From contig PFWU01000049.1 of NCBI GenBank assembly GCA_002791295.1, positions 231-47,044 of the forward strand: DNA of 46,814 nt. Direction: 5' to 3'. The stretch comes from Candidatus Uhrbacteria bacterium CG_4_9_14_3_um_filter_50_9 (GTDB lineage Bacteria > Patescibacteriota > Patescibacteriia > UBA9934 > GWF2-40-263). Position numbers and translations under genes: made by a program. Positions 1-46,814 of this stretch are shown here, in pieces; positions within the stretch are counted from its first letter, which is position 1, and each line of letters begins with the position of its first letter. Under the pieces are notes generated by a model, which was given only the letters and a program-made list of their open reading frames with translations, was not told where the DNA came from and made no database searches.

Positions 1-1581
1 GAGGGAATAGCCGAAGTACCCATTTGACGCAGATCCGTAGATCCGTGTGGTGGCCGATCCGGCACTGCTTGAGCCACTCGTCATGGAGGTATCGATGTAG
101 ACCGCCCCTCCATCAGTGGTTTCTTCGTCGTTGCTCGAAGCCCCGAACACCACATCAGGGAAGCCGTCGTGGTCGAGGTCACAGTTGCCGAGAAGCTCGT
201 AGCCGGCGTAGTCACCGGTGGCTTCGCCAGTCCAGGTGCTGTCGGCGTCTGAGACACTGAGTGTTCCTGTGAATTCACAGCCCGTGGCCGTGCCGTCGCA
301 GTCGTTGTCCACGCCGTCTCGGCACACCTCGGTCTCGCCGGGGTTGACGTCAGCGTCACTGTCGTCGCAGTCGCCGTCGTCTTCGGCATGGCCAGACGGA
401 AGGATACAGTCCTCGGTTGTTCCCGAGCTGGAATCCCCATACCCGTCTCCGTCCGCGTCGACGTAGTAGGTTCTGGTCAGACCTTCGTTCACGTCGCCGT
501 CGCAGTTGTTGTCGATGTCGTCACAAACCTCGGTCTCGCCAGGGTTCGCCGCTGCTTCGGTGTCGTCGCAGTCGGTGTTGTCTGTGACGTAGTCACCGGG
601 GTTCTCGCAGTCCGAGGTCGCCGAGGCGTCTTCGTCGCCGTAGCCATCTCCGTCCACGTCTGGGTACCAGTCGTAGAAGGTGGTGTCGGTGTCGGTCTCG
701 TCGTCACAGTCGTCGTCGAGGTCGTTGTTGCAGATCTCCTCGGCGCCCGGGTTCACGGAGGGACGGGTGTCATCGCAGTCGTCGCCGTTTGCGACGTAGC
801 CTTCGACGTCATCCTGGCAGGTCGCCCAGATCGTGTCGGGGTCGCCGTAGCCGTCTTCGTCTGCATCCGTGTACCAGATGTAGGCGTCTTCGGCGTCATC
901 GGTGATGCCGTTGCAGTCCTCGTCCACGCCGTTGTCGCAGATCTCGGTTCCGTCCGGATTGACGGTGCTGTCCGAGTCGAGGCAGTCGCCATCGATTGCG
1001 ATGTAGCCACTCGGCTGCGTGCACTGTTCGAGGATGTCCTCGTCCGTGCCGTATCCGTCCTCGTCGAGGTCACGGTACCAGGTGGGTACCACGCCTTCGT
1101 CGATTCCGTCATCGCAGTCGTTGTCGATTTCGTCGCAGATCTCTTCGGCACCCGGGTGGATGTCACCCTTGGTGTCGTCGCAGTCGCCATTTTCGGCCAC
1201 ATAGCCGTCGGGCTGACCGCATGAGACAGTCGTCTGCGTACCACCAAAGCTGTCATCGTCCACGTCGATGTACCAGGTCGACTCCTCGACGAGCGAAGCG
1301 TCGTTGTCGTCGCAGTCGCCAGTCACAGCGACGTAGCCATCGGGCTGCGTGCAGGCGGTGGTGGTTTCATCACCACCCACACCGTCACGATCCGCATCCG
1401 CGTACCAGACACTCGCACCGCCGACGCTTCCGTCGCGATCGTTGCAGTCCTCGCCGTCGACGAAGGACAGTCCATCACCGTCCACATCGAGACGGTTCGC
1501 CAGGTCGTCCTCGCCGAGGAACGGCACACATCCGGTCAGAGACAGACACGCACAAAGCAGCATGTTCATCAGGTTCTTCAT
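1..1581 (-). CDS. Lipoprotein with tandem MopE-like putative metal-binding repeats (DADGDGYGD / CD.IDNDCDG.xDEG) and FG-GAP-like region; 3' end runs off window
   Basis: Reading the minus strand from ATG at 1581: MKNLMNMLLCACLSLTGCVPFLGEDD... (lipobox LTGC), then 6-7 modules such as 'WYRDLDEDGYGTDEDI..CTQPSGYIAIDGDCLDSDSTVNPDGTEICDNGVDEDCNG', then 'YAGYELLGNCDLDHDGFPDVVFGASS'. Strong SD GAGGAGGAAAG-ATG. Absent from ORF track because it is open at the window edge. Confidence 0.88.
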   Translation of the reverse strand, partial: MKNLMNMLLCACLSLTGCVPFLGEDDLANRLDVDGDGLSFVDGEDCNDRDGSVGGASVWYADADRDGVGGDETTTACTQPDGYVAVTGDCDDNDASLVEESTWYIDVDDDSFGGTQTTVSCGQPDGYVAENGDCDDTKGDIHPGAEEICDEIDNDCDDGIDEGVVPTWYRDLDEDGYGTDEDILEQCTQPSGYIAIDGDCLDSDSTVNPDGTEICDNGVDEDCNGITDDAEDAYIWYTDADEDGYGDPDTIWATCQDDVEGYVANGDDCDDTRPSVNPGAEEICNNDLDDDCDDETDTDTTFYDWYPDVDGDGYGDEDASATSDCENPGDYVTDNTDCDDTEAAANPGETEVCDDIDNNCDGDVNEGLTRTYYVDADGDGYGDSSSGTTEDCILPSGHAEDDGDCDDSDADVNPGETEVCRDGVDNDCDGTATGCEFTGTLSVSDADSTWTGEATGDYAGYELLGNCDLDHDGFPDVVFGASSNDEETTDGGAVYIDTSMTSGSSSAGSATTRIYGSASNGYFGYSL

Positions 1582-1605
1582 CTTTCCTCCTCAGATTCTG
1601 GTGAA

Positions 1606-1657
1606 GGGCCAGAACGCAATACCCAAACATTACTGTTTCGGTAAACCGGTCTGGCCC
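1606..1657 (-). promoter_or_regulatory. 5' UTR hairpin of the MopE-like lipoprotein gene
   Basis: GGGCCAGA (1606-1613) pairs with TCTGGCCC (1650-1657), with inner AAACA-TTAC-TGTTT hairpin, between promoter and SD. Confidence 0.4.
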
Positions 1658-1697
1658 TGTGTTTGCAGGGAACGGTCCTTGTAAAGAACAACGGTGC

Positions 1698-1726
1698 AGA
1701 TTGGCTTAAAAAGGGTGTTTTGTCAA
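1698..1726 (-). promoter_or_regulatory. Sigma70-type promoter for 1-1581
   Basis: Minus strand TTGACA-N17-CAATCT (TGTCAA at 1721-1726, AGATTG at 1698-1703 on plus). Confidence 0.55.
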
Positions 1727-1800
1727 CCCCACAGCCTCATCTTACCTTGCTGGCTTATGAGTTGCAAAAGTGCTCTTTTTAGCCTAAACTCCAGATATCT

Positions 1801-4452
1801 ATGCAAAAAAAGGAAATCCCGAAAGCTTACGAAGCTCGGAACTACGAAGACACGATTTACGCCGCCTGGGAAGAAAGCGGATTTTTTAATCCAGACAATC
1901 TTTCAGGCGAGCCGTTTTCAATCATGATGCCACCACCGAATGTGACAGGCGTGCTCCATCTTGGACATGCACTTGAGAACACCATCATGGACTCCATGAT
2001 TCGCTACCAACGCATGCACGGGCGCAAGGCGCTCCTCCTTCCAGGGACAGATCATGCGGCGGTGCCAACGCAGGCTAAGGTAGAGAAGTTGCTCATGGAA
2101 GAGGGGATTGCTTTTCCCCGTCAGGAGTTTGGACGAGAGAAACTGGTGGAACGCATTCGAACATTTGCCGACGCCTCCCGTGCGACGATTTTGAGTCAAA
2201 TTAAAAAAATGGGAACCAGTTGCGATTGGTCACGTCTTGCCTATACGTTTGATGAGAATCGTAATCGAGCGGTGAACGAGTTGTTCACCCGCATGTACAA
2301 TGACGGACTCATCTATCGCGGGTATCGCGTGGTGAACTGGTCTGTGAAGGGGCAATGTACCTGTAGCGATGATGAGCTTGCGTATGTTGATCGCAAAGCG
2401 AAACTTTACACATTCAAGTACGATGCACAGTTTCCGTTTACGATTGCGACCACTCGTCCCGAAACCAAGTTGGGTGATACGGCTGTGGCCGTGCACCCAA
2501 GCGACGAGCGTTATGCGCAGTTTGTGGGTCAAGTGTTTGAGGTAGATTTTTGCGGGAATCCCTTGCGTCTTCATGTGATTGCTGACGAAGGAGTTGATCC
2601 TGAGTTTGGAACAGGAGCACTCGGCGTGACACCTGCACATAGTGCGATCGATTTCGTCATGTACGAGAAACAAAAAGCTGCTGGTAACGATATCGGAATT
2701 ATTCCCGTCATTGGTTCAGACGGTAAGATGACGACTCAAGCGGGTCAGGAGTTTGAGGGTCTCACGAGCGAAGAAGCGCGCGAGAAGGTTGTTGCCAGAT
2801 TGAGAGAGGCAGGATTACTTGTGAGTGAGCATGAGATTGAGCAGAACGTTGGGACATCAGATCGATTTGGGGATGTTGTTGAGGCGATTCCTATGACGCA
2901 GTGGTGGCTTGATGTGCAGAAAGAAATTCCTGGAAAAGGGAAAAGTTTGCGTGATCTCATGCGCGAGGCGCTCACGATCGGCCTGCATGGAGACGAGAAA
3001 CAGAAAGTGACTATCAATCCAGAACGGTTTACAAAACTTTATCTCGACCGGGTTGAACAGTTACGCGACTGGTGTCTTTCTCGACAAATTTGGTGGGGAC
3101 ATCGTATCCCGGTTTGGTACAAGGGTGAGGAGATGGTTGTGGGACAAGAACCAGAAGGTGAAGGATGGGTTCAGGACGAAGACACACTTGATACCTGGTT
3201 TAGCTCGGGGTCCTGGACCTTCTCGACACTTGGTTGGCCAGATGACACTCAAGATTTGAAGCATTTTCATCCAACGACTTGGATGCAGATGGGATATGAA
3301 ATTCTTTATCTTTGGTTGATGCGCATGGTACTTATGAGTGCGTATGCATTGAAGGAAATTCCATTCAAAGAGGTCTATATCCACGGGATGCTTCGGGATA
3401 AGGATGGGCAGAAGTTTTCTAAGTCTCTTGGAAATGGCATCGATCCGATTGAGGTGATTGAGAAGTATAGTGCGGATGCGCTTCGGTTTAGTTTGATCAC
3501 AGGGGTGACGCCGGGGAATGATTCTCGGTTTTATGAGGAGAAGGTTGAAGCGGCGCAGCGGCTTGTGAACAAGCTTTGGAACATTTCTCGATTTATTTTA
3601 AGTAGTGTTGATGAGATGAACCATGGGGCGGCGTTTTCAGAATTGTCACCAAGCTCCATGGCGGACAAGTGGATTTTGTCTCAGCTTGTGCGGCTCGAGG
3701 AAGACGTTTCCTCGCACATGCAGGTTGCTGAGTTTTCTCAAGCCACAGAAAAGTTGCGGGAGTTTACGTGGAGTAAGTTTGCAGATTGGTATTTGGAGAT
3801 CGCAAAGGTTCAACGTCAAAACGAAACGACAAAAGCCTCCACCGACGCCATTTTGGTTTACGTGCTTGAGCACCTACTGACCTACTGGCATCCAATCATG
3901 CCATTTGTGACAGAAGCGATTTGGAAATACATTGAGCCTGAGGAGTTCCTCATGGCCCACACATGGCCGGTTATGCGACAGATCGACTTAGATCTCGAGG
4001 CAGAGCATCAGATGGACCGCCTTCAGGAGGTGGTGTCAACGATTCGGAATCTACGCTCTGAGTATCAGATAGATCCAAAAAAGAAGATTACAGTTGTCCT
4101 TGTTGGCTCTCAGCTTGAGTCTGAACAATCAGCAATTGAATTCCTGACAGGGGCTCAGTCTTGCACATGGGTCAAAGAAGCTCCGCAGGAAGGGGAGTCT
4201 GTGAGTGCTGTCACGAGCGTCGGACAAGTAGTTGTTTCTCTTGAGGGACTGGTTGATAAAGACAAAGAGCGTGCGCGTCTTGAAAAGGAGCGTGACGAGG
4301 TGATGGGGTACATCAAAAGTCTTACGGATAAACTTGCGAACGAGGCTTTTACATCCAAGGCTCCAGAGCAGGTGGTTGGTGTCATGCGGACAAACAAAGA
4401 AGAGGCCGAACAGCGCCTCAGTGTGATCCAAGAACAACTAACCGCTCTTTAG
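1801..4452 (+). CDS. valS: Valyl-tRNA synthetase
   Basis: PPPNVTGVLHLGHAL (HIGH region), DKDGQKFSKSLGNGIDP (KMSKS), C-terminal coiled coil; class I aaRS. Confidence 0.95.
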   Translation: MQKKEIPKAYEARNYEDTIYAAWEESGFFNPDNLSGEPFSIMMPPPNVTGVLHLGHALENTIMDSMIRYQRMHGRKALLLPGTDHAAVPTQAKVEKLLMEEGIAFPRQEFGREKLVERIRTFADASRATILSQIKKMGTSCDWSRLAYTFDENRNRAVNELFTRMYNDGLIYRGYRVVNWSVKGQCTCSDDELAYVDRKAKLYTFKYDAQFPFTIATTRPETKLGDTAVAVHPSDERYAQFVGQVFEVDFCGNPLRLHVIADEGVDPEFGTGALGVTPAHSAIDFVMYEKQKAAGNDIGIIPVIGSDGKMTTQAGQEFEGLTSEEAREKVVARLREAGLLVSEHEIEQNVGTSDRFGDVVEAIPMTQWWLDVQKEIPGKGKSLRDLMREALTIGLHGDEKQKVTINPERFTKLYLDRVEQLRDWCLSRQIWWGHRIPVWYKGEEMVVGQEPEGEGWVQDEDTLDTWFSSGSWTFSTLGWPDDTQDLKHFHPTTWMQMGYEILYLWLMRMVLMSAYALKEIPFKEVYIHGMLRDKDGQKFSKSLGNGIDPIEVIEKYSADALRFSLITGVTPGNDSRFYEEKVEAAQRLVNKLWNISRFILSSVDEMNHGAAFSELSPSSMADKWILSQLVRLEEDVSSHMQVAEFSQATEKLREFTWSKFADWYLEIAKVQRQNETTKASTDAILVYVLEHLLTYWHPIMPFVTEAIWKYIEPEEFLMAHTWPVMRQIDLDLEAEHQMDRLQEVVSTIRNLRSEYQIDPKKKITVVLVGSQLESEQSAIEFLTGAQSCTWVKEAPQEGESVSAVTSVGQVVVSLEGLVDKDKERARLEKERDEVMGYIKSLTDKLANEAFTSKAPEQVVGVMRTNKEEAEQRLSVIQEQLTAL

Positions 4453-4518
4453 CCGTATGATTGAAATCCTTACCTTTTTGTACCTGCAGCAGGCGATTCA
4501 TCTGCATAAGAATTAACT

Positions 4519-6222
4519 ATGTACGTGCTTCAACAAGCAAAGCAGCAAGTGCTCACAGAACTTAAGCAGGCGGTTAAAGGACTCAGTCCAACGCAGGCGG
4601 ATCTTGCAACACCTCCAGATCCATCCATGGGGGATATTGCCTTTCCTTGTTTTGCCTTGGCGAAACAAATGAAACAGGCACCAGATGAGATCGCGCGTGA
4701 GATTGCCGCAAAGATTGGTTCAAAGGGCTTTATCGAACGCGTGAATGCGGTGGGTCCTTATGTCAACTTTATTTTTAGTAATGCTACATTCGGATCGAGT
4801 GTCTTAGGTGAAATTCAGAAGCTGGGGAAGGCTTATGGGGTTTCTACTGTGGGGGAAGAAAAACGAGTCATGGTTGAGTATGCAAACCTGAACTCGCACA
4901 AGGACGTGCACATTGGGCACCTACGAAATTTGTTTGTGGGTCAAATGGCCGTTGAGGTGTTGAAGATGAATGGGTACGATGTGGTACCGGTGGCATACAT
5001 CAATGATCTTGGAGTGCATGTGGCAAAATCTGTTTGGGCGATGAAGAAGTATCACGGAGAGGAGCAAGTCCCCAAGGAAGATCGAATTAAATTTCTTCGC
5101 GAGGTGTATGTGGAAGCGAATGCGAAGCTTGAGGAAGATCCGTCTTTAAAAGAAGAAGTCTCGCAGGTGTTTTTAGAGCTTGAGAATCAACGAGGTGAGG
5201 ATGTGGCTAGGTGGAAAGAAACGCGTGATTGGTCCATTGACTACCTCCGCGACGTGTATGACGAGCTTGGGCTGACACTTGAGCATTGGTATTTTGAGAG
5301 TGATCTCATTCTCAAGACCAAGAAAATAATTGATCAGCTTATTGAGGACGGCCTCGCTGTGGAGTCCGAGGGGGCCTGGATTGTTGATTTACGTGATGAG
5401 GATCTTGGAGTGAATCTGCTTATTAAGTCTGACGGAACATTGTTGTACAACGCAAAAGATCTTGGGTTAGCCATGAAAAAAGAAGAGGATTATCACCCTC
5501 TGCGATCAATCTACGTGGTCGACATGCGGCAATCGCATGCCTTGAAACAATTATTTGCTACGCTTAAGCGCATGGAGTTTGATCGGGAGCTCATCCATTT
5601 GGCGTATGACTTTGTCACGCTCTCTGATGGGGCGATGGCTGCTCGAAAGGGGAACGTTGTTCGTTATGAAGTGTTTCGTGATGAGATGATTGCACGTGCA
5701 CATGCGGAGACACGGGAGCGACATGAGGATTGGTCTCTCAAAAAGGTGAATACTGTTTCTCGTGCCGTTGCTTTTGCCGCCATACGTTTTGGTATGCTGA
5801 AGCAAGATCTTGAAAAAAGCATTGTGTTTGATCTTGAGCAAGCGATGTCGTTTGAGGGGTATACTGGTCCTTATCTTCTCTACACCTATGCACGTATCCA
5901 AAGGCTGTTTACGAAAGTTAAGAAGATCAAGCTCGATTATGCGGCAACGAAGCTTACAGAACCATCTGCCCATGACTTGATGATTTTACTTTCGTCCTAT
6001 CCAGAGGTCGTTTTCTCTATCGGGCAGACACTACAGTTATCGAGATTACCTCAATACTTGTTTGATCTTGCAAAAACCTTTTCTGCCTTTTATAACGACG
6101 TTCCGATTGCCACCGCCGAACCCGAGATTGCTGCACAGCGTCTTGCACTATCTGAAGCGGTCCAACAGGTGCTTGAAAACGGCATGGAGCTCATGGGGAT
6201 TACTCCCGTTGACGAAATGTAG
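4519..6222 (+). CDS. argS: Arginyl-tRNA synthetase
   Basis: VEYANLNSHKDVHIGHLRNLFVG, MAARKGNVVRYEV, C-terminal DALR domain (YTYARIQRLF). Confidence 0.94.
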   Translation: MYVLQQAKQQVLTELKQAVKGLSPTQADLATPPDPSMGDIAFPCFALAKQMKQAPDEIAREIAAKIGSKGFIERVNAVGPYVNFIFSNATFGSSVLGEIQKLGKAYGVSTVGEEKRVMVEYANLNSHKDVHIGHLRNLFVGQMAVEVLKMNGYDVVPVAYINDLGVHVAKSVWAMKKYHGEEQVPKEDRIKFLREVYVEANAKLEEDPSLKEEVSQVFLELENQRGEDVARWKETRDWSIDYLRDVYDELGLTLEHWYFESDLILKTKKIIDQLIEDGLAVESEGAWIVDLRDEDLGVNLLIKSDGTLLYNAKDLGLAMKKEEDYHPLRSIYVVDMRQSHALKQLFATLKRMEFDRELIHLAYDFVTLSDGAMAARKGNVVRYEVFRDEMIARAHAETRERHEDWSLKKVNTVSRAVAFAAIRFGMLKQDLEKSIVFDLEQAMSFEGYTGPYLLYTYARIQRLFTKVKKIKLDYAATKLTEPSAHDLMILLSSYPEVVFSIGQTLQLSRLPQYLFDLAKTFSAFYNDVPIATAEPEIAAQRLALSEAVQQVLENGMELMGITPVDEM

Positions 6223-6265
6223 TGTCCTTCTCTAAGATCGATGCATAGATTCCCAGTAAAAAAAT

Positions 6266-6673
6266 ATGTTTAAAGACAAACAGGAGAGTAGATCGTCACA
6301 AAATGGAGGAAATCAGACCATTATCGCCCAGGGCGTGAAAGTTGAGGGGGATTTTCATTCAAACGGGGATGTGATCATTGATGGAGAAGTGGCGGGGTCG
6401 GTTGAGACCTCTCAGTCGCTTCAAATCGGTGAGAGTGCTCGCATTAGTGCGAATGTGATTGCCAAGAGTGCTGTGATTGCTGGTGAAGTGCGTGGAAACA
6501 TTTCTGCACTAGATCGGCTTGAGCTCACGGCAACCTCTACGGTGCATGGTGATATTCAAACAAGCCTGATTTCTGTTGCGGCAGGGGCACAGATTAATGG
6601 CAAGCTCACCATGGGGAAGGGGGTCGCACGTACTTCGGAGCCTTCTGTCGAGACAGAAGAATCGGAAGACTAA
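6266..6673 (+). CDS. Bactofilin (polymer-forming cytoskeletal protein)
   Basis: NQTIIAQGVKVEGDFHSNGDVIIDGEVAGSVETSQSLQIGESARISANVIAKSAVIAGEVRGNI: bactofilin/DUF583 beta-helix pattern. Confidence 0.88.
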   Translation: MFKDKQESRSSQNGGNQTIIAQGVKVEGDFHSNGDVIIDGEVAGSVETSQSLQIGESARISANVIAKSAVIAGEVRGNISALDRLELTATSTVHGDIQTSLISVAAGAQINGKLTMGKGVARTSEPSVETEESED

Positions 6674-6682
6674 TTCACCCTC

Positions 6683-7417
6683 ATGTACTGCTACCTTTAC
6701 GATGAGTTTATTCAGGAGAACAAGCGCTTTGAGCGAGAGTTGCTTGAGGTAGAGAATCGGCTGACAGACCTTGGCATTGCTGGAAAAATTTCCCGCCTTG
6801 CGTTGTTTCGAAATGCAGAGGAAATGATTCGTGATGAAATCGATCGGGGTGTGGAGACGATTGTGGTCCTTGGAAATGATGAGACCATTCGAAAAGTCAT
6901 TGATGTTGTGGCAGACAGCCAAGTGGTGTTAGGGATTATTCCCTTCGGACCCAACAACAAGCTCGCCCAGCTCATGGGGATTCCTGAGGGGGTTGGGGCT
7001 TGCGATGTGCTTTCCGCTCGTCGAGTAGAGACGATCGATATCGGGACCGTGAACGGACGACGGTTTATTACCGGACTCACCATTCCAAATTTTAAAGCAG
7101 AGATTACATGCGATGAGCAGTTTCGTATTTTTGCGACCACACGTGCAGAACTCGAGATCCGTAATTTGGCAAATTTATCCGATCCCTGTGACGGGATTTT
7201 AAACACGGTTATTCGTTCGGCGGTTAAAAAAGGATGGGGGATTTTTGGCAGAAGTGAGATGCAAGAAAGTACCTTACCCATGCAGTCGCTCGCCATTCGT
7301 TCAGAGAAATCCATCAGCGTCTTTGCCGACGGAGAAGAGCTTGAAGGGACAAGGTTCGACATTGGAATTGAACCCATGGCTATGCGGGTGATTACGGGGA
7401 AACAAAGAATGTTTTAG
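6683..7417 (+). CDS. Diacylglycerol kinase catalytic domain-like protein
   Basis: VETIVVLGNDETIRKVIDVV...LGIIPFGPNNKLAQLMGIP: DAGK_cat/YegS-type nucleotide-binding motifs. Confidence 0.7.
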   Translation: MYCYLYDEFIQENKRFERELLEVENRLTDLGIAGKISRLALFRNAEEMIRDEIDRGVETIVVLGNDETIRKVIDVVADSQVVLGIIPFGPNNKLAQLMGIPEGVGACDVLSARRVETIDIGTVNGRRFITGLTIPNFKAEITCDEQFRIFATTRAELEIRNLANLSDPCDGILNTVIRSAVKKGWGIFGRSEMQESTLPMQSLAIRSEKSISVFADGEELEGTRFDIGIEPMAMRVITGKQRMF

Positions 7418-7418
7418 A

Positions 7419-7444
7419 AAAAAACGGATAGAAGTCCGTTTTTT
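7419..7444. terminator. Rho-independent terminator
   Basis: AAAAAACGGA-TAGAAG-TCCGTTTTTT. Confidence 0.75.
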
Positions 7445-7449
7445 GAATT

Positions 7450-7472
7450 GAAAAAGCACGCCGTTTACGTGC
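7450..7472 (-). terminator. Terminator of 7474-7866 CDS
   Basis: Minus strand AAGCACGTAAACGGCGTGCTTTTTCAATTC. Confidence 0.65.
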
Positions 7473-7473
7473 T

Positions 7474-7866
7474 TCATGTGGTCAATATGTCGATCCAGAG
7501 GACGGCGACGAGTGCCAGTGTGGCACCGAGGATGGTTGTGACTGTGATGACGATGCCTGGAGTCTTGAGTCCAAACCATTTGAGAAGTCTGATCGTGAGA
7601 GGCTTGTAGAACCAGTTGTCGACAAGATCGGGGAACACCATGGCTCTTAGGTGGCCAGAGATGATCGTCAGTGGACAGCGGCAGCTAAGCAGGGCTTGCA
7701 CACCAACAATAGTGACGGCAAAGGCGGAATGCATGTGTCTTAAGGTCTTGAACTCTTCAAACGGGTAGAAGATGTATCCTCCTAACCAGAAGAGGATCAC
7801 GAGTACGTGTAGTGCATCCACAGCGAGCGCCAATCTCAAGTAGAAGCGTTTCCTCTTTTCTGTCAT
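7474..7866 (-). CDS. DUF2784-like small membrane protein
   Basis: MTEKRKRFYLRLALAVDALHVLVILFWLGGYIFYPFEEFKTLRHMHSAFAVTIVGVQALLSCRCPLTIISGHLRA... Four hydrophobic segments and the 'CPLT' motif. Confidence 0.65.
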   Translation of the reverse strand: MTEKRKRFYLRLALAVDALHVLVILFWLGGYIFYPFEEFKTLRHMHSAFAVTIVGVQALLSCRCPLTIISGHLRAMVFPDLVDNWFYKPLTIRLLKWFGLKTPGIVITVTTILGATLALVAVLWIDILTT

Positions 7867-7902
7867 GAGGATTCTCCGGTTGGTGCGAGAGAAGGGTGGA
7901 TG

Positions 7903-7931
7903 ATCGTATAGCGTACAAGAGTCTCTGTCAA
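7903..7931 (-). promoter_or_regulatory. Sigma70-type promoter for 7474-7866
   Basis: Minus strand TTGACA-N17-TACGAT. Confidence 0.5.
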
Positions 7932-7939
7932 TCCAATAG

Positions 7940-7968
7940 AAAAACCAGCAGAGAATCTGCTGGTTTTT
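7940..7968. terminator. Terminator 3' of tRNA-Leu
   Basis: AAAAACCAGCAGA-GAA-TCTGCTGGTTTTT. Confidence 0.8.
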
Positions 7969-7969
7969 C

Positions 7970-8056
7970 TGGTGCGCAGAAGAGGACTCGAACCTCCAAG
8001 CCCCGAAGGGCACTAGCCCCTCAAGCTAGCGCGTATACCAATTCCGCCATCTGCGC
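7970..8056 (-). tRNA. tRNA-Leu(GAG), CCA encoded
   Basis: Minus strand GCGCAGATGGCGGAATTGGTATACGCGCTAGCTTGAGGGGCTAG...GGTTCGAGTCCTCTTCTGCGCACCA; acceptor GCGCAGA/TCTGCGC; anticodon loop TT-GAG-GG. Confidence 0.93.
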
Positions 8057-8125
8057 ATCGGGACGCGGAGAAGCGTAACTGATTTGATCGAATGATGCAA
8101 GAGTGCTGGATGACTCCTACATTCT

Positions 8126-8169
8126 AAATGAAAAACGCGTGACCGGAGTCACACGTTTTTCATGGTGGG
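8126..8169 (-). repeat. 44-bp direct repeat copy 1 (hairpin terminator + CCCACCA)
   Basis: AAATGAAAAACGCGTGACCGGAGTCACACGTTTTTCATGGTGGG, identical to 9105-9148. Confidence 0.9.
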
Positions 8170-8276
8170 AAGCGTTCTGATACATGGAACTACTCGGGTG
8201 AGCAGACTCCGCTGGTCCTTATCTGTCTTGATTTAGATAAAAAGATTACAAGAATCGGATCTGCTTTAAAGAAATA

Positions 8277-8340
8277 GCGCACCCACGGTTAGCGGAGAGC
8301 CTCACGTAAGTGAGCTATCTCTTCGCTAGCGCGAGTGCGC
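8277..8340. other. Candidate structured element (two-tier hairpin)
   Basis: Outer GCGCAC/GTGCGC, inner TAGCG/CGCTA, apical CTCAC-GTAA-GTGAG. Confidence 0.4.
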
Positions 8341-8368
8341 GAGTTTGGTCGTTAGGACGTGGGAGGCT

Positions 8369-8590
8369 TTAGAAGGAGACCTCACCATCAACCGTAACGA
8401 ACTCGACCTCGACCTCAGGCGTGCCGTAGAAGCCATCGAACTGGTCCCGAGGGATGTCGTCCTCCTGTAGTTGGATGTTCTCGATGTCGATCTCCTCGCC
8501 GTACTTCACGACATCGAACCGCAGGTAGTATCCCGTCTGGTTCAGGCCCCGGACGAAGAGCTTCATCATGACCGCGTGCTTCTTGGACAT
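8369..8590 (-). CDS. Small acidic hypothetical protein (GC-rich unit)
   Basis: MSKKHAVMMKLFVRGLNQTGYYLRFDVVKYGEEIDIENIQLQEDDIPRDQFDGFYGTPEVEVEFVTVDGEVSF; start reassigned from 8620 because of SD GGAGGACAG-ATG. Confidence 0.65.
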   Translation of the reverse strand: MSKKHAVMMKLFVRGLNQTGYYLRFDVVKYGEEIDIENIQLQEDDIPRDQFDGFYGTPEVEVEFVTVDGEVSF

Positions 8591-8663
8591 CTGTCCTCCG
8601 TTGTTGGTTGTCTCAACCACTTACGGAGTTTGTCCGGTCGGAGAGGGCTCGCCGACCGCGGGG

Positions 8664-8915
8664 TCAGCGTTCTGTGCTGGCGGAGATCTCCTTCTGACTC
8701 AGTCGCCACATGAGAATTGCGACACGCGCGATCATGTACGTCGTGTATCCGCCGACCGCAGTGATGCCCAGCACCATGAACACGAAACCGAAGATCGGCA
8801 GCCCTCTGTTGCTGGGCTCGGAGATGAAGTTCGAGACCAACATCAACGTGCCAGCACCCAACAGGGCAGCCATGACACTGAAGATGAACGAGCAGAGCTT
8901 GTACAAGATGGCCAT
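8664..8915 (-). CDS. Small membrane protein (GC-rich unit)
   Basis: MAILYKLCSFIFSVMAALLGAGTLMLVSNF...; two TM segments; SD AAGGAGGCTGC-ATG. Confidence 0.7.
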   Translation of the reverse strand: MAILYKLCSFIFSVMAALLGAGTLMLVSNFISEPSNRGLPIFGFVFMVLGITAVGGYTTYMIARVAILMWRLSQKEISASTER

Positions 8916-9021
8916 GCAGCCTCCTTGTTTCTCGTGTAGGTGGATCCAACACGGATCTTCATCGTTTTACATGGCAGCACGACAGAGATCTGGGTTGAAG
9001 TTAGCAAATCTCGAACGACAA

Positions 9022-9050
9022 AATATACGATAAATTGACGATTTTGTCAA
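9022..9050 (-). promoter_or_regulatory. Sigma70-type promoter for 8369-8915 unit
   Basis: Minus strand TTGACA-N17-TATATT. Confidence 0.65.
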
Positions 9051-9077
9051 TCTATAACGGGATTCAAACCCTCTTCC

Positions 9078-9102
9078 GTTTGAATCCCTCAGCCCCCACC
9101 AT
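9078..9102 (+). pseudogene. Inverted partial copy of the tRNA-Val T-loop/acceptor 3' end
   Basis: GTTTGAATCCCTCAGCCCCCACCAT versus tRNA-Val 3' end GTTCGAATCCCTCAACGCCCACCAT (22/25). Confidence 0.5.
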
Positions 9103-9104
9103 AC

Positions 9105-9148
9105 AAATGAAAAACGCGTGACCGGAGTCACACGTTTTTCATGGTGGG
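9105..9148 (-). repeat. 44-bp direct repeat copy 2, overlapping tRNA-Val 3' end
   Basis: Identical to 8126-8169; includes CCA, discriminator and GGG of tRNA-Val. Confidence 0.9.
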
Positions 9149-9218
9149 CGTTGAGGGATTCGAACCCCCGGCCTACTCGGTGTAAACGAGTCGCTCTAAC
9201 CAACTGAGCTAAACGCCC
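9142..9218 (-). tRNA. tRNA-Val(TAC), CCA encoded
   Basis: Minus strand GGGCGTTTAGCTCAGTTGGTTAGAGCGACTCGTTTACACCGAGTAGGCCGGGGGTTCGAATCCCTCAACGCCCACCA; anticodon loop TT-TAC-AC. Confidence 0.94.
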
Positions 9219-9435
9219 AAGTTTGCTCCCAAATGAGCGACCTTGCCGCTTGTGGGGCCCTGCCAGCTCCTCGCCGTACCTTCTTGGTACGGTTCGGGCG
9301 CTGGCTTCCCACGACGGCAATCTCATCTCATTTGGAAGCAAACTTCACCTGGCTTCGACTATATCTAACGTTCAGCATGCTAGACCATTCCTACTTTAAG
9401 ATCAAGTCTGTATACTTAAAATAATCAAAAACAAT

Positions 9436-11271
9436 ATGAAATTGAAACAATTATCACTTCAGCATATTACTGTTAGAATTTTCCAGATTGTGAAACGGTT
9501 TCCGCTCGCCATGCTTGTGTGCGTGATCGGGACCATTACTGGGATTGTTGCGATCCACGCTGATGAGCCAGGAATTCTCCCAAACATTCTTTTAACACTG
9601 TCTTTGGCTGCGCCGATTTTTGTTTCCACGGTTCTGATACTTGGGGCAAAGAAGTTGAGTGTTCCACAGCAGTGGGTGATGAATACTGCGTTCCTTGTCC
9701 TGCTCGGTGTGTATTACGTTCTGCTCCCTGATCCATCAGAGGCCGACACGATGCTCTACATGCGTCACATCATGTGGGCTTTGGGTTTTGTGCTCTTGGT
9801 CACGTTTATCCCTTTTGTGAGCAAGAAAGGAAAGGAATCTATCCTTGCCTTCTGGCAATACAATCGAGCTCTTTTATTTGCACTTGTGCTCACGTGGATC
9901 TGGGTCGGTGCGCTCCAGGCAGGTATTTCGATTGCACTTATGTCGATCGATTTTCTTTTTGAACTCAATATTGACGGGGAACGGTACGCAGAACTTTGGG
10001 TGGTACTTGTTGGAACCTTTGCCCCACTCTTTTTCTTGAATCGTCTTCCAAAGAAACCTCAGCAACACGACACAGCACTTGCGTATCCAAAAGAAGTGCG
10101 GTTGTTCTCTCAGTTTGTTCTTGTGCCACTTGTCAGTGTCTACTTCTTGATTTTGTACGCCTACACGATTCGTATTTTGATGTTATCAGAATGGCCTGAG
10201 GGGCAGCTGGCTTACATGATTCTCGGGTTTTCATTCCTCGGTGTGCTGACGTACTTGGCGCTTTACCCATTAAGGTCAACGGTGAACTGGATCAAGATTG
10301 CTGGGACGGTGCTCTTCGCTGCCATGATCCCTCAGGTAGGCATGTTATTTTGGGCCTTGTGGTTCCGCATTTCTCAATATGGAATAACAGAGAATCGCTA
10401 CTTCGTCTTTATCTTCGGCTGCTGGCTCGTTGCCATGAGTGTCTATTTTCTTGTGAGCAAGTGGAAAGATATTCGGATCATCCCAGTTACCATTTTTCTT
10501 ATCGCATTCCTTACTTCATTTGGCCCATGGGGGGCATTCAGTGTGTCAGAACGTAGTCAGATCCATCGATTAGAAGGGCTCTTGGTGGAGAATGGGATCT
10601 TAGTTGATGGGACGATTCAGAAACTCTCCACGCCTCAGGTGACTGGAGATTCTGAACAGATATCTAAGGAAGATCAAAAGGAAATCAATGCCACTGTTCG
10701 TTATCTCTATCAAGTACATGGTTTGGATGGGATTCAGGCATGGTTCAGTGAGGACTTAGATCAAATAGATGGAGATAAACGAGGTTATCAGGGGGTTCCT
10801 AGGGTCGTTGTAGAGGAGTTGATGGGGATTCAATACCTTGATCCGTGGGAATCCTCCCGCTATGAACAGGTGCTTGTTGAAGAAGGTGACACGTTTTTTC
10901 TTCTTTCAGACGACAGAGGGGGAGCGTTTGATGTCTCAGGCTATGATGTGTTTGTCGAATCTTACACCTGGCAGGTATTTATGATTGATGAGGTTGAATA
11001 CAGGGCCGCTGTTTCTGAGGATGGAATGGGCTTTGAAATTTTTCGCGAAGAGACGCTCTTGATCAATCATTCGCTTCAGGAATTTATGGGTTCATTGGAA
11101 GGTGTTGAATACACGCGGTCTGTTTCTCCTTCAGAGATGTCTGTGATGTTTGAAAATGATCTTGTGCGTGGCCTGCTTTACATTGAACATCTGAGAGGTG
11201 AGCGTGACGAAGAGGGGAACTATGTCATCGAAGAGATGACCGGACGTCTGCTCATCTCCTTTGTTGAATAG
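9436..11271 (+). CDS. Multi-pass membrane protein, DUF4153-like
   Basis: About 10 TM segments then a soluble C-terminal domain with 'DVSGYDVFVESYTWQ'; TATACT box 19 nt upstream of ATG. Confidence 0.6.
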   Translation: MKLKQLSLQHITVRIFQIVKRFPLAMLVCVIGTITGIVAIHADEPGILPNILLTLSLAAPIFVSTVLILGAKKLSVPQQWVMNTAFLVLLGVYYVLLPDPSEADTMLYMRHIMWALGFVLLVTFIPFVSKKGKESILAFWQYNRALLFALVLTWIWVGALQAGISIALMSIDFLFELNIDGERYAELWVVLVGTFAPLFFLNRLPKKPQQHDTALAYPKEVRLFSQFVLVPLVSVYFLILYAYTIRILMLSEWPEGQLAYMILGFSFLGVLTYLALYPLRSTVNWIKIAGTVLFAAMIPQVGMLFWALWFRISQYGITENRYFVFIFGCWLVAMSVYFLVSKWKDIRIIPVTIFLIAFLTSFGPWGAFSVSERSQIHRLEGLLVENGILVDGTIQKLSTPQVTGDSEQISKEDQKEINATVRYLYQVHGLDGIQAWFSEDLDQIDGDKRGYQGVPRVVVEELMGIQYLDPWESSRYEQVLVEEGDTFFLLSDDRGGAFDVSGYDVFVESYTWQVFMIDEVEYRAAVSEDGMGFEIFREETLLINHSLQEFMGSLEGVEYTRSVSPSEMSVMFENDLVRGLLYIEHLRGERDEEGNYVIEEMTGRLLISFVE

Positions 11272-11292
11272 TGCATGTTATACTAAAGACCT

Positions 11293-11550
11293 ATGTCACC
11301 ATTTTTTCGCATACCCCTCGGACTCATTGTGATGGTTATTGGATTTTACATGGTCGCAAAGACAGGGAAGTTTATCGAATGGTTTGGTTCTATCCCGTTT
11401 GCAGAAGACAAGTTTGGACAGGGAGGCTCCTACTTCTTCTATAAACTTCTTGGAACCTTGATTGTCTTTATTGGAATCTTTATTGCAACCAATATCATCA
11501 GTGACATTCTTGGGGATCTGGCGTGCATCTTAACAAGTTGCAATCGATAA
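11293..11550 (+). CDS. Small membrane protein
   Basis: MSPFFRIPLGLIVMVIGFYMVAKTGKFIEWFG...; -10 TATACT 8 nt upstream of ATG. Confidence 0.65.
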   Translation: MSPFFRIPLGLIVMVIGFYMVAKTGKFIEWFGSIPFAEDKFGQGGSYFFYKLLGTLIVFIGIFIATNIISDILGDLACILTSCNR

Positions 11551-11552
11551 GT

Positions 11553-12107
11553 ATGGTTATGGCGACCGGTCGCGCATTACTTGATCCGTATCAGGCACTC
11601 AGGCGTGCGGGGCTCAAGACAGATATGTGGTATGCGGATCTTGGGGCGGGAACCCTTGGGCACTTTGTGTTTCCTGCTGCACAAATCGTTGGTCCTGAGG
11701 GGCGAGTGTATGGCGTTGATATTCTCAAGGGAACCATCGAGTCCATGCAGAGTAAGGCACAGCTTCTTTCTCTGCCGAATGTGATACCTCTTTGGGGCGA
11801 CATGGAGCGTGCGGACGGTATTCGAATTGAATCTGAACGTATGGACTTAGTGAGTCTGGTTGGTGTCGCCGAACTCGTGAAAGGTTCTCCTCAAGTGTTG
11901 CGTCACGCCTCTCGGCTCCTCAAGCTCCACGGACGGCTTCTCATTATTGACTGGGGTCCGGGGATGGGTTCCATTGTGGTGAAGGATGAAGATCGTATTG
12001 CGTCAGAAGGTGTCATCCAAGAAGTGCTTAAGCATCCGTTTCGACTCGTCGAGGAATTCAAGGCAGGTCCACAGCATTGGGGTCTCATTTTCGAGAGGAC
12101 GGCTTGA
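11553..12107 (+). CDS. Class I SAM-dependent methyltransferase
   Basis: MWYADLGAGTLGHFVFPAAQIVGPEGRVYGVDILKGTIESMQ (motif I/II). Confidence 0.75.
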   Translation: MVMATGRALLDPYQALRRAGLKTDMWYADLGAGTLGHFVFPAAQIVGPEGRVYGVDILKGTIESMQSKAQLLSLPNVIPLWGDMERADGIRIESERMDLVSLVGVAELVKGSPQVLRHASRLLKLHGRLLIIDWGPGMGSIVVKDEDRIASEGVIQEVLKHPFRLVEEFKAGPQHWGLIFERTA

Positions 12108-12168
12108 CGTTACGAGTGACGATTGGATATCCTTTTTGCGCTAAGTGTAATGTTTTCAACTAAACGGT

Positions 12169-12600
12169 ATGAATTTTCTGATTCTATTGAATCCAAATTA
12201 CTGGTTCACCATCGAGGCACCTCTTGTGACGGGCCTGATGGGGAATGTCCTCTTTGGTGTTTTTGCCCTCTGTTTCCTTTTGGGGATTGTGACTCGTGTG
12301 GTCGCTTCTAATCGGACAAAGGATCTCTATGTTCAAAAGCTAGGGCAGCGTGCGGGGACATTGTTTGTGACCATGGGACTTCTCGGAGTGGTCTTATTCT
12401 TCTTTAGCTATGAACGCATTCAGTTTTTTGGTGGACGGTTTTGGTATCCGCTCTGGCTTGTCGGATTGATTGTGTGGCTGCTCGTGCTTGTCCGGTACGC
12501 AAGACGTGATATTCCAGCGATGCGAGAACGGGATATGAATCGGAAGTCCGTCTCAAAGTATCTTCCAGCAAAAAAGAAAAAGAGAAAGAAAAAGCGTTGA
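12169..12600 (+). CDS. Membrane protein with Lys-rich C-terminus
   Basis: Three to four TM helices; C-term AKKKKRKKKR; immediately upstream of yraN. Confidence 0.65.
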   Translation: MNFLILLNPNYWFTIEAPLVTGLMGNVLFGVFALCFLLGIVTRVVASNRTKDLYVQKLGQRAGTLFVTMGLLGVVLFFFSYERIQFFGGRFWYPLWLVGLIVWLLVLVRYARRDIPAMRERDMNRKSVSKYLPAKKKKRKKKR

Positions 12601-12601
12601 T

Positions 12602-12973
12602 ATGGATGTCAGGAGGCGGTTTGGAAACGCAGGGGAATCGTTAGCGGCTGAGTATCTGAAGTCAGAGGGATATGTGATTGTTGCGAAGCAGCGTCGGACA
12701 CGGTTTGGTGAAATAGACCTCGTGTGCCTTGATGGGGCCGAGGTCGTTTTTGTTGAGGTGAAGAGTCGTCGGACAAAGACGTTTGGATCCCCGGAAGAAA
12801 GTGTGACGAGAGAGAAGATTCAACGGATGGCGAGATCTGCTGAATGGATTTTGAGAGAGGAATGTTGGCTCGAGCGTCCCTGGCGTTTAGATGTTGTTGC
12901 GATTGAATATGATGTGGATCCGCCTAAGATTACACACATCCACGAGATTGACATGCCGAGTGACACATGGTAG
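12602..12973 (+). CDS. yraN: YraN/UPF0102 family endonuclease-like protein
   Basis: GNAGESLAAEYLKSEGYVIVAKQRRTRFGEIDLVCLDGAEVVFVEVKSR. Confidence 0.88.
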   Translation: MDVRRRFGNAGESLAAEYLKSEGYVIVAKQRRTRFGEIDLVCLDGAEVVFVEVKSRRTKTFGSPEESVTREKIQRMARSAEWILREECWLERPWRLDVVAIEYDVDPPKITHIHEIDMPSDTW

Positions 12974-12987
12974 CGTTGAGCTACTGG

Positions 12988-13010
12988 AACCTGTCGATGA
13001 GACAGGTTTA
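12988..13010 (+). terminator. Terminator
   Basis: AACCTGTC-GATGA-GACAGGTTTATTT. Confidence 0.6.
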
Positions 13011-13046
13011 TTTATTAGAAACTACAAATGAAGTTGATCAAAACAT

Positions 13047-14393
13047 ATGTCATCTCTTATTGAACAAGCCATTCGTCAGATCTGTGAAGAGAAAGGATTA
13101 GCCTATGAATCAGTGATTGATGCGATTCAATCCGCACTCGCAGCCGCCTACCGAAAAGATTTCGGTGACAAAAATAGCAACATCGAAGTCGAGTTCGATC
13201 CAGCAACGGGAGTCTCGAAAGTGTTTGATGTCAAAACTGTTGTCGAGGATATGGATCTTGAAGAGCTTGAACGATTGGAAGTGGAACGCAGAGAACGTGG
13301 CGAGGCTCTTGCCACACACATCGAGCAAGCACGCAAGAAAGGGGAGGATCTCCAATCGATTTCAATCGATGAAGACATGGGTCAACGGTTCAATCCAAAA
13401 ACAGATATTATGGTTTCTGAGGCTCAGGTACTCAAGATGGGTGCCAAGATCGATGACATCATTCGCACAGAACTTCCCGAACCAGAAGAGTTTGGTCGCA
13501 TGGCAGCCATGACCGCAAAGCAGGTGATCACTCAGAAGCTTCGTGAAGCTGAACGTGAAATTGTGTTTAATGAGTTCAAGGAGCACGAAGGAGAAATTTT
13601 GAATGGAACCGTGCAGCGCCGTGAGGGACGCATTGTTCTTGTGGATCTTGGTCGTACAACCGGTGTGATGCGCCCAGAGGATCAAAATCCATCTGAGCGT
13701 TATAACCTAGGAGATCGGATCAAGGTCTATGTGCGCCAAGTAGGTCTTACGACAAAAGGACCGGAAATTCTTGTCTCTCGAACGGCAGAAGAAATGGTTT
13801 CAAAACTTTTTGAGTTTGAGATTCCAGAGGTTGCTGATGGACTCGTCGAGTTGAAGGCAATCGCACGTGAGGCCGGGTCTCGATCAAAAGTAGCGGTCGC
13901 AACCGAGGATGATTCCATTGATCCAATTGGAGCCTGTATCGGTCAGCGCGGAACACGTATTCAAACAATTATTGCAGAACTTGGTGGTGAGAAGGTTGAT
14001 ATTGTTGAATGGAGTGATGATCCGGTGGCATTCATTACACACTCGCTTTCACCAGCCAAGGTATTGAGTGTAGATCTCGATAAGGAAGAGAAGGCAGCCT
14101 CTGTGAAGGTGGCAAATGATCAATTGTCGCTTGCGATTGGAAAAGGCGGACAGAATGTGCGTCTCGCTGCTCGATTGACTGGCTGGAAGATCAACATTTC
14201 CGGCAATGAGGAACTGGAAACAAAGGAAGAGGAAAAAAAGGAAGGTGAGGAGGTCGGAGAGGTGGTCATGGAGGCAGCCGTGGAGGAAGGAAGTGAGATC
14301 GGGGAGCACGAGCCGGAAGAGGTAGTAGTTAAGGAAGTCACAGAAGAAGTCGTTGATGCATTAGAGACTCCTAAGGAGGAATCAGCAACATAA
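13047..14393 (+). CDS. nusA: Transcription termination/antitermination factor NusA
   Basis: N-terminal NusA domain, S1 (EGEILNGTVQRREGRIVLVDLGRTTGVMRPEDQNPSERYNLGDRIKVYV), KH (IDPIGACIGQRGTRIQTIIAELGGEKVDIVEW). Confidence 0.95.
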   Translation: MSSLIEQAIRQICEEKGLAYESVIDAIQSALAAAYRKDFGDKNSNIEVEFDPATGVSKVFDVKTVVEDMDLEELERLEVERRERGEALATHIEQARKKGEDLQSISIDEDMGQRFNPKTDIMVSEAQVLKMGAKIDDIIRTELPEPEEFGRMAAMTAKQVITQKLREAEREIVFNEFKEHEGEILNGTVQRREGRIVLVDLGRTTGVMRPEDQNPSERYNLGDRIKVYVRQVGLTTKGPEILVSRTAEEMVSKLFEFEIPEVADGLVELKAIAREAGSRSKVAVATEDDSIDPIGACIGQRGTRIQTIIAELGGEKVDIVEWSDDPVAFITHSLSPAKVLSVDLDKEEKAASVKVANDQLSLAIGKGGQNVRLAARLTGWKINISGNEELETKEEEKKEGEEVGEVVMEAAVEEGSEIGEHEPEEVVVKEVTEEVVDALETPKEESAT

Positions 14394-14395
14394 CT

Positions 14396-15133
14396 ATGGG
14401 GAATCTTTTTCACACGTTTCTTTACGACCCGATTTTCAACCTGTTGGTATTCTTTTATGGAATTATTCCGGGGGCAGAGATTGGGTTTGCGATTATTGCT
14501 CTTACGATTTTGATCAAGGTCATCCTTTGGCCGTTCATGAGTAAGTCCCTGAAGGCTCAGAAGGCTCTTCAGGAATTGCAACCAAAAATTGAAGAATTGA
14601 AAGCTAAGTACGCAGATGATCGCGAGAAGCTTGCGAAGGAAATGATGGAGTTGTATCAGACAGAAAAGGTCAATCCTCTTTCATCGTGTCTGCCAATCAT
14701 TATTCAGCTCCCCATTTTGATTGCCTTGTATCGGGTCTTGTTGGCTGGGTTTGGTCCGGAGACTCTTTTGAATCTTTATACGTTTGTTCCGAATCCTGGT
14801 TCCATTAATCATATTTTTCTTGGGGTCATTGATTTATCTGTGCCGAGTGTCTACTTGGCTGTTCTCGCTGGATACTTTCAGTTCATGCAAACACGCATGC
14901 TCATACAACGACGTCCACCAAAGCAAGTGCGTGGAAAGAAGGGGGCAATGGATGAGTCCATGCTTGCAAGTATGAACAAGTCCATGATGTATTTTATGCC
15001 GGCGATTACGGTGGTCATCGGATCGTCTCTTCCCGCAGGGTTGACGGTCTACTGGGTCACCGTGAATATCGTATCGATTCTCCAGCAACAGTTTGTTTTC
15101 TCGAAGATTCGGGATGTAAAAAAAGAGGATTAA
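14396..15133 (+). CDS. yidC: Membrane protein insertase YidC/Oxa1
   Basis: AEIGFAIIALTILIKVILWPFMSKSLKAQKALQELQPKIEELKAKY... LPAGLTVYWVTVNIVSILQQ. Confidence 0.94.
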   Translation: MGNLFHTFLYDPIFNLLVFFYGIIPGAEIGFAIIALTILIKVILWPFMSKSLKAQKALQELQPKIEELKAKYADDREKLAKEMMELYQTEKVNPLSSCLPIIIQLPILIALYRVLLAGFGPETLLNLYTFVPNPGSINHIFLGVIDLSVPSVYLAVLAGYFQFMQTRMLIQRRPPKQVRGKKGAMDESMLASMNKSMMYFMPAITVVIGSSLPAGLTVYWVTVNIVSILQQQFVFSKIRDVKKED

Positions 15134-15149
15134 TTAGAAGTATAAACAA

Positions 15150-15184
15150 GAACCGCTCTCAGCATTGTCGAAGAGCGGTTTTTG
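15150..15184 (+). terminator. Terminator of yidC
   Basis: AACCGCTCT...AGAGCGGTTTTT. Confidence 0.75.
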
Positions 15185-15212
15185 AATTTGAAAAAGACCC
15201 CGTGCAGGTCTT

Positions 15213-15521
15213 TCAGGAAGCGTTCAGGATGAGCCCATAGGCGATGAGGCTCGTGGCGATGGCGAGCGTGGCGAAGCCAGCAAACATGAGTGCCCCCTGG
15301 TTTTTCTCGTAGATCTCCGAGATCTCCTCGCTGTGTTCACGAACCGCGTCTGAGGCTGGAACGTGGGGGAAGCCTTGCGAGACGAAGTAGCGATTGAGCC
15401 AGACGATGCTGTCGGCCGTGCGCTTGTTGATGTTCTTCCAGTGCCTGAGAAGCAGAGCGCCTCCCAGGGCCAGTGCGGCCGGGATGAGCAGCAGGAGTCC
15501 GTATTGCACGTAGATGTTCAT
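15213..15521 (-). CDS. Small membrane protein (GC-rich unit)
   Basis: MNIYVQYGLLLLIPAALALGGALLLRHWKNINKRTADSIVWLN...; SD CTGGAGGATAG-ATG; 3' terminator AAAGACC-TGCACGG-GGTCTTTTTC. Confidence 0.7.
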   Translation of the reverse strand: MNIYVQYGLLLLIPAALALGGALLLRHWKNINKRTADSIVWLNRYFVSQGFPHVPASDAVREHSEEISEIYEKNQGALMFAGFATLAIATSLIAYGLILNAS

Positions 15522-15549
15522 CTATCCTCCAGGCTAGTGCAAGAGAAAG

Positions 15550-15578
15550 ACAATAAGGGAAATAAGCGGTTTTGTCAA
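15550..15578 (-). promoter_or_regulatory. Sigma70-type promoter for 15213-15521
   Basis: Minus strand TTGACA-N17-TATTGT. Confidence 0.65.
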
Positions 15579-15626
15579 TCGTCCACAGGGGCAAACGGTG
15601 TGAAACGTGTAAGATGATGACGATTT

Positions 15627-16535
15627 ATGCCCACACCTCTTGAACAAGCGACGGTCCGAACCTTGGCCTGGTTTTCGCTTACGGGATACCCCGTGACAGT
15701 CTTTGAGGTCTGGAAGTGGATGATTGAGCCGGAGAGGACCTATGAACTCAGTGAGGTGTATCGGGCTTTTGCGGAGAGTGAGTGGCTCAGGCAAAAGGTT
15801 CAATTTCAGGAAGGGTTTTATGCGCTGAAAGGAACCTTGCCCCTTGCAAAACAGATTGAGGGTCGGCATGATCGGTTTGTTGATGCCCTTCGGAAGTTTC
15901 GCATTCTTAAACGTGTCCTTCCGTTTATCCAGATCGTCCCTGGGGTTCAATCGGTTGGGGTGGTGAACACTCTCTCTTGGTGGTTTACCAATCGCGAGAG
16001 CGATATTGATCTGTATATCATTACACGACCGAATCACATCTGGCTGACACGCCTCTTGCTTGTGGCTCCGTTTGCTCTTTTGAAAAAGCGTCCTCATACG
16101 GGGGCACAAGATCCGTTTTGCTTCAGTTTCTTTTCGACACGGGAGGCGCTACAGATGGAGCGTGTGAAACTTGAACGAGATTACTACCTTGCCTTTTGGT
16201 GCAAGTCGATTGTGTCGCTTGTGGATCATCAAGGTGATTTGATCCAGTTTCAACAAGAGAACCGGTGGGTGAACCGTGTCCTTCCACATGCACATGCTCG
16301 ATCCGTTCATCCCTACCAAACGCTCCGTTATCACATCTCGTTTCCTATTTCTCTTGGGTGGTTAAATGCGATGAGTCGCACACTGCAGCGTAGACGACTT
16401 CCCGCAACATTGAAGGAGATTGCAAATACCGATTCTCGTGTGGTGGTCACAGACGAGATGTTGAAATTTCATCAGAACGACCGTCGAGAATTCTATCGTG
16501 ATGCGTTTGAGTCCTTGTTAGAGCGTCACCTATGA
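15627..16535 (+). CDS. Nucleotidyltransferase-fold protein
   Basis: SVGVVNTLSWWFTNRESDIDLYIITRPNHIW: G-S..DIDL-type NTase signature. Confidence 0.6.
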   Translation: MPTPLEQATVRTLAWFSLTGYPVTVFEVWKWMIEPERTYELSEVYRAFAESEWLRQKVQFQEGFYALKGTLPLAKQIEGRHDRFVDALRKFRILKRVLPFIQIVPGVQSVGVVNTLSWWFTNRESDIDLYIITRPNHIWLTRLLLVAPFALLKKRPHTGAQDPFCFSFFSTREALQMERVKLERDYYLAFWCKSIVSLVDHQGDLIQFQQENRWVNRVLPHAHARSVHPYQTLRYHISFPISLGWLNAMSRTLQRRRLPATLKEIANTDSRVVVTDEMLKFHQNDRREFYRDAFESLLERHL

Positions 16536-17812
16536 AATTAAAGCTCTTCCACATCTTCTTTTCGCTTTCGGTGTTCCTGCTCCCTTGGCAGACACGGTAT
16601 ATTTTTCATACGCTCTCTGCTGGAGAGGGAATGAGTGAGTACGGCGTTCTGTCGATTTATGTGGTTGAGATATTGGTGGTTCTGGCGTATCTCTTGCGCG
16701 GGAGACTCCAGTTGACTCCAGGCGCTGAGAAGCTGCTCAAAGCCGTCATGGTGACAATGGGAGCTGTCTTTTTTTCTTTGGCATTGTCTCATGTTGTCAC
16801 GGTTGGATGGTTTCATGTGCTTCATGTACTCACAGCCTTCCTCTTATTTTCTCTTGTGCTCGATGAGCGGACGTCGCTGAATCGACTTTCTTTTCTACTT
16901 GCTCTTGGGCTTGTAGGGCCTTCACTCCTTGGTGTGTGCCAAGTGGCTACAGGGTCGAGTGGTGCTTCGACCTTGTTAGGACTCGCAACAAAAGACGTTG
17001 CGGTTCAAGGTGTTGCGGTTGTTGAAACAGCGACGAGTCGTATGATGCGGGCCTATGGAAGTTTTCCGCACCCGAATATTTTTGGTGGCTATGTGGCCGT
17101 TGCACTGATGATGCTTGCTTGGAGCATACGTTCTCTTACCTCAAAACGTCTTCTGTGGCTTGTGGGAAGTTTGGTTGTGCTTTTATCCGCCACACTCACC
17201 ATGACGTTTTCTCGTAGTGCGTGGTTTGGACTCCTTTCGGCGCTCGTACTTCTTGTAGCTCAAATGCTTTGGATTCGGAAGATGCCTCCCTCACGAGCTG
17301 TACCCCTGATGACTCTTGGTCTCGTGAGCGTGTTGATTACTCTGGGGATTTTTCACAATCAGCTACTTGCTCGCTTCAACCCCTCTCTCCATGTTGAGGC
17401 GACATCGATCGAAGAACGTGCCAGTCAGTATACGAGTTTTAATGATGTGTATTTTACATCGACGTTGGTTGGCGTGGGGCCTGGTGGGTATGTCTTTGCC
17501 CTTGAGTCCTTAGATCCAGGGCATGAGGCATGGAGTTATCAACCTATCCATAATACGTTTCTTCTTCTCATGGCCGAGGTTGGCATGCTTGGATTTGTGC
17601 TTGCCGCAAGAGTGATCTGGCTTCTGTGGAAACAGCTGCGACTGAACCGACGACGAGCAGGGGGGGTGTTTGGGACCTCTCTCCTTGCCCTTCTTTTTGT
17701 TGTGGGTTTTTTTGATCACTACCTCTGGAGCCTGTGGCCAGGTTTGGCACTTTCTGCCCTTGCTCTTGGATGCGTCGCCCGGTACAGTTTTGAAGAGACG
17801 AAACATTTTTGA
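16532..17812 (+). CDS. O-antigen ligase/polymerase (Wzy_C-like) membrane protein
   Basis: Multi-TM; GSFPHPNIFGGYVAVALMM; FSRSAWFGLL; GVGPGGYVF...PIHNTFLLLMAEVGMLG. Confidence 0.82.
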   Translation: MKLKLFHIFFSLSVFLLPWQTRYIFHTLSAGEGMSEYGVLSIYVVEILVVLAYLLRGRLQLTPGAEKLLKAVMVTMGAVFFSLALSHVVTVGWFHVLHVLTAFLLFSLVLDERTSLNRLSFLLALGLVGPSLLGVCQVATGSSGASTLLGLATKDVAVQGVAVVETATSRMMRAYGSFPHPNIFGGYVAVALMMLAWSIRSLTSKRLLWLVGSLVVLLSATLTMTFSRSAWFGLLSALVLLVAQMLWIRKMPPSRAVPLMTLGLVSVLITLGIFHNQLLARFNPSLHVEATSIEERASQYTSFNDVYFTSTLVGVGPGGYVFALESLDPGHEAWSYQPIHNTFLLLMAEVGMLGFVLAARVIWLLWKQLRLNRRRAGGVFGTSLLALLFVVGFFDHYLWSLWPGLALSALALGCVARYSFEETKHF

Positions 17813-19461
17813 TCCAACCTATGAAACCAGAAGGATTTCGCAATCGTCACGAAGAGGAGACAGGGGGTCGTGTTGAGATTTCGGAACACATGACTCATAT
17901 CGTGGATGTGGATGTGATGGGTGAGCAGGTGCGTGATCTGCGACGTGAACATTCTGCATTATCAGACGAGGCTTGGGTGAAGCGGGTGCTTAAAGAACAC
18001 GGACGGGATGTCCAAATGCCAGAAGGATATCAATGGAGTCCAGAGCTTGAGGAGGAAATTCGTTCCACACCTATTGAAGGTGTGCGAGAAAAACGTAACG
18101 GTGAGCAGCCACCACCACCAATCATCGATCAAAACGGACCCGTGGCACCCAATGCAATTTATGTGCGCGGACTTAAATGGCAGATCGGGAAAAAAATAGC
18201 TCAGGGAGGCTTTGGTTCTGTGTACGAGGTGCGTCATGGGGGAGGGAAACAGCGGAAACGTCTCGTCAAGCTGATGGCCATTTCCGGTGATCGTCCTAAC
18301 AAAGCGCATTTGACTGGGCTGCTTTGGAATGAGATCGGTGCCGCAATGGCTGCTGGTGACTATGTGGGGGACGAGGTGGTCTATGATGAATCTGATGGGC
18401 TGTGGATTGCGTTTGTGATGGAGCGTCACCGTGGCTCAAGTTTGAAAGATGTGGTCCTTCAGCGCCGCTATGAACAACGAGAACCCTCAACTCCTCCTGT
18501 GGCTAAGGTTGTTTATGAACCAACACTGCCACTTGCGAATATTCAACAACGTATCGAACACCCTCTCGATACTTCAGAAGAGTCTGTAAGACCCTCGTAT
18601 GAGGTTCTGGATTCAGAAAAAGCCATGCAGGACATTGAGCCATCTAAAGAAGGAGCGAAGTGGATGTATAAACAGGCCATGGCACTTCGGTCAGTGGTGA
18701 GTGTCTTGAGACGCATGCATGCGCAAGGATGGATTCATCGAGATATCAAGTCCGACAACGTCATTGTGAATCTGAATGATGGGGAGGAATCTCTTTCTCG
18801 CCCAATCGATTTTGGGATCGCCGAGCGGGCCGGAGCGATTCGTCGATTTATTCCATCAATGCTGACAGGAACCATCTCTTACATGCTGCCAGAATCCGTT
18901 GCTGGGCAGAACGCTGATCGACGTATTGAAGATTATTGGGGAGCCATGCTCTCCACAGCTGAGGGGTTAGGACTTGTCGATATGGAAGCGTCAAGAAATA
19001 ATCTGTCGACGCTTCAGATTCTTTATAAGCAACAAAACGGCACCTACCTCCATGCGCCACAACTCGCTCACCCAGCCGATGCAGAAGTCTACTTTCGTCG
19101 TGAGGGGATTGGGGGGGTTCAGCAGGAATTCATGCTCTGGGTGTATCGATTTATTTTGCCGCATATGAATATTGAGGATCGTCAATCCATGTGGCGCGAG
19201 CGTGGTGTGACGAAGACACTCGATCTTCCTCCTCGACCAGAAGGACTGACATCGCTGGATGAAGAGGAAGAACCATTTTTGGAGACGCAAGGCGATTTTC
19301 TTGATGACGATAGGTTTGTAGATGAACTTGAAGGGTTCATCTGCCGGTTGGCACAGGAAGCACAGATGCCGATTCCAGATAGGGTCCTTGAGCAGCTTCA
19401 AGAGTTTCCGGATGATCAAACGGTTGAAGAACGTATCTTGGTAGAACACGCAGCAAAATAG
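17809..19461 (+). CDS. Serine/threonine protein kinase
   Basis: IAQGGFGSVYEVRH, GWIHRDIKSDNVIVN, PIDFGIAERAG, GTISYMLPES. Confidence 0.85.
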   Translation: MIQPMKPEGFRNRHEEETGGRVEISEHMTHIVDVDVMGEQVRDLRREHSALSDEAWVKRVLKEHGRDVQMPEGYQWSPELEEEIRSTPIEGVREKRNGEQPPPPIIDQNGPVAPNAIYVRGLKWQIGKKIAQGGFGSVYEVRHGGGKQRKRLVKLMAISGDRPNKAHLTGLLWNEIGAAMAAGDYVGDEVVYDESDGLWIAFVMERHRGSSLKDVVLQRRYEQREPSTPPVAKVVYEPTLPLANIQQRIEHPLDTSEESVRPSYEVLDSEKAMQDIEPSKEGAKWMYKQAMALRSVVSVLRRMHAQGWIHRDIKSDNVIVNLNDGEESLSRPIDFGIAERAGAIRRFIPSMLTGTISYMLPESVAGQNADRRIEDYWGAMLSTAEGLGLVDMEASRNNLSTLQILYKQQNGTYLHAPQLAHPADAEVYFRREGIGGVQQEFMLWVYRFILPHMNIEDRQSMWRERGVTKTLDLPPRPEGLTSLDEEEEPFLETQGDFLDDDRFVDELEGFICRLAQEAQMPIPDRVLEQLQEFPDDQTVEERILVEHAAK

Positions 19462-19478
19462 ATCACCAAAAAGATCTC

Positions 19479-19507
19479 TTGACAGGGTTTCACAACTTAG
19501 ACAAAAT
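19479..19507 (+). promoter_or_regulatory. groESL promoter
   Basis: TTGACA-N17-CAAAAT. Confidence 0.6.
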
Positions 19508-19514
19508 GACGGCG

Positions 19515-19541
19515 TTAGCACTCCTACGTATAGACTGCTAG
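19515..19541 (+). promoter_or_regulatory. CIRCE operator (HrcA-binding site)
   Basis: TTAGCACTC-CTACGTATA-GACTGCTAG: perfect left half, N9, 7/9 in right half versus consensus GAGTGCTAA. Confidence 0.8.
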
Positions 19542-19585
19542 CGTCTTATTTTATCTAACACTATTAAGAATTTATTCACACGAGT

Positions 19586-19876
19586 ATGAAACTCACACCT
19601 GTTTCAGATCACATTGTCGTGAAAGCGGTCTCAAAAGAAGAGACGTCAGCTGCTGGGATTATCATTCCAGATACCGTTGATAAGGAGCGACCAGAGCGTG
19701 GAGAGGTTGTGGCGGTTGGTCCTGGACGTGTTATGGAGAATGGTTCCCGTTCACCGATGGAGGTTTCTGTCGGACAGACCGTCTTGTTTAAAAAATACGC
19801 GCCAGATGAGGTTAAAGTGGATGGGGAAGAATATCTCATTATCAAAATGGACGACCTTATGGCCGTCGTCGAGTAA
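19586..19876 (+). CDS. groES: Co-chaperonin GroES
   Basis: MKLTPVSDHIVVKAVSKEETSAAGIIIPDTVDKERPERGEVVAVGPGR. Confidence 0.97.
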   Translation: MKLTPVSDHIVVKAVSKEETSAAGIIIPDTVDKERPERGEVVAVGPGRVMENGSRSPMEVSVGQTVLFKKYAPDEVKVDGEEYLIIKMDDLMAVVE

Positions 19877-19879
19877 TAA

Positions 19880-21517
<1,638 letters not shown>

Positions 21518-21539
21518 GGAACAGCCCTACTCAACAGAG

Positions 21540-21568
21540 AAAAGACAGGGTATAAGCCCTGTCTTTTA
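21540..21568 (+). terminator. Terminator of groESL
   Basis: AAAAGACAGGG-TATAAG-CCCTGTCTTTT. Confidence 0.75.
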
Positions 21569-21620
21569 GTTGGAGAAGCGGCTCAGTTCTGTTACAATTA
21601 GCTAAGAATTAACCAAATCT

Positions 21621-21956
21621 ATGACACAAAAGAATACATCTCATTCATCAGAAGGGCTCCAGGAAGATCGTCTTATTGCGGCTATTGGGTATCTTGGGAT
21701 CCTTTGCGTGGTTCCGCTTTTACTTAAGAAGGATAGTAAGTTTGCGCAGCATCATGGAAAGCAAGGTTTGGTTCTGTTGATTGCCTGGCTCATTCTATGG
21801 GTGGGAAACATCATTCCAATTATTGGACAGATTGTCTGGATGCTTGGAACCATTGTAATCCTTATTCTGATCATTCTCGGAATGATTAATGCGCTCAACG
21901 GAAAATTTTGGGACATGCCTGTCTTAGGAAAGTACGCCAAGCAGATCAAACTTTAA
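21621..21956 (+). CDS. DUF4870/Tic20-like membrane protein
   Basis: EDRLIAAIGYLGILCVVPLLLKKDSKFAQHHGKQGLVLLIAWLI. Confidence 0.75.
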   Translation: MTQKNTSHSSEGLQEDRLIAAIGYLGILCVVPLLLKKDSKFAQHHGKQGLVLLIAWLILWVGNIIPIIGQIVWMLGTIVILILIILGMINALNGKFWDMPVLGKYAKQIKL

Positions 21957-21959
21957 GTT

Positions 21960-23094
21960 ATGAAGGAGTTACTTGCTAACATCCAAGACCTCCAGGTCCG
22001 CGCACGCGAGACGTGGGGGTTACTTTGACCTTGATGCCGTGGAGACACAGATTAAGACGCTTGATGTTGAGATGACGGCACCGGATTTTTGGAATGATCA
22101 AGAGCAGGCACAGCGTGTAAGCAAGCAGACAGCGGCTCTGAGGTCAGAAGTTGAACAGTGGAAAGGGTTTCTCGGGGAAGTTGCCGATGTAGAAGAGTTT
22201 GCTGCGCTTGCTGAGACTCAGGGGGACGAGTCCCTGTATGACGATATTGCAAGCAAGCTGAAAGATTTGAAGGAGCGGTTTTCCAAAATGGAATTCGCCA
22301 CACTGTTTGCAAGCACCTATGACAAGGATCCGGCCATCATCTCGATTCATGCAGGTTCAGGAGGAACGGAGGCTCAGGATTGGACAGAGATGCTTCTGCG
22401 AATGTTTGCACGATTTGCTGAGCAGAAAGATTGGGATGTGCGCATTTTAGACGAGTCACGCGCAGAAGATGTGGGGCTAAAGAGTGTCACTGTTCGTGTG
22501 GAAGGACGATGGGCCTATGGGTACTTCAGGTCCGAGGCGGGCGTGCATCGCTTGGTGCGCATCTCGCCATTTGATGCTGAGAAGATGCGGCACACCACGT
22601 TTGCGCTTGTTGAGGTGATCCCTGAGCTCGATGATGTTTCAGAGATTGAGATCGATCAAAAAGATTTGCGCATTGATACGTTCCTTTCGAGTGGGAAGGG
22701 GGGGCAGAGCGTGAACACGACGTATTCGGCCGTACGCATTGTGCATCTCCCCACGAAGATTGCTGTTTCCTGTCAGAATGAACGGTCGCAGCAACAGAAT
22801 AAAGAGACAGCCATGAAGGTTCTAAAGTCGAAACTCCATCAGATCCAACTTGAAAAACAGCAAAAGAAAAAAGACGCATTACGCGGAGAATATACCTCGG
22901 CTGAATGGGGGAATCAGATTCGTTCGTATGTGCTGCACCCGTATAAGCTCGTCAAGGATCATCGGACCAATCATGAGACGTCGGACACGCAAGGGGTACT
23001 CGACGGGGAGCTAGAACCTTTTATGGAAGCATTTCTTCGATGGGAGCTTGAACAATCAGATCGGTTCGAAGAAGCAAATCGTGACAACGATTAA
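21960..23094 (+). CDS. prfB: Peptide chain release factor 2, expressed by programmed +1 frameshift
   Basis: Frame 0 from ATG 21960: MKELLANIQDLQVRARETWGLL-TGA; site GGGGGTTACTTTGAC (CTT TGA C at 22023-22029); +1 frame continues DLDAVETQIKTLDVEM...GSGGTEAQDWTEM...SSGKGGQSVNTTYSAVRI. Confidence 0.95.
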
Positions 23095-23095
23095 T

Positions 23096-24028
23096 ATGGC
23101 CAAGAAATACAAAACAGCATTAGTGACCGGGGGAGCGGGATTCATTGGATCCCATATTGTGGATGCACTGATTAAGCGACGGATTAAAGTGTATGTTGTC
23201 GATGACCTGTCGAGTGGGCGAAAGTCGAACGTGAACCCCAATGCACACTTCACCAAGATGTCGATTTTGAATCCTCAGTTTCCGAAGTATCTCAAGCGTG
23301 TGAGCCCAGACATTATTTTTCACACAGCTGCACATATTAACCTGCGTGAAAGCATTATTGATCCGCCGAGTGATGCAGAAACAAACGTGCTTGGCACACT
23401 CAAGCTGGCTCACCACGCCGGAAAGATTGGGGTGAAGAAGATTGTCTTTTCTTCAACGGGTGGGGCGATGTATTCCACAGACGCACGTATCCCAACTTCT
23501 GAAAAAGTCGCACCAGCGCCGATTTCTCCTTATGGAATCGCCAAGCGTTCGGGGGAGATGTACTTGAACTTTGCTTATCACGTGCATGGGATCGAGTATA
23601 TTGCGCTTAGATACGCAAACGTCTACGGTCCACGTCAACATGCCAAAAGTGAGTCTGGTGTGATTTCAATTTTTGGAGAGAAGATGCTTCAGGGGGAGCC
23701 TGTGGCTATTTCAGGGTCGGGGAAGCAAACACGTGATTTTGTGTATGTGGACGATGTCGTGCGGGCAAACATGCTTGCTATGAACAAAAAGGTGATTGGG
23801 GAGTTTAATATCGGTACTGGAAAAGAAACGGATATCAATACGCTGTTTCGAAAAATGAAAGACATTACGGGTTACCAACTGAGCCCAAGAAAACTTCCGG
23901 AACCTCCGGGAGAGATTGCACGCTCAGCACTTGATGCACGCAAGGCACGAGCTTATCTCGGCTGGACACCGAAGACACGGCTCGAAGAGGGACTTCAAAA
24001 AACCATCCGATCATTTCAAAAGAAGTAG
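23096..24028 (+). CDS. NAD-dependent epimerase/dehydratase (GalE/WcaG-type SDR)
   Basis: ALVTGGAGFIGSHIVDALIKRRIKVYVVDDLSSG; PYGIAKRSGEMYL (YxxxK). Start moved from 23048 to 23096. Confidence 0.9.
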   Translation: MAKKYKTALVTGGAGFIGSHIVDALIKRRIKVYVVDDLSSGRKSNVNPNAHFTKMSILNPQFPKYLKRVSPDIIFHTAAHINLRESIIDPPSDAETNVLGTLKLAHHAGKIGVKKIVFSSTGGAMYSTDARIPTSEKVAPAPISPYGIAKRSGEMYLNFAYHVHGIEYIALRYANVYGPRQHAKSESGVISIFGEKMLQGEPVAISGSGKQTRDFVYVDDVVRANMLAMNKKVIGEFNIGTGKETDINTLFRKMKDITGYQLSPRKLPEPPGEIARSALDARKARAYLGWTPKTRLEEGLQKTIRSFQKK

Positions 24029-24029
24029 C

Positions 24030-24620
24030 ATGGACATTTCTCGAGAACAGTTAGACGAGGCTATTGCCGTCCTTAAACGAGGTGGTGTTGTTGTGTTTCC
24101 AACGGAGACGGCTTATGGACTGGCAGCAGATGCGACGAATTCAGAGGCCACACAGCGTGTGTGTGAGATCAAAGAACGAATTCAGGAGAAAGTCCTTCCG
24201 ATCATTGCGGCTGACCGAGCAATGGTTGAACGTGTTGCCGGGATTCCTAGTGGATTTAATCGGCTTGTGACACGTTACTGGCCAGGTCCGCTTACACTCA
24301 TCTTGCCGGCGCTGTCGGAACAGCTTGCTCCGGGAGTGATTGCGAACGACGAAGTCGCTGTTCGGGTTTCTTCGCATCCAGTCGCACGTGCGCTCTCAGA
24401 AGGGTTGGGTCAGCCCATTGTTTCAACCTCTGCGAACAAATCGGGCGAGCCAGTGTGTTATTCCATTCAGGACGTGCGAGACCAGCTAGGAGCGTTGCCG
24501 GACTATTATCTTGATGCGGGCGAACTCATTCCAGAACCTCCGTCTACCATTGTCACGTTGGATGATTATGGTTTGCCTGAGGTGTTGCGTCAGGGAGGCA
24601 TCAAGATTGACGAGCTCTAG
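24030..24620 (+). CDS. tsaC: L-threonylcarbamoyladenylate synthase (TsaC/Sua5)
   Basis: GGVVVFPTETAYGLAADATN; SANKSGEP. Start moved to 24030. Confidence 0.9.
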   Translation: MDISREQLDEAIAVLKRGGVVVFPTETAYGLAADATNSEATQRVCEIKERIQEKVLPIIAADRAMVERVAGIPSGFNRLVTRYWPGPLTLILPALSEQLAPGVIANDEVAVRVSSHPVARALSEGLGQPIVSTSANKSGEPVCYSIQDVRDQLGALPDYYLDAGELIPEPPSTIVTLDDYGLPEVLRQGGIKIDEL

Positions 24621-24622
24621 CT

Positions 24623-25402
24623 ATGTTACCTCGAGCAAAAAAAACATTTGGTCAGAATTGGCTGGTGGATGAGACTGTAGTGCGTAAGATGATAGAGGGA
24701 GCAGAAATCCAAGTGGGGGAAGAGGTGCTTGAAGTTGGCCCGGGTACAGGTGTTCTGACACAGGCACTCGTGGACGCTGGGGCGAAGGTTACCGCGATCG
24801 AGGCTGACAAAACATTAATCGATGGACTTCAAGAGCGCTTTCATGATCAGATCACGCTCTACCTTGGAAATGCTCTGAGTGGTTCAGGGATGCGACCCGC
24901 AGTTCCGTACAAGCTCGTGGCAAATATTCCCTACAACATCACTTCAGAGCTGATACAGACATTTCTCACCACAGAACCTAGACCCGTGAGTCTGATTCTC
25001 ATGGTGCAAAAAGAGGTTGCGGATCGAATTACGGCCAAACCTCCAGAGATGAGTCTACTTTCTGTGGTGTGCCAGGCTTATGCAGAGTGCAAGAAACTTT
25101 TTACGGTCCCCGCAGGAGCCTTTAGACCCATTCCCAAAGTTCAATCGGCCGTAGTGAGGCTTGATCTATTCCCTATGGGGGATCAAGAGTCAGTCATTCA
25201 GATCGCAAAACAGGGTTTTTCTTCTAAGCGCAAGCAGCTTCACAAGAATCTCTCATCCCTCAGAGGTCTTGACTCAGAACAGGTAAAAATGTGGTTGACA
25301 GACCTAGGTTTTGACCCGCGAGCACGCGCTGAAACCCTCACTGTGGACGACTGGAAACAACTTACCCACAAATACAAGCAATTGATTGCTCAAAACACCT
25401 AG
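24623..25402 (+). CDS. ksgA: 16S rRNA (adenine1518/1519-N6)-dimethyltransferase KsgA
   Basis: KKTFGQNWLVDETVV, EVGPGTGVLTQAL, KLVANIPYNITSELI. Confidence 0.95.
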   Translation: MLPRAKKTFGQNWLVDETVVRKMIEGAEIQVGEEVLEVGPGTGVLTQALVDAGAKVTAIEADKTLIDGLQERFHDQITLYLGNALSGSGMRPAVPYKLVANIPYNITSELIQTFLTTEPRPVSLILMVQKEVADRITAKPPEMSLLSVVCQAYAECKKLFTVPAGAFRPIPKVQSAVVRLDLFPMGDQESVIQIAKQGFSSKRKQLHKNLSSLRGLDSEQVKMWLTDLGFDPRARAETLTVDDWKQLTHKYKQLIAQNT

Positions 25403-25428
25403 GACTTACCTAGGTGTTTTGTTATAAT
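25391..25428 (+). terminator. ksgA terminator overlapping/abutting the next gene's -10 box
   Basis: AACACCTAGG-ACTTA-CCTAGGTGTTTTG followed directly by TATAAT; the ksgA TAG stop lies inside the stem. Confidence 0.65.
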
Positions 25429-25440
25429 GGTTTTAAGATT

Positions 25441-26136
25441 ATGGCGATTAAACGCATCGGAAATCGCCCGCGTTCACCCCTCGGAGCGGAGCAGAAGATT
25501 GCTTTTGCTCTATTGATGTTTCTTGGGGTTGGTGGAGTCTTTTTTGGCTTCAAATCCTTTGGTGCAAACTTGATGCGGCCGATTCAAACACAAATTGCAG
25601 ACCTGTATACAGGGGAAACGTTTTTGACCACAGGGGAGCGGGAGGCTGAGGCGCTTGAGGAATCAAAGACGAAGGACACAGACGGTGATGGTTTGGTCGA
25701 CTACGACGAGCTCTACATCTACAAGACGAGTCCCTACATTATTGATTCAGATTCGGATGGTTATAGCGACTACGAAGAAGTCTATTCAGGGAATGATCCA
25801 GGATGTCCTGTTGGTCGAACCTGTAGCTCGGTGGATGGTGATGCAGAAGAGGCCACAACAACCAATCCAGCGCTGGAGGAACTGATCGAGGCGGAAGCAG
25901 ATTCAGAATTAGCTGGTGTCGACATTGACTTGAGTGATCCGGAGTCTATCACTGAATATCTCCAGACAGTGACAATGAATGAAGTGCGTGCCGCACTGTT
26001 GGAGTCAGGAGTGTCCCAAGAGGAGTTGGATGCAATTGACGATGAGACTCTTGCAAAACTTTTTTACGAAACGCTTTCAGAGATAGAAGATGAGGGAGCT
26101 GCGGCAACAGAAGAAAGCACAGAAACGACTGAGTAA
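25441..26136 (+). CDS. Membrane-anchored EF-hand/thrombospondin type-3-like Ca-binding protein
   Basis: N-terminal TM (IAFALLMFLGVGGVFFGF), DTDGDGLVDYDELYIYKTSPYIIDSDSDGYSDYEEVYSGNDP. Start moved to 25441. Confidence 0.8.
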   Translation: MAIKRIGNRPRSPLGAEQKIAFALLMFLGVGGVFFGFKSFGANLMRPIQTQIADLYTGETFLTTGEREAEALEESKTKDTDGDGLVDYDELYIYKTSPYIIDSDSDGYSDYEEVYSGNDPGCPVGRTCSSVDGDAEEATTTNPALEELIEAEADSELAGVDIDLSDPESITEYLQTVTMNEVRAALLESGVSQEELDAIDDETLAKLFYETLSEIEDEGAAATEESTETTE

Positions 26137-26140
26137 CCTT

Positions 26141-29100
26141 ATGCAGGTAACGCCTAAAACAAAACGATTTGTTGTCACTCTATTCCTGCTCGTTTTTTGT
26201 TTGAGTCTTGGGTCGGTTTTTCTTTCTGATGTCCCGCAGGCTCAAGCAGCTTTTGCATCTCCTGGACAATTCGGTAGCACCATGGACTATGCAACCGCAA
26301 GGCAAGAAGTGAGTGCTGGTGCGGCAGAGGGGGCATGTCCAACGGGTGGTCCGATCACAACGACTTGTCCAGCTACAGGTTTGAGGTTGGTTTTGCACAC
26401 GATTGGAGAAAAGATTATCAGTCCACAATTTCGATTGGTTCTTCTGCAAGCACTTTTGAATGTTTCTCAATTTGTTCTTGATCGATTGGCTTACGAAGCA
26501 GCTGTATCGATTGCTTCGGGTGGTCCAGGTGAGACGTCACTCTTTTATGATAAATCACCCGCAGAAGCCTTTGGTCAGTTAGGACTTGATGTAGCAGGTG
26601 AGACTCTTGGTCAGTTGAACGATATTACAAATGGGTATCTAGGAATTGGGTTCAACCTGTGTGCTCCCAGTCCACTGATTAACTGGGCTGTTTCCATTGG
26701 AATTAAACAGAGGTATCAGCCTGACAAACCTTCCTGTGACATTTTGGAGGTAGGGAAGAACTGGAATAATTACATCTCGAATACCTATCAGACGATTTCA
26801 GATCCAGATACGCGGAACACGGCCATTAAGAAAAAGTTTGCTGAGTCTTTGGCACCAGGTGCGAATGAGCTCTCCGCTTCGTTGCGTTTGAATGTGGCTG
26901 TTGATCAGCAGATTCATGAGAAAAAGATGACGAACTTTTTTGAGCGTACCGAAAAAGAGTATCTAGATGTCATTAATTTTATAACCGGAAATGTAGAAAC
27001 ACCTTCTGAAACGCTACAAGCAGAATTTACGAAGACGACTCTTGATGCAGATGGAAAGGCTACGCGTGACGCAAACTTGCAGGCAGCCATTCAGAATGCA
27101 GATCTTTTGGGAGGTCTTGCGGTTTCAACCGCCTCGACATTTGTTAATACACTTCTTTCAACACTTTTGAATCGGATTTATACCGGTTTATTTGCTATTG
27201 ATACTCCTGACATTGACCTTAATGATTATGAAGGAAGTAGTGGAGGCGATCGTGGTGCCGCCGAAGATCGTTTTGCATCACTCCTTACTTCAAGTCCAAT
27301 CGCCACAGGTTCGATCGATCTTTTGAGCAATTTTGTGGTGTGTACTGCTGGGGGTGGTAATAATCGAGGGTTAAATAATTGTGTGATGGATTCGAATTTT
27401 CTTGCGGCTGTTAGTCGTGGAAACAGTGGGGCACCGCTCACGGTGCAGGAAGCCATCAATGAGGGTCTGTTGAATGGTGATTGGCCTCTTATTTCTCCAG
27501 AAGATCGTTCTTCCAACCAAGATGCATTTTGTTATACCTATGGGTACTGCTACGGAAACATTGTGAAGCTCCGTAAGGCACGTGTTTTGCCAATTGGCTG
27601 GGAACTTGCTGCACTTCGAAATGATCCGAGCAATCCAGATTCGCTCCAAGAGATCATTGATGGATTTGATGACTGTACCGATTTAGGAACGGTTGGTTCT
27701 GCCAGTTCTGACAATGATGATAATCGCTGGTGTCACTTAATCGATCCAAACTGGGTGTTAAAGTATCCAGAAACTCAGTGTCGCGCCACGGTTAATGCGG
27801 AGATTCGTGTCAGTTCGTTGGTGAATGGTCGATTAGGGGAGTGTGTGGACGCTCCAAGTTGTATTGGAGAAGACAACGATGGAAATTGTACAGATGGCTA
27901 TGGTTACTGTGTCCAAGAGCGAAACGTTTGGCGTTTCCGTGGAGAGGAGTGTCCAGAGCAATACACCACATGCCTTGCCCTTGAAAATACAACAACAGGA
28001 GACAGTGATGGGTACCTTGTCAGTACGGTGGACTATAGTGTGTGTGATGGGGACAATGCTGGGTGTTTATGGTACCGCACGAATAAGTATTACTCGGATG
28101 GGGGAACAGAGGATGATGAATCAGACGATACCTATGAGTGGCTCCCAGATGGAGTCGACTACATGACAGCAGAACGCGATAGCGTAAATCGCTATCAGAA
28201 TTCAGCGGGGGATACATCCAGCCGTGCTTCGTTCGGTGAATACGCCTCAAAGGATGACGTTGATGATGCAACGGCAGCTGAGGTCTACTCGTACGAGGAT
28301 CGTCTCTATGTCACACATGCCGTTTCTGAGTGTGATTCTTCTGACGCAGGATGCACACAGTTATACGAAATTGACGAGGATACCATCTTAAACGTGGTGA
28401 AGAATCCGAGTTTTGAGGATGACGACGATGGGGATGCCGTGCCAGATAACTGGCAAATCGTGAGTGGTTCAACCTACGACTATGACACATCTGGTGACGC
28501 CTATTACGGGGATGCTGCGCTTGAGGTTGATGGAACATGGTTTGGTCAATATGTTGGTCTTGCACCAAGTAACTTTTACACATTGAGTGCCTACGTGCGT
28601 GCGGATGATGCATCAGAATCGAGTGGAAACATTTCGATATTCTTGTATGACGAAGATGGCGATCCTGTGAATTTAAGTGGAACGTCCGTTGGCGGTGACT
28701 GTGATGGAACGTTTTCAAGTACGGGTTCCTACATTGTGACACTTGATCCAGCCGATACCAGCACCCTTCCTACTGGGGAATGGACACGCGTGGAGTGTAC
28801 GTTCACCACGAACACAGAAGTCACCCAAGGACTCGTTAATGTGACGAGTGGTGGGGTACTCCGATTCGATGCAGTGCAATTGGAAGTAGGAGAGAACACA
28901 AATGCCTTCACCACAGGGTATCTCACCGTACCAACGGCTGCTTACTACAAGATCGCTCCGGATTACCTCGGATGCACAGGCGCCTCAACTGATCCAGATG
29001 CGTGCGACAGCTACTCCCAAATGTGTTCGGCACAAAATGTTGGATGTAGCCTTTATACTCCTGAAGACGGAGATCCATCCGTTCCAGCCATTATTTCCGA

Positions 29101-32100
29101 ACTCGATGAGTGTCCATCCGAGTGTGTTGGGTATACGACCTACAAGCAGGAAGCCACCAGTTACGATGACGAAGAATTTCCACTCTACTTTATTGCAGAC
29201 CAGGCAGCAGGCTGCTCTGAGCAATATGTTGGGTGTGATGCATTTACCAACCTAGGTCTTGTCACAGAAGGAGGGGAGAGTGTTGAGTACTACACGGAGC
29301 TTCGTGCATGTTTAACAGAAGACATGGCAGACGATTCTGATTCTGCAAAGACTCCGGCCGTTTTTTATACCTGGGAAGGTTCAGATAATGCGGGATACCA
29401 GCTGCAGACCTGGTACTTGCTTGAGTCGAATTTGAGTAGCAGTTCAACGATTACCTATACCCAAGATGAGGATGGAGATGGCACGCTTGATGTTGATCCA
29501 GACACCTCTGCTGACGTGGCGCCATGTGTTGAATGGCAAGTGAGCAGTGAAGATACTGTTGTTTGTGCAGATGATTCTGCAACCGTGAGTACACTTGAAG
29601 CAGATGACGATTGTAACGAGCACGATGACATTTTTAATAATCCAGATTGCCGTGAGTTCTTCGACGGAGAAGGAACTGTTCATTACCGTCTCTATTCTGA
29701 AACGATTAGTGTTGACGATGCCTGTACGGCGTATAGAAAAGACGAATCTTCCGAAGATGATTGTGATGCTTCTGGTGGATACTGGACTGCACAGGGATTC
29801 TGTCGTTATTACTCGTTGCCAAGTTTGGCAACCGAGTGTCCAGAGGAGCAGGCAGGATGCCGACTCTACACCGGTGGGACGGGTCGCAACGCCACAACAC
29901 TTTTGAGTGAAAACTTTGAAGGGGGAACTTATGGTGACTTCGAGTCTCTCACGGTCTCAGCCACTCCAGGACTTTCAATCAGTAACGAGTCTGTGGCCAC
30001 AGAGGGGCACTCATTGCGTATCACATCCTCTGCGGGGTACGGCGGGTTTGCAACATTACATGAATATTTGAATGGTTCTGACAACACAGATGCCTTTGAT
30101 GCAGATAATGCAGCAGCAACCTGTACCAGTTACTCGGCTCGTTATTTGAGTGACAGTGATGGTGCCTGTTTAGTGGATTTGGATGGCGACTTAGAAGGAG
30201 ACGCAGCATGCACCATTGAAGATGGAGAGTGGAGCTGTGGAACCGTGGTGGACACCCTGACCGCCGGCAAAACATTTGTGGTCGAGTTCTGGGCTAAGGG
30301 TTCAGCGGACATGCTCGTCGCCCTTGTCGAGGATGGGGGAACTTCCGCTGTCTACCACGATTTTGTAGATCCGGATAACACCTCTACAAGCTATACAGAT
30401 CTTGAACCAATTGAACTTACGGGTTCTTGGGAGGTGTATTCCGTTGGACCGCTCGACACATCAGCTCTAACAGACGTCGATCAAGACGCTGTCCTCACGT
30501 TCCTCCTAGACGGAGCAACGTCAGGTGGTGATGAAGAGATGTTTATCGATAACATTACCTTCAAGCAAGTCGAAGAGAATATTGCCATTATTAAAGACTC
30601 ATGGGTGGTTCCATCCACCTGTGACACCTCTCCAGCTGGTGTTGAATCAAATCAGTACTACCTAGGATGTGAGGCTTACGAGGACCAGAAGGGGAATGAT
30701 GTTGACTTGTATCAGTTCTCAAGCCTCTGTGAAGAAGAAGTGGTTGGTTGTGAAGCGTTCTACAATACCTACAACTCCGACTCTGAATACCAAGAGGTGT
30801 CCAACGCGCGTTGTGTCTATGATACGGATGGAGATCTGAGTGATGGAGAGACCATTCCTTCGAACAGAACCTGTGAGGTGGACGGTGTTGAATACTGCAC
30901 CATTACTTCTGGTCGAAGTTATTGTACGTTTGACGCCGAAATGACGTTTGAAGATCCACTCCCAATCGATTCCAGTACGGGATTTGGAATCGTTTATGGT
31001 CCTGAAACGGTCATCGTGCAGGGTGATCAGCCGGTGTATATTGTGGCGGATGATGCCTATGCCTGTTCTTCTTCGGTGATGGGCTGTGAGGAAGTTGGTG
31101 TTCCAACGTTTAATCAGGATCAGAGTGAAGTTGAAAGTTTTGAATCAACGTACCTCATCAATCTCCCATCGGATTACGAAAATATTTTGTGTTCGAATGA
31201 AGAGTTGTTTTGTGAAGAGTGGAGCTCATCAGATGGAAGCAACTGGTACTTCAAGGATCCATACGACAAGACCTGTGAGTATAAAACCTCCGTCACGATC
31301 GATAGTCAGACCTACTATGGTTGGTTTAGAACGGATACGAGTGAACCATGTTACTTCGACGACACAGACGACGACGAGGAATGGGATTCAGGGAGTGAAA
31401 ATGCCTACTTAATCTCGGGTGAGGAGCTTGGGATTTGGAATAATGGCGATGATGACTACGAAGCCTGGATCGCTACCTGTCCAACGCAGTACGATTTTTG
31501 TACCGAATTTATTGATGTGGTGGATACTGGTGGGGGACTCAATGAGGACGGTCAGTCCTACTATGTCACTAATGACGAATTGCTTGACGAGGAAACACTG
31601 ACAGACACACAGCGCTGCAACGGGCTTGTGAGCCAAAAATTTGGTTGTGCACTCCTGAACAACACCACCGATTCAGATCTGAACTACAACGCAAGTGCAA
31701 GTTATGTGACGTCCACTCATGCCGATGTCTTCTATAACCAAGATCCAAACGATCTCGTTGATCCAATTGATTGTAATTTGGACGAGGGTGGGGTTTTCGA
31801 GATTTCAGCTTCAGACGCTTCAGACGCCGGCATTGCAGCGAACGCTGATGGAAATTACGAAGTAAACCTTTGCGCACGACGCTGCTCATACACGCTTGAT
31901 AGCACAGATGACTCGCTCACGACGGATCTATCTGATCGGTCAGGATCGTTGCGATGGCTTGAACGTTCATGTTTGGTGGATTCAGATTGTCCGGATCTCA
32001 CCACAGCCCTTGGGGAGGATGAAAAGGGAACCTGTCGGAATGTGGATGATCTTATCTATGCTTTAAGTTATGGGGATGCGGAGGATTATTATCTCGGTAA

Positions 32101-35100
32101 CGACTCCAACGAAATTCTAAAGGTTAACCGCGACCGCACCTGTGCCGCTTGGTTGGCTTGCGAGAGCTCAAAAACAAGCTGGAACGCACAGACAAATGCG
32201 TACGACACGATCTGTGATTCGATTGACCTGTGTGTTGAAGGACAGATTCGTGGAAGTAGTGTGCAGTGTACGAATTGGGAAACAGAAGACCCTGATATTT
32301 TGACGGTTTTTGACTACTCAGCACGTGACGTGAATTGGACCGGAATTGAGTATTCTGGATACTCGATTCCAAACCAGCTGCCTGTTGAGTATTACGATCA
32401 GTTTGATTTGAACCCAACAAAGGTCTGTGTGGATTCTGATGGTGATGCGTACACAAACGATGCCGGGTATGAATATGCCTGCAACGATGCTACCGATTGT
32501 CCAAATTCAACCACAACATGTACAAGTAATTCTACTTGTTCACTAAGTGGACTGTGTAATATTGATGCGGGTGTCTGTTATGAGACGTGTGCAGATGACT
32601 ATGGTTCAGATTATCGGTTGGTTTACAATGCGGGCCCATGTGATTCAGCAGAAGACGGTGGAGTGGGTCAAGGTGGTTCGTGTACGATTGGCTATTGTGC
32701 AAGCTCGCCCGCAGACGTGTGTTCTTCCAACAGTGATTGTGTCGATGAAGACTGCGTGATTGGTTACTGTCAAGCAGAGGGGGTAAGCGGCTATACAGAT
32801 GATAGTAATCCAAGTTGTTCGACAGATGATGATTGTAGTGGTGTCGTTGATTCAGATGGAGGAGCCACATCCGTTTGTGACCCCATTCAATCCATTTGTG
32901 TTGATGTACTCACGAGTGACGAAACAAACCGTGTAGGGTGTTCTGATTTAGATGACCCAACAGAGTGTTCTGGGGCACAGGAATGTATTACATCTGACAC
33001 CACAGCTGTTGGATCCTGTTTTAACAATCGCTGTCTCACAGACGTTGTTGATTCAGATGGAGATCATTTTGCAGATGCCATCGACAGAAGTCAGTTAGGC
33101 GTGGAAGAGTGCCGTGGATATCCAGAGACCGACTCCCCATTCCCTTACAAGGTTGTTGAACAGTGGAATAAAAAAACTGATTCAAATGACGATGGCATTC
33201 CAGATTCTTCCTCTATTACACTTGCCTCAAGTGAAGATGGGGTGGAGCCATGGTCCACTCCTTACAATTACGTTTCTGGTTATCAGGATGCGATCGTTTG
33301 TGCTCCAGATGAAGATGGGGTCGTGAATGATGATTGTTTGTGTAGTTACGATAAAGTTGAATACGGAGAAGGGACGAAACACCTTTATTACGAAGCCGGA
33401 ACGATTGCGAATGATCCAATTGTTGAAGGATTCTGTGCTTCCGGAGATAAAGCGGGTTGGCCTTGCTCAGAGGATAGTGATTGTGACGGATCTGGATCAG
33501 CATCCAGTACCTGTGAGAGTGCCACAAGTATTCAGACGCTTTACGGTTGGCAGGGATACTGTATTGAACGAGATACCTCGATTCAACTCAACGGAAGTTC
33601 CCAAGATCAGGATCAGGCCTGCCTCACATGGCTCCCGGTTGACCAGCTTTCTGGGGCCACAGACCTTTATGGAAAGTACACAGAAGCAGGTTACCCACTA
33701 CAAAATACCTACTTCTGTACGGAGGTCGCTCAGTACTTTGACCTGTATCCAACAGGAGCAAAGTTAGATAGTGATGGTGTGGTGGATGATATAGAGTGGG
33801 CCTGCGCAGATTCTGGGTTTGCTGGTGGGGCTTGTGATGGATGGGAAGAAGGTAAGGGAGATCCTTATGGAAAAGATGATATCTGTATTGATAATGCTCT
33901 GTGTCCTGATCAGTATTTTGCGATTCTTGGTCATTGCGACAACACCATCTCTGATGCGATCGGTGGAGAGGATAATTGGAAGGATGCAGATGGTGAAGAT
34001 CATGCAGATGCGTTGTGTCAGGATAATGTGATTGATGATTACTTAGCTGAACACGGAGCTTCGGACGACTGTCCTTACATGTGCATCCATCGAGACAGTG
34101 TTCATCTCCAAGGTCCTGATGCTGGGGAATCGTGTTTGGATTCAATTAAAGATAATTCAGGTGATTACACATATCGAGGGGAGAACACACTTGGACAGTC
34201 CGTCTACTCCGCTGGTTGGCTTAACTATGGTCCAGATGATTATGAGAGTGATGAGAGTTTTTTAAGAGACTGTGTCACCCGTGGAGTGAGTGAGTGGTAT
34301 GACGGGACATGGCCGATTGGGAGTTCGGATAAGTATATTGCGAGTGATGGACTAGTTGCTGATTTGGCACAGTTTTCTCACATGGCGTGGGGCCCAATGG
34401 ATAATTTCGGATTTGGAAAGTGCAGTTCATCATCAAAACTCTGCACGTCCGATGATGACTGTACTTATTCATCATTTTATGGGAATTACTGTGCTGATTT
34501 TGATATCGATAGTGATCATGATGGTATTGTTGATATTCCAGCTCTTACTTGTATGAATGATCCATCGGTCAGCTGTACGGCGGCTACAGAGACTATTGAC
34601 TGTTCCGGTACAACATACACAGGCACCTGTGTGGAAACAACCATGTACGCTCAAGCAGAGAGCTTTGAGGGGTATGGAAGCATGATGCCGTACTTGGCTT
34701 GTGCTCAGATTGTGCAAGCTTCATCAGCAGACCCGGATGATTCAAACAAGGCTTGGACCAATCGTTTGTGGGAAAGTTACTCAGATCTCTACACAGGCGG
34801 AAACAGAAGTGATTTCGCAGACGGTTCAGGGGATATTTATCCATTTGATTATGCGGTGACAGACTCACCATTAGAACTCGGTCGTGCGTTGTTTGAGGAG
34901 GTGTATGAAGAGTCTGGGGAGGGGTACATGATTATGTCAGAGCTTTCAAATGATAGCTTCCCACTCCCAACACGTTCATGTAATACCTCCAACAATGCCG
35001 CCTTTGATGATAGTGGTGATGTGGCTTGGTCTGTTGGAATCGCGACAACTCCAGACGATTATTGTGATGCCTCGTACTCGTGGTGGGAGTATCCGATGAT

Positions 35101-36295
35101 GAAGCAATGGCAATGGCTTCCTCCAAGTTCAGATTATGATGCTGACGGACCGGAGAGTTTTCTTCCAGTGGAGGCGAATGGTGACTACGCCGTTCTCTCA
35201 CTGCCGTTTGAGGATCTTGATTCAGAAGATGTTTTTGCCAGCGATCAAGTAGAAGATCCGATTGATGGTTTTGGTAACAGCACTTCATTGGATTACAAGA
35301 GTATTTCAGAATTCTTGAGTCAGTACTTTGCAGAGATCTTTGCTGTTTGGGAGTACGATGATGATAATACAGCGTATGATGACTGGGATTCTGCTGAATC
35401 AGGGGATCAAGGGGGTGCGTATGTGCTTGTTAATTCAGACCATGCATTTGACATCAGCTCTGGTGAGGATTCAGGAAGCTTAAAAGAAATTGATAACTTT
35501 GGGTCTGGAGCAAACAAATTCCCTAATGATGATGAACGAGCACCGGTGATTATCTCTGTGGGGGAGTGTGTTGGTACGCAATGTTATGAAGATGAAGAAG
35601 GGGCGTTCAGTGTGGGTGAAGTAGATAGTGGAACGCTTGTTGGTGAAGGAGAAAAGCGTGTGGACGTGAGCTTCTTTGTCAAAGGCGCTCCAAACCAATT
35701 GCCATTGAAGAAAATCATTGTTGATTGGGGTGATGCGTATACCTACACAAACAGTGGTCCAGATTGGCCAACAGATTCTCAAAGTGGTTCAACCGCCTCA
35801 AATAACTTCTATAAGAATCACCGTGGATTGGATGCGGGTGGAACAGAAAATTGTACAAAATCTGAAAAGTGGGGTGAGACGTCTGACTCATGTAGCTCAA
35901 GCTATGTGCTCTTCACTCACAATTACGTTTGTACAGCTGCCTATGTGAACTCACTCGTAGACAAGGGACGGGAGTGTGACGTAGGTGAGGATGGAAATCT
36001 CCTTATCTCGCCATGTACAGGAAACGCATCAGGTACCAGCGATAACATTTCCGGCGCTGACGGAGCCTGCGTCTACCAACCAAGAGTCCACGCAGTAGAC
36101 AACTGGGGGTGGTGTACGGGAACATGCAATTCGAATTCAGAGGATGATTCGGATGCGTGTTATGGAAGTGAGTGTAACGTAGATGCATGCCCAAGCGGGG
36201 GGTATGCAGGGTATGCGTGTATTGAACAGAATTTTACAGGAACAACAAGTGATCCTTGGGTGTACTTTGACGGATATATCGTCGTGAGTCCGTAA
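26141..36295 (+). CDS. Giant (~3384 aa) secreted Cys/Asp-rich modular surface protein
   Basis: Signal peptide MQVTPKTKRFVVTLFLLVFCLSLGSVFLSDVPQAQA; repeated C-x(5-7)-GC-x-[LAE]-[YF] and C-x(2-6)-DC motifs; CBM-like NPSFED..AVPDNW; PKD-like KKIIVDWGD...FTHNYVC near C-terminus. Start moved to 26141. Confidence 0.85.
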   Translation: MQVTPKTKRFVVTLFLLVFCLSLGSVFLSDVPQAQAAFASPGQFGSTMDYATARQEVSAGAAEGACPTGGPITTTCPATGLRLVLHTIGEKIISPQFRLVLLQALLNVSQFVLDRLAYEAAVSIASGGPGETSLFYDKSPAEAFGQLGLDVAGETLGQLNDITNGYLGIGFNLCAPSPLINWAVSIGIKQRYQPDKPSCDILEVGKNWNNYISNTYQTISDPDTRNTAIKKKFAESLAPGANELSASLRLNVAVDQQIHEKKMTNFFERTEKEYLDVINFITGNVETPSETLQAEFTKTTLDADGKATRDANLQAAIQNADLLGGLAVSTASTFVNTLLSTLLNRIYTGLFAIDTPDIDLNDYEGSSGGDRGAAEDRFASLLTSSPIATGSIDLLSNFVVCTAGGGNNRGLNNCVMDSNFLAAVSRGNSGAPLTVQEAINEGLLNGDWPLISPEDRSSNQDAFCYTYGYCYGNIVKLRKARVLPIGWELAALRNDPSNPDSLQEIIDGFDDCTDLGTVGSASSDNDDNRWCHLIDPNWVLKYPETQCRATVNAEIRVSSLVNGRLGECVDAPSCIGEDNDGNCTDGYGYCVQERNVWRFRGEECPEQYTTCLALENTTTGDSDGYLVSTVDYSVCDGDNAGCLWYRTNKYYSDGGTEDDESDDTYEWLPDGVDYMTAERDSVNRYQNSAGDTSSRASFGEYASKDDVDDATAAEVYSYEDRLYVTHAVSECDSSDAGCTQLYEIDEDTILNVVKNPSFEDDDDGDAVPDNWQIVSGSTYDYDTSGDAYYGDAALEVDGTWFGQYVGLAPSNFYTLSAYVRADDASESSGNISIFLYDEDGDPVNLSGTSVGGDCDGTFSSTGSYIVTLDPADTSTLPTGEWTRVECTFTTNTEVTQGLVNVTSGGVLRFDAVQLEVGENTNAFTTGYLTVPTAAYYKIAPDYLGCTGASTDPDACDSYSQMCSAQNVGCSLYTPEDGDPSVPAIISELDECPSECVGYTTYKQEATSYDDEEFPLYFIADQAAGCSEQYVGCDAFTNLGLVTEGGESVEYYTELRACLTEDMADDSDSAKTPAVFYTWEGSDNAGYQLQTWYLLESNLSSSSTITYTQDEDGDGTLDVDPDTSADVAPCVEWQVSSEDTVVCADDSATVSTLEADDDCNEHDDIFNNPDCREFFDGEGTVHYRLYSETISVDDACTAYRKDESSEDDCDASGGYWTAQGFCRYYSLPSLATECPEEQAGCRLYTGGTGRNATTLLSENFEGGTYGDFESLTVSATPGLSISNESVATEGHSLRITSSAGYGGFATLHEYLNGSDNTDAFDADNAAATCTSYSARYLSDSDGACLVDLDGDLEGDAACTIEDGEWSCGTVVDTLTAGKTFVVEFWAKGSADMLVALVEDGGTSAVYHDFVDPDNTSTSYTDLEPIELTGSWEVYSVGPLDTSALTDVDQDAVLTFLLDGATSGGDEEMFIDNITFKQVEENIAIIKDSWVVPSTCDTSPAGVESNQYYLGCEAYEDQKGNDVDLYQFSSLCEEEVVGCEAFYNTYNSDSEYQEVSNARCVYDTDGDLSDGETIPSNRTCEVDGVEYCTITSGRSYCTFDAEMTFEDPLPIDSSTGFGIVYGPETVIVQGDQPVYIVADDAYACSSSVMGCEEVGVPTFNQDQSEVESFESTYLINLPSDYENILCSNEELFCEEWSSSDGSNWYFKDPYDKTCEYKTSVTIDSQTYYGWFRTDTSEPCYFDDTDDDEEWDSGSENAYLISGEELGIWNNGDDDYEAWIATCPTQYDFCTEFIDVVDTGGGLNEDGQSYYVTNDELLDEETLTDTQRCNGLVSQKFGCALLNNTTDSDLNYNASASYVTSTHADVFYNQDPNDLVDPIDCNLDEGGVFEISASDASDAGIAANADGNYEVNLCARRCSYTLDSTDDSLTTDLSDRSGSLRWLERSCLVDSDCPDLTTALGEDEKGTCRNVDDLIYALSYGDAEDYYLGNDSNEILKVNRDRTCAAWLACESSKTSWNAQTNAYDTICDSIDLCVEGQIRGSSVQCTNWETEDPDILTVFDYSARDVNWTGIEYSGYSIPNQLPVEYYDQFDLNPTKVCVDSDGDAYTNDAGYEYACNDATDCPNSTTTCTSNSTCSLSGLCNIDAGVCYETCADDYGSDYRLVYNAGPCDSAEDGGVGQGGSCTIGYCASSPADVCSSNSDCVDEDCVIGYCQAEGVSGYTDDSNPSCSTDDDCSGVVDSDGGATSVCDPIQSICVDVLTSDETNRVGCSDLDDPTECSGAQECITSDTTAVGSCFNNRCLTDVVDSDGDHFADAIDRSQLGVEECRGYPETDSPFPYKVVEQWNKKTDSNDDGIPDSSSITLASSEDGVEPWSTPYNYVSGYQDAIVCAPDEDGVVNDDCLCSYDKVEYGEGTKHLYYEAGTIANDPIVEGFCASGDKAGWPCSEDSDCDGSGSASSTCESATSIQTLYGWQGYCIERDTSIQLNGSSQDQDQACLTWLPVDQLSGATDLYGKYTEAGYPLQNTYFCTEVAQYFDLYPTGAKLDSDGVVDDIEWACADSGFAGGACDGWEEGKGDPYGKDDICIDNALCPDQYFAILGHCDNTISDAIGGEDNWKDADGEDHADALCQDNVIDDYLAEHGASDDCPYMCIHRDSVHLQGPDAGESCLDSIKDNSGDYTYRGENTLGQSVYSAGWLNYGPDDYESDESFLRDCVTRGVSEWYDGTWPIGSSDKYIASDGLVADLAQFSHMAWGPMDNFGFGKCSSSSKLCTSDDDCTYSSFYGNYCADFDIDSDHDGIVDIPALTCMNDPSVSCTAATETIDCSGTTYTGTCVETTMYAQAESFEGYGSMMPYLACAQIVQASSADPDDSNKAWTNRLWESYSDLYTGGNRSDFADGSGDIYPFDYAVTDSPLELGRALFEEVYEESGEGYMIMSELSNDSFPLPTRSCNTSNNAAFDDSGDVAWSVGIATTPDDYCDASYSWWEYPMMKQWQWLPPSSDYDADGPESFLPVEANGDYAVLSLPFEDLDSEDVFASDQVEDPIDGFGNSTSLDYKSISEFLSQYFAEIFAVWEYDDDNTAYDDWDSAESGDQGGAYVLVNSDHAFDISSGEDSGSLKEIDNFGSGANKFPNDDERAPVIISVGECVGTQCYEDEEGAFSVGEVDSGTLVGEGEKRVDVSFFVKGAPNQLPLKKIIVDWGDAYTYTNSGPDWPTDSQSGSTASNNFYKNHRGLDAGGTENCTKSEKWGETSDSCSSSYVLFTHNYVCTAAYVNSLVDKGRECDVGEDGNLLISPCTGNASGTSDNISGADGACVYQPRVHAVDNWGWCTGTCNSNSEDDSDACYGSECNVDACPSGGYAGYACIEQNFTGTTSDPWVYFDGYIVVSP

Positions 36296-36332
36296 CAACA
36301 AAACGAGGCCAAGTGGCCTCGTTTTGTTGTTA
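36296..36332 (+). terminator. Terminator of giant gene
   Basis: AACAACAAAACGAGGCC-AAGT-GGCCTCGTTTTGTTGTT. Confidence 0.85.
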
Positions 36333-36391
36333 CAAGTACTTTCTTCTTGAGATGCATGCCACGGATCAAACATAAATCTTGTGTAACAATT

Positions 36392-36426
36392 GAAAAACCG
36401 GCAGAGGATTCCGAGGAATCATGCCG
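36392..36426 (-). terminator. Terminator of 36450-37118
   Basis: Minus strand ACCGGCATGATTCC-TC-GGAATCCTCTGCCGGTTTTT. Confidence 0.7.
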
Positions 36427-36449
36427 GTCGTTGCGACTGTACTGGTGCA

Positions 36450-37118
36450 TCAGTCGCGGTGGAAAAGGAACTCGTCGACTTCGCCACTGGTGGCATTGAG
36501 CTTGGTCATCGAGAAGGTTTCTTCATCGATGATCGTACCGCTCCACCAACTACCAGAGTCAGTCGAGCCGTAGAAGTCGTAGTCACTCATCGTGGCGTCC
36601 GAGCCACCCGCGACGTTCTCGATCGTGATCGTGTCACCGATCGTGATCGTGATCTCCGCTTCACGACCCCAGATCTCGTCCGTGTACGAGCCCTCAAGCG
36701 GAGGGAAGCCGTACTCGCCGGGCACCCACTCGTCGCAGGGACCAGTGGCGTCCCAGTCGGGGTCGCTGGCGCAGCCGCCTTCGGCCCACTCGACGGAGAA
36801 CTCGCCGGTGGTCTGGACTTCGACAGTCTTGGGCACGAAGGTGTACGTGTCCCAGGCCTCGACATCGTACGTGCCGGCTTCGTCCACCAGGTAGGTGCAC
36901 GAGGTGCCGGCGCAGGTGGCGTCGATTCCGTCGACGGTCACTTCCACCCCTTCGAAGGGGGTGGTGGCCACGATGGTGGCTTCGAAGTCGTTGACTCCGG
37001 TGTCGTCGCCGGTGTCCACCGTTTCGTTCCCGTTGTTGTCGTTCGGATCGCCGCACCCCACCGCGAAGGCGAGGGGCAGCGCGATCAGGGCCAGGAGGCC
37101 GTAGTTGGTCGCGTTCAT
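36450..37118 (-). CDS. Lipoprotein with 'DTGDDTG' linker (GC-rich, Myxococcota-like unit)
   Basis: MNATNYGLLALIALPLAFAVGCGDPNDNNGNETVDTGDDTGVNDFEATIVATTPFEGVEVTVDG...; SD GAAAGGGGAAACCC-ATG. Confidence 0.8.
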   Translation of the reverse strand: MNATNYGLLALIALPLAFAVGCGDPNDNNGNETVDTGDDTGVNDFEATIVATTPFEGVEVTVDGIDATCAGTSCTYLVDEAGTYDVEAWDTYTFVPKTVEVQTTGEFSVEWAEGGCASDPDWDATGPCDEWVPGEYGFPPLEGSYTDEIWGREAEITITIGDTITIENVAGGSDATMSDYDFYGSTDSGSWWSGTIIDEETFSMTKLNATSGEVDEFLFHRD

Positions 37119-37550
37119 GGGTTTCCCCTTTCTGCCCCGCGGGGGTGCGTGACCCAGACAATTCTAGGACAACGACCTTTTGCGGGATTGTTGAAGGATC
37201 CCGCTAGATGCGGGAGGGCGGTGATTAGCCGCAGCCATTGGTGGGGGACACGTGTCACCTATCAGTGGCTACGACTAAGACGCTCAAAAACCCTTACTAA
37301 AGAACAGTGTATCTAAATACAGTAGGCCATATTTAAGGGGTTTTGTCAATAGGCAAAGGGTTCAAAGAGGTTATATTGTAGGAAAAAGTGTGTGGATTGT
37401 GGATAACACACCCATGAATCACGCAATGTTTATCGCTCATGTCATCAACATACAGAAATAATGCTAAGCCATCACGATAAGTAAAGTTCCATATATAAAA
37501 GCTTCTTAACCAGACAAAACAACACTCCTTCAAATAAAACTCCTCTAAAC

Positions 37551-37576
37551 AAACTTGTAGCGATCGCTACAAGTTT
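37551..37576. promoter_or_regulatory. Perfect 26-bp palindrome, candidate operator/terminator
   Basis: AAACTTGTAGCGATCGCTACAAGTTT at the 3' end of the PaaX-like gene. Confidence 0.6.
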
Positions 37577-37578
37577 GA

Positions 37579-38103
37579 TTAACAAATGGTTTGAGCTAGC
37601 AATACTGACGCCCACTTCTCGATACCTAATAGTTTGATGAGTTGGTGGATTTCTGACGTGACGTTACTCTTTGTCGTCCATACACTCAGCTGTTTTTGTT
37701 CAAATCCCGAAGATTTCAAAAAGCGCCTAAAGGTTGTTCTGGCTGACTTTGCCGCCTCTGGAAAGTCAAAAATTATGACCGTTTCATAACCACCAGGCAG
37801 TTGTTGTGTGTTGGTTCTGACTTTGTGCTTCACCCCTTCAATAATTGCGTCTTTGCTTAGCAGATAAATGACTTGCTCACCCTCTTGATGATTTTGCACC
37901 CACCCTTTATGTTGCATCTGTTTTAACGCTCGAGCCTCCTTGTTTTTTCTAAAAATTGCATCCCATTCCTCTGAGCTCATACCTCCTCTCATCTCTCGTC
38001 TGAATGCATAAGGATTACTCGCCCAATCAAAAAGCATTCCACCACCATCAAGCAATGATCCCATCACCTCTCCAACAATTGATTTTTTCTTTTTATCTGG
38101 CAT
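37579..38103 (-). CDS. PaaX-like transcriptional regulator with Cas2-like C-terminal domain
   Basis: GGYETVIIFDFPEAAKSARTTFRRFLKSSGFEQKQLSVWTTKS matches the PaaX-C/Cas2-like ferredoxin fold pattern. Confidence 0.7.
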   Translation of the reverse strand: MPDKKKKSIVGEVMGSLLDGGGMLFDWASNPYAFRREMRGGMSSEEWDAIFRKNKEARALKQMQHKGWVQNHQEGEQVIYLLSKDAIIEGVKHKVRTNTQQLPGGYETVIIFDFPEAAKSARTTFRRFLKSSGFEQKQLSVWTTKSNVTSEIHQLIKLLGIEKWASVLLAQTIC

Positions 38104-38113
38104 AGGACAAACA

Positions 38114-38129
38114 TGTAGCGATCACTACA
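38114..38129. promoter_or_regulatory. Candidate operator 2
   Basis: TGTAGCGATCACTACA between promoter and start codon of 37579-38103. Confidence 0.55.
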
Positions 38130-38161
38130 AATAGTGGCTGAGTAATGTTCACTCCCAGCAA

Positions 38162-38193
38162 AAGAAAAGCCCTCCAGCAAGGAATGTGGAGGG
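38162..38193 (-). terminator. Premature terminator/attenuator in the PaaX-like gene leader
   Basis: Minus strand CCCTCC-ACATTCCTTGCT-GGAGGG-CTTTTCTTTT, starting only a few nt after the predicted TSS (~38196). Confidence 0.5.
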
Positions 38194-38202
38194 TATAATT
38201 AA

Positions 38203-38230
38203 AAGATACAGACGCAACAGAGATTGTCAA
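38203..38230 (-). promoter_or_regulatory. Promoter for PaaX-like gene
   Basis: Minus strand TTGACA-N16-TATCTT. Confidence 0.5.
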
Positions 38231-38252
38231 TACTTGTCGCGATCGACAAGTA
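38231..38252. promoter_or_regulatory. Candidate operator 3 abutting the -35
   Basis: TACTTGTCG-CGAT-CGACAAGTA. Confidence 0.55.
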
Positions 38253-38310
38253 TGTATCAGCGAATAGATGGATGAAAACGTTCTATACTAGGGGCTAATA
38301 GAGGTATCCA

Positions 38311-38339
38311 TTGACAAATTTTACAGTCCTGATTACGTT
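38311..38339 (+). promoter_or_regulatory. Promoter for 38381-38962
   Basis: TTGACA-N17-TACGTT. Confidence 0.5.
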
Positions 38340-38380
38340 TTTGGTAGACAGGATCTCATTTTAGTCAGACATTTTAACCG

Positions 38381-38962
38381 ATGAGTACTATGAAGTTTTT
38401 TCTAGGGATCATGTTCGTTGTTCTCCTGGCTGGGGCAGGATGTGCGTCAACGTCGGTTCAGGAAACGGAAACCTCTCCTGTTTCCGAAGCGTCTGAACGT
38501 GAGGAGGATTCGCAAGGTGAGTTTTCATCCTACTCAATGAGTAAAGGCATACTCCTTTTAGCTGCTCCGTCCGGTTGGAGTGTTTCTCAATCTGATGGCG
38601 GGAGCGTGAGTGTGGTGCTTGCGCAAGCGAGTGACGAAGCGTGGATCAATATCCAGATTGAACGTGCGGATACCTTTAGTGGTGAAGTACGTGAGTATCA
38701 GGTGTGGCTTTCAGAGCAAGGCCTTCCTGAGCCAAGCGGTGAACGGGAAGTCGGGGGCGTCATGTTCGACTGGTTTGATGAGGTTGATAACAGAACGATC
38801 TTCACAACCGTCTATGTGGCCGAGATTGAGCATGAAGGTCTTGGTTACTTTGTGACGATCAGCACGCCAGAGGAAGAATTACTAGAAACACGGCAGGTGC
38901 GGGACTCGATCATCTTCTCTCCAAGCGCTGAGCAACTAAGTGGTTCACAAGTGATTGAATAG
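38381..38962 (+). CDS. Lipoprotein
   Basis: MSTMKFFLGIMFVVLLAGAGCASTS (lipobox LAGAGC). Confidence 0.75.
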   Translation: MSTMKFFLGIMFVVLLAGAGCASTSVQETETSPVSEASEREEDSQGEFSSYSMSKGILLLAAPSGWSVSQSDGGSVSVVLAQASDEAWINIQIERADTFSGEVREYQVWLSEQGLPEPSGEREVGGVMFDWFDEVDNRTIFTTVYVAEIEHEGLGYFVTISTPEEELLETRQVRDSIIFSPSAEQLSGSQVIE

Positions 38963-38967
38963 GATAA

Positions 38968-38994
38968 AAAAGACGCGACTAAGCGCGTCTTTTT
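38968..38994 (+). terminator. Terminator
   Basis: AAAAGACGCG-ACTAAG-CGCGTCTTTTT. Confidence 0.75.
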
Positions 38995-39001
38995 GGTTTA
39001 C

Positions 39002-39130
39002 GGGACTGTTCCCCAATGCGATGAGATTGGCTTGAACGGGCTGTCGATCGCTGAAAACGTCCTCAAACGGACGTTGAAGCGATGACTGGGTGCCTGTGAA
39101 AGCCAAGATCGCGCATTCGGGAATAGTTCC
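39002..39130 (+). ncRNA. Candidate rod-like structured RNA (6S-like architecture), unassigned
   Basis: GGGACTGTTCCC/GGGAATAGTTCC (12 bp, two G-U), TTGGCTT/AAGCCAA, CGGGC/GCCTG, ATCGCT/AGCGAT, AACGTCC/GGACGTT nested in register. Confidence 0.4.
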
Positions 39131-39157
39131 TTTACGGACGAAAGTAACGTGCTACTA

Positions 39158-39186
39158 TTGACTTGAGCACGTAAAAATGCTAAAAA
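39158..39186 (+). promoter_or_regulatory. Promoter for 39292-42187 unit
   Basis: TTGACT-N17-TAAAAA. Confidence 0.45.
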
Positions 39187-39291
39187 AGTGCGTCGTTCTT
39201 TGGCAATATGTGTGTGGAGTCCAATGGGCTCCTTGTGTTTTCAAGGGGGTCTTTTTGACTCCACAACAACACTTCTAGAGAGAGGGATGAC

Positions 39292-40272
39292 ATGAAGCAT
39301 ACCACCACCGTCGTCTGTGCCCTGGTGCTCTTCGGAGCCGAGGCAAAGGCCAAGGGGCCGGTCGCTGTCGAACAGCCTCCGGCATGCGAACAGGCCACCA
39401 CGGTTTCTGTGTTGGCCAGACTGTCGATGGCGGGGGATTCCGCCTTCGCCTCCTTCGACACCGAGATGCTGAAGCAGACCGCACGCGATGCCGAAGCGGC
39501 TCTCGTGTGTCTGAACGAGCCGGTGACGCAGCCCGTTGCCGCATCCTACCACCGACTCATGGCACTTGCGGCCTTCGTGAACGGCGAGGATGATCTGTCT
39601 CGGCGTGAGCTGCACGCCAGCTACCGCTTGGAAGATACCTATGTCTTCCCGACGCAGATCGCACCTGAAGGTCACCCCCTCCTCGTCTTCTACGAGGAGG
39701 CCAAGCTGCTTCAGGGTGGGAGTCCCGAGGATCTCTATCCGCCCATCGGTGGGTACGTGACCATCGACGGCGAGAAGATGGACATGCGTCCGAGCGAGAC
39801 GCCGGTCATTGTGCAGGCGTTCTCATCCACGGACGAGCTTCTCGAGACGCACTACGTCCTCGCAGGGCAGAGCGTGCCTCGCTGGGGTGAGCTGACTGCT
39901 CGCCTCAAGGTTGAGGACCTCTCCGCGCTGCCCAGCACCACTGTGCAGCGCAAGAAGAAGCCCGCCATGCCCTGGCTTGTCGCCGGAGGTGCAGCGCTGG
40001 CACTCGGTGGTGTTTCCTACGGAATCGCCATGGATCAGCACAGTCGCTTCTTGGACACGTCGAGTCCCGACGGAGATGGAAGCGAGGATACCCTGAACGG
40101 CTACATGAACCGTGCCAACACCTTCGGGGCGTCGGCGATCGGTCTTGGTGTCGTGGGGGTGGGCCTCATGGGCACCGGCGTGGTACTCCAAGTTCGCTTC
40201 GGAGGTCCGCGCGGAAACCCTGATCTCACCGTGGGCCCCGAGGTCTCGGAAGGAGGTGCGGATGGGCCGTGA
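39292..40272 (+). CDS. Secreted/membrane-anchored hypothetical protein, myxobacterial type
   Basis: Signal-like N-terminus, C-terminal two TM (MPWLVAGGAALALGGVSYGIAM; ASAIGLGVVGVGLMGTGVVLQVRF); SD GAGAGAGGGATGAC-ATG. Confidence 0.75.
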   Translation: MKHTTTVVCALVLFGAEAKAKGPVAVEQPPACEQATTVSVLARLSMAGDSAFASFDTEMLKQTARDAEAALVCLNEPVTQPVAASYHRLMALAAFVNGEDDLSRRELHASYRLEDTYVFPTQIAPEGHPLLVFYEEAKLLQGGSPEDLYPPIGGYVTIDGEKMDMRPSETPVIVQAFSSTDELLETHYVLAGQSVPRWGELTARLKVEDLSALPSTTVQRKKKPAMPWLVAGGAALALGGVSYGIAMDQHSRFLDTSSPDGDGSEDTLNGYMNRANTFGASAIGLGVVGVGLMGTGVVLQVRFGGPRGNPDLTVGPEVSEGGADGP

Positions 40273-42187
40273 CATCTTTCAGGAGCGGATCCTCGCCCTG
40301 CTTGCGCAGCATGATGGAGGCCGCTTCCAGGCCAAGACCATCCTTGGTCACGGAGGAAGCGCGCGCGTGGTCCTTGTCGAGGACATGAAGCTCGGGGTCG
40401 AGAGGGCTATCAAGGTCTTCGATCCCCAGCTGATCACCCGCTCACGGATCGCACGCGAGCGATTCGGGGGTGAGGCGAGGATCATGGCCCAGCTCGAGCG
40501 TCGCAACATCGTTCGCGTCTACGACGTGGTCGACTGTGAGTTCGACGGCGACCAGTGGAAGTTCCTCATCATGGAGCTGCTCACCGGAGGTACGGCTCGG
40601 GACCATGTCACTCAGTTCGGGCCGATGGATCCACGCCAAGCGGTTGAGGTGGTGCTCGAAGTGCTCGATGCCCTCCGTGCTGTTCATAGCAAGAAGGTCA
40701 TCCACCGCGATATCAAGCCCGAGAACATCCTGCTCTCGGGCGAGGGTGTGGTGAAGCTGGCAGACTTCGGGATTGCCTTTGCTCCGCGTGATCGGACCAG
40801 GCTGACCGTGCAGGGCTCCACCATGGGCACGGAAGTCTACATGGCTCCGGAGCAGCGTGAGGATGCTTCGAGCGCAACCACGCGTTCGGACATCTACTCA
40901 GTGGGCGTCGTCCTCTGGGTGCTCCTCATCGGAAGGGAGCCCTACGCTCCTCCGGGCTACAACAACTTCTTCCAGAACGTCGAGCGCAACCCTCTGTGGT
41001 TCGACGGCATTCCGGATGAGCTCAAGCAGATCATCATGATCGCGACGAGTGAGGATCCTCAGTTCCGGTTTGACTCCGCACAGGCAATGGAAGACGAGCT
41101 TCGCGCAGTTCTTCCCTTGCTCGCCTCGACACCCTCACAGGCTCCCAAGCTTGGGAGTGCACCTGAGGCCAAGCGTGCGAAGGAAGCTCGTGAACAGATG
41201 ACCGCCAGGAACCTGGCGGATCTGGCCGACGACGGGGACGACTCCGAGATCGGAAACAGCGAGCTCGGAGTCGTCGAGTACGTGAGGCATTCGCCAGTGG
41301 CTGTCTCCGTCTCCGGTGGTCTGGAGGTCTCTTCCTCAAGTCCGGGGTCAACCAAGGTGCCGCTCAGCACCGGCGGGAGACTCGTCTCCGAGGAAGTTGA
41401 CGATGGTTTCGAAGAACCACCCCTCCTGAACGCTCTCCCATCAGGCACCCTCTCGGATGCCCGTCCGCTCAGCGAAACCCGCATGGGCAAGATGATGGAC
41501 GCCGAGCAGAGGACGTCGAAGCGCAACTTCGCCATCCTCGTCGGGGTCGTCGGGATTCTCGCCGTCGGATTGGTCAGCCTCCTCATCGTCGGTAAGACCT
41601 ACTTGTTCGATGGTGAGTCCGGTCAGGTCGAGGAGCCTGTACAGATCGTTTCCACGGTCGAGGTGGAGCCTGTGAAGGAGCCGGCAAAGGAGGATCTGAC
41701 CACGCCGGAACTTCCTGTGTTGGATCCGCCCGAGGAAGTCCAAGAGGCCGAGCCGGCGCAGAAGGAGTCCAAGACTCCGGTGGTCGCACAAGTGAAGGTG
41801 GAACCCAAGCAGACCGAACCGACGCCTCCTCGTGAAGTGAAGGTGAATACGGATTCTGCGAAGGAGACTCCACCCCCCGAGACCACACCGGTCCAAAAGG
41901 GGATGGTGCGCCTGGTGCCAAAGCAGGTGATGGAGGTCGACGATCCGGAGGCTCCCGAAGGGAAGCGGAGCGGTGTGGTCACCTACGTCCTCAGTGGCAC
42001 CAAGGGAGAGGGGACGTTCACTCTGTCCTCGACACGCTCCATGGCCCAGGTGCCCCACGGTACCTACCAGGCCACCGTCTCGTTCGAGGGCCGGAGCCAG
42101 AACCAGACCGCCCCCACCATCAAGGTCGACGGGGCACTCACAACGGTTGAGTGCTTCTGGACCATGGCAAACTGCCGTGTCCAGTAA
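40262..42187 (+). CDS. PknB-type Ser/Thr protein kinase with TM and extracytoplasmic C-terminal domain
   Basis: GHGGSARVVLVEDMKLGVERAIKVF, VIHRDIKPENILLSGEGVVKLADFGIAFA, GTEVYMAPEQ; TM NFAILVGVVGILAVGLVSLLIVG. Start moved from 40112 to 40262 (SD AAGGAGGTGCGG-ATG); overlaps upstream CDS by 11 bp. Confidence 0.9.
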   Translation: MGRDIFQERILALLAQHDGGRFQAKTILGHGGSARVVLVEDMKLGVERAIKVFDPQLITRSRIARERFGGEARIMAQLERRNIVRVYDVVDCEFDGDQWKFLIMELLTGGTARDHVTQFGPMDPRQAVEVVLEVLDALRAVHSKKVIHRDIKPENILLSGEGVVKLADFGIAFAPRDRTRLTVQGSTMGTEVYMAPEQREDASSATTRSDIYSVGVVLWVLLIGREPYAPPGYNNFFQNVERNPLWFDGIPDELKQIIMIATSEDPQFRFDSAQAMEDELRAVLPLLASTPSQAPKLGSAPEAKRAKEAREQMTARNLADLADDGDDSEIGNSELGVVEYVRHSPVAVSVSGGLEVSSSSPGSTKVPLSTGGRLVSEEVDDGFEEPPLLNALPSGTLSDARPLSETRMGKMMDAEQRTSKRNFAILVGVVGILAVGLVSLLIVGKTYLFDGESGQVEEPVQIVSTVEVEPVKEPAKEDLTTPELPVLDPPEEVQEAEPAQKESKTPVVAQVKVEPKQTEPTPPREVKVNTDSAKETPPPETTPVQKGMVRLVPKQVMEVDDPEAPEGKRSGVVTYVLSGTKGEGTFTLSSTRSMAQVPHGTYQATVSFEGRSQNQTAPTIKVDGALTTVECFWTMANCRVQ

Positions 42188-42191
42188 CGAA

Positions 42192-42221
42192 CGCAAGAGA
42201 TGAGCACCGCCTCATCTCTTT
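42192..42221 (+). terminator. Terminator of kinase unit
   Basis: AAGAGATGAG-CACCGC-CTCATCTCTTTTC. Confidence 0.7.
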
Positions 42222-42225
42222 TCAA

Positions 42226-42258
42226 TTACAAAACCCCCGCAGCGAGCGGGGGTTTTTT
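42226..42258 (-). terminator. Terminator of 42260-43371
   Basis: ACAAAACCCCCGC-AGCGA-GCGGGGGTTTT. Confidence 0.75.
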
Positions 42259-42259
42259 A

Positions 42260-43371
42260 CTAGCGTTCAAGGCTGTTGAGGTATTCCTGGAATTCTTCAT
42301 CACTCATTCCTTCGATTTCTTCAAGCCAGGCTTCTATCTCCGCCAGTTCTTCTTCAGAGAGTTCATTGTCGGAAGTCTCTGAGGGGTTGTACAGATCATC
42401 GGTGTCCCATGTATCAAAATTAAATGAATCGCTTCCATCATTTCCAATTGAATCTTTCGTTTCTAGGACCGATCCCCAGAGGGCGCTTGAGAGACCTACG
42501 GATCCGAGCAAGATGACGTAGTAGAGTACAAACGCTCCGACGAGTGACCATTTGTATTTTGCGGCAATCATGGAACGAGCCGACTGTTGGTTGAGTCGCA
42601 CGATGCGTTCAAACAGGTGATAGTAGTACACCCACATAAGTGGTGTGGCTGCGAGGATCAAAACGAGGTAACTGATTGGAAGTAAAAAGATCACCAAAAT
42701 AGACGGGACAATAATCGCAAGGATGACAAAGACCACCGGAATGAGCATGTAGAAATAATACCAGCCGTAGCCACGCATCAGTTCGTAGCTCCGCTCAAGA
42801 GCCGCCATTCCACGCTTCCCTTCTTTGAGATACACAAAGAGTGATTGTGACCACCAAATGGCCATCAAGACTCCTGGGATGATAAAGAAGACGAATCCAA
42901 TCATGATGAGCAGGGACTGGATGAACATGATCCAGATGAATCCTCGTGCCTTTGGCAGTTGTGCTTTCAGGTGAACAAATGAGCTTTTGAATCCAAGATG
43001 TGATCCTTTATTCATCGCAAGAGCAATTGGGGCCATGGTGGCAATCGCTGTGTAGATAAATGTGAGAACGGCTGCGGTGGGGTCGCTAACACTGTAAGGA
43101 CCATGCTGAGTTCTTGAGCAGCTCCGCCCCCCAGCTCGAAGACGATGAGCATCAGCACGCCAAAAACGATCGCTGGGCCTGCAAAGAGCAAAATACCAAG
43201 GAGAGCCGTTGCGACCATGAGCCAGATAAATGATCCCCAGCGTGATTTATAATCGGTCCACGCTTCTTTAAGAAGCAGTTTGCTTTGGAGCTCCGATTCT
43301 GGAAGGAGACGTTTCGGTCCTGGCCCTGAGGTCATGTTGGACGCTACAGCCCCCGATGATTGTTGATCCAT
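42260..43371 (-). pseudogene. Multi-TM membrane protein split by a frameshift (one gene, two ORFs)
   Basis: Upstream frame MDQQSSGAVASN...AAQELSMVLTV; downstream frame continues VSDPTAAVLTFIYTAIATMAPIALAMNKGS...; frame break near 43084-43098. Confidence 0.7.
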
Positions 43372-43446
43372 AAGAACAATGAAATTACTAATTTGATTAA
43401 TTTTACCACTATTCTTCCTTTTTTTATCCACTTGAGGCATCATGGG

Positions 43447-44715
43447 ATGCGTATGTTGGATATCAAACAATTCTTGGATGCCCCAGATATGGTGGCACAA
43501 AATGCGAAGCGCCGAGGGTTCGAGCTTGATCCATCGGTTGCTGTTTCGTTGCACCAGGAACGTCTTAAACTTGTTGATGCTGTACAGGCATTGCGTACGC
43601 GAGCAAACGAAATTGCTTCATCCATTCCTTCTGCTTCAGGTGAAGAGCGACAGGGGCTTATTGATGAGGGGAAGCAGGTTAAGGAGCAGGTCAAGGAACA
43701 GGAAACAACGTTGAAGGATGTTGAAAGCCGTTTGGAAGCAGAGCTTCTGAAGTACCCAAATATGCTGCGTGAGGATGTGCCGGTTGGAGCAGATGCGACG
43801 GGGAACGAAATTGTTGAAGTGGTCGGAGAGCCGACAACGTTTACCTTTGAACCAAAGGATCACATGCAGCTTGCGGAAACACTCGATTTAATTGATATGG
43901 AGCGGGCTGCGAAAATTTCAGGCGCACGGTTTGCGTTTCTCAAGGGTGATTTGGTGCTCATGCAGTTTGCCCTTTTACAGTACGCATTCACAGAACTCGT
44001 CAAAGAAGGGTTCACTCCGATTCTTCCTCCACACATCATTTCAACCGAGGCGATGGGTGCCATGGGGTATCTGCAGCACGGTGGAGAGGAAGAGGTCTAT
44101 CATCTGCGTAATGATGATGCCGTATTAATTGGGACCGCTGAGCAGTCTATTGGCCCGATGCATATGGATGAGATATTGGATGCATCTTCGTTTCCCATCC
44201 GCTATGTCGGATACTCACCTTGCTATCGACGGGAGGCCGGGAGTTATGGAAAGGATACGAAAGGTATTTTCCGTGTGCATCAGTTTAGTAAGATTGAGAT
44301 GTTCAGCTTTACGTCCGAGGAGGCGTCTGATGAAGAGCATGCGTTTCTCCTCAAGATGCAGCGTCGTCTGTGGGATGGGTTGAAGCTTCCGTATCGTGTG
44401 ATGAAACTTTGTTCCGGGGACACGGGGGCACCGAGTGCTCGCACGTATGACATTGAAACATGGTTTCCGTCCTACGGTGATTATCGTGAGACGCACTCAA
44501 CGAGTAACACAACGGACTATCAGACCCGTCGATTAAAAACACGCTACAAAACTTCAGAGGGCAAAACAGAGTTTGCTCACGCTTTGAACGGTACAGCGTT
44601 CTCGATGAATCGTCCGCTCATCGCCATCATGGAAAACTTCCAACAAGAAGATGGATCGATTATCGTGCCTGAGGTTTTGCGCACGTGGATGGGAAAAGAT
44701 GTGATCAAGAAATAG
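43447..44715 (+). CDS. serS: Seryl-tRNA synthetase
   Basis: MLDIKQFLDAPDMVAQNAKRRGFE; class II motifs GYSPCYRREAGSYGKDTKGIFRVHQFSKIE. Start 43447 or 43453 rather than 43360. Confidence 0.95.
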   Translation: MRMLDIKQFLDAPDMVAQNAKRRGFELDPSVAVSLHQERLKLVDAVQALRTRANEIASSIPSASGEERQGLIDEGKQVKEQVKEQETTLKDVESRLEAELLKYPNMLREDVPVGADATGNEIVEVVGEPTTFTFEPKDHMQLAETLDLIDMERAAKISGARFAFLKGDLVLMQFALLQYAFTELVKEGFTPILPPHIISTEAMGAMGYLQHGGEEEVYHLRNDDAVLIGTAEQSIGPMHMDEILDASSFPIRYVGYSPCYRREAGSYGKDTKGIFRVHQFSKIEMFSFTSEEASDEEHAFLLKMQRRLWDGLKLPYRVMKLCSGDTGAPSARTYDIETWFPSYGDYRETHSTSNTTDYQTRRLKTRYKTSEGKTEFAHALNGTAFSMNRPLIAIMENFQQEDGSIIVPEVLRTWMGKDVIKK

Positions 44716-44841
44716 CTTATCCACACTGTTCAGTCCGTACGGGCATGAACAAAGATGCTTCACTGAGTTTAGGAAAAAAAGTTGTCTAACGTACACGACG
44801 TGTATAAAAGTTGTTAACAGGATTTGTACTAAAATAAGCAA

Positions 44842-44874
44842 AAAACCGTTTGACACATCAAACGGTTTTTTGTT
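44842..44874 (+). terminator. Terminator of serS
   Basis: AAAAAACCGTTTGA-CACA-TCAAACGGTTTTTT. Confidence 0.8.
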
Positions 44875-44885
44875 TGCTAAATCTA

Positions 44886-45027
44886 GATCGCACCCACGGG
44901 TGGTGACGACCCATGATCATCACCCACTGCAAGGCTCTACCTGGATCTCCCGTGTGCTTAGGGGAGTTCTGGCGAGAGAGGAGGAATCTCTAACAGCGAC
45001 GACTCGGGGGTGCTGAGCAATGCGATC
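44886..45027 (+). other. Candidate multi-branched structured RNA/leader
   Basis: Closing GATCGCA/TGCGATC; internal GGTGGTGA/TCATCACC, CTCCC/GGGGAG, AGAGA/TCTCT hairpins. Confidence 0.35.
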
Positions 45028-45228
45028 GTTCTGCCGACGGGGGGCGGCAAGCAATCGAAGTGGAAACACTTCTTTCAAACTGAGATATGACTATTTCTTA
45101 AAGCAGGTGAGATTGTGAGGGTCAGACTGAGATTGTGGTTCGATACACTCATCACCATGAGCCTGTCGAATTGTCGAAGTCTGAACGTGGCAAGATCGCT
45201 CATTTAGGAAACAGTCCCGTGTCGACTT

Positions 45229-45287
45229 TCTCGAGATGGTGGGAGAACGTTACCCCACCTCTCGAGGATGTTGACCATAACGGTCAA
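45229..45287. repeat. Two consecutive strong inverted repeats upstream of the M23 lipoprotein gene
   Basis: CTCGAGATGGTGGG...CCCACCTCTCGAG, then GTTGACC-ATAAC-GGTCAAC. Confidence 0.55.
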
Positions 45288-45318
45288 CACTTCTCAACTT
45301 CAGACAACGGAGTCAGAA

Positions 45319-46814
45319 ATGTTGACCGAGAACATCAGCCGCATCCTGTTCACCTTCCTGATCTGCATTGCAGGCTGCACGTCTTGGAACATGGGTGACA
45401 CCATGGGCTTTGGGGGCGGTGGCGAGCTCGTGCTCGAATTGCCCGTGAGGCAAGGAAAGGAGCTCATGTGTGTCCAAGGGGCTGGGGGAGACTTCTCCCA
45501 CAGTGTGGACAACACGCGCTACGACCTGGATCTCGATACGTCCAACTCGATCGACGATGAGGTCTACGCACCTGCAACCGGAATCGCCTACGTCCACACC
45601 GAGTCCGCAACCAGCGGTTTCGGCTATCACGTCAACATCGACGTGGGCTCGGGGCAGTACGTCGTCATCGCACACCTCAGCGACATCTTCATCACCGACG
45701 GTGCGGAGGTGGCGGCCGGTGAGCTGATCGGCTACGAGGGGTGCACCGGCTACTGCACCGGGGATCACATTCACTTGGGGCTCCACGAGGGGAGCGCCGC
45801 AGAGAATGCCGATCAAGGGGTGTCCATCCCAGCCTGGTACAACGTCTCGGATGCGAGTCTCAACACCGGTGTTCAGGCTCTTTCGAGCGAAGCATTCATC
45901 TGCGGCATGCGGAGCGAAGGCGATCCCGAGGACGGTCACTTCTACGAGTCGGAGCTTCAGGTGCCCATGTGGCACCCGGATGGCACACTCGTGAAGGCGC
46001 CGGACAACGCCCGGGTCTACCTGGTGGAGGACGGCAAGCTCAAGTGGCTCGAAAACGAGGCCGTTTTCTGGAGTTACAACTACGACTTCAGTGACGTGGC
46101 CCTCGTCTCAGACGAAGAGCTCGACTGCTTCGGTGACGGATCAGACCTCACCGAGGAGACCTTCATCGACGCAGTGTTCGACACCGAGGGCGATCTCTGG
46201 CTCCTCGTCGGGCTCTACAACGGTGCGGGTTCGGGCAACTACCGAATCCGAGTCGCTGGTACGGGCTGGGAAGCGGTGATGGCTTCCTGGGGGCTCGATT
46301 ACAACCAGGACAACTGGCCCGAGACCCACGGTGACAGTTCCGGGCACCTGACGAACTGGCCGCCCGCAAGCGGGACGGCGCTTCTCAGGGACGGAACGCT
46401 CGTGACCGAACAGAACTCCTCAGCCGTCTACGTGATTTCGGGTGGGTGGGCCTTGCCGGTCAAGGACTGGGAGACCTACCTCATGCTGGGGTTCTTTGAT
46501 CGCGCGATCTTGACCGTGGAAGACGGTCTGGTCGCGAGCCTGCACGAGAATCTGGGGAGTTGCACGTCCGACTTCTGGTGTCTTGACCAGGAAGCCATCA
46601 CGACCTGTGGTGGTGGTCTCGACCTCGGAAGCGGTGAGCACGGTGGTGATCCCAGCGAGGGCGACGCAGGTACCGACTCCGACTCTGATTCCGATTCGGA
46701 GGAGGAAGACGAGGAAGACTCCTACGAAGACGAGGGTGAGACGGACACCGAGGGCGAGAGCCCCACGTGTTCGGGCGAAGATGCCTGTCTCGTCGATCAG
46801 GACGGGGATGGGGA
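45319..46814 (+). CDS. Lipoprotein with M23 (LytM-type) peptidase domain and Asp/Ser/Glu-rich tail; runs off window
   Basis: MLTENISRILFTFLICIAGCTSWN (lipobox), FSHSVDNTRYDLDLD...VYAPATGIAYVHTESATSGFGYHVNIDVGSGQYVVIAHLSDIFITDGAEVAAGELIGYEGCTGYCTGDHIHLGLHEG. Absent from ORF track because it is open at the edge. Confidence 0.87.
   Translation, partial: MLTENISRILFTFLICIAGCTSWNMGDTMGFGGGGELVLELPVRQGKELMCVQGAGGDFSHSVDNTRYDLDLDTSNSIDDEVYAPATGIAYVHTESATSGFGYHVNIDVGSGQYVVIAHLSDIFITDGAEVAAGELIGYEGCTGYCTGDHIHLGLHEGSAAENADQGVSIPAWYNVSDASLNTGVQALSSEAFICGMRSEGDPEDGHFYESELQVPMWHPDGTLVKAPDNARVYLVEDGKLKWLENEAVFWSYNYDFSDVALVSDEELDCFGDGSDLTEETFIDAVFDTEGDLWLLVGLYNGAGSGNYRIRVAGTGWEAVMASWGLDYNQDNWPETHGDSSGHLTNWPPASGTALLRDGTLVTEQNSSAVYVISGGWALPVKDWETYLMLGFFDRAILTVEDGLVASLHENLGSCTSDFWCLDQEAITTCGGGLDLGSGEHGGDPSEGDAGTDSDSDSDSEEEDEEDSYEDEGETDTEGESPTCSGEDACLVDQDGDG

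Follow-up and report, generated by a model that had tools for sequence, protein, structure and literature searches.

A putative CIME-like, integrase-less cassette at the 3' end of a tRNA-Val gene in Candidatus Uhrbacteria

The stretch of DNA analyzed here (the window, 46,814 nucleotides of contig PFWU01000049.1 from Candidatus Uhrbacteria bacterium CG_4_9_14_3_um_filter_50_9) carries a GC-rich insert between tRNA-Val and tRNA-Leu, enclosed by two identical direct repeats (Table 1). We consider it probable, at roughly 60%, that this unit is a horizontally acquired integrative cassette without an integrase of its own, comparable to CIMEs and inserted at the tRNA 3' end by an enzyme from another element or from the cell itself. 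Judging from comparisons with related genomes, it is one of a family of hairpin cassettes found in Uhrbacteria and their class, with a near-constant promoter and 3' hairpin around mostly unrelated open reading frames (ORFs), and these apparently insert repeatedly next to the ends of tRNA and other genes without carrying an integrase. Patescibacteria, whose genomes measure ~1 Mb, harbor many orphan genes, and how these arrived is unexplained. Since the promoter and terminator of the cassette can be searched for, and repeats mark its insertion sites, it provides a direct handle on orphan gene gain that can be tested across the class. We found nothing relevant on such cassettes in the literature on Patescibacteria or Uhrbacteria; as far as the searched literature goes, a cassette family of this class in which promoter and terminator stay constant is new and apparently undescribed, while this kind of element and its insertion geometry are known biology.

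Repeats, insert and tRNA neighborhood

The two 44-bp copies are identical at 44/44 positions and lie 979 bp apart, with 0 such pairs expected by chance. Read in the sense of the tRNA, the repeat is made up of CCCACCA, a terminator hairpin and TTT, in that order. The proximal copy overlaps tRNA-Val by 7 nt, while the distal one holds only stub and terminator, and both the exact pair and this division of the tRNA end agree with what a sequence-only reading of the region had described. Further copies, which that reading had proposed to look for, were absent. The 44-mer occurs only twice in the genome (1.07 Mb, 55 contigs, 99% complete), and the tRNA end plus terminator was not found in 42 other genomes of the family with 3 mismatches allowed, which rules out a common terminator repeat. 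The repeat contains a whole terminator specific to this lineage, and the duplication would therefore have arisen in the lineage of the window, unless a very close lineage was the source of the cassette.

Table 1. Features of the insert and of its tRNA surroundings (positions in the window)
Feature	Position	Strand	Remarks
tRNA-Leu (GAG)	7970..8056	-	ancestral downstream neighbor of tRNA-Val
Distal 44-bp repeat copy	8126..8169	-	displaced tRNA-Val 3' stub CCCACCA and terminator
Insert (cassette)	8170..9104	-	935 bp between the repeats
3' hairpin with U-rich tail	8268..8346	-	conserved; cassette terminator (model R1)
ORF1	8369..8590	-	73 aa, orphan; listed as 83 aa from GTG at 8620
ORF2	8664..8915	-	83 aa, hydrophobic, orphan
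ORF2 ribosome-binding site	8920..8926	-	AAGGAGG, read from sequence
5'-UTR motif TGAAGATCCGTGTTGGA	8945..8961	-	also present at an array of GC-rich genes on contig C10 of this genome
Promoter TTGACA-N17-TATATT	9022..9050	-	TTGACA 9050-9045, TATATT 9027-9022; type common to many cassettes
Inverted, diverged copy of tRNA-Val 3' end	9078..9101	+	21/24 nt; score reached by 0/1000 shuffles
Proximal 44-bp repeat copy	9105..9148	-	last 7 nt of intact tRNA-Val and its terminator
tRNA-Val (TAC)	9142..9218	-	intact target gene

On the minus strand, the insert runs from the inverted near-copy of the tRNA-Val 3' end through promoter, 5'-UTR, ORF2 and ORF1 to the U-tailed hairpin. The earlier description of a GC-rich unit with two small genes behind their own promoter was borne out (GC about 57% versus about 49% in the flanks; ORFs on the minus strand at 8915-8664 and 8620-8369), although the terminator hairpin and the inverted near-copy had both been overlooked. 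ORF2, probably a small membrane protein, had no relative among 194 genomes. The start of ORF1 is more likely the ATG at 8590 than the GTG at 8620, since GGAGG lies just upstream and the ATG is conserved in the homologue of Ca. Uhrbacteria bacterium RIFOXYA2_FULL_40_9 (G008). Comparison with this homologue gave a dN/dS of ~0.10, and such purifying selection indicates that ORF1 is a real gene, probably coding for a soluble protein predicted to be beta-rich (structure model of low confidence, pLDDT 61). Neither ORF matched known families significantly. The hairpin fold scored z -2.8 as RNA of the transcribed strand versus z -0.8 as DNA of the opposite strand. A plasmid or phage origin was considered and rejected, as the cassette had no match in plasmid records and ORF1 none in phage records.

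Across the order, tRNA-Val and tRNA-Leu are adjacent, with compact spacers of 28 to 260 nt in at least 21/60 genomes, and the Val-to-Leu order of the window was found in G059 (73 nt), G029 (99 nt) and G017 (199 nt). The corresponding spacer in the window measures 1085 nt, or 106 nt once the insert and one repeat are subtracted. The compact spacers, seen in relatives of other species, support a putative insertion, short of the proof that a strict empty site would give. Together with the private repeat and the recurrence of ORF1 and its hairpin at an unrelated locus of G008, they support the tRNA 3'-end insertion geometry that had been proposed from the sequence, and the same geometry was met at other tRNAs (see below). 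Over window positions 7970-11550, the order and orientation of the two tRNA genes vary across relatives, and in several of them tRNA-Val directly precedes a homologue of the window gene at 11293-11550, which indicates that this neighborhood is often rearranged.

A different hairpin family was observed on the 5' side of tRNA genes. A 127-nt hairpin (-82 kcal/mol, z -10) lies directly 5' of tRNA-Val (9219-9345, minus strand), a second window copy of this ~128-nt family is located at 39002-39130 (plus strand), and further copies were seen in L057 to L062, L078, L084, L086, L088, L093 to L095 and L155. The family is multicopy, with a conserved core and arms that are variable but complementary (compensatory changes at 26/50 pairs in 7 sequences), and at the gathering score nothing in Rfam matched it. 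Of 37 listed copies, about a dozen stand 1 to 20 nt 5' of same-strand tRNA genes, many at 1 to 10 nt, with Val, Ala, Met, Ile, Leu, Gly, Arg, Ser, Lys and His represented.

A family of hairpin-ended cassettes

Between the window and G008, where the ORF1 proteins share 89% identity, only the ORF1-hairpin block of ~400 bp can be aligned. The hairpin was found without ORF1 in five more genomes of the family, and its identity in related genomes was 81 to 88%. A covariance model of the hairpin (R1), scanned over 384 genomes of the class and 73 of the order, matched in 35 and 29 of them, respectively, the weakest matches being possibly ordinary terminators. At most of the 47 loci examined, the hairpin ends a small ORF. 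GC content was 55.0% before the hairpin versus 49.2% after it (higher before in 37/47 loci), and TTGACAA was present within 1 kb upstream at 27/47 loci, against an expectation of 0.087 per kb (p about 4e-17). The cargo ORFs were nearly all unrelated, with similarity in four pairs only; seven of eight other cargo ORFs lacked a Pfam match, and the eighth had only coiled-coil matches below the cut-off. Constant ends with variable cargo are the striking feature of these loci.

About 40% of the window's genome was examined as stretches. On two of its other contigs, C35 (L083 1600-8600) and C10 (L088 1-2330), we observed arrays of small GC-rich genes with near-identical structured spacers of 62 to 79 nt, possibly a tandem form of the same cassette world.

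Insertion ends and possible mechanism

Exact direct repeats of at least 18 bp enclose 12/48 hairpin loci versus 30/1415 control positions (2.1%) in the same sequences (p 2e-9), a count that includes related loci which are not fully independent and that is inflated by a few repeats that, in the cassette arrays of G067 and G068, represent promoters or common stretches. The remaining 36/48 loci had no exact flanking repeat, which weighs against reading these units as integrative cassettes. Hairpin loci also lie within 1.3 kb of a tRNA more often than expected (15/48 versus 8%), eight of the 15 at tRNA-Glu. The flanking repeats, 18 to 169 bp long, contain the ends of tRNA-Val, -Glu and -Gln, the terminator of tRNA-Asp and the 3' end of a protein gene, so that targets vary widely. 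Besides the window (tRNA-Val, 44 bp), clean cases are G016 (a 33-bp terminator at tRNA-Asp), G062 (18 bp at tRNA-Glu), G050:C14 (a 27-bp hairpin just downstream of tRNA-His) and G050:C54 (26 bp at the 3' end of a protein gene). The same geometry was seen in G046, where a truncated tyrosine integrase beside tRNA-Gln and the cassette behind it all stand within 18-bp tRNA-end repeats. At G050:C54, the proximal copy continues as VSLTSK* and the distal one as VSLTSL*, with differing codons; the insert supplies a gene end homologous to that of its target and so rebuilds the target's C terminus with synonymous codons. Regeneration of the target by the insert is a classical signature of 3'-end integration (PMC4383910). 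Of the tRNA genes examined, 8/124 have a downstream exact copy (at least 18 nt) of their 3' end or terminator versus 13/1500 random windows, the eight including one tRNA-Arg with a longer partial duplicate.

Other tRNA-associated arrangements were noted. In the window's own genome, an insert at tRNA-Gln (contig C9, L093 6045-6330) has an 18-bp repeat with copies less than 200 bp apart, and the two 18-nt tRNA-end copies are followed by different terminators, as 3'-end integration would give. Another at tRNA-Met (contig C7, L022) has a 21-bp repeat and 1.3 kb with GIY-YIG nuclease and hydrolase genes. Stand-alone GIY-YIG nuclease genes were repeatedly seen directly 3' of tRNA genes (L073 8364-8625 in G016, L022, and L044 in G023). 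Inverted copies of tRNA 3' regions just past the terminator occur in the window (9078-9101), after tRNA-His (L152) and after tRNA-Gln (L116, L093). They are exact over 13 to 16 nt or match at 21/24, well over the background of 5 to 7 nt, and might have arisen by template switching that extended a palindrome, or represent an att feature.

The sequence-only reading had seen no integrase in the unit, and indeed none of the insert ORFs gave a recombinase match or a recognizable transposase. A search of the genome for tyrosine recombinases returned a single one (one PF00589 match), XerC/D-like and on another contig (C36). As the cassette has no recombinase gene, its entry would most likely have gone through a tyrosine recombinase supplied in trans by another element or by the cell, as in CIMEs, or through an enzyme since lost. 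The cassette (promoter, 5' UTR, two orphan ORFs and terminator hairpin), once acquired horizontally, would have been inserted at the 3' end of tRNA-Val into a formerly compact tRNA-Val/tRNA-Leu spacer. The 44-bp repeats would be its att-like ends, with intact tRNA and terminator on one side and displaced 3' stub and terminator on the other. An empty junction would then read tRNA-Val, one 44-mer and AGAATGTAGGAGTC, and a circle junction AGAACGCTT, the 44-mer and GTATGGTGGGGG. The enzyme, integration in trans and any continuing mobility are what we infer for this cassette. The arrangement at the G046 tRNA-Gln suggests that elements with an integrase once occupied sites of this kind, and its truncated integrase favors integrase-type insertion, with short-homology recombination as the main rival.

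In that rival, Campbell-type or homology-assisted illegitimate recombination would have taken up DNA of a close relative in which the cassette stood beside the same tRNA end or terminator, duplicating the short identity with no dedicated recombinase. Several observations that speak against an integrase fit it well. There is none in the unit, and the genome has only the XerC/D-like enzyme. The diversity of repeat lengths and targets seems unlike the work of a single integrase with one site. A lineage-private terminator, moreover, should not travel in the cassette of another species, and either an in-lineage duplication or a very close donor leaves room for short-homology recombination. Some array repeats are promoters or shared terminators, as homologous exchange predicts. 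The extent of the identity also counts against an integrase, since in the window it begins 3 bp ahead of the discriminator and consists mostly of terminator, whereas in the tRNA-Gln and tRNA-Glu cases it covers the T-arm or anticodon loop. However, the enrichment at the 3' ends of tRNAs, where targets are regenerated, looks site-specific, as does the T-arm-to-CCA boundary of the repeats at tRNA-Gln and tRNA-Glu, and 26 to 44 bp is short for RecA-dependent exchange. We regard recombination of this kind as unlikely, though it deserves serious attention.

Transposition with an unusually long target-site duplication, formed in situ at terminator hairpins, has in its favor that the repeats of the window, G016 and G050:C14 are whole terminator-like hairpins and that the duplicated terminator is private to the window's genome. 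Yet at G050:C54 and at the tRNA-Gln insert of the window's genome, the proximal copy adjoins a gene end that is homologous but not the same, or another terminator. Simple duplication cannot produce this, and with no conserved cassette termini seen and no recognizable transposase in the unit, we consider it very improbable. A tandem duplication of the tRNA end with local rearrangement and no mobility, already raised as an option by the sequence-only reading, is slightly less credible still. The tRNA-Val/tRNA-Leu neighborhood is frequently reshuffled among genomes and the inverted tRNA-Val 3' copy adjoins the repeat, but duplication leaves the intervening DNA unexplained, which is foreign to the site, has a higher GC content and turns up elsewhere together with its terminator. 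A degenerate tRNA-Val body before the distal copy, tried as a candidate, was rejected because its alignment score was reached by 98/1000 shuffles.

A cassette economy common to Uhrbacteria and their class might be imagined, where many unrelated orphan ORFs, framed by a near-constant promoter and a constant terminator hairpin, are shuttled to tRNA and gene 3' ends. A recombinase of the cell or DNA uptake would do the work, with no enzyme from the cassettes themselves, which would be integron-like but with no integron. We offer this as a speculative and rather doubtful extension.

Comparison with known systems

The cassette resembles the islands at tRNA and tmRNA genes (Islander tyrosine-integrase type) in its intact tRNA, a displaced 3' fragment in the same orientation, foreign DNA between them and a regenerated target. 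It differs in its size of ~1 kb, in having no integrase gene inside and in a shared segment that consists of terminator plus only 7 nt of tRNA. The integrase and 2-kb filters of Islander would reject it (PMC4383910). Like CIMEs, it keeps att-like repeats around DNA with no integration or transfer genes, so that mobilization by another element is presumed. In Dehalococcoides, many island ends carry a 20-bp ssrA repeat, and some are described as lacking genes for both integration and transfer (PMC3146451). In contrast to CIMEs and the ssrA islands, the hairpin cassettes use many targets rather than one, are much smaller and have a constant promoter and terminator, and the sole integrase remnant is the truncated one at the related G046 site.

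With integron gene cassettes they share small size, varied ORFs and a common structured 3' element. This element, however, is a transcript-strand hairpin with a U-tail rather than an attC with GTTRRRY core boxes (by eye, the base of the hairpin showed no invariant GTT core), and the cassettes have their own promoter. In the window's genome there was no integron integrase annotation, and its only tyrosine recombinase scored far below the integron-integrase cut-off. Phage morons are self-contained promoter-ORF-terminator units of deviant GC situated between host genes. The cassette has the same make-up, with its own promoter, ORF and terminator and a deviant GC, although it is chromosomal, between tRNA genes and with no phage genes. 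By analogy, it would work like a CIME or a minimal tRNA island and be built like a phage moron.
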